DNA of 43,532 nucleotides from Alphaproteobacteria bacterium (lineage in GTDB: Bacteria > Pseudomonadota > Alphaproteobacteria > Reyranellales > Reyranellaceae): contig JAFAZJ010000269.1 in assembly GCA_019239835.1 (NCBI GenBank), positions 1 through 43,532 of the forward strand, given 5' to 3'. Below, piece after piece: positions 1 through 43,532 of this stretch; within the stretch, counting starts at the first letter, position 1; the number at the start of each line of letters is the position of its first letter. A program made the translations under genes and the position numbers. The notes under the pieces were generated by a model. That model did no database searches. It had not been told where the DNA came from and worked only from the letters and a program-made list of their open reading frames with translations.

Positions 1-512
1 AGCGCCGTCAGCACCAGGCCACAGGGCAGAAAGCCCAGCGCGATTCCGGTGACAAAATCGCCAGGAAAACCCGGCACCGGTGCCACACGAACAATCTTCG
101 TCGCCAGAAATTGCGTTCCCGGCAAGTGCAAGCTCGTCCCACCGAGCGCGCCCATGACCAGCAGCAAGGCGGCTATGGCAACGAACAGAGCTCGGAACCA
201 GCCGAGCTCGACGACCTGCGCGAACCCCTCTGCTAGTCCGCCGGCCACGGCGCCGAAACCGCCATAGGTGACCGCGCGACCGAGGTGATAGCCCGGCAGC
301 AGGGCGGCGCGCATGCGACTGAAAGCCGGGCCGATCTCGTGCACGGCCGCAAGCCGCAGCGCTCGCGTCAGCACGAATGGGCCACACATCCCCAGGCAAT
401 GCGTGGTGCCGCCGATGAGTCCGGTCAGGAATACAGCAACGTAGAGCGCCAGCTCCGGCGGCAATCCGCCCAGCAACCACGCGGCGTCCCAGCCGTGATG
501 GTGATCATGCAT
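1..512 (-). CDS. TauE/SafE-like (DsbD_2/UreH-like) membrane protein, 3' end off the window
   Basis: The reading frame starts at ATG 512 and runs open to the left edge, so only about 170 N-terminal residues are visible. The protein begins MHDHHHGWD, a His-rich start that could bind metal. A first membrane helix follows, then the signature GGTTHCLGMCGPF at about residues 34-46. The same kind of motif is repeated near the edge as GFLPCGL. Paired Cys-containing helices of this type are typical of the cytochrome-biogenesis-like TauE/SafE or DsbD_2 families. Members of this group often sit near cbb3 oxidase assembly genes and FNR-type regulators, so a role in metal or thiol handling for respiration is an inference. 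A near-FixK box (547-560) lies just upstream, in keeping with the island to the right. The family call is fairly secure; the substrate is unknown. Confidence 0.75.
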   Translation of the reverse strand, partial: MHDHHHGWDAAWLLGGLPPELALYVAVFLTGLIGGTTHCLGMCGPFVLTRALRLAAVHEIGPAFSRMRAALLPGYHLGRAVTYGGFGAVAGGLAEGFAQVVELGWFRALFVAIAALLLVMGALGGTSLHLPGTQFLATKIVRVAPVPGFPGDFVTGIALGFLPCGLVLTA

Positions 513-546
513 TGCACCAATTACGGCCGAGCGAGACGCTCGGTCA

Positions 547-560
547 TTGATTCATGTCAG
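547..560 (-). promoter_or_regulatory. FixK/FNR-like box (one mismatch)
   Basis: TTGA-TTCATG-TCAG matches TTGA-N6-TCAA with one mismatch in the last base. Its centre is about 41 bp upstream of ATG 512. That is closer than the other boxes in this window and would imply an almost leaderless transcript, so it is a weaker candidate. Confidence 0.45.
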
Positions 561-573
561 TCGGCCGCGCGCC

Positions 574-1941
574 TCACGTCAGCATGTGGCACTCGCCTTC
601 GGACGGTACGACACAGTCCCAGCCCAGCTCACGCTCGATACGTTGCTGCAAAGCCGCCGACGCATCGCCTTCACCGTGCACGATGAAGGTACGGGTCGGC
701 GGGCGTTCAAAGCCGCTCAGCCAGCGCAGGATCTCGCCAGCGTCAGCGTGTGCCGACAGCATTGGAAGATTGTCGATTTCCGCCCGAACAGGAATCCACT
801 GGCCGTGCATCTTTACCTCCTTCGCTCCCTTCAGAAGCGAATCGCCGCGCGTGCCGGCGGCCTGGAAGCCGGCGAACAGGATCGTGTTGCGCGGATCCGG
901 CGCGAGTGCCTTCAGGTGATGCAGAACCCGACCACCCGTCGCCATGCCGCTGGCGGAGATGATGATCTTGGGCACCGGACTGTGTTTCAGTGCACGGGAC
1001 TTCTCGATGTCGCGGACATAGGTCGCAACAGACATCGACTGTCGGCAAACGTCCGGCGAAAGTCGGTGGTCATTTGGATAGCGCTGAAAGATGCCGCTGG
1101 CATCAATCGACATCGGGCTGTCGAGATAGACCGGCAGAGACGGAATCTTGCCAGCCTTCTTCAGCTGCCAGCACAGATGCAGCAGTTCCTGCGCGCGGCC
1201 CACGGCAAAGGCCGGGATCAACACGCTGCCGCCGCGCATCATCGTGCGTTCGACGATCTCGAGCAATGCTGCGGCGGGATCCGTCGCCGGATGCGTGCGA
1301 TCGCCATAAGTCGACTCGACGACGAGATAATCGCAAGTGGCAACCCGCGCAGGATCCGGCATCAGTGGGTCGGCATAGCGGCCGAGATCGCCCGAGAAGA
1401 CGACACGCTTGCCTGCCCAGTCGATCTGCGCGGTCGCCGCCCCCAGGATATGGCCCGCGCGGCGCAACAGCAGATGCGCGCCGTAACCCATGTCGATCGG
1501 CTCGTCGAACCTCACCGCATCGATCCGCTCCAGCGCCCGCTCGGCATCGCGCTGATCGTAGAGCGGCAGAGCCGGCTTGTGACGGGAGAATCCATGTCGG
1601 TTGGCGAACTCGGCGTCGTTCTCCTGGATCCGCGCGCTGTCGAGCAGCAGCAGCAGGCAGAGCTCGGCCGATGCCTCCGAACACAGGACCCGTCCACCGA
1701 AACCCTCGCGTACCAGCTTCGGCAGATAGCCGGAGTGGTCGAGATGGGCATGGGTGAGCACGACCTTGTCGATCGTCTCGGGCGGCACCGCGAACCTCGC
1801 CCAGTTCTTCAGGCGCAGCGCCTTGAGACCCTGGAACAGGCCGCAATCGACCAGGATGCCGTGCCCATCGTAGCGCAGCAGATGACGCGAGCCCGTGACC
1901 GTGCCGGCGGCGCCAAGAAAGCTGAGCGTCAATGGCGCCAT
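574..1941 (-). CDS. beta-CASP metallo-beta-lactamase-fold hydrolase (RNA-processing type)
   Basis: A 455-residue protein with the glyoxalase/MBL fold at the N-terminus: FLGAAGTVTGS near residue 8 and the zinc motif THAHLDHSG with H64, H66, D68 and H69. Later motifs are SGDLGRY and VESTYGDRTH. The C-terminal part carries the RNA-specificity region, with ISASGMATGGRV and FIVHGE. The length and motif set match the YSH1/CPSF-73-like bacterial enzymes, which cleave or trim RNA. The start at ATG 1941 has GGAGAT just upstream. A perfect inverted repeat (1950-1974) overlaps this ribosome site and a palindromic FixK box lies 72 bp upstream, so it should be induced at low oxygen. Homologues occur beside universal stress proteins in other proteobacteria. 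An RNase role is inferred from the family; no substrate is visible. Confidence 0.9.
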   Translation of the reverse strand: MAPLTLSFLGAAGTVTGSRHLLRYDGHGILVDCGLFQGLKALRLKNWARFAVPPETIDKVVLTHAHLDHSGYLPKLVREGFGGRVLCSEASAELCLLLLLDSARIQENDAEFANRHGFSRHKPALPLYDQRDAERALERIDAVRFDEPIDMGYGAHLLLRRAGHILGAATAQIDWAGKRVVFSGDLGRYADPLMPDPARVATCDYLVVESTYGDRTHPATDPAAALLEIVERTMMRGGSVLIPAFAVGRAQELLHLCWQLKKAGKIPSLPVYLDSPMSIDASGIFQRYPNDHRLSPDVCRQSMSVATYVRDIEKSRALKHSPVPKIIISASGMATGGRVLHHLKALAPDPRNTILFAGFQAAGTRGDSLLKGAKEVKMHGQWIPVRAEIDNLPMLSAHADAGEILRWLSGFERPPTRTFIVHGEGDASAALQQRIERELGWDCVVPSEGECHMLT

Positions 1942-1949
1942 CGGGGATC

Positions 1950-1974
1950 TCCATCGGCGAGTGCCGCCGATGGA
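1950..1974 (-). promoter_or_regulatory. 5'-UTR hairpin touching the ribosome site of the metallo-hydrolase gene
   Basis: TCCATCGGC and GCCGATGGA form a perfect 9-bp inverted repeat with a 7-nt loop. On the minus strand the distal arm ends in GATGGA and runs straight into the Shine-Dalgarno GGAGAT, nine bases before the ATG at 1941. Folding would hide part of the ribosome site. A regulatory role is inferred. Confidence 0.5.
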
Positions 1975-2006
1975 GAGCCATCTACGATCACGCCCACCCG
2001 CGCGCT

Positions 2007-2020
2007 TTGATCCGGATCAA
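2007..2020 (-). promoter_or_regulatory. FixK/FNR box upstream of the metallo-hydrolase gene
   Basis: TTGATCCGGATCAA is a perfect palindrome and an exact TTGA-N6-TCAA site. Its centre is 72 bp upstream of ATG 1941, in the 105-bp gap between two same-strand genes, giving the metallo-hydrolase its own promoter. Confidence 0.8.
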
Positions 2021-2046
2021 GCTGCAAAGGAACGTTGGGGCCCGGC

Positions 2047-3630
2047 TCAGGCTTGCCGCAGCACCGCGCAGGCGCTCTCCAGCACGCGTGCCGCATCGCC
2101 ACCGGCGTCAATGCGATGCCAATCGATCGATCCGATGCCGCGTTCGGCCTGCAGTGCGACGATATCGGGGTTGGCGTCGGAAGCATCGTGCACCCGCTGG
2201 CTGACCCGTGAAACGAGATCATGCATCGGTGCCTCCAGCCACAGCCCGGCAAACCCTATGCCCAGTCGCACAGCCAGCCCCCGCAGCGCTTCGCGCTCCT
2301 CCTCGTGGAGATGCACTGCATCGACGATCACGCTGTAGCCGGCACGCAGAGCCAGCTCCGCCTTGTGTCGCAAGATCCCGTACACGGCATCGCTGCTGCG
2401 CGGATCGTAGGCTTTCAGCGGCAGACGGTCATATTCACCGACCGCGAACAGGCGCTTGCGCTCAACGTCGCTGCGCAGATGGACGGCGCCGGGAAGGCAG
2501 CCGATACCGGGCGCAAGGCCTGCGGCGAGCGTGCTCTTGCCCGTGCCCGACAGTCCACCAATTGCCAGAAGTCGCGGTGCGACCGGCTCCAGCACCGCTT
2601 CCGCCAGCGCGAAATAGCGCGCCGCCGCGGCCATTTCCGCCTGCCGATCGGCATCGCCCAAATGGTCCAGACCCGCGGCGATGACCTTGGCACGAATTGC
2701 GGCGCGCACGCTGATAAACAGCGGCAACGCCGCCAGTCCCGCCAATTGTCGCTCATCTGCCCAGGACACGAGGTATCGGTTGAAAAGAAGACTGGCCTCG
2801 ACGGCGAGGCCGCGCTCAAGCAGGTCCATCAACAGGAAGGCGACGTCGTAGAGCACATCGATGGTCGCCAGCGCCTCGTCGAATTCCAGAGCATCGAACA
2901 GGGTAGGCGTCTGGTTCAGCAAGACGATGTTGCGCAGATGCAGGTCGCCGTGGCAGCGGCGAACGAACCCGGCTTTCGACCGCTCGACGAGCAGAGGGGC
3001 CACGCGCTCAAGTGCGCTGCGCGAGCGCATCGTGAAGGTTGCGACCCGCTCGATTCCGAACAGGTCAGGTGTCTCGTCCAGGCCACTCCTGTTGCCGTCG
3101 ATGACGGCTCGCATGTCGGCGACGACATCGACCCTGTGACGCATCTCGGCGCGAGTCTGTGACTGGACGACGGCGGCAGCCACGCGCTCGACCAGTACCT
3201 TGGTCAGCTCACCGCGGTCGGCCACACGATCGCAGGTGAGCCGTTCGTCGAAACGGCGCATCTGCACGACCCACTCGACGATCTCGCCCTCGCCTCCCAG
3301 CGCCAGAGCGCCGGCCCGCCGCACGACGGGCAGGACCCCGAGATAGATGTCGGGCGCATTCGCGCGATTGACCCGCACCTCGGCTTCGCAGGCGCGGCGA
3401 CGCTTCTCCAGCGTGGAGAAGTCCATGAACGGAAATTTCACCGCGCGTTTGACCTTGTAGGCGTGATCGCCTGCCAGGAATACCGCGGCGCCGTGCGTGT
3501 CGACACGCGTGACCTCGGCGCCGGCACCATGCGTCGATTTCGCCGCGAGGAAGGCGAGCACCTCAGCCTGGTCCTGCACGACATGCGCGGCCTTGGCCAC
3601 AGCCGGTCGATCGTTCTGCGAGTGGGCCAA
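2047..3630 (-). CDS. aminoglycoside-phosphotransferase-like / P-loop kinase fusion protein
   Basis: A 527-residue two-domain protein. The N-terminal half is an APH/choline-kinase-like fold with an ATP-site lysine region (HAYKVKRAVKFPFMDFST) and the catalytic loop CHGDLHLRN, with His at about 227. The C-terminal half is a small P-loop kinase with Walker A GGLSGTGKST, Lys about 365. This domain order is a known but uncharacterised bacterial family, often annotated as AAA family ATPase or bifunctional APH/ATP-binding protein. There is no reason to think it modifies antibiotics. The start is TTG 3630, with AGAGG ten bases upstream; the next in-frame Met is at residue 69, inside the kinase fold. 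A FixK box (3694-3707) lies 70 bp upstream, divergent from the stress protein on the plus strand. Function at low oxygen is unknown. Confidence 0.85.
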   Translation of the reverse strand: MAHSQNDRPAVAKAAHVVQDQAEVLAFLAAKSTHGAGAEVTRVDTHGAAVFLAGDHAYKVKRAVKFPFMDFSTLEKRRRACEAEVRVNRANAPDIYLGVLPVVRRAGALALGGEGEIVEWVVQMRRFDERLTCDRVADRGELTKVLVERVAAAVVQSQTRAEMRHRVDVVADMRAVIDGNRSGLDETPDLFGIERVATFTMRSRSALERVAPLLVERSKAGFVRRCHGDLHLRNIVLLNQTPTLFDALEFDEALATIDVLYDVAFLLMDLLERGLAVEASLLFNRYLVSWADERQLAGLAALPLFISVRAAIRAKVIAAGLDHLGDADRQAEMAAAARYFALAEAVLEPVAPRLLAIGGLSGTGKSTLAAGLAPGIGCLPGAVHLRSDVERKRLFAVGEYDRLPLKAYDPRSSDAVYGILRHKAELALRAGYSVIVDAVHLHEEEREALRGLAVRLGIGFAGLWLEAPMHDLVSRVSQRVHDASDANPDIVALQAERGIGSIDWHRIDAGGDAARVLESACAVLRQA

Positions 3631-3693
3631 GTCCCAAATTCCTCTCGGGGCGGCGAACGTTGCCGAATCCTGCCGTGCTGCGCGGTCCGCTCA

Positions 3694-3707
3694 TTGATCA
3701 TGGTCAA
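3694..3707 (-). promoter_or_regulatory. FixK/FNR box, APH/kinase side of divergent promoter
   Basis: TTGA-TCATGG-TCAA is an exact match. Its centre is 70 bp upstream of the TTG start at 3630 and 36 bp from the second box at 3730-3743. Confidence 0.75.
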
Positions 3708-3729
3708 GCCGCTGGTTTTTTCGGCTCGA

Positions 3730-3743
3730 TTGACCCGCATCAA
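3730..3743 (+). promoter_or_regulatory. FixK/FNR box, stress-protein side of divergent promoter
   Basis: TTGA-CCCGCA-TCAA is an exact match. Its centre is 57-58 bp upstream of ATG 3794. A class II activator position (-41.5) would place the transcript start near 3778, just before the AGGAGGT ribosome site. Confidence 0.8.
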
Positions 3744-3793
3744 ATCGCGGACGCCGAGGACATGCCACGTATGGGCAACAGCCAGGAGGTACT

Positions 3794-4618
3794 ATGACCT
3801 ACAAGACGATCCTTGTGCATTGCGATGAGCATCCGCGAGCGGCAGCGCGCGTCAAGCTGGCGATCGACCTTGCGCGGCGCCATGGCGCGCATCTCATCGG
3901 CATGGCTGTGGTTGCGCCCCCATACTTGCCGGTCGATATGATGGGCGGTGCGGCGAGCGCTGACGTGTATGCCCTGCTCGAGGAGGGCAACCGCGCACGC
4001 CTGGCTGGTGCCAAAGCAGCATTCAAGCGCGAAACCGAGGCTGCTGGCCTGTCCGCCGAATTTCTCGAGCGTGTCGATCAGCCGGTCGAGGCATTCGACA
4101 CGGCATTGCGCTATGCCGATCTTGCCATCGTCGGCCAGCGCACCGAGGACAGCAGCGACAGCGACCTGCCCGAGTCGGTCGCCATCGACACCGGTCGGCC
4201 GGTAATCGTCGTGCCACATATCGGCTACACCAGGCCGATCGGCGGCAATGTGCTGCTGGCGTGGAATGCCAGCCCCCAGGCCGCGCATGCGGCGACCGCA
4301 GCGCTGCCGCTGCTCGCCACGGCCAAGCAGGTGACACTGCTGGTGGTCAACGGGTCGGGCGACGACGCACATGGCCAGGAACCCGGCGCCGACGCTGCCC
4401 GTTGGCTGGCGCGACACGGTGTGAAGGTCACGGTGCAGCGTGAATCGTCAGCCGGCAGCGATGTCGGCAGCATCATCCTTTCGCGCGTGCTCGACTTCGA
4501 TATCGACCTGGTCGTGATGGGTGTCTACGGCCACTCGCGCTTCCGGGAGTTCGTACTGGGCGGCGCCAGCGCGACGATTTTGTCCTCGATGACCGTGCCC
4601 GTCCTGATGGCCCATTGA
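3794..4618 (+). CDS. universal stress protein, tandem-domain type
   Basis: A 274-residue protein with two USP folds. The first (about 1-140) starts TYKTILVHCDEHP and has a degenerate nucleotide loop. The second (about 150-274) starts NVLLAWNAS and ends with the ATP-type loop GVYGHSRFREFVLGGAS. The length fits the double-domain cytoplasmic USPs that proteobacteria induce under oxygen or energy limitation. The ribosome site AGGAGGT lies six bases before the ATG. It has its own FixK box upstream and is followed after 11 bp by the eRF1-like gene, whose ribosome site overlaps this stop codon, so the two are probably co-translated. Family assignment is secure; the bound ligand is not known. Confidence 0.92.
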   Translation: MTYKTILVHCDEHPRAAARVKLAIDLARRHGAHLIGMAVVAPPYLPVDMMGGAASADVYALLEEGNRARLAGAKAAFKRETEAAGLSAEFLERVDQPVEAFDTALRYADLAIVGQRTEDSSDSDLPESVAIDTGRPVIVVPHIGYTRPIGGNVLLAWNASPQAAHAATAALPLLATAKQVTLLVVNGSGDDAHGQEPGADAARWLARHGVKVTVQRESSAGSDVGSIILSRVLDFDIDLVVMGVYGHSRFREFVLGGASATILSSMTVPVLMAH

Positions 4619-4629
4619 GGAGCAGCGGG

Positions 4630-5019
4630 ATGTCACACTACCACGCCATCGTCTGGCTCGATCACCTGGAAGCCAGGATCTTCCATTTCAACGCGAGCGA
4701 TGCCGAAGGGGCGACAATCAACTCACATTCGCCCGATCGGCATCTGCATCACCGCGCCGGCTCTCGCACAGGCAACCGCGCGCCCGACGATCACGATTTC
4801 TTCGCTGGCGTTGTCGACGCGCTCGAAAGTGCACGAGAGTGGCTGATCGTCGGGCCCGGACTGGCGAAGGCGGCATTCGTCGGCTATGTGCGCAGTCACC
4901 ACCCCGCGGACGTCAGCCGGATCGTGCTTGTCGAGACGCTCGGTCATCCGACCGACGGCGAGCTGCTGCGCCTCGCGCGCAAGCGCGCGCCGGCGATCGA
5001 CAGGATGCTGCCGCCATAG
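4630..5019 (+). CDS. eRF1-domain-like small protein ('translational machinery protein' family)
   Basis: The 129-residue protein begins MSHYHAIVWLDHLEARIFHFN and ends with VETLGHPTDGELLRLARKR. This layout, with the DHxEAxxFxF start and a C-terminal VGVETxDHPxDGxLL-like block, resembles small alphaproteobacterial proteins annotated as translational machinery or eRF1-domain-like (host-attachment/baeRF-type) proteins. No GGQ hydrolysis motif is present, so it is unlikely to release peptides itself. I chose ATG 4630 over an in-frame start at 4615 because GAGGAG at 4617-4622 is well placed for it. It is the second gene of the FixK-controlled stress-protein unit and is followed by a terminator. A role at the ribosome under hypoxia is inference only. 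Confidence 0.7.
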   Translation: MSHYHAIVWLDHLEARIFHFNASDAEGATINSHSPDRHLHHRAGSRTGNRAPDDHDFFAGVVDALESAREWLIVGPGLAKAAFVGYVRSHHPADVSRIVLVETLGHPTDGELLRLARKRAPAIDRMLPP

Positions 5020-5052
5020 CCGGACCTGCCAGACCTCGTCACGCGAAAGGGG

Positions 5053-5080
5053 CGCCGCTTCGAGCGGCGGCTCTTTTTTT
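5053..5080 (+). terminator. Rho-independent terminator of the stress-protein/eRF1-like operon
   Basis: CGCCGCT-TCG-AGCGGCG forms a 7-bp GC-rich stem with a 3-nt loop and is followed by GCTCTTTTTTT. It begins 34 bp after the stop at 5019 and lies just before a convergent gene. Confidence 0.9.
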
Positions 5081-5093
5081 CACGAAGCGACGT

Positions 5094-5279
5094 TCATTCC
5101 TCGAACGGGTCTATAGGGGCGCCCGCCACCGATTTTGCCAGCGCTCTGTAGCGTGCACGCAGATCCTCGTCGGTCGTCTCGGTTGCCTTGCCGAGCGCGG
5201 CAAACAACTTCCGACTGGGCGCGTTTCCGGCGCCAATGAATGCGATGAAGATCTCCTCGATGCTCTCCGGACTCAGCAT
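5094..5279 (-). CDS. small unknown protein (61 aa)
   Basis: The frame is open upstream to 5387, but the start at ATG 5279 is chosen because GGAGG lies five bases before it. The protein begins MLSPESIEEIFIAFIGAG and ends GAPIDPFEE. It looks like a soluble helical protein with an acidic C-terminus and no membrane segment or cysteine. No family is recognised. It stands alone on the minus strand, with a near-FixK box 62 bp upstream that it shares with the divergent channel gene. It is convergent with the operon on its left, whose terminator lies between them. The good ribosome site and the conserved box spacing argue that it is a real gene. Confidence 0.6.
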   Translation of the reverse strand: MLSPESIEEIFIAFIGAGNAPSRKLFAALGKATETTDEDLRARYRALAKSVAGAPIDPFEE

Positions 5280-5334
5280 GGCAGCCTCCGTCTGCGACTG
5301 AGCACCAACATCGCATCGGCAAATCTTGCCGGCG

Positions 5335-5348
5335 CTGATCTGCATCAA
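5335..5348. promoter_or_regulatory. FixK/FNR-like box shared by divergent genes (one mismatch)
   Basis: CTGA-TCTGCA-TCAA, read on the other strand as TTGA-TGCAGA-TCAG. The centre is 62 bp from the minus-strand start at 5279 and 64 bp from the plus-strand start at 5405, so one site could serve both. Confidence 0.65.
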
Positions 5349-5404
5349 GGGAAACGCAACAACCCGCTGGCAAGGTGATTCAGTCAACTGCTAGCGGAGA
5401 TGAC

Positions 5405-5890
5405 GTGCCCATCGCGATGCTGGTCTGCGTGGCGCTGGTCCTCGGCACCATCCTGATCCACTACGAGGTGCTGCGCCTGGCATCGGAGCACGTGCATGAC
5501 CTGCCGATCGCGCCGCGTCTACGCATCATTCCGGTCGTCATCGCCGCCTTCATCGGCCACACGCTCGAGGTCTGGCTCTACGGCCTCGCCTATTGGGCAC
5601 TGACCGCGGTGTCGACCCTCGGGACGATCGCCGGCACCGGGACGCTGGGTGTCGAGGACTTCGTCTACTTCTCCGCTGTCACCTACACGTCGCTGGGCTT
5701 CGGCGACCTGGTGCCGACAGGCCATCTGCGCCTGGTCGCCGGCGTCGAAGGCCTTAACGGCCTGATCCTGATCGGCTGGTCGGCGTCCTTCACTTACCTC
5801 GCGATGGAGCGCTACTGGCCGCTGCATCGCAAGACCACCCGCAAGCGTCATGCACGCCCGCCGGTCAAGTCGGCTGCGGAGCTCCACTGA
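5405..5890 (+). CDS. K+-channel-like membrane protein (Ion_trans_2 type)
   Basis: A 161-residue membrane protein. A first helix at about 4-24 and a second at about 41-65 are followed by the pore loop FVYFSAVTYTSLGFGDLVP and a last helix at about 118-142. The filter TSLGFGD resembles the TVGYGD of potassium channels but has Leu-Gly-Phe, as seen in many bacterial two-helix channels. The tail is strongly basic (HRKTTRKRHARPP). The start is GTG 5405 with GGAG five bases upstream; ATG 5417 is an alternative. The stop overlaps the ATG of the acyl-CoA synthetase gene (TGATG), so the two are translationally coupled. It sits under the 5335 box. Ion selectivity is not proven by the sequence. Confidence 0.8.
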   Translation: MPIAMLVCVALVLGTILIHYEVLRLASEHVHDLPIAPRLRIIPVVIAAFIGHTLEVWLYGLAYWALTAVSTLGTIAGTGTLGVEDFVYFSAVTYTSLGFGDLVPTGHLRLVAGVEGLNGLILIGWSASFTYLAMERYWPLHRKTTRKRHARPPVKSAAELH

Positions 5891-8565
5891 TGTCCGTCCG
5901 CAATCTGCAATACCTGCTCTCGCCGCGCTCGATCGCCGTGCTGGGCGCGAGCAACCGTCCGGGCTCGATCGGCAACGTGCTGATGCGCAACCTGGTGCAG
6001 GGTGGGTTCACCGGCCCCCTGCTGCCGGTAAATCCGCACGAGAGCCAGATAACCGGCATCGCCACGTACAGGAGCGTGCAGGATCTGCCAACGGTGCCCG
6101 ATCTCGCAGTGATCGCGACGCCGCCCGATACCGTGGCCGACCTCGTCGGCCAGCTAGGCGCGCGCGGCACGCGTGCTGCCGTCGTCCTGACCGCCAATTT
6201 CGGCGAAGGCGGCCGCGCCGAGGGCATGCGCCGTCGTCAACAGGTGCTCGATGCCGCCAAACCCCATCTGTTGCGCGTTCTCGGGCCCAACTGCCTGGGG
6301 CTCGCCGTGCCCGGCATCGGGCTCAACGCCACCTTCGCGCGCGAGGCGCCGCTGAAGGGCAAGATCGCGTTCCTTACCCAGTCCGGTGGCATCGCCGTCG
6401 CGGTGCTCGACTGGGCCAAGCCGCGAAATATCGGCTTTTCCGTCATGGCGTCGCTCGGCGGCATGCTCGATGTCGACTTCGGCGACCTGCTCGACCATTT
6501 CGCTGCCGATCCGGGCACCGCATCGATCGTGATGTACATCGAGGCGGTGACACATGCCCGCAAGTTCATGTCGGCAGCACGACGTGCGGCACGCATGAAG
6601 CCGGTCATCGTGGTCAAGGCGGGACGCGTGCCGCAAGGCGCGGCCGCGGTTTCCTCGCATACCGGCGCCCTGGCGGGCTCGGACGACGTATATGACGCTG
6701 CCTTCCGTCGGGCCGGCATGCTGCGCGTATCGGAGATAGAGGAGCTCTTCGACGCGGTTGAAGTGCTCTCGCATGGTGGCAGGCCATCCGGCAATCGCCT
6801 CGCCATCGTGACCAATGGCGGCGGGCCGGGAGTGCTGGCAACCGATTCCCTGATCGCCAGCGGCGGCGTGCTGGCGAGCCTGTCGGCGGCGACGCTGAAG
6901 ACGCTCAACGGCGTCCTGCCGACGTGCTGGAGCGGCGCCAATCCGGTGGACATCATCGGCGATGCCGACAGCAAGCGCTACGAGGATGCAATCGCCGCGC
7001 TGCTGCGCGATCCCGACAGCGACGCCCTGCTCGTGGCGCATTGCCCGACGGCGATCGTATCGCCGAGGGAAGCCGCCGAAGGCGTGACCCGTGCGCTCGA
7101 AAAGGCCGGTGACCATCGCAAAATGGTGCTGACCAGCTGGCTGGGCGAAAGCTCCGCCAAAGCCGGGCGTGACCATCTAACCGCGTCGGGCGTTGCCCAG
7201 TACGAGACGCCCGAACGTGCGGTTCGCGCCTTCATGCACATGGTGGACTATGGGGACAATCAGACCCTGCTGATGGAAACGCCGTCGGCGCATCCGGCCG
7301 ACCGACCGGCAGATCGCGAGGGCGCGCATGCCATCATCGAGCAGACACTACTAGCCGGCCGCGAATGGCTCGACACGGCCGACGCGGCTGCGTTTCTGGC
7401 TGCATACGGCATACCGATCCTGCGTAGCGCCGCGGCAGCGTCGCCGCACGAGGCCGGCGAGATCGCGGCGCAATGGGGCTGCTCCGTCGCTCTGAAGATC
7501 CGCTCCGCCGATGTCGTGCACAAATCCGATGTCGGCGGCGTCATATTGGGCCTGCTCGGTCGCGAGGAAGTGCGCAATGCGGCGCAGGCGATGCTGAGCC
7601 GTGTCGGCCGAGCGCTGCCGGGAGCGCGGATCGATGGTTTCCTCGTCCAGGAAATGGCCGCGCGACCGCACGCCATCGAGCTGATCGCCGGCGTGAGCAT
7701 CGATCCGACATTCGGCCCGGTGGTGCTGTTCGGCAGCGGTGGCACCGCGGTCGAAATTCTGCGCGACAAATCGCTCGAGCTGCCGCCGCTCAACGATGTG
7801 CTGGCGCGGCGCATGATCGCGCGTACCCGTGTCGCGCGACTCCTGTCGGGCTACCGCGAACGTCCGCCCTGCGATGTCGCGGCAGTCGCCGACACGCTGG
7901 TGCGGCTGGGCGAGCTGGTCGCCGATCATGCCGAGATCGTCGAGCTCGACGTCAATCCCCTGCTCTGCGACGTCCGAGGCGTCACGGCGCTCGATGCTCG
8001 CATCAGGGTCGCCCGCAGCACGCAGCATGGCCGCGAGCGGCTGGTCATCTGCCCGTATCCGCAGGATCTCGAGGGCCATATCACGCTGACCTCGGGCACG
8101 ACCATGCGGATCCGCCCGATCCGGCCGGAGGATGAGGCAGCACTGCATGCCATGATCGCCCGGGTGAGCCCGGAAGACCGCCGCTGGCGCTTCTTCTATC
8201 CCATGAAGACACTCTCGCATCGCGCCGCGGCGGCCCTGTGCCAGATCGACTACGACCGCGAGATGGCCCTGATCGTCGAGGCGCCAGATGGCCTCGCAGC
8301 GGTGGCGCGCTTCCATGCCGATCCCGACCTGGCCAAGGCGGAGTTCGCCATCCTGGTTCGTACAGACCTCCAGGGCCACGGGATCGGCCGTACGCTCTTC
8401 ACTCGACTGGCCGAGGTCGCGCGGCAACGGGGGATCGGCGAGCTAGTCGGCGACGTCCTGAAGGACAATCATCCGATGCGCACGCTGTGCGGTGCGCTCC
8501 ATCTGCAGATGGAGCGCCATCCCGAAGATGACAGCGTCGTGCGCGTGCGCCTGAAGCTGGCGTAG
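5890..8565 (+). CDS. Pat-type ADP-forming acyl-CoA synthetase / GNAT acetyltransferase
   Basis: An 891-residue three-part protein. First comes a CoA-binding Rossmann domain (about 8-130, SIAVLGASNRPGSIGN) and succinyl-CoA-ligase-like domains (about 150-460) containing SSHTGALAGSD with His257. Next is an ATP-grasp domain (about 480-710, with LKIRSADVVHKSDVGGV). Last is a GNAT domain (about 735-891, with acetyl-CoA loop RTDLQGHGIGRTL). The architecture is that of Pat/PatZ protein lysine acetyltransferases, which shut down acetyl-CoA synthetase. His257 corresponds to the phospho-His of true ADP-forming synthetases and is intact here; as I recall, it is lost in Salmonella Pat, so synthetase activity is possible. 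It is coupled to the channel gene upstream and convergent with the next gene, 7 bp away. Confidence 0.92.
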   Translation: MSVRNLQYLLSPRSIAVLGASNRPGSIGNVLMRNLVQGGFTGPLLPVNPHESQITGIATYRSVQDLPTVPDLAVIATPPDTVADLVGQLGARGTRAAVVLTANFGEGGRAEGMRRRQQVLDAAKPHLLRVLGPNCLGLAVPGIGLNATFAREAPLKGKIAFLTQSGGIAVAVLDWAKPRNIGFSVMASLGGMLDVDFGDLLDHFAADPGTASIVMYIEAVTHARKFMSAARRAARMKPVIVVKAGRVPQGAAAVSSHTGALAGSDDVYDAAFRRAGMLRVSEIEELFDAVEVLSHGGRPSGNRLAIVTNGGGPGVLATDSLIASGGVLASLSAATLKTLNGVLPTCWSGANPVDIIGDADSKRYEDAIAALLRDPDSDALLVAHCPTAIVSPREAAEGVTRALEKAGDHRKMVLTSWLGESSAKAGRDHLTASGVAQYETPERAVRAFMHMVDYGDNQTLLMETPSAHPADRPADREGAHAIIEQTLLAGREWLDTADAAAFLAAYGIPILRSAAAASPHEAGEIAAQWGCSVALKIRSADVVHKSDVGGVILGLLGREEVRNAAQAMLSRVGRALPGARIDGFLVQEMAARPHAIELIAGVSIDPTFGPVVLFGSGGTAVEILRDKSLELPPLNDVLARRMIARTRVARLLSGYRERPPCDVAAVADTLVRLGELVADHAEIVELDVNPLLCDVRGVTALDARIRVARSTQHGRERLVICPYPQDLEGHITLTSGTTMRIRPIRPEDEAALHAMIARVSPEDRRWRFFYPMKTLSHRAAAALCQIDYDREMALIVEAPDGLAAVARFHADPDLAKAEFAILVRTDLQGHGIGRTLFTRLAEVARQRGIGELVGDVLKDNHPMRTLCGALHLQMERHPEDDSVVRVRLKLA

Positions 8566-8572
8566 GGCGCAA

Positions 8573-8938
8573 TCAGCCCGCAGGCGTCACCGCGACGACA
8601 CGAAACGGCCGCTCAATGCCATCGTGCTCGGTGATCGATACGTATTCGCCGACCTTGAATCGATGGCTGTCGAAGCGAAAGATCGGCTCGTCATCGTCCT
8701 CGCCCGGCTTGTACGAGAACATCCAGCCGGAGCGGCGATGAACCAGGCCACCGAGTTCATCCTTCTCGCCCTGCCAGAAGCGACGCACGGTGCAAAGGGC
8801 CTTGTCCCGCTGCCAACGATCGATGTCGAGCAGGCCAAGCCTCGTCAGCGGCGCATTGAACTCGTAGCCGCAACCGGCGGAACCCTCGGGAAAGTCCGCA
8901 GTACGGGCAAGCTCAAGGCGGATCTTCTTCAGTGACAT
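8573..8938 (-). CDS. conserved unknown protein (121 aa), FixK-box controlled
   Basis: The protein begins MSLKKIRLELAR, and GGGAG stands eight bases before ATG 8938; an in-frame upstream start at 8965 has weaker support. It has no membrane segment. Its middle part, FWQGEKDELGGLVHRRSGW, and end, HRFKVGEYVSITEHDG, suggest a small beta-rich fold, but I recognise no family. The tail GIERPFRVVAV reads like the last strand of such a barrel. An exact FixK box (9001-9014) lies 69 bp upstream, shared with the divergent ElaB-like operon. It converges on the acyl-CoA synthetase gene with a 7-bp gap and no terminator in between. Confidence 0.75.
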   Translation of the reverse strand: MSLKKIRLELARTADFPEGSAGCGYEFNAPLTRLGLLDIDRWQRDKALCTVRRFWQGEKDELGGLVHRRSGWMFSYKPGEDDDEPIFRFDSHRFKVGEYVSITEHDGIERPFRVVAVTPAG

Positions 8939-9000
8939 GGATGGTACTCCCGCAAGTCGATGCATATAGCGATCGATAGGGCTTCCCTGTTCGTGGCGCG

Positions 9001-9014
9001 TTGATCCGCATCAA
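9001..9014. promoter_or_regulatory. FixK/FNR box shared by divergent genes
   Basis: TTGA-TCCGCA-TCAA is an exact match, identical to the site at 20677-20690. The centre is 69 bp from the minus-strand start (8938) and 58 bp from the plus-strand start (9066). Confidence 0.82.
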
Positions 9015-9065
9015 GGCGACTGGCGGGTAACGCTGCCAGCCTGCAGGTACAGACCGGAGAGCGCC

Positions 9066-9326
9066 ATGACACCCGCTGCACCCGACGAAAAGACCAGTTC
9101 GACCGACTCCAGGCCGGAGCTTGAGATGATGCGCGAGAGGCTCCGCCAATTGCTGGGGGATGCTCGGCCGCTGCTTGCACAGCTAGAGGAAGCTGTCGGC
9201 GAAGCTCATTCCGCGTCCGTGACAGCGCGAAACAGGCTTGAGGCCGAGGTTCGCCAACGCCCCCTCACGGCGCTGCTCGTCGCCGCCGGGATCGGCTACC
9301 TGATCGCATCGCTGCGGCGGCGCTGA
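9066..9326 (+). CDS. ElaB/YqjD/DUF883-like membrane-anchored protein
   Basis: An 86-residue protein. A charged helical segment (about 17-65, with RPELEMMRERLRQLLGDAR) likely forms a coiled coil. It ends in one membrane helix at about 67-82 with a glycine zipper (LLVAAGIGYLIAS) and the basic tail LRRR. This is the layout of ElaB/YqjD proteins, which anchor ribosomes to the inner membrane in stationary-phase E. coli. The similarity is in architecture; a clear sequence family cannot be proven by eye. The start ATG 9066 has GGAGAG upstream. It is the first gene of a FixK-box unit continuing with the holin-like and alcohol dehydrogenase genes. Confidence 0.75.
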   Translation: MTPAAPDEKTSSTDSRPELEMMRERLRQLLGDARPLLAQLEEAVGEAHSASVTARNRLEAEVRQRPLTALLVAAGIGYLIASLRRR

Positions 9327-9329
9327 GCC

Positions 9330-9593
9330 ATGATGATGATCCCGTTGCTTCGGGCAGCCTTCGATGTGGGCGCATCGACCATCGCGGACGCTGGTCGGCG
9401 GGCGGCAACCCATGCCGTCACCATGCTGCTGGCGCTGGCGATGTTCCTTGCCAGCCTGGGCTTCCTGACCTTTGCCGGCTATCGCGCCCTGGCCGGTGGT
9501 CTCGGCGACATCCACGCCGCCCTGATCTTCGCGGCCGCCTATCTGATCATGGCCCTCTGCATATTGCTCGCGCTGCAGCGCAAGAGCCGATGA
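9330..9593 (+). CDS. small two-helix membrane protein (YqjE / phage-holin-III-like)
   Basis: An 87-residue protein with two hydrophobic helices, at about 29-52 and 61-82, joined by a short loop (GGLGDIHAA). Small membrane proteins of this type follow ElaB/YqjD-like genes in many proteobacteria and are annotated as YqjE or holin-superfamily-III proteins. The gene starts with three Met codons (ATGATGATG) three bases after the upstream stop and has no clear ribosome site, so it probably depends on translational coupling. It is followed 10 bp later by the alcohol dehydrogenase. There are no lysis genes here, so a phage role is unlikely. Confidence 0.7.
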   Translation: MMMIPLLRAAFDVGASTIADAGRRAATHAVTMLLALAMFLASLGFLTFAGYRALAGGLGDIHAALIFAAAYLIMALCILLALQRKSR

Positions 9594-9603
9594 GGACGCC
9601 ATC

Positions 9604-10677
9604 ATGCCCCTGATGAAAGCCGCCGTATTCGTTGAACCCGGCCGTATCGTCATCGACGACAAACCCGTTCCGGATGTCGGCCCGCTCGATGCTCTGGTTC
9701 GCATCACCACGACCACTATCTGCGGCACGGATGTGCACATACTGCGCGGCGAATATCCGGTGAAGCGCGGTCTGACCGTCGGCCACGAGCCAGTCGGCGT
9801 GATCGAGAAGCTCGGCTCGGCAGTTAGCGGTTACCGCGAAGGCCAGCGCGTCATTGCCGGTGCCATCACGCCCAGCGGGCACAGCACTGCGTGCCTTTGC
9901 GGCCAGCACTCGCAGGACGGTGCCGGCACCCCGCACGGGTACAAACCGCTCGGCGGTTGGCGCTTCGGCAATACCATCGACGGTTGCCAGGCCGAGTACG
10001 TGCTGGTGCCTGATGCGATGGCGAATCTTTCACCGGTGCCGGATACGCTATTGGACGAGCAGGTGCTGATGTGCCCGGACATCATGTCGACCGGCTTCGC
10101 CGGCGCCGAGAGCGGCGGCGTGAAAATCGGCGACACAGTCGCGGTTTTCGCCCAGGGACCGATTGGCCTGTGCGCGTCGGTGGGCGCGCGCCTCATGGGC
10201 GCGACGACGATCATCGGCATCGATACCGTTGGCGAGCGAATGTCCATGGCCCGCGCGCTGGGTGTCGATCACGTCATCGACTTCAAGCGCGACGATCCCG
10301 TCACCGCGATCCGCACGCTGACCGGCGGCCGCGGCGTCGATGTGGCGATCGAGGCGCTGGGAACGCAGTCGACCTTCGAGAGCGCGTTGCGCGTGCTGCG
10401 GCCCGGCGGCACCCTGTCGAGCCTCGGCGTCTATTCGTCCGACCTGCGCATCCCGCTGGATGCCTTCATGGCCGGGCTCGGCGACCACCGGATCGTCACG
10501 TCGCTCTGCCCCGGCGGCAAGGAGCGTATGCGGCGCCTGATGAATGTCATCGCCGGCGGTCGCGCGGATCTCACCCGCCTGGTGACCCACCGCTTCCGCC
10601 TCGAGCAGATCGAGCAGGCCTACGAGCTGTTCGCGCACCAGCGCGACGGCGTGCTGAAGGTGGCGATAACGCCCTGA
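9604..10677 (+). CDS. zinc-dependent alcohol dehydrogenase (secondary-alcohol type, no structural zinc)
   Basis: A 357-residue medium-chain dehydrogenase. The catalytic zinc ligands are C40 (ICGTD), H61-E62 (GHEPVG) and the Asp in MCPDIMSTGF. The Rossmann fold follows with AQGPIGLCASVGARLMGA and the cofactor-binding IDTVGER. The four-cysteine structural-zinc lobe is absent; in its place is GHSTACLCGQHSQDG. This pattern and the CPD ligand resemble the Clostridium beijerinckii / Thermoanaerobacter secondary alcohol dehydrogenases. A role in re-oxidising NAD(P)H when oxygen is short would fit, since it is the third gene of a FixK-box operon. fixL begins 48 bp downstream and could receive read-through. 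The substrate cannot be told from sequence. Confidence 0.9.
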   Translation: MPLMKAAVFVEPGRIVIDDKPVPDVGPLDALVRITTTTICGTDVHILRGEYPVKRGLTVGHEPVGVIEKLGSAVSGYREGQRVIAGAITPSGHSTACLCGQHSQDGAGTPHGYKPLGGWRFGNTIDGCQAEYVLVPDAMANLSPVPDTLLDEQVLMCPDIMSTGFAGAESGGVKIGDTVAVFAQGPIGLCASVGARLMGATTIIGIDTVGERMSMARALGVDHVIDFKRDDPVTAIRTLTGGRGVDVAIEALGTQSTFESALRVLRPGGTLSSLGVYSSDLRIPLDAFMAGLGDHRIVTSLCPGGKERMRRLMNVIAGGRADLTRLVTHRFRLEQIEQAYELFAHQRDGVLKVAITP

Positions 10678-10694
10678 AGGGACCTGTGGTACGA

Positions 10695-10712
10695 TCTGCC
10701 GCATCCGGCAGA
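10695..10712 (+). other. inverted repeat between alcohol dehydrogenase and fixL
   Basis: TCTGCCG and CGGCAGA form a 7-bp stem with a 4-nt loop, 18 bp after the dehydrogenase stop and 14 bp before the fixL ATG. There is no U-run, so it is at most a weak attenuator or an operator. Confidence 0.35.
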
Positions 10713-10725
10713 ACAATCGTCCACG

Positions 10726-11886
10726 ATGTCCGATACTCTCCCTATCGAAGTGGCATTGCAGGCAGCGGAAGCGCGCCTGCGTTCGATCCTGCAGACCGTG
10801 CCCGATGCCATGATCATCATCGACGAGCGCGGCCGCATCGAATCGCTCAGCACGACCGCCGAACGCCTGTTCGGTTATTCCATGGGCGAGGTAGCCGGCA
10901 AGAACATCAAGATGTTCATGCCCACGCCACACCGCGAACAGCATGACGGATATCTCAAGCGTTACCTTCAGACCGGCGAGCGACACATCATCGGCATCGG
11001 CCGCATCGTCACCGGCCAGCGCAAGGATGGCACGACCTTTCCGATGCACCTGACCATCGGTGAGCTGCGCTCGGCCGACAAGCACTACTTCACCGGCTTC
11101 ATCCGCGATCTCACCGACCAGCAGCTCACCGAGAGCCGGCTGAAAGAGCTGCAGTCGGAAGTCACGCACATGTCGCGCTTCACCGCACTGGGCGAGATGG
11201 CCTCGACGCTCGCGCACGAGATCAACCAGCCGCTGACGGCGATCAACAATTACCTGCGCGGCTGCAACCGGCTGCTGGAGCGTATCGACGATCCCGCGGC
11301 GCCGATGCTGCGCGACGCCATCGGCAAGGCCGCCGACCAGGCGCTGCGCGCCGGAGACATCATCCGCCGCCTGCGCGAGTTCGTCGCCCGCGGCGACAGC
11401 GAGCGGCGCATCGAGAGCCTGCCCAAGCTGATCGAGGACGCCAGCACACTGGCGCTGATCGGCGCCAAGGAGAACGGCATCGCCGTCGCCTTCCGCCTCG
11501 ACCCCGCCGTCGACCTGGTGATCGCCGACCGCATCCAGATCCAGCAGGTGCTGGTCAATCTCATTCGCAATGCCGTCGAGGTGATGGCCGAGGTCAACGG
11601 CGTGCGCGAGCTCGACATCGAGACGCGGGCGGTCTCCGACGAGACGGTCCAGGTCAGCGTCGCCGATACCGGCGGCGGGCTGTCGCCCGAGGTGGCGCGG
11701 CATCTTTTCCAGCCTTTCGTCACCACCAAGCAGAAGGGCATGGGCCTGGGCCTGTCGATCTGTCGGACCATCGTCGAGGCGCATGGCGGTAAGATCTGGG
11801 TTGACGCGCGGCCGCAGGGCGGGACGATTTTCCGCTTCACCTTGCGCGCGGCAGATCATCACGAGGAGGAAACGCTTGTCGGCTAG
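10726..11886 (+). CDS. fixL: FixL, soluble haem-PAS oxygen-sensor histidine kinase
   Basis: A 386-residue kinase with a single PAS domain (about 13-130) and no membrane helix. The haem pocket is a close match to Bradyrhizobium FixL: H73 in REQHDGYL is the proximal ligand. R79, H87 and R93 (KRYLQTGERHIIGIGR) sit at the spacing of Bradyrhizobium R206, H214 and R220, where R220 relays oxygen binding. The kinase part has H164 in AHEINQPLTAINNY, the N-box VNLIRNAVE, and ATP lids DTGGGLS and GMGLGLSI. Deoxy-FixL should autophosphorylate and pass phosphate to FixJ, whose start overlaps this gene by 11 bases. Transcription may come from the alcohol dehydrogenase operon or from a promoter in the 48-bp gap. 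This is a confident call. Confidence 0.95.
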   Translation: MSDTLPIEVALQAAEARLRSILQTVPDAMIIIDERGRIESLSTTAERLFGYSMGEVAGKNIKMFMPTPHREQHDGYLKRYLQTGERHIIGIGRIVTGQRKDGTTFPMHLTIGELRSADKHYFTGFIRDLTDQQLTESRLKELQSEVTHMSRFTALGEMASTLAHEINQPLTAINNYLRGCNRLLERIDDPAAPMLRDAIGKAADQALRAGDIIRRLREFVARGDSERRIESLPKLIEDASTLALIGAKENGIAVAFRLDPAVDLVIADRIQIQQVLVNLIRNAVEVMAEVNGVRELDIETRAVSDETVQVSVADTGGGLSPEVARHLFQPFVTTKQKGMGLGLSICRTIVEAHGGKIWVDARPQGGTIFRFTLRAADHHEEETLVG

Positions 11887-12490
11887 TCAGGTGGTGCACG
11901 TCATCGACGACGATATCGACGTGCGGCAGTCCCTGGCGTTCCTGCTGAGCACGGCGGGCCTGCCGGTGCGCGTGCACGACTCGGCCGTGGCATTTCTCGA
12001 GGCGTTGCCGGCTGCCGACGACGGCTGCATCGTCACTGATGTGCGCATGCCCGAAATCGACGGCCTGGAGCTGCAGCGTCGGCTGCGCGCGCAGGGCAAT
12101 TCCATGCCCGTCGTGGTGATGACCGGCCATGGCGACGTGGCCCTGGCGGTCGAGGCCATGAAGGCAGGCGCCGTCGACTTCATCGAGAAGCCGTTCGACG
12201 ACGAGGTTCTGCTGGCCGCCATCCGGACCGCGCTCGCCCAGCGCAACAGCACCCGCGAGCGTGGCTCGCAGCTCGACGAGATCCGGGCCCGCATGAAGCT
12301 CCTGTCGGAACGCGAGCGGCAGGTGCTCGACGGCCTAGTTGCGGGGAAGCCCAACAAGATCATTGCCTACGAGCTCGGCATCAGCGCCCGGACGGTCGAG
12401 ATCTACCGCGCCAACGTCATGACCAAGATGCAGGCCGACAGCCTTTCGCATCTCGTCCGCATGGCCCTGCTCGTGACCGCCGCGGGCTAG
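11876..12490 (+). CDS. fixJ: FixJ, LuxR-type response regulator of FixL
   Basis: A 204-residue protein, almost the usual FixJ length. The receiver domain (about 5-120) has the acidic triad D11-D12-D13, phospho-acceptor D55 in VTDVRMPEIDG, the T in MTGHGD, and the lysine in IEKPF. The LuxR-type helix-turn-helix (about 140-200) has LLSERERQVLDGLVAGKPNK and ISARTVEIYRANVM. I place the start at TTG 11876, with AGGAGG six bases upstream, instead of at in-frame starts further upstream that lie inside fixL. It should activate fixK when FixL is oxygen-free; a matching site lies at 12967-12982. Confidence 0.95.
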   Translation: MSASQVVHVIDDDIDVRQSLAFLLSTAGLPVRVHDSAVAFLEALPAADDGCIVTDVRMPEIDGLELQRRLRAQGNSMPVVVMTGHGDVALAVEAMKAGAVDFIEKPFDDEVLLAAIRTALAQRNSTRERGSQLDEIRARMKLLSERERQVLDGLVAGKPNKIIAYELGISARTVEIYRANVMTKMQADSLSHLVRMALLVTAAG

Positions 12491-12496
12491 AGCGGA

Positions 12497-12510
12497 TTGC
12501 GCTAGGTCAA
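12497..12510 (+). promoter_or_regulatory. FixK/FNR-like box before the single-domain receiver (one mismatch)
   Basis: TTGC-GCTAGG-TCAA differs from TTGA-N6-TCAA at one base. The centre is 72 bp upstream of ATG 12576, inside the usual distance in this island. The same TTGC variant occurs at 15572-15585. Confidence 0.55.
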
Positions 12511-12575
12511 GGCCCTGCCCCGCACAACCGGTTACCAATTGCGCTCCCCATCCCGGGGTGCGGAGCGTGAGAAGC

Positions 12576-12962
12576 ATGGGCCAGCTGTCGCGAGCCGTCG
12601 CCATCGTCGATGACGATGCCGCGGTTCGCCATGCCCTGAAATTCGCCCTCGAGTCCGAGGGCCTGAACGTGCGTGTGCACGGCAGGGCGCCGGCGCTCCT
12701 GGATGATCCGGAGCTGTACCGCTACGGCTGCCTGGTGATCGATTACCGCATGCCCGACGTCGACGGCCTGGAGCTGGTCGACGCGCTGCGCCGCCGCGGC
12801 GTATCGGCGCCGATCATCATGATTACCGGCCGCGCCAATGCCGGCATGCGCGAGCGCGCCGGACGTGCCGGCATCGATACGATCCTCGAAAAGCCGCTGT
12901 CCGACAGCGCTCTGAGCACGGCGATCCACTCGGCGCTCGCGGCACCCCCTGCCGCGCCGTAG
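12576..12962 (+). CDS. single-domain response regulator (FixJ-type receiver without output domain)
   Basis: A 128-residue receiver domain: acidic D12-D13-D14, phospho-acceptor D56 in LVIDYRMPDVDG, T in MITGRANAG and K in LEKPLSDS. It ends shortly after the fifth helix, so there is no DNA-binding domain. The Ala/Pro-rich end is a natural C-terminus, and no broken HTH follows it. The start ATG 12576 is preferred over an in-frame GTG at 12558; both have weak ribosome sites. It lies between fixJ and fixK, with its own near-FixK box. Stand-alone receivers near FixLJ or other HWE/HisKA kinases can drain phosphate or relay it. A feedback role on FixL or service to the orphan kinases downstream is inferred. 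Confidence 0.9.
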   Translation: MGQLSRAVAIVDDDAAVRHALKFALESEGLNVRVHGRAPALLDDPELYRYGCLVIDYRMPDVDGLELVDALRRRGVSAPIIMITGRANAGMRERAGRAGIDTILEKPLSDSALSTAIHSALAAPPAAP

Positions 12963-12966
12963 GCCT

Positions 12967-12982
12967 ACGTAGAATCCCTTAG
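12967..12982 (+). promoter_or_regulatory. candidate FixJ-binding site in the fixK promoter
   Basis: TACGTAGAATCCCTTA resembles the FixJ targets of the Sinorhizobium nifA and fixK promoters (recalled core TAAGTAATTTCCCTTA, and TACGTAG): 12 of 16 bases agree with the recalled nifA site. It ends 75 bp before the fixK ATG, a suitable activator position. Confidence 0.6.
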
Positions 12983-13057
12983 GTTCAAGACCTGAATGGT
13001 GAGCCAGCGGTCCTGACTGTACTCAAGCCCCTGCCAACGCCGTACAGGGGACTACCG

Positions 13058-13744
13058 ATGCAGACGATCACCGCCGCCACCGCCCGCCAGTTCAACCCGG
13101 CTGCCGTGATGATGCGCGGTACCGCCACCATGCCGCGCCGGCCGACCGCCGAGGATGGCGTGCGGCGCAATTTCTCCAAGGGTGAGGAGCTGTATGCCGA
13201 GGGAGACGCGGCGGAATTCTTCTACAAGGTGGTCTCCGGCACGGTGCGTATCTGCAAGGTGCTGAACGACGGCCGCCGCCAGATCGAGGCCTTTCACCTC
13301 GCCGGCGACCTCTTCGGCCTGGAGCACGGCAGCGAGCATCGCTTCGCGGCTGAGGCGGTCGATGACCTGGTCGTCGTCGTCTACCGCGGCCGTCACCTCG
13401 AAGGCCTGGTGCGCGACAACCCCGATCTCGGCGGGCAGCTGATGAGCTCGGTGCTGGCCAGCCTCGACCGCGCGCGCGACCACATGGTGCTGCTGGGCCG
13501 CAAGTCAGCGCGCGAGAAGATCGCCAGCTTCCTGCTCGACATCGCCGCGCGCCTGGCCGACGGCGATCGCTTCGATCTGCCGATGCAGCGTGCCGATATC
13601 GCCGACCATCTCGGGCTGACCATCGAGACGGTATCGCGCACCCTGACCCAGATGGCGCGCGACGGCTTGATCAAGCTTGCCGCCTGCGGGCGGACCGTCG
13701 TGCTCAACAATCGCGACCAGCTGGAAGCACTCGAAGCCGCCTGA
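13058..13744 (+). CDS. fixK: FixK-type CRP/FNR transcription regulator
   Basis: A 228-residue CRP/FNR protein. The cyclic-nucleotide-like beta-barrel (about 35-130) is followed by a long dimer helix and a helix-turn-helix with RADIADHLGLTIETVSRTL. The E-T-V-S-R recognition core is that of FNR/FixK proteins reading TTGA-N6-TCAA, exactly the box repeated through this island. The N-terminal Cys cluster that holds the FNR iron-sulfur cluster is absent, so it should not sense oxygen itself and instead act downstream of FixLJ. The start ATG 13058 has AGGGGA upstream. A FixJ-like site lies in the gap in front. No exact FixK box was seen before it. It could be called fixK2-like; the family is certain, the exact orthology is not. 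Confidence 0.93.
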   Translation: MQTITAATARQFNPAAVMMRGTATMPRRPTAEDGVRRNFSKGEELYAEGDAAEFFYKVVSGTVRICKVLNDGRRQIEAFHLAGDLFGLEHGSEHRFAAEAVDDLVVVVYRGRHLEGLVRDNPDLGGQLMSSVLASLDRARDHMVLLGRKSAREKIASFLLDIAARLADGDRFDLPMQRADIADHLGLTIETVSRTLTQMARDGLIKLAACGRTVVLNNRDQLEALEAA

Positions 13745-13788
13745 GCCCCGACGATCCGTCCAGAACGGACGCAATCCGCCTGTTTCGA

Positions 13789-13802
13789 TTGATTGAGGTC
13801 AA
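13789..13802 (+). promoter_or_regulatory. FixK/FNR box before the first membrane histidine kinase
   Basis: TTGA-TTGAGG-TCAA is an exact match, 45 bp after the fixK stop. The centre is 72 bp upstream of the TTG start at 13868, so FixK could activate the neighbouring kinase gene. Confidence 0.78.
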
Positions 13803-13867
13803 CTCCGGCGACAGCGGCATGAGGCTGAATTGATCGCGAGCTCAGTGCTCAAACGGGGAGACCTTTC

Positions 13868-15580
13868 TTGCTGCGATCGATACCCGCCGCCACGCGGCTG
13901 CACCGGAACCTCTGGCTTGCATTGCTCGCCAGCATCGCAGCAATCGCCGGTCTTGCCGTCCTGCTGATTGCCCTATCTTCGACCGCCCTTGCCGATGCCG
14001 GCTCGAGCGGCCTGCTGATCGCGATGGCGGGGGGGATAGGGCTGACCGCGCTGCGCCGGGCGCCGCGTCGCCCCAACGGCCAAGCCACACCCGATGCGGC
14101 ATCCATGCACAAAATGCAGCAGGAGGCCCAGCTCGGCCGACTCCAAGCCCTTGTCGATTCGGTTTCCGACACGTTGTTTGCCCTCGATGCGCAGGGCCGC
14201 TTTCTCTACGCCAGCCCCACCGTACTTTCGCTACTGGGCGTCTCCTCGCAGGCCATCGTCGGCCAGAAGTTTCTCGATTTCGTGGCGTGGCAGGACGTCG
14301 AGCAGGCTGGTGAGCATGCTCGCGCGTTCTCCGTTTCCCACAGCGAGGAAACGCGCCAGAGGGTGTTCAGGATGACCACCGTTGACGGTCTCGTCCGCCA
14401 TGTCGAGGTGCGCTACGGCCCCCCTTTCGCGGGTGACGCCGACGGTGCCGTTGCGGTTGGCGTCCTGCGCGATGTCACCGTGACTTTCACCATGACGCAA
14501 CGGTTGCGTGATGAGCGCTTGCGGCTTCGCTCCATCGTCGATGCCAGTGGCGCGGTGATCCTGCTGGTCGACCGCGACCTCAATATCCGCCTGGCCAATC
14601 ACGAGTTCAAACAGTTGCGCAAATCCGACGGTGAACCCGGTGAAGGAGCCGACATCATCGTTAGTGGGCTCGACCCGGCAGTCCTTGAACGCTGGCGGAC
14701 GGAGCCACTGGCCAAGGAGGACATCAGGCCAGTGCGCTTCACGCGCGCCCTGCTCGATGCCGAAGGCACTAACCGCGTCTTCTCCATTACCGCCAAACCA
14801 GTTGTCGGACCCGATCGCCGCCTGCGTCAGATCGTGTTCCTGGGCGTCGACGACACCGAGCGGCACGCCGCCGAGCGTGCCCTGCATGACGCCGACCGGC
14901 TCGCCACCTTGGGTGAGATGGCGGCCACCGTCGTGCACGAGCTGCGCCAGCCGCTACAAGTCATCGTCATCGCCTGTGAAGCAGCGCTCGAAGAGCCACA
15001 AGACACTGCGCTCGTGACGCAGAAGCTGCATCGAATCGACGGCCAAGTCGGCCGCGCCAACCATATCATCGAGGATTTGAGAGTCTTCGCACGCGGCGCC
15101 GGCAGCGAGCAGCCTCATCCGTTCAATGTGGCGGACGCAGTAAGGGGGGCCATCAACCTCACTGCCGCCGCGACGCGCAATGCCGGCATGAAGATCGAGC
15201 CCCTGCTCGTGGATGGCTTGCCACTCGCCCTCGGCCATACCGCCAAGCTTGAGCAGGTCATGATCAACCTGATCAACAATGCACGCGATGCCGGCGCCCG
15301 CACCCTGACCATCTCGACAGCGTTGAGCCGGTCCGACGACAAAGCCCCGCGGATCGAAATTTCGGTCGACGACGATGGCCCAGGCATCCCCCCTGCGGTA
15401 TTGCCGCGTCTCTTCAACGCCTTCGTTACCACCAAACCTAGCGGCAAGGGCACGGGTCTCGGTTTGCGCATTTGCCGCCGCATAGTCGAAGAGATGGGAG
15501 GCACCATCGGCGCCACCAATCGCACCGAAGGAGGTGCACACTTTGTTGTCAGCCTGCCACCGACATGCGGGTTGCAATAG
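13868..15580 (+). CDS. membrane-anchored PAS-PAS sensor histidine kinase
   Basis: A 570-residue kinase. Two hydrophobic segments at about 15-37 and 44-60 form an N-terminal hairpin with almost no periplasmic loop. Two PAS domains follow (about 90-205 with LFALDAQGRFLYASPTV, and about 217-335 with ILLVDRDLNIRLANHEF). The transmitter has H357 in VVHELRQPLQVIVI, N-box INLINNARDAG and ATP motifs DDDGPGIP and GKGTGLGLRICR. There is no His or Cys pattern like the FixL haem pocket, so its signal is unknown. The start TTG 13868 has GGGGAG seven bases upstream. No response regulator is attached; the lone receiver or FixJ could be partners. It is controlled by the box at 13789. Confidence 0.9.
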   Translation: MLRSIPAATRLHRNLWLALLASIAAIAGLAVLLIALSSTALADAGSSGLLIAMAGGIGLTALRRAPRRPNGQATPDAASMHKMQQEAQLGRLQALVDSVSDTLFALDAQGRFLYASPTVLSLLGVSSQAIVGQKFLDFVAWQDVEQAGEHARAFSVSHSEETRQRVFRMTTVDGLVRHVEVRYGPPFAGDADGAVAVGVLRDVTVTFTMTQRLRDERLRLRSIVDASGAVILLVDRDLNIRLANHEFKQLRKSDGEPGEGADIIVSGLDPAVLERWRTEPLAKEDIRPVRFTRALLDAEGTNRVFSITAKPVVGPDRRLRQIVFLGVDDTERHAAERALHDADRLATLGEMAATVVHELRQPLQVIVIACEAALEEPQDTALVTQKLHRIDGQVGRANHIIEDLRVFARGAGSEQPHPFNVADAVRGAINLTAAATRNAGMKIEPLLVDGLPLALGHTAKLEQVMINLINNARDAGARTLTISTALSRSDDKAPRIEISVDDDGPGIPPAVLPRLFNAFVTTKPSGKGTGLGLRICRRIVEEMGGTIGATNRTEGGAHFVVSLPPTCGLQ

Positions 15581-15585
15581 ATCAA
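15572..15585 (+). promoter_or_regulatory. FixK/FNR-like box before the second membrane histidine kinase (one mismatch)
   Basis: TTGC-AATAGA-TCAA overlaps the last codons of the preceding kinase gene. The centre is 65 bp upstream of the GTG at 15644 but only 32 bp from the GTG at 15611, which supports the later start. Confidence 0.5.
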
Positions 15586-15643
15586 GGACACGCGCGTATC
15601 GCTGCCTAGAGTGCCCCATAGACGAGAGACGGAAACGGACGCC

Positions 15644-18223
15644 GTGACTACCTACCTGCCAAAAATGATATCCATCGGAGACGACGGTCGCGTGAGCAGT
15701 AGGAATGCGGCACTCCCGGGGCGCGTGTGGGCTTGGCTTTGTCGACTGAACCTTCCGCTACGGATGCGCCTGATCTTGCTGATGCTCGCCAGCACCGTTC
15801 CTCTGGTGGTCTTCGGCCTGGTCCAAGAATATGTCGATTACCACGAAAGCGTAGAGCGGACGGGAAGAGAAAAGCTCCTCCTTGCCCGAAGTCTCGCCAT
15901 CTCCGTCGACAGCGAACTGCAGCGTTACATCACGGCGATGGAAATGCTGTCAGAGAGCAAGCGGCTGAGAGACGGCGACATTCCGGGTTTTCGCGAGATG
16001 GCGAGGTCAGTTGTCGATCAGCATTTCCCGGGGGCCAACATTCTTCTGCTGCGCGAGGACGGGCAGCTGGTCATGCACACCTCGCTGCCGACGACGGCGC
16101 CACTGCCCGCTCGCAAGAGTCTCGACCAACTGAAGCGAGTCTTCACCACCGGTCGACCAGCGATCTCGGATATGTTCGCTGGCCAAGTAGCGAACCGCAA
16201 TGTGATCGCCGTCGACGTTCCGGTAAAGGATGCTGCGGGTCGCGTTATCTATGTTTTGACGATGAACCCGCCGATGGCGGCCTTTACCGAGGTCATCCAG
16301 CGGCATGCGCCGCCAGCCGATTGGGCGGTCACGGTCCTCGACCGTAACGGCTTGACGGTCGGACGTGCCCCCGACATCGAGAGATATTTTGCACAGCCTG
16401 CCGGACCCACGCTGCTACCAAGCCTCCTTGAAGAACGTGAAGGGGTGCGGGAGACCGTGTCGCGCGACGGCGTTCCGCGGCTGGCGGCCTTTACGCATTC
16501 GCCAACCTTCGGCTGGGCCGTCGTCATTGGCGTCGCACGCACCGAACTGACGGCGCCGGCCATCGACGCCGCGCTCTTGTCGTTGGGCTTCGGTGGCGTT
16601 TCGATCCTCTTGTCGCTCGCCCTAACGTTGCTGATGTCCAATCGGATCGCCGGTCCGATCGCTGCACTGAGGCGGCTCGCGACAGCTTATGATCAGGATA
16701 TTCCGTACACGCCCAAACGCACCGGGCTACCGGAGGCCGACGAGGTCGCCCACGCTTTCCGCCTCGCCCAGGAGCGGCGGCGGCGTAGCGACAGGCGTTA
16801 CCGGATCTTGTTCGACACAAACCCGCTGTCGATCTCGGTCTTTGACCTCGAGACGCTACGCTTCCTCGACGTCAACGACACCATGGTGGCGCAGTACGGC
16901 TGGTCGAAGCCGGAGTTCCTTGCCTTGACGGTGTTCGATGTCCACCCCCCGGAAGCGCAGGAAGCGCTGCGCCGGGTGATCGCCGAACGCCAGCGCAACT
17001 ATACGATCGCGCAATGCCACCGCGACGGTACGCGCTTCAACGCCGAAACAGTCGTGCGCGTCATCGAGCTTGAAGGCCGCAAGGTCGGCATTGCGATCGC
17101 CCGTGACGTGACGCGCGAACTGCAAATGCGCGAGCAGCTGCATGACGCGATCAAGGCTTTTCCCGGGAGCTTCCGCTTCTACGACAAGCATGAGCGGCTA
17201 GTGTTGATGAACGACAAGCCCTGGATGCCGCAGGACCGGCCCATTGCCGTCTCGCTCGGCGACACAGTCGAGCAGACCATACATGCCGCAGCGGTCATGG
17301 AGGCTACCGAGGATTCGATCGGCCGCCCCGATGAATGGGCGCGCGAGCGCTTGGCGCAGTTCCGCCGCGCCGATGCCAATTGCGAGGTCAAGACGCGCGA
17401 CGGCCGTTGGCACCATTTGCTGGAGAGCCACACCGTTGACGGCGGCACGCTCAGCGTGCGGCTCGACATTACTGAGCGCAAGAGGATCGAGGCACAGCTG
17501 CGTCAGGCGCAAAAGATGGAGACCATCGGTCAGCTCGCCGGCGGTGTTGCGCACGACTTCAACAACTCGCTGGCGGTGGTCATGGCCAGCCTAGAGAACC
17601 TTCTCGACGTCGGGCCGGATGACGAAGCACGTGGCTATGCTGAGACCGCTATGCGCGCGACGGAACAGGCGGCATCGCTGACCAAGCGCCTGCTGGCCTT
17701 CTCCCGCCGCCAAGAACTGACGCCCATCGAAGTAGATGTCGGAGCCTCGGTGAATGATCTCCAGAAGATCCTGCGGTCCTCTGTACCGCGCATGATCAGC
17801 CTCACCGTCCAGCCATCACTCACAACCGAACGCTGCGTACTCGACCGTACCGGTCTCGAGACGGCGGTGATGAACATGGTTGTCAACGCGCGCGACGCGA
17901 TTGACGGCCGGCCGGGCAGGATCGTCGTCGCGGTCGACCATTGTAGACTTAATTCCGGCGAAGCCGCCGCGATACCCGGTGCGCGAGCCGGCGAGTGGAC
18001 CGTGGTTTCGGTCACCGACGATGGCCCCGGCATGTCAGACGACGTAAAGGCGCGGATCTTCGAGCCGTTCTTCACAACCAAGGGGGTAGGCAAGGGCACC
18101 GGATTAGGCCTCAGCCAGATCAACGGTTTTGTCGCCCAGGCCAAGGGCTTCATCCGCGTGCAATCCGCACTCGGGAAGGGCACACGCTTTGATCTGCACT
18201 TTCCGTCCCAGGCCGCGGCGTGA
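15644..18223 (+). CDS. CACHE-HAMP-PAS sensor histidine kinase
   Basis: An 859-residue kinase if GTG 15644 is the start (GTG 15611 is the longer choice). A membrane helix at about 40-60 is followed by a periplasmic CACHE-like sensor domain (about 65-300, with VVDQHFPGANILLLREDGQ) and a second helix at about 305-330. A HAMP-like linker (SNRIAGPIAALRRL), one clear PAS domain (FDTNPLSISVFDLETLRFLD) and a weaker second PAS follow. The transmitter has H637 in GGVAHDFNNSLAVV, N-box NMVVNARDAI and ATP motifs DDGPGMS and GKGTGLGLSQ. Kinases of this subtype often end in a receiver domain; here the protein stops after the ATPase domain. Its stop overlaps the GTG of the next gene. The ligand and partner regulator are unknown. 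Confidence 0.9.
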   Translation: MTTYLPKMISIGDDGRVSSRNAALPGRVWAWLCRLNLPLRMRLILLMLASTVPLVVFGLVQEYVDYHESVERTGREKLLLARSLAISVDSELQRYITAMEMLSESKRLRDGDIPGFREMARSVVDQHFPGANILLLREDGQLVMHTSLPTTAPLPARKSLDQLKRVFTTGRPAISDMFAGQVANRNVIAVDVPVKDAAGRVIYVLTMNPPMAAFTEVIQRHAPPADWAVTVLDRNGLTVGRAPDIERYFAQPAGPTLLPSLLEEREGVRETVSRDGVPRLAAFTHSPTFGWAVVIGVARTELTAPAIDAALLSLGFGGVSILLSLALTLLMSNRIAGPIAALRRLATAYDQDIPYTPKRTGLPEADEVAHAFRLAQERRRRSDRRYRILFDTNPLSISVFDLETLRFLDVNDTMVAQYGWSKPEFLALTVFDVHPPEAQEALRRVIAERQRNYTIAQCHRDGTRFNAETVVRVIELEGRKVGIAIARDVTRELQMREQLHDAIKAFPGSFRFYDKHERLVLMNDKPWMPQDRPIAVSLGDTVEQTIHAAAVMEATEDSIGRPDEWARERLAQFRRADANCEVKTRDGRWHHLLESHTVDGGTLSVRLDITERKRIEAQLRQAQKMETIGQLAGGVAHDFNNSLAVVMASLENLLDVGPDDEARGYAETAMRATEQAASLTKRLLAFSRRQELTPIEVDVGASVNDLQKILRSSVPRMISLTVQPSLTTERCVLDRTGLETAVMNMVVNARDAIDGRPGRIVVAVDHCRLNSGEAAAIPGARAGEWTVVSVTDDGPGMSDDVKARIFEPFFTTKGVGKGTGLGLSQINGFVAQAKGFIRVQSALGKGTRFDLHFPSQAAA

Positions 18224-18798
18224 CACATATTGCCGTCATTGTCGGGCACGCTCGCCGCAATACCTATTGCGAGGCATTGGCAGCTGCCTATCGGCAAGGA
18301 GCGGAAGCCGCGGGCCACACGGTGGATTATTTCGTTCTGTCAAAAATGTCGTTCGATCCGATCCTGCATGATGGCTTCAAATCGATGCAAGCGCTCGAAC
18401 CTGACCTGCAGGCGGCCCAAGATGCAATTGGCCGGGCCGACCATCTTGTGCTGGTCTTTCCCCTGTGGATGGGCACGCTGCCCGCCATCCTGAAGGGGTT
18501 TCTCGAGCGTATTTTGCAGCCCGGTTTCGCCATGGAACCTGACGCGCACGACGCGGGTTTCAAGCCCCTCCTGAGGGGTAAGTCGGCTCGGGTGATCATA
18601 ACCATGGCCACGCCCGCGCCTGTCTATCGGTGGTGGTTTGGCGCCCATGAGCTCAAAGCGCTGAAGCACAGCATTCTGGGCTTTGTTGGCATCGCTCCCG
18701 TACGGTCCACGCTCTTCGGCATGGTAGACATCACCTCCGAAAGCACGCGCCAGCGCTGGCTCAAGGAAACTGAAGCGCTCGGCCGGGCTGCGCGCTAG
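18220..18798 (+). CDS. flavodoxin-fold NAD(P)H dehydrogenase (quinone) family protein
   Basis: A 192-residue protein of the flavodoxin_2 / MdaB type. The N-terminus IAVIVGHARRNTYCEALA is the FMN phosphate-binding loop, and VLVFPLWMGTLPAILKGFLER is the conserved flavin-site block with the PLWxGxxPA motif. The family transfers two electrons from NAD(P)H to quinones or other acceptors. The start is GTG 18220, overlapping the kinase stop (GTGA), so it is made together with the second sensor kinase. That coupling suggests it takes part in, or is controlled by, a redox or quinone signal, but this is inference. The length is normal and no key residues are missing. Confidence 0.85.
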   Translation: MTHIAVIVGHARRNTYCEALAAAYRQGAEAAGHTVDYFVLSKMSFDPILHDGFKSMQALEPDLQAAQDAIGRADHLVLVFPLWMGTLPAILKGFLERILQPGFAMEPDAHDAGFKPLLRGKSARVIITMATPAPVYRWWFGAHELKALKHSILGFVGIAPVRSTLFGMVDITSESTRQRWLKETEALGRAAR

Positions 18799-18837
18799 GC
18801 CGGGGCGCAGCGTGCCAGTTCCTTGGCGCCGCTGCGC

Positions 18838-18851
18838 TTGATCCTGCTCAA
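18838..18851 (+). promoter_or_regulatory. FixK/FNR box before the second tandem stress protein
   Basis: TTGA-TCCTGC-TCAA is an exact match. The centre is 63 bp upstream of ATG 18908, in the 109-bp gap after the oxidoreductase gene. Confidence 0.8.
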
Positions 18852-18907
18852 GGCGAGTCCTGCCGCATTGCTGCAGGCTTGAAACGTTGAACGGATCGGG
18901 TTTGCCT

Positions 18908-19717
18908 ATGTCTTTGCGGACACTGCTAGTGCACGGAGGTGTCGACGATCGCTTGGTGTCGCGCACCGACTTCGCGACCAAGTTGGCGCGCACTCACGGC
19001 GCCAGGGTCATCATTCTTTGCCCGCTCAAGGGCGACGCTGGAGCTTGTCTTCACGCCGAACACGCGCGTGCATCGGCTGTGGCTCACCACGTCAGGGCAG
19101 AGCGGCTGCGCGCCGCGCGCATAGGCACGCGACTTGCAAGGCAGATGACGCGCCAAGGCATTCGCGCCGACTGGATTGCCACGGAAGGACCGGTCCACGA
19201 GGTGCTCGCGAGCCGCAGCGCCATTGCTGACCTTGTCATCGTGAGTTGGAGCGAGGCCGCATGGGTTTCGCCACAGGCCTCAAGTGTTGTCGTCGCGGCA
19301 GGTCGCCCCGTTCTGGTTGTGCCGGCCGGCAATTCGTTCGCCTCCTGTGCCCAACGCGTGCTTGTGGCATGGAATGCCAGCCGCGAAGCGGCCCGCGCGA
19401 TGCAGGATGCGCTGCCCTTTCTCCAGCGGGCAGAGCAGGTCATTTTGCTTTCGGCCGGCGATGACGCAGGCGTCGCTAGCAGCGTGTCCGATGCTGTCGC
19501 CTATCTGGAAGCGCACGACGTAACAGCCCGCCCCGACCACCGAGCGATGCACGGTCACGACGCTGGCCAAGCGATCTTGCGCGCCGCCCGATGCCACAGA
19601 GCTGACATGATCGTCATGGGCGCCTTCGGGCACAGCCGCCTGCACGAGTGGACGTTCGGGGGCGCGACGCGCACCGTGCTTCAGTCGGTGACCGTACCTA
19701 CCCTTCTGTCGCGCTGA
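18908..19717 (+). CDS. universal stress protein, tandem-domain type
   Basis: A 269-residue two-domain USP, the same architecture as the protein at 3794. The N-terminal copy starts LRTLLVHGGVDD and is degenerate. The C-terminal copy starts RVLVAWNASREAARA and ends with GAFGHSRLHEWTFGGATRT. ATG 18908 is chosen over an in-frame TTG at 18887 because it starts directly at the first beta strand and fits the box spacing. The gene has its own FixK box, and the ABC-type membrane gene begins one base after its stop, so the two form a unit. The presence of two tandem USPs and one single USP within 18 kb points to a dormancy-type regulon. Confidence 0.9.
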   Translation: MSLRTLLVHGGVDDRLVSRTDFATKLARTHGARVIILCPLKGDAGACLHAEHARASAVAHHVRAERLRAARIGTRLARQMTRQGIRADWIATEGPVHEVLASRSAIADLVIVSWSEAAWVSPQASSVVVAAGRPVLVVPAGNSFASCAQRVLVAWNASREAARAMQDALPFLQRAEQVILLSAGDDAGVASSVSDAVAYLEAHDVTARPDHRAMHGHDAGQAILRAARCHRADMIVMGAFGHSRLHEWTFGGATRTVLQSVTVPTLLSR

Positions 19718-19718
19718 G

Positions 19719-20714
19719 ATGCCTGCAACGGTCATGCGCGTAGCGCTGCCACGCACCATCGCCGGCTATGCCCTGCGCTCGAGCGGGTTTCATCAGCTAG
19801 TGCTTGCGATCCTCTCCGTCATGGTCTTTGGCATCAGCGCCGTCCCGCTGGAGCTGCAGCGGCGAATCATCAACGACGCCATCAATTCCGGGACTGCAAA
19901 TCTCATCATCTGGCTCGCAGCGGCCTATGCTGGCGTCGCTGTGTTGCAGAACGTACTGAAGCTCGGCCTCAACGTGTACCGGGGTTGGGTCAGCGAACGC
20001 GCAGTACGCCGCCTGCGCCAGCGAATTGTCGCGCACGCAACGGCCGCAGGAACCGGTCAGCTTCATTCAGCCGAACAAGCCGGTGTCGAGATCGCCATGG
20101 TGTTGTCGGAGGCGGAGCCAATCGGTCAGTTTGTGGGCATCAGCCTGTCTGAACCGCTGCTTCAGGGTGGCGTATTGCTGAGCGTGATCGGCTATATGAC
20201 CTGGCTGGAGCCGTGGATGGGAGCGCTCAGCATCGCTTTCCTCCTGCCGCAGCTTCTCTTCGTCCCGCCTCTGCAGGCCATGATCAATCGCCGGGCGGAG
20301 CGACGCATCGGTGTCCTGCGAACTGTAGGCGCCGACATGCTCCGCACGCAGCACGAGCCCGGTATGCGCAATCCTGCGGTCGATCAAGTGTTTGCGCTCA
20401 ACATGGGCATCTTCAAAATCAAGTACACGCAGAACTTCCTGATGAACGTCACCTACCATTGCGCGGTCGCGGTGGCCCTGGGAGTCGGCGGGTACCTCGC
20501 TGTCAACGGTCGCATCGAGATCGGTGCGGTCGTCGCGACCGTCGCCGGCCTCGGGCGCCTGAATGATCCCTGGGGTGACCTGGTGACCTGGTGGCGTGAA
20601 ATGGCTGTGGTCAGGATGAAGTACCGCCTGTTCGTGCAGGCGGTCGACCAGCTTGAGGGCAGTGGAGACCAGGATTTTGATCCGCATCAATGCCCGGCTG
20701 CACTCGATCGCTAA
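19719..20714 (+). CDS. ABC-exporter-type membrane domain without ATPase domain
   Basis: A 331-residue protein with the six-helix layout of type I ABC exporters: helices at about 24-45, 59-80, 140-185 (two), 240-260 and 268-290. The intracellular loop region contains RLRQRIVAHATAAGT, the usual coupling-helix zone. It stops after the membrane part (MKYRLFVQAVDQLEG), where a nucleotide-binding domain would normally begin. No Walker A or ABC signature occurs here, and no ATPase gene lies nearby. An exact FixK box for the next gene lies inside its last 15 codons. Such half-transporters without ATPase are unusual. It may be a truncated exporter, a partner for an ATPase elsewhere, or a membrane protein with a new role. 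The start is ATG 19719; ATG 19734 is possible. Confidence 0.8.
   Translation: MPATVMRVALPRTIAGYALRSSGFHQLVLAILSVMVFGISAVPLELQRRIINDAINSGTANLIIWLAAAYAGVAVLQNVLKLGLNVYRGWVSERAVRRLRQRIVAHATAAGTGQLHSAEQAGVEIAMVLSEAEPIGQFVGISLSEPLLQGGVLLSVIGYMTWLEPWMGALSIAFLLPQLLFVPPLQAMINRRAERRIGVLRTVGADMLRTQHEPGMRNPAVDQVFALNMGIFKIKYTQNFLMNVTYHCAVAVALGVGGYLAVNGRIEIGAVVATVAGLGRLNDPWGDLVTWWREMAVVRMKYRLFVQAVDQLEGSGDQDFDPHQCPAALDR
20677..20690 (+). promoter_or_regulatory. FixK/FNR box inside the end of the ABC-like gene
   Basis: TTGA-TCCGCA-TCAA is an exact match and identical to the site at 9001. The centre is 64 bp upstream of ATG 20748, so it belongs to the phasin/stress-protein unit although it lies within the preceding coding sequence. 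Confidence 0.8.
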
Positions 20715-20747
20715 GATGAAACCCGCGATCAACAGTGGTGGAATGTC

Positions 20748-21077
20748 ATGGAACTAGACGATACGGTCGCCACGCCGTCAGCGGACGCCGCAGTCAAGGT
20801 CGGAGATTTCTGGCATGGCCAGGACAAGATCCTGGATTGCATGCAGGTCTTCGTCCGTGGCTGGTTCGAGCGGCGGCATGTCGGCACCCAGGCCGCGCTG
20901 GAGACCGCGCAGCGCATGTGCATGGCCAAGACGCCGATCGACGTGGCTCGAGAACTCCAGGAATGGGCCGCCGGGTCCTTGCAGCGGATCGCGCAGGATG
21001 GCGTCGCATTGCAGCGGGAGGCCATGGACATCGGCGAAGCCATGATCGACGCGTCCCGCTACCAAGTCCCCACCTGA
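20748..21077 (+). CDS. phasin-family protein
   Basis: A 109-residue, mostly helical protein without membrane segments. The stretch RRHVGTQAALETAQRMCM and the following AKTPIDVARELQEWAAGS match the Phasin_2 pattern, with a (V/I)-x-x-Q-x-E-x-W-like helix and amphipathic repeats. Phasins coat polyhydroxyalkanoate granules, and storage of reducing power as PHB is common at low oxygen. No polymerase or depolymerase gene lies nearby. The ribosome site is GGTGG before ATG 20748. A FixK box lies 64 bp upstream, and a single-domain stress protein follows 8 bp after the stop. The family call is likely but rests on composition and short motifs. Confidence 0.72.
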   Translation: MELDDTVATPSADAAVKVGDFWHGQDKILDCMQVFVRGWFERRHVGTQAALETAQRMCMAKTPIDVARELQEWAAGSLQRIAQDGVALQREAMDIGEAMIDASRYQVPT

Positions 21078-21085
21078 GGCCGGCG

Positions 21086-21517
21086 ATGACAGAAAGCGCC
21101 TCATTCCTCGTGGCGGTCGACGGTTTGCTCCCCTCAGACCGCGCGACGTCCTACGCCGCCGGTCTCGCCAAGGCTACTCCCGGCGCCGTGGTTCACCTGC
21201 TCAACGTGCAGCCCTCGGTCGGCAGCCTCGTCACGACATTCATTTCCAAAGGCGATGTCGGTTCGTACCATCGGGAGGAAGGCGAGAAGGCCCTCGCTTC
21301 TGCGGTCAAGGTCTGCGCGGACGCCGGTGTGGCCTGCAAGAAGCATGTCGGAGTGGGACGTCCAGGCGAGGTCATCGGTCGCTTCGCCCGGAAACTCGAG
21401 GTTCGTGCGGTGATCAGCGGCACTCGCGGCCACGGAGGAGTAGTTGGCGTGCTGCTGGGTTCCGTGGCGCAGGACATCCTCGCGCATGTCGACGCGCCGG
21501 TCACCTTTGTGAAGTAG
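21086..21517 (+). CDS. universal stress protein, single-domain ATP-binding type
   Basis: A 143-residue USP. It starts SFLVAVDGLLPSDRA, has LLNVQPSV at the second strand, and carries the complete nucleotide loop GTRGHGGVVGVLLGSVAQDI (G-x2-G-x9-G-S). This marks an ATP-binding UspFG-type protein, unlike the two tandem proteins in this window. ATG 21086 is chosen because it opens the first strand directly; the frame is open further upstream inside the phasin gene. It is the last gene of the FixK island and is followed by about 240 bp of apparently non-coding DNA and the terminase remnant. Confidence 0.9.
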   Translation: MTESASFLVAVDGLLPSDRATSYAAGLAKATPGAVVHLLNVQPSVGSLVTTFISKGDVGSYHREEGEKALASAVKVCADAGVACKKHVGVGRPGEVIGRFARKLEVRAVISGTRGHGGVVGVLLGSVAQDILAHVDAPVTFVK

Positions 21518-21595
21518 CCAGCTCGGAAAAGCACTGTGCCTCGCGCCGGCTGCGCCGGGGTCTTGGAGTGGCAGCATCGCTATGATGCTCTTTAG

Positions 21596-21657
21596 GATTG
21601 GTGCGGTTCAATCGTGTAGCTTTTCAGAGATTGAACGACACAGCAGCCAGTCCAATC
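21596..21657. repeat. nested inverted repeats downstream of the FixK island
   Basis: GTTCAATC (21606-21613) and GATTGAAC (21629-21636) are perfectly complementary around a 15-nt loop, and GATTGG (21596-21601) pairs with CCAATC (21652-21657) outside them. There is no U-run. The rest of the gap 21518-21756 shows nothing else clear. Confidence 0.5.
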
Positions 21658-21770
21658 GCGAAGAGGGATTGCAAGGTGTGCCGCTCGCTATGAAGTCCGT
21701 GCTCTTGATCACGTACTGCCGCCACAACGCCGAAGATAAAGCCCAACCGTTCTTTACTAGGCGTAGCCAT
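21624..21770 (-). CDS. possible small protein after the terminase remnant (48 aa)
   Basis: An open frame beginning MATPSKERLGFIFGVVAAV and ending AVSFNL. It overlaps the last 14 bases of the terminase remnant in another frame, as small phage genes often do. It has no visible ribosome site and no recognised family. It may be a leftover of the same phage-derived segment or chance. Its stop lies in the loop of the inverted repeat at 21606-21636. Confidence 0.25.
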   Translation of the reverse strand: MATPSKERLGFIFGVVAAVRDQEHGLHSERHTLQSLFAIGLAAVSFNL

Positions 21771-22881
21771 AGCGATCAAACAAGGCTGTTGGCGGAGGTG
21801 GAGCAAAAGCGCGCTGCAGCGCTTGCGAGAACGCGTCAACCTGGTCGTCGTGTTTGCCTCTCGGAAAGGCCAATATCTCTGCTTTGAACTCGTCGAGCCA
21901 CTGCGCCTGCCGCGGCAGATAGACTGCCCCCGCTTCGATGGGTGCGGTCTGCGCTGCCATGCGCATGACCTTGTCGCCGTCTGGACTGACACCGATGGGG
22001 TGAATTCCTTGGCGCTGCAAATCCGGGATCAAGCTCTGCCCAGAGCCCTTCTTCTCGATGAGCAACGCCGGTGGGCCTGCTGCTGTGTTCCTCCAGCGCG
22101 AGTGGAGCTGCAACACAGCGCGCTTCAGTTCGGGATATTCCAACCGCGCGCGCACGACATCGAGGACGTAGATGGTTTCCTTGCGCACGAGCAGAACCAC
22201 GGCAACAGAATAGTCCGCTAGCTCACCGCTGCTCATTGCCGTATCCCAGCTGACGATTATCCTATCGCCGTACTGAGGCGCCGGCGGTTGATCATAAAAA
22301 TTGAACCACGACCAGTTTATGAGGTTGCCGCCGATCGGTACCGGCGCCTGCTGGTACTGAGCGACAAAGTCCATCGAACCCATTGCCGCCTTTAACGCGT
22401 CCAGTGCCGCCTTTGACTCCCGGGCCGGATGCAGTAGCTCGCCGACCAGACGCCGGTAGTGACGGTGGGGACCCAGATCGTGAATGGTCTCCTCTTCGGC
22501 TATGGCCGGCAGATTCAGATGGCGCCACCCGCCTTCCTCGAGCAGGTGGCCAACAAGGTCTTCGAGGTGCAGCCGCTGCATCACGACGATGATGGCGCCG
22601 TCTACCTTGCTGTCCAACCGCGACAAGAGTGTGTTGGCATACCACTGCTTGAGCGATTCCCGTGCCGCCTCGGACTGCGCATCCTGCGGCTTCAGGGGAT
22701 CGTCGATGATAATGAGGTCGCCGCCTCGGCCGGTCAGCGTGCCGCCGACCGAGGTCGCCAGCCGATAGCCTCTGCTGGTTGTCATCACCTCGCCTTCGGT
22801 GTCCTTTTCCGGGCTGATGCGAGTGCGCGGAAAGACGTGTCGATAAAGCGGCGAGCGCATCGATTCGTGGGGCGATTTCAA
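21757..22881 (-). pseudogene. phage terminase large-subunit remnant lacking the N-terminal ATPase part
   Basis: The 374 remaining residues match the second half of a TerL protein: PLYRHVFPRTRISPEKDTEG, the Walker B-like LIIIDDPLK, the motif QRLHLEDLVGHLL, and the RNase-H-type nuclease with SWDTAMSSGELADYS and HDDQVDAFSQAL. In intact proteins about 100 or more residues with the Walker A motif precede this. Here the frame upstream meets a TGA near 22964, and no P-loop is found. The only start is a TTG at 22881 without a good ribosome site. No portal, capsid, integrase or small terminase gene is nearby. It is best seen as a decayed prophage or gene-transfer fragment that closes the FixK island. 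Confidence 0.8.
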
Positions 22882-23290
22882 GGCGACCGGCGCATCAAGC
22901 GTGCTCCCAGCGGCGAGAGGGGGAGCTTTAATCGCTTCCCTGCTCTTCCCTGTAAGCAGTCATGAATTCCCTGCTCACGCGGCCAGGGAATTCGCGTTCA
23001 AGGCACTGAAATTCCTCGGCGTGCAGTACCGCCGCCGCGTGAAAAACTCGATTCTCGGCGCAAATACCCTGCAAAACCCCCTCTATCAGGGAATCGACCA
23101 CAGAGAACAGTTCGACATAGACTGGCCCCACAGCCAGCTGACCGTACCTACGATTCGCCGCTGTATGGTCAAGTCCAGTGCCGCGACTTCTCCGTTCGAG
23201 TGCTACTGGCTCCCGAATGAGGCATCGGTTTCTGATGCACCTCAGTGCTCAAGTCCGGTAGTTCGCCAGCGTTCTCAGGGGTCCCTCTCA
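22882..23290. other. 409-bp non-coding gap with TTCCCTG repeats
   Basis: No convincing gene was found between the terminase remnant and the IclR gene. Short frames on both strands lack ribosome sites and family motifs. The left part holds the TTCCCTG repeat cluster listed separately; in the right part (23094-23290) I see nothing. Confidence 0.6.
22936..23093. repeat. cluster of TTCCCTG / CAGGGAA motifs with a 10-bp palindrome
   Basis: TTCCCTG occurs at 22936, 22946 and 22967, and its complement CAGGGAA at 22984 and 23087. Two of the copies form GAATTCCCTG (22964-22973) and CAGGGAATTC (22984-22993), a perfect 10-bp inverted repeat with a 10-nt spacer. It may be part of a dispersed repeat element or the trace of an excision. 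Confidence 0.55.
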
Positions 23291-24136
23291 TTACAACTGG
23301 CTGCGGCGGGCTGCCCGCGCCGCCGCCGCTTTGCGGAGGGCCAATTCAATCGTTACGGCGTGCGTGCGGAGCCGAGCTATTATCTCCTCAGTGCGCTTGG
23401 GCGATAGTCGGCGCGATATCGGGGTGATGGTCAGGGCACCGTGCGCCGCGCCACTCGAAGATCGGATCATGACCGATATGGCGCCTGACCCTGGTGTCAG
23501 GGATGTTGTGCGTGCTGCAAAGCCTTTCGCCCGGGCGACGGCCACCTCCCGCAAAATCGCGTCTGTCGACAGGCCATACCGAGAAATGCGCGGTCGGTTT
23601 CTGGCGAGGATGCCGCGCACCATGTCGGTCTGCATGCCTGATAAGATCGCAACTCCAGCATTGGTGACGCCAAGGGGACGGCGTTCGCCAACATCCCAAG
23701 CGAGCACCTGGATGGGGTACGTCCCGAGTTGTCTGGCCACACAGATGGTGTCGAGTCCCGTTCGGCGAGTGAGAAAGCCGGTGTCGCCGAATTCGCCAAC
23801 GGCAGCCCTCAGGTGGGGACCGACGATTTCCAGCAGTGGATCGCGTGTCCGGTGCGACAGTGCCAGCAGCGGTATCTGCTCGCCGACGACATACCGACGC
23901 GTCCCTGGTCTCTGCTCCACGATGCCTTCCCCAACCAGGACGCTCAGGATGCGATGCGTCGTCGGACGGGTGAGTTCCGCCTGCATCGAAATCTCTGTGA
24001 GCCTCAGGCCGGTATCGCGAGCCGTGGCAAGGATGCGCAACACCGCCACTGCCCGCTGAATGCTCTGCGTTCCTCCAGGCAGTTCAACGGACGCTGTGTC
24101 GGCCCCAATCGGATCGCGACGGCCATGAGCTGCCAT
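23291..24136 (-). CDS. IclR-family transcriptional regulator
   Basis: A 281-residue regulator. The N-terminal winged helix (about 23-85) has QSIQRAVAVLRILATA, then LTEISMQAELTRPTTHRIL, the IclR-type helix-turn-helix, and GIVEQRPGTRRYVVG as the wing. The effector domain (about 95-265) ends with LTITPISRRLSPKRTEE. IclR proteins usually bind short palindromes in the divergent promoter next to their gene and respond to a small carboxylate or aromatic compound. Start ATG 24136 has GAGG eight bases before it. It diverges from the solute-binding protein at 24296, with two small palindromes in the gap. The likely targets are that gene and perhaps the hyuAB pair beyond it. Confidence 0.92.
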   Translation of the reverse strand: MAAHGRRDPIGADTASVELPGGTQSIQRAVAVLRILATARDTGLRLTEISMQAELTRPTTHRILSVLVGEGIVEQRPGTRRYVVGEQIPLLALSHRTRDPLLEIVGPHLRAAVGEFGDTGFLTRRTGLDTICVARQLGTYPIQVLAWDVGERRPLGVTNAGVAILSGMQTDMVRGILARNRPRISRYGLSTDAILREVAVARAKGFAARTTSLTPGSGAISVMIRSSSGAAHGALTITPISRRLSPKRTEEIIARLRTHAVTIELALRKAAAARAARRSQL

Positions 24137-24180
24137 GGGACGCGCCTCGAAAAGTAGAATGTCCTGGTGAGATACCGGCC

Positions 24181-24221
24181 GTCACGGTGACACGGCTGCA
24201 CGGCAGAGTCCACAATGTGGA
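24181..24221. promoter_or_regulatory. two palindromes in the IclR / binding-protein divergent promoter
   Basis: GTCAC-G-GTGAC (24181-24191) and TCCACA-A-TGTGGA (24209-24221) are perfect palindromes whose centres are 29 bp apart, about three helical turns. They lie between ATG 24136 (minus) and ATG 24296 (plus) and are candidate IclR operators. Confidence 0.5.
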
Positions 24222-24295
24222 AACAGTTGGCGCTTTTCCATTGCGTCTCATGCAGCGGCAGAGATTGTACGCCGGAGGATGTTCGGAGAGACAAG

Positions 24296-25072
24296 ATGAA
24301 GCGACGCAGCATTCTGAGTGCCTCCGCGACGATCGCATCGGGGCTTGCCTTGCTCGGGATCACGCCTCCGACCATCGCAAAAGCCGCTAATATCCGCCTT
24401 CTAAGCGCCTCGGCATTGCACCCGGCAATCGACGCACTAATGCCGGACTTCGAAAAATCCTCGGGACACAGGCTGACGGTCGCGTACGGCACCGCGGGCG
24501 CCGTCGCGGACCGCGTTCAAAAGGGTGAAGCTGCCGATCTCGTCATAAGCTCCGTGCCGATGATCGATCGACTTCAGGCACAAGCCAAAGTCGTGGCTGG
24601 CGATCGCGTCATCATCGCGAAGGTCGGTGTGGGCGCCTTTGTGCGCAAGGGGGCCGCGAAGCCCGACATGGGTTCAGCCGACGCGTTCAAACGCTCAATG
24701 TTGGCCGCAAGGTCGATTGCCTATCCTGATCCGGCCGGTGGTGGCGCCAGTGGCGTCTACGTGGCCAGCTTGCTCGAACGATTGGGCATCGCTGCCGAGA
24801 TGAAGCCCAAGACCAGGCTTGCAACGCTCGAGACGCTATACGCAAGCGTTGCCAGCGGCGATGTCGAGATCGGCTTCAATCAAGTCAGCGAAATCCTCGC
24901 CCAACCGACCGTCGAACTCGCTGGCCCGCTGCCGCCCGCTATCCAGAACTACACCCAATTCGCCCCGGGTATTGTTGTCGGCGGCAATCAAACAGACGCC
25001 GCAAGGGTGCTGGTCGCGTTCCTTTCCTCGCCTGCGGCTAAGTCCGTCCTGAAAGAAAAGGGATTCGAATAG
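24296..25072 (+). CDS. ModA-like periplasmic solute-binding protein
   Basis: A 258-residue exported protein. The start ATG 24296 has GGAGAG five bases upstream. The N-terminus MKRRSILSASATIASGLALL is a signal peptide with a twin arginine, so Tat export is possible; cleavage is likely near AKA-ANI. The mature part, IRLLSASALHPAIDALMPDF, and AYGTAGAVADRVQKGEAADLVISS fit the type II periplasmic-binding fold seen in ModA and SBP_bac_11 proteins. Conserved IAYPDPAGGGASGVYVASLL follows. No permease or ATPase gene is beside it, so it is an orphan binding protein or works with remote partners. Molybdate is not assured, since many homologues bind organic acids. The gap to hyuA (25073-25234) shows no gene. 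Confidence 0.8.
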   Translation: MKRRSILSASATIASGLALLGITPPTIAKAANIRLLSASALHPAIDALMPDFEKSSGHRLTVAYGTAGAVADRVQKGEAADLVISSVPMIDRLQAQAKVVAGDRVIIAKVGVGAFVRKGAAKPDMGSADAFKRSMLAARSIAYPDPAGGGASGVYVASLLERLGIAAEMKPKTRLATLETLYASVASGDVEIGFNQVSEILAQPTVELAGPLPPAIQNYTQFAPGIVVGGNQTDAARVLVAFLSSPAAKSVLKEKGFE

Positions 25073-25234
25073 AGCGCGCCTTTGGCTTGCCATAGCCGCT
25101 TGCCACGCGAGACGGTGAAGATTGATCGACGGACTTCGCATCGACGGTCTACGGCATGAATTAGTTTCGGACAGCCCGCGACGCACCCGCAGCCACCAAT
25201 TGACTCGGCGCGCGGGGCCTGTTCGATTGACCCC

Positions 25235-27310
25235 ATGAGCACGTCCCCAGGTTCCACCGCGCGCTGGCGCGTGGGCGTCGATTCGGGCGGCACCTTCACC
25301 GACATCTGCCTGTTCGACGAGGCGACCGGCCGCATCGAGGTGTGGAAGGTGCCCTCGACGCCTGATGATCCGTCGCGCGGGATTGCCGAGGGTGTCGAGC
25401 AGGGCATGAAGCGCGTGGCGGCCGAGGGAGGCGCGATCGTCTATTTTGGCCATGGCACCACGGTGGCGACGAATGCGCTGATCCAGCATCGCGGGGTGAA
25501 GACCGGCCTCGTCACGACCGACGGGTTTCGCGACCTCCTAGAGATCGGCCGGCAGAAGCGGCCCGACCTCTACGACATCCAGGCCGACAAGGCGCTGGTC
25601 CTGGTGCCACGAGATCTGCGGCTCGAGGTGCCCGAGCGCGTGCTCTACAGTGCGGAGATCGCGACGCCGCTCGACGAGAGGGCGGTGCGCGCCGCGGCGC
25701 GGACATTGAAGGCCGCCGATGTCAAAGCGGTCGCAGTGTCCTTCCTCTACGGCTTCCTGCGGCCGGATCACGAGATGCGGGCCGTGGCCATCCTGCGCGA
25801 GGAACTGCCCGATGCCTTCATCTCGGCCGGCCACGCGATCGCGCCGGAGTTCCGCGAGTACGAGCGGCTGTCGACGGTGGTGCTGAATGCCTATCTCGGG
25901 CCGGTCATGGCGCGCTACATCAAGCGCCTCGCGCCGCGGCTCGAGAGTCTCGGCATGACGGCGCCGCCGCATCTCACGCAGTCGAACGGCGGCGTGATCG
26001 GCTTTGCCGGTGCCGCCGACATGCCGGTGCGCACGATCCTGTCCGGCCCGGCGACCGGCGTCGTCGGCGCCCAGGCGATCGGCCGGCTGGCGGGCTTCGA
26101 GGATCTGATCACCTTCGACATGGGCGGCACCTCGACCGACGTGGCACTGCTGCAAGGCGGGCAGTGCAGGCTCGCGTCCGAGGCGACCGTGCACGGCTAT
26201 CCGATCAAGGCGCCGATGCTCGACATCCACACCGTAGGCGCAGGCGGCGGCTCGATCGCCTATATCGACGAGGGGGGACTCCTGAAAGTGGGCCCGCGTT
26301 CGGCTGGCGCCGATCCCGGTCCGGTCTGCTACGACAAGGGCAACCAGGAGCCGGTGACGACCGACGCCAATGTCGTCCTGCAGACGCTCAATCCGCGCCA
26401 TCTCCTTGGCGGTCGCATGAAAATCCGCCAGGACCTCGCCAGGCAGGCGGTCGGGCGGCTGGCTAAGCGGCTGGGCCTCGGACTCGAGGAAACGGCGCAG
26501 GGCATTCTCTCGGTCGTGACCGCCAACATGGCGCGCGCGATCCGCGTCATCTCGGTGCAGCGCGGCCATGATCCGCGCGACTACACGTTGATGGCGTTCG
26601 GCGGCGCAGGGCCGCTGCACGCGGCCCGGCTGGCGCGCGAGCTCGACATCAAGCGCGTGCTGGTGCCGGCCAATCCCGGCATTCTCTGTGCGATGGGGCT
26701 GCTGCTCACCGATTTGCGCGCCGACTTCGCGGGCACGCGATTGCTGCCGGCGACCGATGACTCGGTGGGCGAGGTGTCGGCGGGATTCGCAGCGCTTGCC
26801 GAGCGCGCCGGGCAGTGGTTCGCGCACGAGGCCATCGCCGCTTCCGACCGCCGGCTCGCGCGCACCACCGACATGCGCTACGAGGGGCAGAATTACGAGC
26901 TGGCGGTGCCGGTGCCCGAAGGTCCGATCACATCGCAGACCATGCGAACGCTCACGGTGCGCTTCGCCGATGCGCATCGCCAGCGCTATGGCTTCGCGCC
27001 GGAGGCCGATCCGGTGCAGGTCGTGACGTTGCGTGTCGAGGCGACCGGCATTGTCGCCAAGGCCGAGCTCAAGTCCCATCCCGACGCCGGCCCCGATGCC
27101 TCGGGCGCCATCGCCGAGCGGCGGCCGGTATGGCTGGCCGAGACGCGCGGGCTCGTCGACACGCCGATCTATGCCCGCGACAGGCTGCGGCCGGGTAACC
27201 GCTTTGCCGGGCCGGCGATTGTCGAGCAGATGGACGCCACGACGCTGGTGCCGCCTGGCATGACGGCGCGGGTCGACCGCTGGCTCAACCTGATCCTGGA
27301 GGCGACATGA
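25235..27310 (+). CDS. hyuA: hydantoinase/5-oxoprolinase subunit A (HyuA family)
   Basis: A 691-residue protein of the ASKHA-ATPase type. The N-terminal region starts WRVGVDSGGTFTDICLFDE, the phosphate-binding loop of this family, followed by YFGHGTTVATNALIQH. Middle motifs are LSGPATGVVGAQ, TFDMGGTSTDVALLQ and HTVGAGGGSIAYIDEGG, and later MAFGGAGPLHA. This is the complete normal length. Members hydrolyse a cyclic amide (hydantoin, 5-oxoproline, N-methylhydantoin) with ATP, or carboxylate ketones, always together with subunit B. The gene overlaps hyuB by four bases (ATGA). There is no clear ribosome site before ATG 25235. The substrate cannot be fixed; the hyu symbol names the family only. 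Confidence 0.92.
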   Translation: MSTSPGSTARWRVGVDSGGTFTDICLFDEATGRIEVWKVPSTPDDPSRGIAEGVEQGMKRVAAEGGAIVYFGHGTTVATNALIQHRGVKTGLVTTDGFRDLLEIGRQKRPDLYDIQADKALVLVPRDLRLEVPERVLYSAEIATPLDERAVRAAARTLKAADVKAVAVSFLYGFLRPDHEMRAVAILREELPDAFISAGHAIAPEFREYERLSTVVLNAYLGPVMARYIKRLAPRLESLGMTAPPHLTQSNGGVIGFAGAADMPVRTILSGPATGVVGAQAIGRLAGFEDLITFDMGGTSTDVALLQGGQCRLASEATVHGYPIKAPMLDIHTVGAGGGSIAYIDEGGLLKVGPRSAGADPGPVCYDKGNQEPVTTDANVVLQTLNPRHLLGGRMKIRQDLARQAVGRLAKRLGLGLEETAQGILSVVTANMARAIRVISVQRGHDPRDYTLMAFGGAGPLHAARLARELDIKRVLVPANPGILCAMGLLLTDLRADFAGTRLLPATDDSVGEVSAGFAALAERAGQWFAHEAIAASDRRLARTTDMRYEGQNYELAVPVPEGPITSQTMRTLTVRFADAHRQRYGFAPEADPVQVVTLRVEATGIVAKAELKSHPDAGPDASGAIAERRPVWLAETRGLVDTPIYARDRLRPGNRFAGPAIVEQMDATTLVPPGMTARVDRWLNLILEAT

Positions 27311-28938
27311 AACTGAGCGCTGTCGATCCGATCACGGTCGAGGTGATCGGCGCCGCCATGAGCTCGATCGTCGAGGAGACGGGCGAGACGCTGATCCGGG
27401 CCTCGCACTCGACCAACATCAAGGAGCGACGCGACTGCTCGACCGCGCTGTTCAACGCCGCCGGTGAGACGCTCTGCCAGGCCGAGCACATCCCGATTCA
27501 TCTCGGCAGCTTCCTCGACCTCATCCCGCACATCATGCGCCGCTATCCGACCCAGGATATCCGTCCGGGCGACGCCTTCATCGGCAACGACGCCTACGAG
27601 GGCGGCGGCACGCACCTGCCTGATATCGTGATCGCCGAGCCGATCTTCATCGACGGCAAGCTCGCCGCCTGGACGGTGAACCTGGCGCACCATGCCGATT
27701 TCGTCGACCGCGGCCATGCCCACATCTACCAGGAGGGGCTGCGCATCCCGCCGGTACGGCTCTACCGCTCCGGCGAGCTGCAGAAGGACGTCCTGGACCT
27801 TGTCCTGCTCAACATGCAGGTGCCGAAGGAGCGCCTCAGCGACCTCAGGGCACAGATGGCGGCCAATCGCGTCGGCGTCCAGCGCTTCCAGGCGCTCGCC
27901 GCCAAGTACGGCACCGACACGGTGCTCTCGGCGGGCGGCGCGCTGATGGACTATGCCGAGCGCAAGATGCGCAACGCCATCGCCGCGATGCCCGACGGTA
28001 CCTGGCGCTTCGAGGACGTGTTCGACAACGAAGAGGTGGCCGGCACGCTGGCGCTGGCCGTCGAGCTCACGGTGCGGGGCGATGCGATGTCGCTGAAGTT
28101 CGACGCGCCCGAGCAGATGCGGGCGGGCATCAACATGACGATGACCGCGCTGCTCGCCACGACCTATTACGTGGTGAAGTCGGTGCTCGATCCCAGCATT
28201 CCACCGAACGCCGGACTGGCGCGGCCGCTGCAGGTCGAGGCGCCGCTGGGCAGCATCCTGAACTGCGTGTCACCGGCCGCGGTCAACGGCCGCCTGCAAA
28301 CCTGTCAGCGCGTCGCCGACATGATCCTGGGCGCGCTGGCGCAACCGGTGCCGGAGCGGGTGATGGCCTGCTCCAACTCAGCCTGCACGGTCGCCTACTT
28401 CATCGGCAAGAAGCCCAAGGACGGCTCGACCTGGGTCTATCTCGAGACCATCGGCGGCGGCTCGGGCGCGCGCTCGGCCAAGGATGGGCTGGACGGCGTG
28501 CACGTCCACACCACCAACACGTCCAACCTGCCGGTCGAGGCGCTGGAGATCGAGTATCCGCTGACCTTGCTGCGCTACGAGCTGGTCGAGGATTCGGGCG
28601 GTGTCGGCCAGTATCGCGGCGGCATGGGCTTGCGCCGCGTCTACCAGGCGACGCACGATTGCCGCGTGCGCGTCGACCTCACACGCCAGCGGTCGCAGAG
28701 CTGGGGCCTGTTCGGCGGCGGCGCCGGCGCGAACGGCAAGGTCGAGGCGGGGCCGGGCGTGACGTTCGACGGCGATCAGGCGGTGCTGAAAGCGGGCCAG
28801 TGGTTCGCGTTGGTGACGCCGGGCGCTGGCGGCTTCGGTCCGCCCGCCCAGCGCGATCCGGCGGCGGCCGCGCGCGATCTCGCCGAGGGCGCGATCAGCG
28901 CGGCGACGGCGAGAGGAGTCTACGGCGTCGGCGACTGA
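27307..28938 (+). CDS. hyuB: hydantoinase/5-oxoprolinase subunit B (HyuB family)
   Basis: A 543-residue protein of the hydantoinase B family: DPITVEVIGAAMSSIVEETG at the N-terminus, HIPIHLGSFLDLIPHI, GDAFIGNDAYEGGGTHLPDI with probable metal ligands, and the C-terminal GGVGQYRGGMGL and TPGAGGFGPP motifs. It is the partner of the preceding subunit A, with overlapping stop and start codons. The stop is 8 bp from the stop of a convergent gene, with no terminator visible. The complex is cytoplasmic. The family is secure; the substrate is unknown. Confidence 0.92.
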   Translation: MKLSAVDPITVEVIGAAMSSIVEETGETLIRASHSTNIKERRDCSTALFNAAGETLCQAEHIPIHLGSFLDLIPHIMRRYPTQDIRPGDAFIGNDAYEGGGTHLPDIVIAEPIFIDGKLAAWTVNLAHHADFVDRGHAHIYQEGLRIPPVRLYRSGELQKDVLDLVLLNMQVPKERLSDLRAQMAANRVGVQRFQALAAKYGTDTVLSAGGALMDYAERKMRNAIAAMPDGTWRFEDVFDNEEVAGTLALAVELTVRGDAMSLKFDAPEQMRAGINMTMTALLATTYYVVKSVLDPSIPPNAGLARPLQVEAPLGSILNCVSPAAVNGRLQTCQRVADMILGALAQPVPERVMACSNSACTVAYFIGKKPKDGSTWVYLETIGGGSGARSAKDGLDGVHVHTTNTSNLPVEALEIEYPLTLLRYELVEDSGGVGQYRGGMGLRRVYQATHDCRVRVDLTRQRSQSWGLFGGGAGANGKVEAGPGVTFDGDQAVLKAGQWFALVTPGAGGFGPPAQRDPAAAARDLAEGAISAATARGVYGVGD

Positions 28939-28946
28939 CGGTCGCG

Positions 28947-29711
28947 CTAGGTGAGCCTGTACTGCCGCTGAAAAAACGCCGAATGCAACCCACCCTCGGG
29001 CGGTCGGGCAGCGACATGCTGGGTGATCTGAGCGCTTCCCGAACTGTTCCCCGCGACCATCAGCATGACGTGATTGACCGGCATGGTCTTGAGCGTCTGC
29101 CGCTTCAATAGTTCGTCGAAAATCGCTTCGGGCTGTCCCTCGGGAACGGCGATCCAGTATCTCAGCGCCTTGAGCATGCTCTGCGTTGCAGGGTCATGCG
29201 CCCGGTAGTCGCCGGCGACGTAGTGCGTGCCCAGCGTTTCGATCCTGGCGATGCAGATCGGTTCTCCCGCGCAATGCGGATCTTCCGCGCTATGGTCGGT
29301 ATGCAGACCATGCGGCTGGGGCACCGTGAACCTGCCATACGCATAGTGCCCCTTGCGATAGCGCGCCGAAGGAACAAGCACGCGCATCATCGCATCGACG
29401 TCGTCGTTATAGAGGCGCACGTAGTTCGCCATGGTGTCGGCAGCACCGTCGGCAAATTTTTCCGCCAGCCATTCGTCGTCGACGGATGCCGTTTCGACAT
29501 CGTCGAACTGCTTCGAATGATCGAGGATCTCTTGTCTTGCGCTCTCGCGGAAGCGGGCAATCGGCATGGGCAAGTGGGTGTGCGCTTCGCGATCATTGAA
29601 GTCGGCGTGCATGCGCTCGATCAGGGACCAGTGATCGGAAGAGAACTGCACCGGGTCCAATATCTTTAGTCTGGGCTGCAAGGTCGCCCACGCTTGATGA
29701 AGAGATGTCAT
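28947..29711 (-). CDS. unknown protein with possible 2-oxoglutarate-oxygenase-like His/Asp motif
   Basis: The start is ATG 29711 with AGGA seven bases upstream; an upstream in-frame start at 29744 is less likely. The 254-residue protein has no signal peptide or membrane segment. The segment QPHGLHTDHSAEDPH followed about 100 residues later by ARPPEGGLHSAFF could be the H-x-D...H metal triad of Fe(II)/2-oxoglutarate-type oxygenases, with GDYRAHD between. This is a weak resemblance, and no family is recognised with confidence. It faces hyuB tail to tail and is divergent from the ABC transporter operon. Confidence 0.65.
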   Translation of the reverse strand: MTSLHQAWATLQPRLKILDPVQFSSDHWSLIERMHADFNDREAHTHLPMPIARFRESARQEILDHSKQFDDVETASVDDEWLAEKFADGAADTMANYVRLYNDDVDAMMRVLVPSARYRKGHYAYGRFTVPQPHGLHTDHSAEDPHCAGEPICIARIETLGTHYVAGDYRAHDPATQSMLKALRYWIAVPEGQPEAIFDELLKRQTLKTMPVNHVMLMVAGNSSGSAQITQHVAARPPEGGLHSAFFQRQYRLT

Positions 29712-29836
29712 GGGTCTTCCTACCCAGTGCTGAGCCGAGCGCATCCTACTCCGATTGACGGCCTGTCAGCAGATGGTTAGCGTCGCCACCACAAAGAAGC
29801 GGCCGGACACCTGAATTCGGCATGGAGGAGGAAACG

Positions 29837-31729
29837 ATGCGCGTATGGCGTGACATCGCTCTGCTCATGGTCCTCGCGCTGGGCGCCACCGGCGCACAGG
29901 CCCAGGGCACGATCTCCGATCTGCCGCGCAAGGAAACGCTGATCGTCGAGAACCCCGAGGGGACGATCAAGAACGCGGGCTGGTTCAACATCTGGGCGAT
30001 CAACGCCGGCGGCCAGTCGACCGGCCTGCATCAGCTCGGCATGGACACGTTCTGGTACATCGATCCGCAACGCGGCGTCGATGGCGTGTGGGACAACTCG
30101 CTGGCGTCCGAGAAGCCGATCTACAACGCCGACTTCACCGAGATGACGGTGAAGCTGCGCAAGGGCATCTTCTGGAGCGACGGCGTCGAGTTCAGCTCGG
30201 CCGACGTCCTCTTCACCATCCAGACTCACATGAAGACCAACGGCCTGCGCTGGAGCGCACCGATCCAGGTCAACGTCGCCGATGTCGCCGCACCCGACGA
30301 CAGCACCATCGTCTTCAAGCTGAAGAAGCCCAACTCACGCTTCCACGCGCTGTTCACCGTGCGCTGGAACGCGATGTGGATGATGCCCAAGCACATCTTC
30401 GAGAAGGCCGGCGATCCGCTGAAGTTCGCCTTCGATCCGCCGGTGACGCTGGGGGCCTACACGCTCAAATCATATGACCCCAACGGCAAGTGGTTCATCT
30501 GGCAGAAGCGCGAGGACTGGAAGCGTACGACGGTGGCGCGCTTCGGCGAGCCCGGCCCGAAATACGTCGCTTATGTCGATCCCGGCCCGCCGGACAAGCG
30601 CGTGATCGCCCAGCTCAACCACGACCTCGACATCATCCACGACGTGTCGCCGGAGGGTATGTTCACGCTGGCCAAGCAGAGCAAGTCCTCGCATGGCTGG
30701 TTCGCCGGCTTCCCCTATGCGCATCCCGATCCAACCCTGCCGGCGGTGGTGTTCAACACCCAGAACGAGATGTTCAAGAACCGCGACGTGCGCTGGGCGC
30801 TGGCGCTGCTGATCGACATCAAGGCGGTGTCGATGGCGTCGTATCGCGGCGCGGCGACGATCTCGGCGATCGGCGTGCCGCCGACCGGCTCGGCGCCGGA
30901 GGTCTATCACGCGCCACTCGAAGCCTGGCTGAAGGATTTCGAGATCGATACCGGCAAGAGCAAGGTCAAGCCCTACGATCCGATGATCGGCAAGCAGATC
31001 GCCGACATGCTGCGGCCCTCGATGGGCGAGCAGATCCCGACCGACGCCAACGAGATCGCCAAATCCTTCGGCCGTGGCTGGTGGAAGCCCAATCCCAAGG
31101 CGGCGCAGGAGCTGCTCGAGCGCGCCGGTTACGCCAAGCGCGGCGACAAGTGGTACATGCCCGACGGCAAGCCGTTCGTGATCAAGCTGATGGTCGAGGG
31201 CGATGGCCGTCCGGTCATGACGCGCGCCGGCAGCATGATCACCCAGCAATGGCGCCAGTTCGGCATCGATGCCTCGACGGTGGTCGCGCAGGGCAGCATG
31301 GCCGACCGCCGCGCCGCCGGCGATTTCGAGGCGATGATCACCTGGAGCGTCGAGACCTGGGGCGGCCATCCCGATCTCTCGTTCTTCCTCGACAGCTGGC
31401 ATTCGCAGTTCGTCGCCGCGGCCGGCAAGCCGCAGCCGCCGCGCAACTGGCAGCGCTGGAGCAATGCCGAGCTCGACAAGATCATCGAGCAGGTACGTCA
31501 GACCGGCTTCGACGACCCCAAAGGACTCGAGCTCGGCCGCGAGTACGTCAAGCTCGTGGTCCGTGAGATGCCGACGATTCCGCTGATGTCGTACAACGTC
31601 TTCACGGTGATGGACGACACCTACTGGACCGGCTACCCGAACGCCGCGACCGCGCCGTACACGGATCCGGTGCCGAACTGGGCCAACACCAAGTACATGA
31701 TGGTGCGGATCAAGGCGAAGCCGCAGTAG
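29837..31729 (+). CDS. peptide/opine-type ABC transporter substrate-binding protein
   Basis: A 630-residue exported protein (SBP_bac_5 family). ATG 29837 is preferred to ATG 29822 because GGAGGAGG stands just before it. The signal peptide ends near GAQAQ-GTI. The mature protein has LRKGIFWSDGVEFSSADVLFT-like blocks typical of the family, FNTQNEMFKNRDVRWALALL, and the C-terminal MPTIPLMSYNVFTVMDD. It is the first gene of a five-gene importer operon ending in a GH51 arabinofuranosidase. Several proteins of this family bind oligosaccharides instead of peptides, and the enzyme at the end of the operon favours that here. The 7-bp gap to the first permease indicates co-transcription. Confidence 0.92.
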   Translation: MRVWRDIALLMVLALGATGAQAQGTISDLPRKETLIVENPEGTIKNAGWFNIWAINAGGQSTGLHQLGMDTFWYIDPQRGVDGVWDNSLASEKPIYNADFTEMTVKLRKGIFWSDGVEFSSADVLFTIQTHMKTNGLRWSAPIQVNVADVAAPDDSTIVFKLKKPNSRFHALFTVRWNAMWMMPKHIFEKAGDPLKFAFDPPVTLGAYTLKSYDPNGKWFIWQKREDWKRTTVARFGEPGPKYVAYVDPGPPDKRVIAQLNHDLDIIHDVSPEGMFTLAKQSKSSHGWFAGFPYAHPDPTLPAVVFNTQNEMFKNRDVRWALALLIDIKAVSMASYRGAATISAIGVPPTGSAPEVYHAPLEAWLKDFEIDTGKSKVKPYDPMIGKQIADMLRPSMGEQIPTDANEIAKSFGRGWWKPNPKAAQELLERAGYAKRGDKWYMPDGKPFVIKLMVEGDGRPVMTRAGSMITQQWRQFGIDASTVVAQGSMADRRAAGDFEAMITWSVETWGGHPDLSFFLDSWHSQFVAAAGKPQPPRNWQRWSNAELDKIIEQVRQTGFDDPKGLELGREYVKLVVREMPTIPLMSYNVFTVMDDTYWTGYPNAATAPYTDPVPNWANTKYMMVRIKAKPQ

Positions 31730-31736
31730 CGGTGAG

Positions 31737-32741
31737 ATGCCAGGCTACCTGGTCTACCTGCTGACGCGCCTGGGCCAGTTCGCGCTGGTCGTATTCATCG
31801 GCATCAACATTGCGTTCATCGTAACGCACGCCACCCCGATCGATCCGGTCGAGCAGTCGATCGCCGCCGCCACGCAGTTCGGCAGCACCAGCCCCGAGGC
31901 GATTGCGCTGATGCGGCAATCGCTCAAGGAGCTGTACGGGCTCGAGGGCGATCTCGCCCATCAGTACGCGGCATTCTGGAGTCGCATCCTCGTCGGCAAT
32001 TTCGGGCCATCGCTCTCGGCCTTCCCGACACCGGTCTCGGTGCTGATTGGCCGCGCGCTGCCGTGGACGGTGTCGCTGCTGGTGGTGTCGACGGTGCTCA
32101 CCTGGGTGATGGGCAATCTGCTGGGCGGCCTTGCCGGGTATTTCCATCGCAGCCGCGCGCTGCGCCTCGCCGGCATCCTGGCGATGGCCTTCCATCCCAT
32201 CCCTTATTACATCGTCGCCTTCCTGCTGCTGATCGTGTTCGGCCATGTGTGGCCGATCCTGCCGATCAGCGGCGGCTCCAGCATGAACATGACGCAGGAA
32301 TGGAGCTGGGCCTTCGTCGGCAGCGTGGTGAGCCACGCAATCCTGCCGGTCGCCTCGCTGGCCCTGGTCGGGCTGGGCGGCTGGTTCATGGGCATGCGCG
32401 CCCTGGTCTCCAACGTCGTCACCGAAGACTACGTGACCTATGCCGAGCTGGGCGGCGTGGCGCGCCGACGGATCCTCGCCGCCTACGTCATGCGCAACGC
32501 GCTGATGCCACAGGTCACCGGCCTCGCCATGTCGCTGGGCGCGATCTTCAACGGTGCGATCATCACCGAACAGGTCTTCGGCTACCCCGGAATCGGCACC
32601 TTGCTGGTGTCGGCCGTGCATGCCGGCGACTACAGCCTGGTGCTGGGCATCACCACGGTGTCCATCGTCGCGGTATCGATCGCCGTGCTGCTGATCGACC
32701 TGCTCTACCCGCTGCTCGATCCTCGCGTACGGGCGCGCTAG
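31737..32741 (+). CDS. ABC transporter permease (DppB/OppB family)
   Basis: A 334-residue inner-membrane protein with about six helices. The first, at about 10-30 (FALVVFIGINIAFIVTHATP), is typical of DppB proteins. The EAA-type coupling loop is ELGGVARRRILAAYVMRNAL followed by MPQVTGLAM. Helices continue to VSIAVLLIDLLYPLLDPRVR. The length and motifs are normal. It is placed 7 bp after the binding-protein gene and 4 bp before the second permease. Confidence 0.93.
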   Translation: MPGYLVYLLTRLGQFALVVFIGINIAFIVTHATPIDPVEQSIAAATQFGSTSPEAIALMRQSLKELYGLEGDLAHQYAAFWSRILVGNFGPSLSAFPTPVSVLIGRALPWTVSLLVVSTVLTWVMGNLLGGLAGYFHRSRALRLAGILAMAFHPIPYYIVAFLLLIVFGHVWPILPISGGSSMNMTQEWSWAFVGSVVSHAILPVASLALVGLGGWFMGMRALVSNVVTEDYVTYAELGGVARRRILAAYVMRNALMPQVTGLAMSLGAIFNGAIITEQVFGYPGIGTLLVSAVHAGDYSLVLGITTVSIVAVSIAVLLIDLLYPLLDPRVRAR

Positions 32742-32745
32742 CACT

Positions 32746-33597
32746 ATGTGGCGCACGCTTCGCGATCTCCTGCGCTTCAATCGCCAGTTCGCCGCCGGAA
32801 TCGTCCTGCTGGGCATCGTCGCGGCGTTCTCCTGCCTGTCGTTCTTCTCACCCTATCCGCCCAACGACAGCTTCGTCGTGCCGCCCGACGTGCCGCCATC
32901 CTGGGCCTATCCGATGGGCACGACCTCGCGCGGCCAGGATCTGTTCTGGCTGCTGAGCTTCGCGATCCGCAACACGCTGCTGTTCGGCATGGTCGTCGCC
33001 ATCCTGAGCCGCGCGCTGGCGCTGGTGATCGGCCTGGTCGCCGGTTACTCCGGCGGCCTGGTCGATCGCGCGCTGATGTCGATCAACGACACCTTCATCG
33101 TCATCCCCCTCTTCCCCATTCTGGTGCTGTTTTACTTCGTGATGCGTGATCACATGTCGTGGGGCTTGCTGGCCCTGATGATGGCGTGCCTGGGCTGGGC
33201 CTACGACGCACGGCTGATTCGCTCGGTGGCGCTCAGCCTGCGCACCCGCGAGTTCACCCAGACCGGCATCTTCTCCGGCATGAGCACGCGGCAGATCCTG
33301 GTCGAGGAGCACCTGCCCTACGTGCTGCCGATCCTGTTCTCGACCACGATGAACAACATCAACTGGTCGATCGGGCTGGAGGTCACGCTCTCGGTTCTGG
33401 GCTTCACCGACATCAACACGCCGACCATCGGCGTGTTGATCTACTGGGCCAACCAGCACACCGCGCTGGTCGCGGGAATCTGGTGGTGGCTGTTCTTCCC
33501 CGTGCTGCTGGTCGTGATGACCTTCATCGGGCTCTTCCTGCTCGCGGTGTCGATGAACGAGCACATCGACCCGCGCAGCCGGCTGGGACGGAGCTGA
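32746..33597 (+). CDS. ABC transporter permease (DppC/OppC family)
   Basis: A 283-residue inner-membrane protein. The N-terminal cytoplasmic segment and first helix ([20 protein letters not shown]) are followed by the DppC motif [20 protein letters not shown]. The coupling loop lies around [20 protein letters not shown], and the last helix ends in [10 protein letters not shown]. It forms the transmembrane pore with the preceding permease. Its stop is followed two bases later by the ATG of the first ATPase gene. Confidence 0.93.
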
Positions 33598-33599
33598 CG

Positions 33600-34591
<992 letters not shown>

Positions 34592-34595
<4 letters not shown>

Positions 34596-35431
34596 GCGGC
34601 GCGCTTCTCGACGTCGACAACGTAGTGCGGACCTATAGCGGCGGGCTGCTCACGCGCCGCCGCGTCACTGCCGTCGATGGCGTCAGCCTGCGCCTCGACG
34701 CTGCGCGCCCCGAGATCTTCACCATCGTCGGCGAGTCGGGCAGCGGCAAGACCACGCTGGCACGCATGATCCTCAACATGATCGCGCCGAGCGCCGGTAC
34801 GATCCGCTTCGACGGCACCGACCTGGCCACGATCCGCAGCAGCCGCGCGCGGCTCGCCTTCATGAAGCGGGTGCAGCCGATCTTCCAGAACCCATTCGAG
34901 TCCTTCAATCCGATGAAGCGACTCGATCGTTACCTCTTCGCCACTGGCCGGCGGATGGCGGGCTTGTCCGATACCACCGCGATCGCCGACGCGGCCGACA
35001 CGGCGTTGCGCAGCGTAGGCCTGTCGCTGGCCGAAATCCGCGGTCGGTATCCGCACGAATTATCGGGCGGCCAGCTGCAGCGCGTGGCGATCGCCCGGGC
35101 ACTGATCTCGAAGCCTGCCCTGCTGATCGCCGACGAGCCGGTATCGATGATCGATGCCTCGCTGCGCGCCTCGATCGTCAATCTGTTGCGCGATCTGCGC
35201 GACCGACTGAGCGTGTCGATCATCTACATTACCCACGACCTCGCCACGGCCTACTACATCAGCGACCGCATCATGATCATGCGGCACGGCAAGGCCGTCG
35301 AGGCCGGTGACGCGCGCACGGTGCTCGACGATCCGCAGCACCCCTATTCGCAATTGCTCAAGCAATCGGTTCTGTCGCCCGACCCGCAGCACCGGACGGT
35401 CGGTCGCCAAGGAGGTTCGTCCCATGCGTAA
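34592..35431 (+). CDS. ABC transporter ATP-binding protein (DppF/OppF family)
   Basis: A 279-residue ATPase: Walker [11 protein letters not shown]-loop [13 protein letters not shown], signature LSGGQLQRV, Walker [10 protein letters not shown] and H-loop THDLAT. It pairs with the preceding ATPase to energise the importer. It lacks the long Cys-rich C-terminal tail of the partner. Its final eight bases overlap the arabinofuranosidase start, and the AGGAGGT ribosome site of that gene is inside this coding region. This ties the enzyme to the transporter. Confidence 0.93.
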
Positions 35432-36974
35432 CGTCGACGTTCGGCTTCATCGCGATTTCGCGATCGGCACCACTCATCCCCGGCTGTTCGGCGCCTTCAT
35501 CGAGCACCTCGGCCGCTGCGTCTACGGCGGCATCTTCGAGCCGGGACACAAGACCGCCGATGCCAAAGGCTTCCGCCAGGACGTGCTGGAGCTGGTGCGC
35601 GAGCTCGCGCCGACGATCATGCGCTATCCCGGCGGCAACTTCGTCTCCGGCTACAACTGGGAAGACGGGGTCGGGCCCGTGGCCAATCGCCCACGCCGTC
35701 TCGATCTCGCCTGGATGTCGACCGAGACCAACGAATTCGGCACCAACGAGTTCATCGACTGGTGCCGCGTCGCCGGCATCGAGCCGATGCTGGCGGTCAA
35801 TCTCGGCACGCGTAACGGCGACGCCGCGCGCAACATGCTGGAGTACTGCAATCACCCCGGCGGCACAGCGCTCTCGGACCTGCGGCGCAGCCACGGATGG
35901 GAGAAGCCGCATGGTGTGAAGTTCTGGTGCCTCGGCAACGAGATGGACGGGCCGTGGCAGATGGAGGCCAAGACGGCGACGGAATACGGCCGAATCGCCC
36001 TGGAAGCGGCCAAGATGATGCGCTGGATCGATCCCTCGATCGAGCTTGCGGCCTGCGGCTCATCCGGCCGGCGCATGCCGACCTTCGGCGCCTGGGAAGA
36101 GACCGTGCTCGACCACACGTTCGATCAGGTCGAGTACATCTCGCTGCACACCTATCTCAACAACTACGACGCCGACACGCCGGCGTTCCTCGCCAGCTGC
36201 GACCTGATGGACAGCTTCATCGACGAGGTGGTGGCGATCGCCGATTCGGTCGCCGCCCGCCGCCGCTCGGCCAAGCGCATCATGCTGAGCTTCGACGAAT
36301 GGAACGTCTGGTACCGCACGCGCCGCAACCGCGCCGCGCGCGTGAAGGAAGGCTGGCCCGTGGCGCCGCCGATCCTCGAGGAGATCTACAACGTCGAGGA
36401 TGCGCTGGCCTTCGGTGGCTGCTGCATCTCGTTGCTCAACCACGCCGACCGCGTCACCGCCGCTTGCCTCGCGCAACTCGTCAACGTCATCGCGCCGATC
36501 ATGACCGAGACAGGCGGGCCGGCGTGGCGCCAGACGATCTTTCATCCCTTCGCGCATTTCAGCCGCATGGGCCGTGGCCGTGTCCTGCGCACGCAGATCG
36601 ATTCGCCGACCTATGCCGCGCGGTACAACGATCCCAACGGACCGCGCGATGAGTTCTTCGCGATGCCTGAGGTGCCCTATCTCAAGCTTGCAGCCGTCCA
36701 CGATCCCGACGGCCATACGCTGACGCTCTTCGCCTTGAATCGCAGCCTCACCGAGCCCCTGCCCTTGCGTCTGCAGGCAGCGGGGTTCAACGGGCTGGCG
36801 ATCAAGCAGGCGTTGCAGCTGTGCGACGCGGATCTCAAGGCCGTCAACACCCGGCAGAATCCCGATCGCGTCGCGCCCACGCGGCTGGCGGCGGCTCGTA
36901 CCAATGGCGCGGCGTTGGAGGCGGAGCTGGCGCCGGCATCCTGGAACGTTATCCAGATGACGACCGCTGGCTGA
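35424..36974 (+). CDS. alpha-L-arabinofuranosidase, GH51
   Basis: A 516-residue cytoplasmic enzyme; there is no signal peptide. The fold starts LFGAFIEHLGRCVYGGIFEP, the typical GH51 N-terminus. The acid/base is E173 in LGNEMDGPWQ, and the nucleophile is E292 in LSFDEWNVWYR, almost at the positions of the Geobacillus enzyme (E175/E294). A C-terminal beta-sandwich follows to the end. It removes alpha-L-arabinofuranosyl units from arabino- or arabinoxylo-oligosaccharides. ATG 35424 has AGGAGGT seven bases upstream and overlaps the ATPase gene. The position in a Dpp-type operon suggests hydrolysis of the imported sugar. A terminator-like hairpin follows at once. Confidence 0.93.
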   Translation: MRNVDVRLHRDFAIGTTHPRLFGAFIEHLGRCVYGGIFEPGHKTADAKGFRQDVLELVRELAPTIMRYPGGNFVSGYNWEDGVGPVANRPRRLDLAWMSTETNEFGTNEFIDWCRVAGIEPMLAVNLGTRNGDAARNMLEYCNHPGGTALSDLRRSHGWEKPHGVKFWCLGNEMDGPWQMEAKTATEYGRIALEAAKMMRWIDPSIELAACGSSGRRMPTFGAWEETVLDHTFDQVEYISLHTYLNNYDADTPAFLASCDLMDSFIDEVVAIADSVAARRRSAKRIMLSFDEWNVWYRTRRNRAARVKEGWPVAPPILEEIYNVEDALAFGGCCISLLNHADRVTAACLAQLVNVIAPIMTETGGPAWRQTIFHPFAHFSRMGRGRVLRTQIDSPTYAARYNDPNGPRDEFFAMPEVPYLKLAAVHDPDGHTLTLFALNRSLTEPLPLRLQAAGFNGLAIKQALQLCDADLKAVNTRQNPDRVAPTRLAAARTNGAALEAELAPASWNVIQMTTAG

Positions 36975-36982
36975 GAGGCTTA

Positions 36983-37009
36983 CAGCGGCTCCCCACGCGG
37001 GAGCCGCTG
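36983..37009. terminator. strong hairpin between convergent genes
   Basis: CAGCGGCTCCC and GGGAGCCGCTG form a perfect 11-bp stem with a 5-nt loop, 8 bp after the arabinofuranosidase stop and 10 bp from the stop of the convergent aldolase gene. The following bases are not a clear U-run on either strand, so it may block from both sides or only protect mRNA ends. Confidence 0.65.
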
Positions 37010-37019
37010 TCGTATGGCC

Positions 37020-37787
37020 TTACTTCGACTTTGCCTTGAGCTCTTCGAGCTGCGCCCGCGCGCCTGCAATCATGCAGGACAGATCGGACGTCAGCATCAC
37101 CATGTCGAAGCCACGCTTCACCGCACCTGCCGCGAACGGAGCGGCCGCGCAGTGCATGACGCACTTGATGCCGGCCTTGTGCGCCGTGTCCCGGATCTTG
37201 TCGCACGTCGCCATGTGGAGCGGATCCGGGTTATCGCCACGGGGTGGCAGACCCAGGGCGAACGACAGGTCGGCTGGCCCGATGTAAACCGCATCCAGGC
37301 CGGGTGTGGCGCAGATCGCGTCGAGGTTCGCGAGACCCTGCTTGGTCTCGATCATGGCCATGACGACGATCTCGTTGTTGGCGTTGGCCACATAGTCGGA
37401 GCCGCCGTACTGCGAGGCGCGCACGGGCCCATTGGAGCGCATGCCGACGGGCGGATAACGGCACGCCGCCACCGCCATCGCCGCTTCCTCGGCGGTATTC
37501 ACCAGCGGCACGATGATGGCGTACGCGCCAAGGTCCAGCGCTTTCATGATCGCCGCCGGCTCGTTCCAGGCGACGCGCACGACCGGGACGGTGTCCGTCT
37601 GCGAGATCGCCTGCAGCATCGGCGCCACGTCCCGCATCTCGGCCGTGCCGTGCTGCAGGTCGACGCACAGGGCGTCGAAGCCCAGACGCGCCATGACCTC
37701 GGCGGTAAATCCGTGCGAGACGGAGAGCCAGCCCAGCGTCACGCATTTCCCCTCACGCCACATCTGCTTGATCTTGTTCGGTCGCAT
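37020..37787 (-). CDS. HpcH/HpaI aldolase / citrate-lyase-beta family protein
   Basis: A 255-residue TIM-barrel enzyme. Family motifs are LGWLSVSHGFTAEVMARLGF, DALCVDLQHG, PLVNTAEEA, VMAMIETKQGL with the metal-binding Glu, and GLDAVYIGPADLS with the metal Asp region. Members perform class II retro-aldol cleavage of 2-keto-hydroxy acids to pyruvate or glyoxylate plus an aldehyde. The start ATG 37787 is preceded by GGGAGGAGA. It lies 44 bp downstream of the carboxylase gene on the same strand, so both may be co-transcribed. The natural substrate is not known. Confidence 0.9.
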   Translation of the reverse strand: MRPNKIKQMWREGKCVTLGWLSVSHGFTAEVMARLGFDALCVDLQHGTAEMRDVAPMLQAISQTDTVPVVRVAWNEPAAIMKALDLGAYAIIVPLVNTAEEAAMAVAACRYPPVGMRSNGPVRASQYGGSDYVANANNEIVVMAMIETKQGLANLDAICATPGLDAVYIGPADLSFALGLPPRGDNPDPLHMATCDKIRDTAHKAGIKCVMHCAAAPFAAGAVKRGFDMVMLTSDLSCMIAGARAQLEELKAKSK

Positions 37788-37831
37788 CGTCTCTCCTCCC
37801 GTCTATTCCTCGTCGGCCAGCTTACTGACGA

Positions 37832-40800
37832 TCACCACGTATCGACAAAGGGATACTTCTTCGTCGTCCGCACCGGCAGCGGCGGCAACCGCTTCAATCC
37901 ATTGACGATCCATTGGCGCGTGGCGGCGGGATCGACCACGTCGTCGATGCCACCGCCCATGACGGCGTTGACCGCCTTCGCCGTGTCGTAAGCCTCGGCC
38001 GTCCGCCGCTGGAACTCGGCGAGCCGCGCGCCCGGATCCTCAATCGCCATCAGCTCCTTGCGGTAGCCGAGCTTGACCGATCCCTCGATATTCATGCCGG
38101 CGAACTCCGCGGTCGGCCAGGCGATGGAAAAGAAGCCGACCAGCGAGCCCGCACCCAGCATCGCCTGCGCGCCCAGACCGTAGGCCTTGCGAACAACCAC
38201 GGTGAACAAGGGCGCGGTCATGTTGGCGCCGACGTTGAACAGCCGCGTGCAGTGACGCACCAGCGCGGTGCGCTCGACATCGGGGCCGACCATGATGCCC
38301 GGGCAGTCGATCAGGTTGAGCACCGGGATGTCGAAGGCGTCGCAGAGCTGCATAAACCGCGCGCCCTTGTCGGACCCGTCGGAATCGATCGCGCCCGCGA
38401 GATGGTGCGGGTTGTTGGCGATCACGCCCATCGGCCGCCCCTCGAAGCGGGCAAACGCGGTGATGATCCCGATGCCGAATTTCGGGCGAATCTCCAGCAC
38501 GGAGTCCTTGTCGGCGAGCGTATGCAGGATCTGGCGCATGTCGTAGAGCCGCAGCCGGTTCTCCGGCACCGCTGACCGCAGCTTGCGCTGATCATGCGCC
38601 TCGAACTGGCTGATCCTGCCCTGGAAGTACGACAGGTACTTCTTCACGGTGTCGACTGCTTCGAACTCGTCCTTCACGAGGATGTCGACGACACCATTCG
38701 GCACCTGGAACGACATCGGGCCGACTTCTTCCGGCGTATAGATGCCCAGGCCGCCACCCTCGATCATCGCCGGCCCGCCCATCGCCAGGGTCGAGCCTTC
38801 CGTCGCGATGATGACGTCGGCGCAGGCCACCAACGCCGTGTTGCCGGCAAAGCAGCGGCCGTTGACCACCGAGATCATCGGCACCAGGCCGGAGAGCTGC
38901 GAGTAGGTCGTGAAGGTGTGGGTATCGATCGCAACGCGCGGGCCGATGTGATCGTCACCAGGCCTGCCGCCGCCACCTTCGCCGAACAGGATCATCGGCA
39001 GGCGGAAGCGATGTGCCAGCTCGAACATCCGATCCTGCTTGTAGTGGTTGCGACCGCCCTGCGTGCCCGCCAGCACCGTATAGTCGTAGTGCACCAGGGC
39101 GGCGCGCGATTGCGTTTCGTCGAACAGGTGGCCGTTGATCGTGCACATGCCGGCAACCACGCCGTCCGCCGGCGTGTTTCTGCGCAGTGCGTCCATCGAG
39201 TTGCGTTGATGCTGGCGCGCCACGATCAGCGGCCAGTACTCGTCGAACGAGCCCGGATCGACCAGCCGGTCGATGTTCTCGCGCGGCATTTTGAAGCCGT
39301 TCTTGCGACGCCGGGCGACGGCCTCCGGCCGGTTCTCGTCCAGGGTCATCGCGTGGCGCGCGATGTTCTCCTTCAGATCGTCGCGAATGTGATCGAGGTC
39401 GATCGCCTCGGTCGCAGCGACAGCGGCATCCCCGATGTCGGCCTGCTGCACGAAAACGATCGGAAAGCCCTCGCGCACCACGTCGCCCGCCGCCATCGTG
39501 ATCCCGCGAATGATGCCGGCGTGCGGTGCGGCGATGACATGCTCCATCTTCATCGCTTCGACGACCGCGACCTGCTGGCCGCTACGCACGGTCTCGCCTT
39601 CCGCGACATTGATCGCAACGATCGTGCCTTGGATCGGCGAGGCCACGCCGACCGATCCATCCGGCCCCGTCATGTCGGGGGCATCGGCCTCGTCAGCCGA
39701 CTGCGTATTTCGCTCCGCCTTCACAGCGGCGTCATGGGCAAAGAGTGCCAAGGGATCCTTGCTCTTGACCGCAGCGCCGGCATGGCCAGATCCCCGCGCC
39801 GCCGATGCCGCCGCGCCTTGCACGAAGCGCTGCCGTTGCTCCACGGGCGCCGCGAGCGTCGCAAGATGCTCATCGAGCCAGCGGGTATGAACCTTGCCGG
39901 CCACGAAGTCGGGATGCGTGAGCACATTGCGCAGAAACGCGATGTTGGTGCCGACTCCCTCCAGCCGGAACTCGCTCAACGCACGCGTGACTCGCGCTAC
40001 GGCATCGGCGAAATCCGGAGAGGGCGAATGAGCGATGACCTTCGCCAGCAGCGAGTCGAAAGCGTTCGACGTGCGATAGCCGGTGTAGCCGAATCCATCG
40101 GTGCGCACGCCCGGCCCGTTGGGTGCCTCATAGACCGTCAGCGTCCCGCTGCTTGGCCGAACCGTTCCGTCGGATCCGATCGTCTCCATGTTAACCCGCG
40201 CCTGGATCGCATATCCGCGTGGGGCGAGAGCCTTGCTATGGTCGAGGCCCATTTCCTTCAGCGTCTTTCCCTGCGCAAGGCGGATCTGCGACTGCACCAG
40301 GTCGACACCCGTCACCGCCTCGGTAACCGTATGCTCGACCTGCAGCCGTGCATTGGCCTCGATGAACGCAAACGATTGCGCACCGGCACGACCTGAGACA
40401 TCGACCAGGAACTCGAACGTGCCGAGATTGCTGTAGCCGACGCCCTTTGCCAGACGGACGGCCGACTCGATGATCTGGCGGCGCAGGCCATCGTCCAGGT
40501 TGGGGGCGGGCGCAATCTCGATGATCTTCTGGAAGCGCCGCTGAACGCTGCACTCGCGTTCACCGAGGGCCGCGATGGCGCCGGTCCGGTCGCCGAGAAT
40601 CTGGACCTCGACATGGCGGGCTCGCGTGATCAGCTCTTCCACGTAGAGCTCGTCGCGACCAAAGGCGGCGCGAGCCTCGGAGCGACAGCGCTCGAACGTT
40701 TGCTCGATCTCCCCGGCCGTCAGGACCACCCGGGTTCCGCGCCCGCCGCCGCCCGCCAGCGCCTTGATGATCATGGCGCCGCCCGAGCCGAGCGACGCGA

Positions 40801-41233
40801 AGAATTCCTTCGCTTCGGCAAGCGTAATCGCGTGATCAAGGCCGCGTATCACGGGCACGGAGGCTGCAGCCGCGGCCTGACGCGCGCGCGCCTTGTCGCC
40901 GAACAAATCGAGGTGCTTCACCTGCGGTCCGACGAATGTCAGGCCCGCGTCCGCGCATGCCCGAGCGAAATCGCCGCGCTCGGCAAGGAAACCATAGCCG
41001 GGATGGACGGCGTCGCAGCCCGAGGCCTTCGCAGCGGCGATGACCCAATCCATGTTGAGATAGGCAGCAGCACCCTGTCCGGGCAGCGCCTGGGCCTCGT
41101 CCGTCACCCGCAGATGCAGGCTGTTCGCATCGTCCTCGGAATACACCGCCACGGTCGGCAGCCCCATGTCGGTAGCAGCGCGTGCGATGCGTATGGCGAT
41201 TTCACCGCGATTGGCGATCAAGAGCCTGTTCAT
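37832..41233 (-). CDS. single-chain biotin-dependent acyl-CoA carboxylase (BC-BCCP-CT, LCC type)
   Basis: A 1133-residue fusion. Biotin carboxylase covers about 1-450, from NRLLIANRGEIAIRIAR and the ATP-grasp loop AGGGGRGTRV to ARLQVEHTVTEAVTG. The biotin carrier domain at about 530-600 has VVEAMKMEHV with biotinyl-Lys562. The carboxyltransferase at about 620-1133 has GRCFAGNTALVACAD and MLGAGSLVGFFSIAWPTAE. This order in one chain resembles the long-chain acyl-CoA carboxylases described from Mycobacterium avium and Rhodopseudomonas palustris; most acyl-CoA carboxylases are split in two subunits. ATG 41233 is chosen; TTG 41242 is in frame and also plausible. The substrate could be a short, medium or long acyl-CoA. 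Confidence 0.9.
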   Translation of the reverse strand: MNRLLIANRGEIAIRIARAATDMGLPTVAVYSEDDANSLHLRVTDEAQALPGQGAAAYLNMDWVIAAAKASGCDAVHPGYGFLAERGDFARACADAGLTFVGPQVKHLDLFGDKARARQAAAAASVPVIRGLDHAITLAEAKEFFASLGSGGAMIIKALAGGGGRGTRVVLTAGEIEQTFERCRSEARAAFGRDELYVEELITRARHVEVQILGDRTGAIAALGERECSVQRRFQKIIEIAPAPNLDDGLRRQIIESAVRLAKGVGYSNLGTFEFLVDVSGRAGAQSFAFIEANARLQVEHTVTEAVTGVDLVQSQIRLAQGKTLKEMGLDHSKALAPRGYAIQARVNMETIGSDGTVRPSSGTLTVYEAPNGPGVRTDGFGYTGYRTSNAFDSLLAKVIAHSPSPDFADAVARVTRALSEFRLEGVGTNIAFLRNVLTHPDFVAGKVHTRWLDEHLATLAAPVEQRQRFVQGAAASAARGSGHAGAAVKSKDPLALFAHDAAVKAERNTQSADEADAPDMTGPDGSVGVASPIQGTIVAINVAEGETVRSGQQVAVVEAMKMEHVIAAPHAGIIRGITMAAGDVVREGFPIVFVQQADIGDAAVAATEAIDLDHIRDDLKENIARHAMTLDENRPEAVARRRKNGFKMPRENIDRLVDPGSFDEYWPLIVARQHQRNSMDALRRNTPADGVVAGMCTINGHLFDETQSRAALVHYDYTVLAGTQGGRNHYKQDRMFELAHRFRLPMILFGEGGGGRPGDDHIGPRVAIDTHTFTTYSQLSGLVPMISVVNGRCFAGNTALVACADVIIATEGSTLAMGGPAMIEGGGLGIYTPEEVGPMSFQVPNGVVDILVKDEFEAVDTVKKYLSYFQGRISQFEAHDQRKLRSAVPENRLRLYDMRQILHTLADKDSVLEIRPKFGIGIITAFARFEGRPMGVIANNPHHLAGAIDSDGSDKGARFMQLCDAFDIPVLNLIDCPGIMVGPDVERTALVRHCTRLFNVGANMTAPLFTVVVRKAYGLGAQAMLGAGSLVGFFSIAWPTAEFAGMNIEGSVKLGYRKELMAIEDPGARLAEFQRRTAEAYDTAKAVNAVMGGGIDDVVDPAATRQWIVNGLKRLPPLPVRTTKKYPFVDTW

Positions 41234-41557
41234 CTGCCTCAACCGTTCCTAGGGTGTCAGGATCCACGGGTGACAATGGCCGCGGGACCCAGCGTTCGAA
41301 TGGGCGCTTCCCGAAGCTCAAGGTGACGTGCACATGTCGCGATGCGGAGAAGCCCGGAAATCCGGCTCGACACTGATTGCAGAATCAGCCTCTCACCTCA
41401 AGCCAGCGATGGACGGGTTGACGCCGCGCCAACATCGCAAAGCGGAAATCATCCCTGCCTTGCGTAAATGGCGTCGATCAAACGCCGCCGCATCGCAATG
41501 GCGCGCGCTACGGTCACCCCCTCTAATGCCGATCTCTCACCCGAGCCGAGCCATCCC
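41234..41557. other. 324-bp divergent intergenic region between carboxylase and CoA-transferase genes
   Basis: No gene is seen. It must hold the promoters of both flanking genes. Two short inverted repeats are visible: CCGGA-AA-TCCGG (41354-41365) and CTGATT-GCAG-AATCAG (41373-41388). These are possible operators; there is no FixK box. Confidence 0.5.
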
Positions 41558-42754
41558 ATGACCGCGTCGAGCGGCCCGCTTCAGGGCATCCGCATTCTCG
41601 ATTTGACGACGATCCTGTTCGGCCCCTACGGCACGGCGACGCTGGGCGACTGGGGCGCCGAGATCATCAAGGTGGAGTCGCTGACCGGCGATGGATGGCG
41701 CTTCAGCGGCCAGTTCAGGAATCGCGGCATGAGCGGCCAGTTCATGACGGTCAACCGCAACAAGCGCAGCCTGTCTCTTGATCTCAAGCATCCCGAGGGC
41801 GCCGCTGTCCTGCGCCGGCTTATTCCGACAGTGGACGCCCTGGTGACCAACGTTCGTCCCGCCGCATTGGGCCGCCTCGGCTTCGGCTACGAAGCGTGCC
41901 GCGAACTCAATCCGCGGCTGGTCTACGCGGCGGCCACCGGCTTCGGCCAGGACGGCCCATGGGCTGCGCGTCCGGCCTTCGACGAGATCATCCAGGCGTC
42001 GTCGGGGTTCGCATCCGCCATGGGCACCGATGACGAGCCGGCGTTCGTGCCGAGTCTCGTCGGCGACAAGCTGTGCGGCCTTACGCTGACTGCAGCGGTT
42101 GCCGCCGCGCTCGTGCGGCGCGAGCGCACGGGCGAAGGCCAGCTCGTCGAGGTGCCGATGCTCGAAACGATGGCCGCCTTCAACGCCATTGAGATGCTCG
42201 GGGGGCACGCCTTCATTCCGCCGATCGGCCCGGCTGGATACAAGCGCGTGAAGGAGAGGCGACCGGTCAAGACCAAGGATGGCTGGATCACCATGCTCCC
42301 CTACTCCGGCGAGAATTGGTGCACGTTCTTCGCGACGGTTGGCCATCCGGAGTGCATCGAGGAGTTCTCGGTTCGCGATCCGGTCAAGCGGGCTTCGAAC
42401 ATCGACAAGATCTACGACCGCATGAGCGAGATCGCGATCACCCGCACGACGGCGGAGTGGGAGAAGCTGCTGCTGAGTATCGACGTGCCACACGCCTCCT
42501 TCGCCAAGCTCACCGAGGTCTCCGAGCAACCGCACCTCAAGGCCGTCAACATGTTCCAGGAGATCGACCACCCCACGGAGGGAAAGATCCGCCAGGCCCG
42601 GCCATCGGCACGCTTCTCGGAAAGCCCGGCAGGCATTCATCGCCTACCGCCGCACCTTGGCGAGCATACGACGGAGATCTTGCGCGAAGTCGGCTACAGC
42701 GATGCGGAGATCGAGAACCTGGCGAAGGGCAAGGCGGTCGGGCTCCCGTCCTGA
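41558..42754 (+). CDS. class III CoA-transferase (CaiB/BaiF family)
   Basis: A 398-residue protein. The N-terminus GPLQGIRILDLTTILFGPYG and GDWGAEIIKVE are the family signature. VNRNKRSLSLDLKHPEG carries the conserved Asn-Lys-Arg-Ser block and the catalytic Asp, and YAAATGFGQDGPWAARPAFDE follows. The enzyme moves CoA between an acyl-CoA and a free acid. I start at ATG 41558 because it opens the conserved part directly; the longer ATG 41468 start adds an unusual basic leader. No strong ribosome site is visible for either. It diverges from the carboxylase and faces an acyl-CoA dehydrogenase with a 4-bp gap, so these genes probably share one acyl-CoA pathway. Confidence 0.9.
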   Translation: MTASSGPLQGIRILDLTTILFGPYGTATLGDWGAEIIKVESLTGDGWRFSGQFRNRGMSGQFMTVNRNKRSLSLDLKHPEGAAVLRRLIPTVDALVTNVRPAALGRLGFGYEACRELNPRLVYAAATGFGQDGPWAARPAFDEIIQASSGFASAMGTDDEPAFVPSLVGDKLCGLTLTAAVAAALVRRERTGEGQLVEVPMLETMAAFNAIEMLGGHAFIPPIGPAGYKRVKERRPVKTKDGWITMLPYSGENWCTFFATVGHPECIEEFSVRDPVKRASNIDKIYDRMSEIAITRTTAEWEKLLLSIDVPHASFAKLTEVSEQPHLKAVNMFQEIDHPTEGKIRQARPSARFSESPAGIHRLPPHLGEHTTEILREVGYSDAEIENLAKGKAVGLPS

Positions 42755-42758
42755 TCCG

Positions 42759-43532
42759 TCAGGCCGCCCTTGCGGTCGCCATTCCGATCACGCGCTCGCG
42801 ATGCGCCCGTGCATTGCCGAACAGCTCGGCATTGGCCCGCGCGCGCTTGTAATAGAGATGGTTGATCATCTCCCAGGTGAAGCCGATCGCACCGAAGATC
42901 TGGATGCTGCGGTGGGCGGCTGAGACATAGGCCTCACTGGTATAGGCCTTGGCCATCGCCGCGGCGATCGACGCCCGCGGATCGGATTCCGACAGCGCCC
43001 AGGCCGCGTAGAGCGTGGCGACGTTCGAGCATTCCGCCTGCCCCAGCATGTCGGCCAGCGAATGCTTGATCGCCTGGTAGGTGCCGATCGGTTTGCCGAA
43101 CGCGACACGCTCCTTGGCGTAGTCGCAGGTCATCTCCATGACGCGCTGCGTGCCGGCGGCGTTCTCTACCGCCTGGGCAAACACCAGGCGATCGCGCAAC
43201 CAGAGCCACAGCGCCTCGTCCGCCATAGCCAGCGGTTCACCAACCGCATCGGTGAGACGTACATCGCAGACCTGACGCGTCACGTCGCGCCACGGCAGAA
43301 GCTGGACCTGCACGCCTGATTGTTTGGCATCGACCAGGAAGAAGGCCCGACGCCCGGCCTGCACATCCTGAGCGGCAACGATTAGCCAGTCTGCAGCAGC
43401 TGCATCGATCACGAATGACTTCACGCCGGTTAGCACGTAGCGATCGCCTTGCCGCTGCGCGCTTGCCTCGCGACAAGGACCATCGACAGAGCCGTCGGCT
43501 TCGGCGATCGCCAGCGCCAGGATCATCTTGCC
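42759..43532 (-). CDS. acyl-CoA dehydrogenase, 5' part beyond the window
   Basis: The C-terminal 256 or so residues of a flavoprotein acyl-CoA dehydrogenase; the frame is open to the right edge. Visible parts are the middle beta domain (RYVLTGVKSFVIDAAAADWL) and the C-terminal helical domain, with ERVAFGKPIGTYQAIKHSLA, SIQIFGAIGFTWE and HLYYKRARANAELFG. These are the FAD-contact and IGFTWE-type motifs of this family, close to the actinobacterial/alphaproteobacterial short ACADs that work as pairs. The catalytic base cannot be judged from this part. It ends 4 bp from the CoA-transferase gene on the other strand. Confidence 0.88.
   Translation of the reverse strand, partial: GKMILALAIAEADGSVDGPCREASAQRQGDRYVLTGVKSFVIDAAAADWLIVAAQDVQAGRRAFFLVDAKQSGVQVQLLPWRDVTRQVCDVRLTDAVGEPLAMADEALWLWLRDRLVFAQAVENAAGTQRVMEMTCDYAKERVAFGKPIGTYQAIKHSLADMLGQAECSNVATLYAAWALSESDPRASIAAAMAKAYTSEAYVSAAHRSIQIFGAIGFTWEMINHLYYKRARANAELFGNARAHRERVIGMATARAA

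Follow-up and report, generated by a model that had tools for sequence, protein, structure and literature searches.

The exporter fold of ABC transporters normally requires a nucleotide-binding domain (NBD), and the locus described here raises the question of what an exporter membrane domain can do when its gene ends before any NBD is encoded. The window, i.e. the full 43,532-nt stretch of DNA analysed, carries such a gene, whose product is a type IV ABC-exporter membrane domain. The family of these transmembrane domain (TMD)-only proteins is referred to below as T, and its NBD-bearing kin as F; both names were coined here.

The ABC_membrane domain (PF00664) was recognized in the T protein of the window with 35.4 bits (Pfam cut-off 28), and no NBD family was found in it by Pfam at E≤0.1. 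Its AF2 model, which is weak (mean pLDDT 62), contains six helices, with breaks (residues 14-57, 60-109, 144-163, 165-209, 219-262 and 268-314), while hydropathy analysis revealed five clear membrane peaks and a sixth segment under the threshold. The profile of family T matches Sav1866 over profile positions 47-292 (E 8e-17), and also aligns with TmrAB, MsbA and others. ABC exporters were the top Foldseek matches of the weak AF2 model (best E 2e-3, probability 1.00), and in the VIA comparison with exporters the Z score did not exceed 14.5 over ~260 residues, which is barely above the background of this tool for helical models. SbmA was absent among the 50 matches listed in each fold comparison, which is uninformative given the weakness of the model. 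No significant ABC-ATPase match is present between base 1 and base 33,600 of the window, and the nearest ABC ATPases form a tandem pair (~33,600-34,390 and ~34,580-35,400) located 13 kb downstream of the T gene. The first-pass annotation, which had described a six-helix exporter layout, a protein stopping ahead of the NBD and the lack of a nearby ATPase gene, is borne out on these three points.

Table 1. Features of the window that are relevant to the T gene.
Feature	Position	Strand	Remarks
PAS histidine kinase (FixL-like by sequence)	10726-11886	+	
LuxR-type response regulator (FixJ-like)	11783-12490	+	
CRP/FNR-type regulator (FixK-like)	13058-13744	+	
FixK-type box, one mismatch	18838-18851	+	motif scan; precedes the USP-T pair
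Universal stress protein (USP) gene	18908-19717	+	PF00582; directly upstream of T; ORF listed from TTG 18887, ATG 18908 preferred
TMD-only ABC-exporter-fold gene (family T)	19719-20714	+	PF00664; ORF with ATG start, 331 aa
Perfect FixK/FNR-type box	20677-20690	+	TTGATCCGCATCAA, TTGAT-N4-ATCAA; within the last T codons
-10-like TAAGAT (weak)	20712-20717	+	includes the T stop codon; one base off the class II expectation
Small protein gene	20748-21077	+	downstream of the perfect box; phasin-like by weak similarity alone
Second USP gene	21086-21517	+	PF00582, 1.1e-23; same direction
Phage terminase-type gene (RNase H-like domain)	21757-22881	-	PF17289; adjoins the USP operon; no further phage gene noticed beside it

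The start codon of the T gene is separated by one base from the stop codon of the upstream USP gene, and the two genes are therefore probably co-translated. If the box preceding this pair has class II spacing, the predicted start site is at position 18886. The perfect box within the last T codons, which had already been annotated, was confirmed; its far end lies 24 bases from the last base of the T stop codon. The same annotation placed a phasin operon after this box. A gene does follow in the same direction, but its phasin label is weak: the product has no Pfam match at E≤1, and among the 12 listed of 13 plasmid records with partial matches, 11 are named 'hypothetical protein' and one 'phasin family protein'. 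The number of FixK-type sites with at most one mismatch in the window is 11, versus 0.49 expected, and three of the nine perfect sites of the 3.5-Mb assembly fall within these 43.5 kb.

The first scan for homologs of the T protein yielded four loci in Alpha- and Betaproteobacteria, with 44-68% identity in the alignment and all devoid of an NBD, and a fifth locus encoding an ordinary full-length exporter (23% identity). Wider sampling produced matches in 34 of 61 relatives and in 107 of 289 genomes of the class, both counts including full-length kin. Among the 61 distinct short members, 58 (57 relatives and the window protein) extend no more than 31 residues past the matched domain; in L057, L067 and L084, which group with F, this extension reaches up to 44 residues. 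The full-length relatives have 483-776 residues in this position (the lower values are minima, as the retrieved sequence ends there), and no row is of a length intermediate between these two classes. L042/L120 and L066 (stops inside the frame) were left out before alignment. The dN/dS ratio in 14 related T pairs ranges from 0.06 to 0.23. Judged from these sequences, T is an old, NBD-less family whose transmembrane part is under purifying selection. This agrees with the earlier view that the NBD-less end is stable and does not result from a recent break, given the common length in two classes; full-length exporters at the same place in relatives, which would have indicated recent truncation, were not what we found, as nearly all of the short rows end alike. 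The T gene can nevertheless be lost, as seen from the copies in pieces in several Rhizobium plasmids (H91-H98) and in one relative of the window (G024:C21).

It had further been suggested that the short end of the protein is fixed by the FixK box. A perfect box inside the T gene occurs, among 60 T loci, only in the window; sites with one mismatch are present inside the gene in two further loci, in one case at its very end. The exact 16-mer at the box was found only in the window's own locus, and in 6 of the 60 loci a box is present in the 500 bp preceding the T match. Since the other examined T genes have no perfect internal box, and relatives share the end point without it, the box was rejected as the cause of the short end. 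The box-carrying tail is also unconserved in the alignment, and the box is a local feature of the window genome, situated on a free tail.

To describe the genetic context of the family, 22 marker proteins drawn from T loci were scored in two T clades, A (39 loci) and B (21 loci), and in 19 F loci, the latter from genomes that also hold T (L166, in which no F was found, was left out). The clade A loci contain genes for USP (17), FixK (15), a FixJ-type regulator (15), a P-type ATPase (9) and HemN (8); in clade B only a single P-type ATPase was found among these five markers, and the F loci contain none of them. Homologs of the same length beside USP genes, the check proposed in the first-pass annotation, were thus obtained as regards length, with USP proximity confined to part of clade A. 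Many clade A loci come from one family, and the counts are not independent; after removal of the window and six reference-source loci, USP is present in 13, FixK in 11 and the P-type ATPase in 4 of the remaining 32, and 16 of these 32 have none of the three nearby. The density of boxes with at most one mismatch is 1.53 per 10 kb in clade A, 0.50 in clade B and 0.03 in the F loci. In seven loci (L099, L101-L105 and L108), receiver-type genes closely precede T, and the next gene after it encodes FixK. One T clade is therefore often found in a low-oxygen (FixLJ/FixK/USP) neighbourhood, in which F was never found among 19 loci.

Other neighbours of T were also noted. In plasmid p3 of Azospirillum brasilense Sp 7 (L188 279-3978), the last 8 bases of a magnesium P-type ATPase gene also belong to T; T follows an mgtA-type gene without overlap in L006 and adjoins it in L098, while in L094 it adjoins another P-type ATPase gene. 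In Rhizobium, a CBS gene is located upstream of T. An SbmA_BacA-type (PF05992) open frame was observed ~4.6 kb from T in one genome (G005:C1:2799744-2800652) and ~15 kb from it in another (G008). ABC-ATPase matches occur within ~8 kb of T in 10 of 60 loci, in eight of these at a distance of at least 3.8 kb and in one at 2.3 kb; the sole adjacent case is L114, in which an ordinary 623-aa ABC exporter (8604-10475) is encoded directly after T.

The closest NBD-bearing relatives of T, i.e. the F proteins, are encoded by open frames of ~880-1,130 aa. The F of the window genome (contig C241, L153 1306-4023, 905 aa) contains PF00664 followed by ABC_tran split by a long insert, and its Walker A region appears, by eye, to be degenerate. 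F proteins (L153, L139-L158) have ~540-775 aa past the membrane domain, and the insert contains repeats of segments similar to the region that follows the Q-loop; some of these proteins, as read by eye, end in a cyclic-nucleotide-like domain. The F loci often contain three glycosyltransferase genes and a gene for a cyclic-nucleotide-binding protein (e.g. L159, L187), and the glycosyltransferase neighbours suggest that F is a glycolipid or glycan exporter. In the unrooted tree, T and F are placed on the two sides of one branch (88/72, counting L057, L067 and L084 with T), and these three short members group with F at 99/100. Rooting on the Chloroflexota exporter L007 was dropped, as its branch is too long to be trusted.

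A comparison of 58 T rows with 20 F rows (L057, L067 and L084 left out), in which loop positions were placed by alignment with Sav1866, revealed what the T proteins have lost and kept. The first intracellular loop with its coupling helix (ICL1/CH1) has a mean conservation of 0.23 in T, with none of 19 columns reaching 80%, versus 0.66 and 7 of 20 columns in F; its length varies from 13 to 32 residues in T and is constant (20) in F. For ICL2/CH2 the respective values are 0.29 (0 of 23 columns) and 0.58 (7 of 32), and this loop is ~9 residues shorter in T. The transmembrane blocks, by contrast, are conserved to a similar extent (0.58-0.67 in T, 0.58-0.70 in F), and a control subset of 40 T rows at an F-like mean identity (53% vs 52%) gave the same loop contrast. 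With both NBD-contacting loops degenerate and variable in length, the coupling helices are predicted to have been lost in T. Eight residues (K81, E93, R100, E131, R201, K235, G257 and P284) are invariant in both families, in counts that still include L057, L067 and L084. Others are conserved in T and either different (Q47, R48, Y70, Y159 and R293) or variable (E45, R49, Y87 and N190) in F; the conserved acidic residues of T are E45, E93 and E131.

We also examined whether genomes that hold T carry F. In the order to which the window belongs (42 genomes), all 31 genomes with T also have F, 10 have only F and one has neither. Of the 27 T genomes in the class sample, 26 have F if a 584-aa frame in one of them, possibly a cut F, is included; the exception is G314, whose short row groups with F. 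For comparison, a match, of whatever kind, is present in 80 of the 262 other genomes of this sample. Nearly all members of the families that hold T carry F, so that kinship confounds the co-occurrence in Alphaproteobacteria and explains much of it. Within Burkholderiales, F was found in 3 of 200 genomes, one of which is the T genome around which the sample was drawn; a second Burkholderiales T genome also carries F. The Burkholderiales F form one clade (100/100), in which those of the two T genomes are sisters. T thus seems to have entered a Burkholderiales lineage already holding F, and the two genomes may represent a single event.

Among the functions considered for T, working without ATP is the most likely, followed by a role as partner or brake of F. 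Tentatively, and with somewhat less than even confidence, we favour the reading that T is an ancient family that has become an ATPase-free, probably gradient-driven transporter or flippase similar to SbmA/BacA. In this lineage, loss of the NBD would have been followed by that of the coupling helices, with the transmembrane part staying under purifying selection; the protein would act as a dimer, its substrate would be akin to the one handled by F, and it would be made while FixK is active. Several observations speak against this reading: the near-constant presence of F in T genomes, the clade A loci with no USP, FixK or P-type ATPase gene nearby, the lack of USP and FixK in clade B, the weak AF2 model and the weak sixth membrane segment. 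The co-occurrence of T and F fits equally well a complex of both, in which T would contribute its six helices to a T-F dimer and alter or block F, e.g. at low oxygen. This alternative is possible, but on balance we consider it unlikely. Almost every T genome also has F, both examined Burkholderiales T genomes carry F despite its rarity there, and the fully conserved membrane residues are common to the two families; however, the counts are affected by kinship and perhaps by a single transfer, as described above, and no T gene was seen adjacent to an F gene in the examined loci, F being situated in glycosyltransferase clusters. The decayed coupling helices also make an active, ATP-driven T-F heterodimer unlikely, although a blocking heterodimer is not affected in this way. 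That T is specifically a FixK-controlled motorless half-transporter, joining F dimers and stopping or redirecting F at low oxygen, seems doubtful.

If T did not transport, but served neighbours such as a P-type ATPase, a CBS protein or USPs as a membrane receptor, scaffold or accessory subunit, this would account for its position after, overlapping or beside P-type ATPase genes, for the upstream CBS gene in Rhizobium and for the frequency of P-type ATPase genes in clade A versus F loci. These neighbours, however, vary by lineage and are nearly absent in clade B, and the transmembrane core retains an exporter-like signature common with F, so that we regard such a role as improbable. The proposal in the first-pass annotation that T works with a separate ABC ATPase supplied in trans fits the normal requirement of the fold for an NBD, as well as the exporter gene following T in L114. 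Such a borrower should keep its NBD contacts, and the shortening and lack of conservation of both coupling-helix regions thus argue against it, as does the scarcity of ABC-ATPase genes near T; a local partner is unsupported in the window, and ATPase borrowing in general appears highly improbable. The chance that T is a pseudogene or arose by recent truncation of a full-length exporter is negligible. T is half an exporter and some Rhizobium copies are decaying, but the like length in two classes of Proteobacteria, the dN/dS values well under 1 and the lack of intermediates led us to reject this explanation for the family.

T is common in rhizobia and their kin, and one of its clades is often tied to the low-oxygen regulon. 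In the open-access literature we found no recognisable report of a TMD-only family beside USP/FixK genes; the FixK-regulon table of PMC2908626 lists ABC transporter permeases. Public plasmid records name T members 'ABC transporter transmembrane domain-containing protein', which is a domain label of NCBI with no described family or function, and some members are mislabelled in the databases as 'ABC transporter ATP-binding protein'. If T pairs with F, it would represent a new way to control ABC exporters, by means of an NBD-less mimic subunit.

With regard to known systems, T resembles the type IV exporters (MsbA, Sav1866, TM287/288) in its six-helix PF00664 domain, which can be aligned over nearly the whole length, but differs from them in the lack of a fused or neighbouring NBD and of conservation in the NBD-contacting loops. 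Its likeness to F includes K81, E93, E131, R201, K235, GG257-258 and P284, as well as a nearly always common genome, while F differs in its large NBD region, conserved coupling loops and location outside FixK islands. SbmA/BacA is the described case of an ABC-exporter fold that has dispensed with its ATPase and is powered by a different energy source. Like it, T has an exporter fold without an NBD and appears to have lost the coupling helices, and for both, an origin in the membrane domain of an ABC exporter with an NBD is proposed. Membership of T in the SbmA_BacA family was rejected, as the window protein has no PF05992 match at E≤0.1; the sole match to this family in the window genome is located in contig C272. 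According to the proposal in PMC13316013, an ABC exporter resembling YddA gave rise to the SbmA-like (SLiPT) transporters by losing its NBD and coupling helices, whereas the kin of T are MsbA/Sav1866-type PF00664 domains and F. T also has no extra TM0, its helix 14-57 being TM1, preceded by 13 residues; SbmA/BacA possesses a glutamate ladder and proton coupling, while T has the three conserved acidic residues listed above; and the context is peptide uptake in the former and low oxygen in the latter. T is thus an undescribed branch of the exporter fold that lacks an NBD and is apparently separate from SbmA/BacA, and its loss of the NBD and coupling helices looks like a separate loss in another branch of the fold. 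If T does transport without ATP, primary transport has given way to secondary transport more than once.
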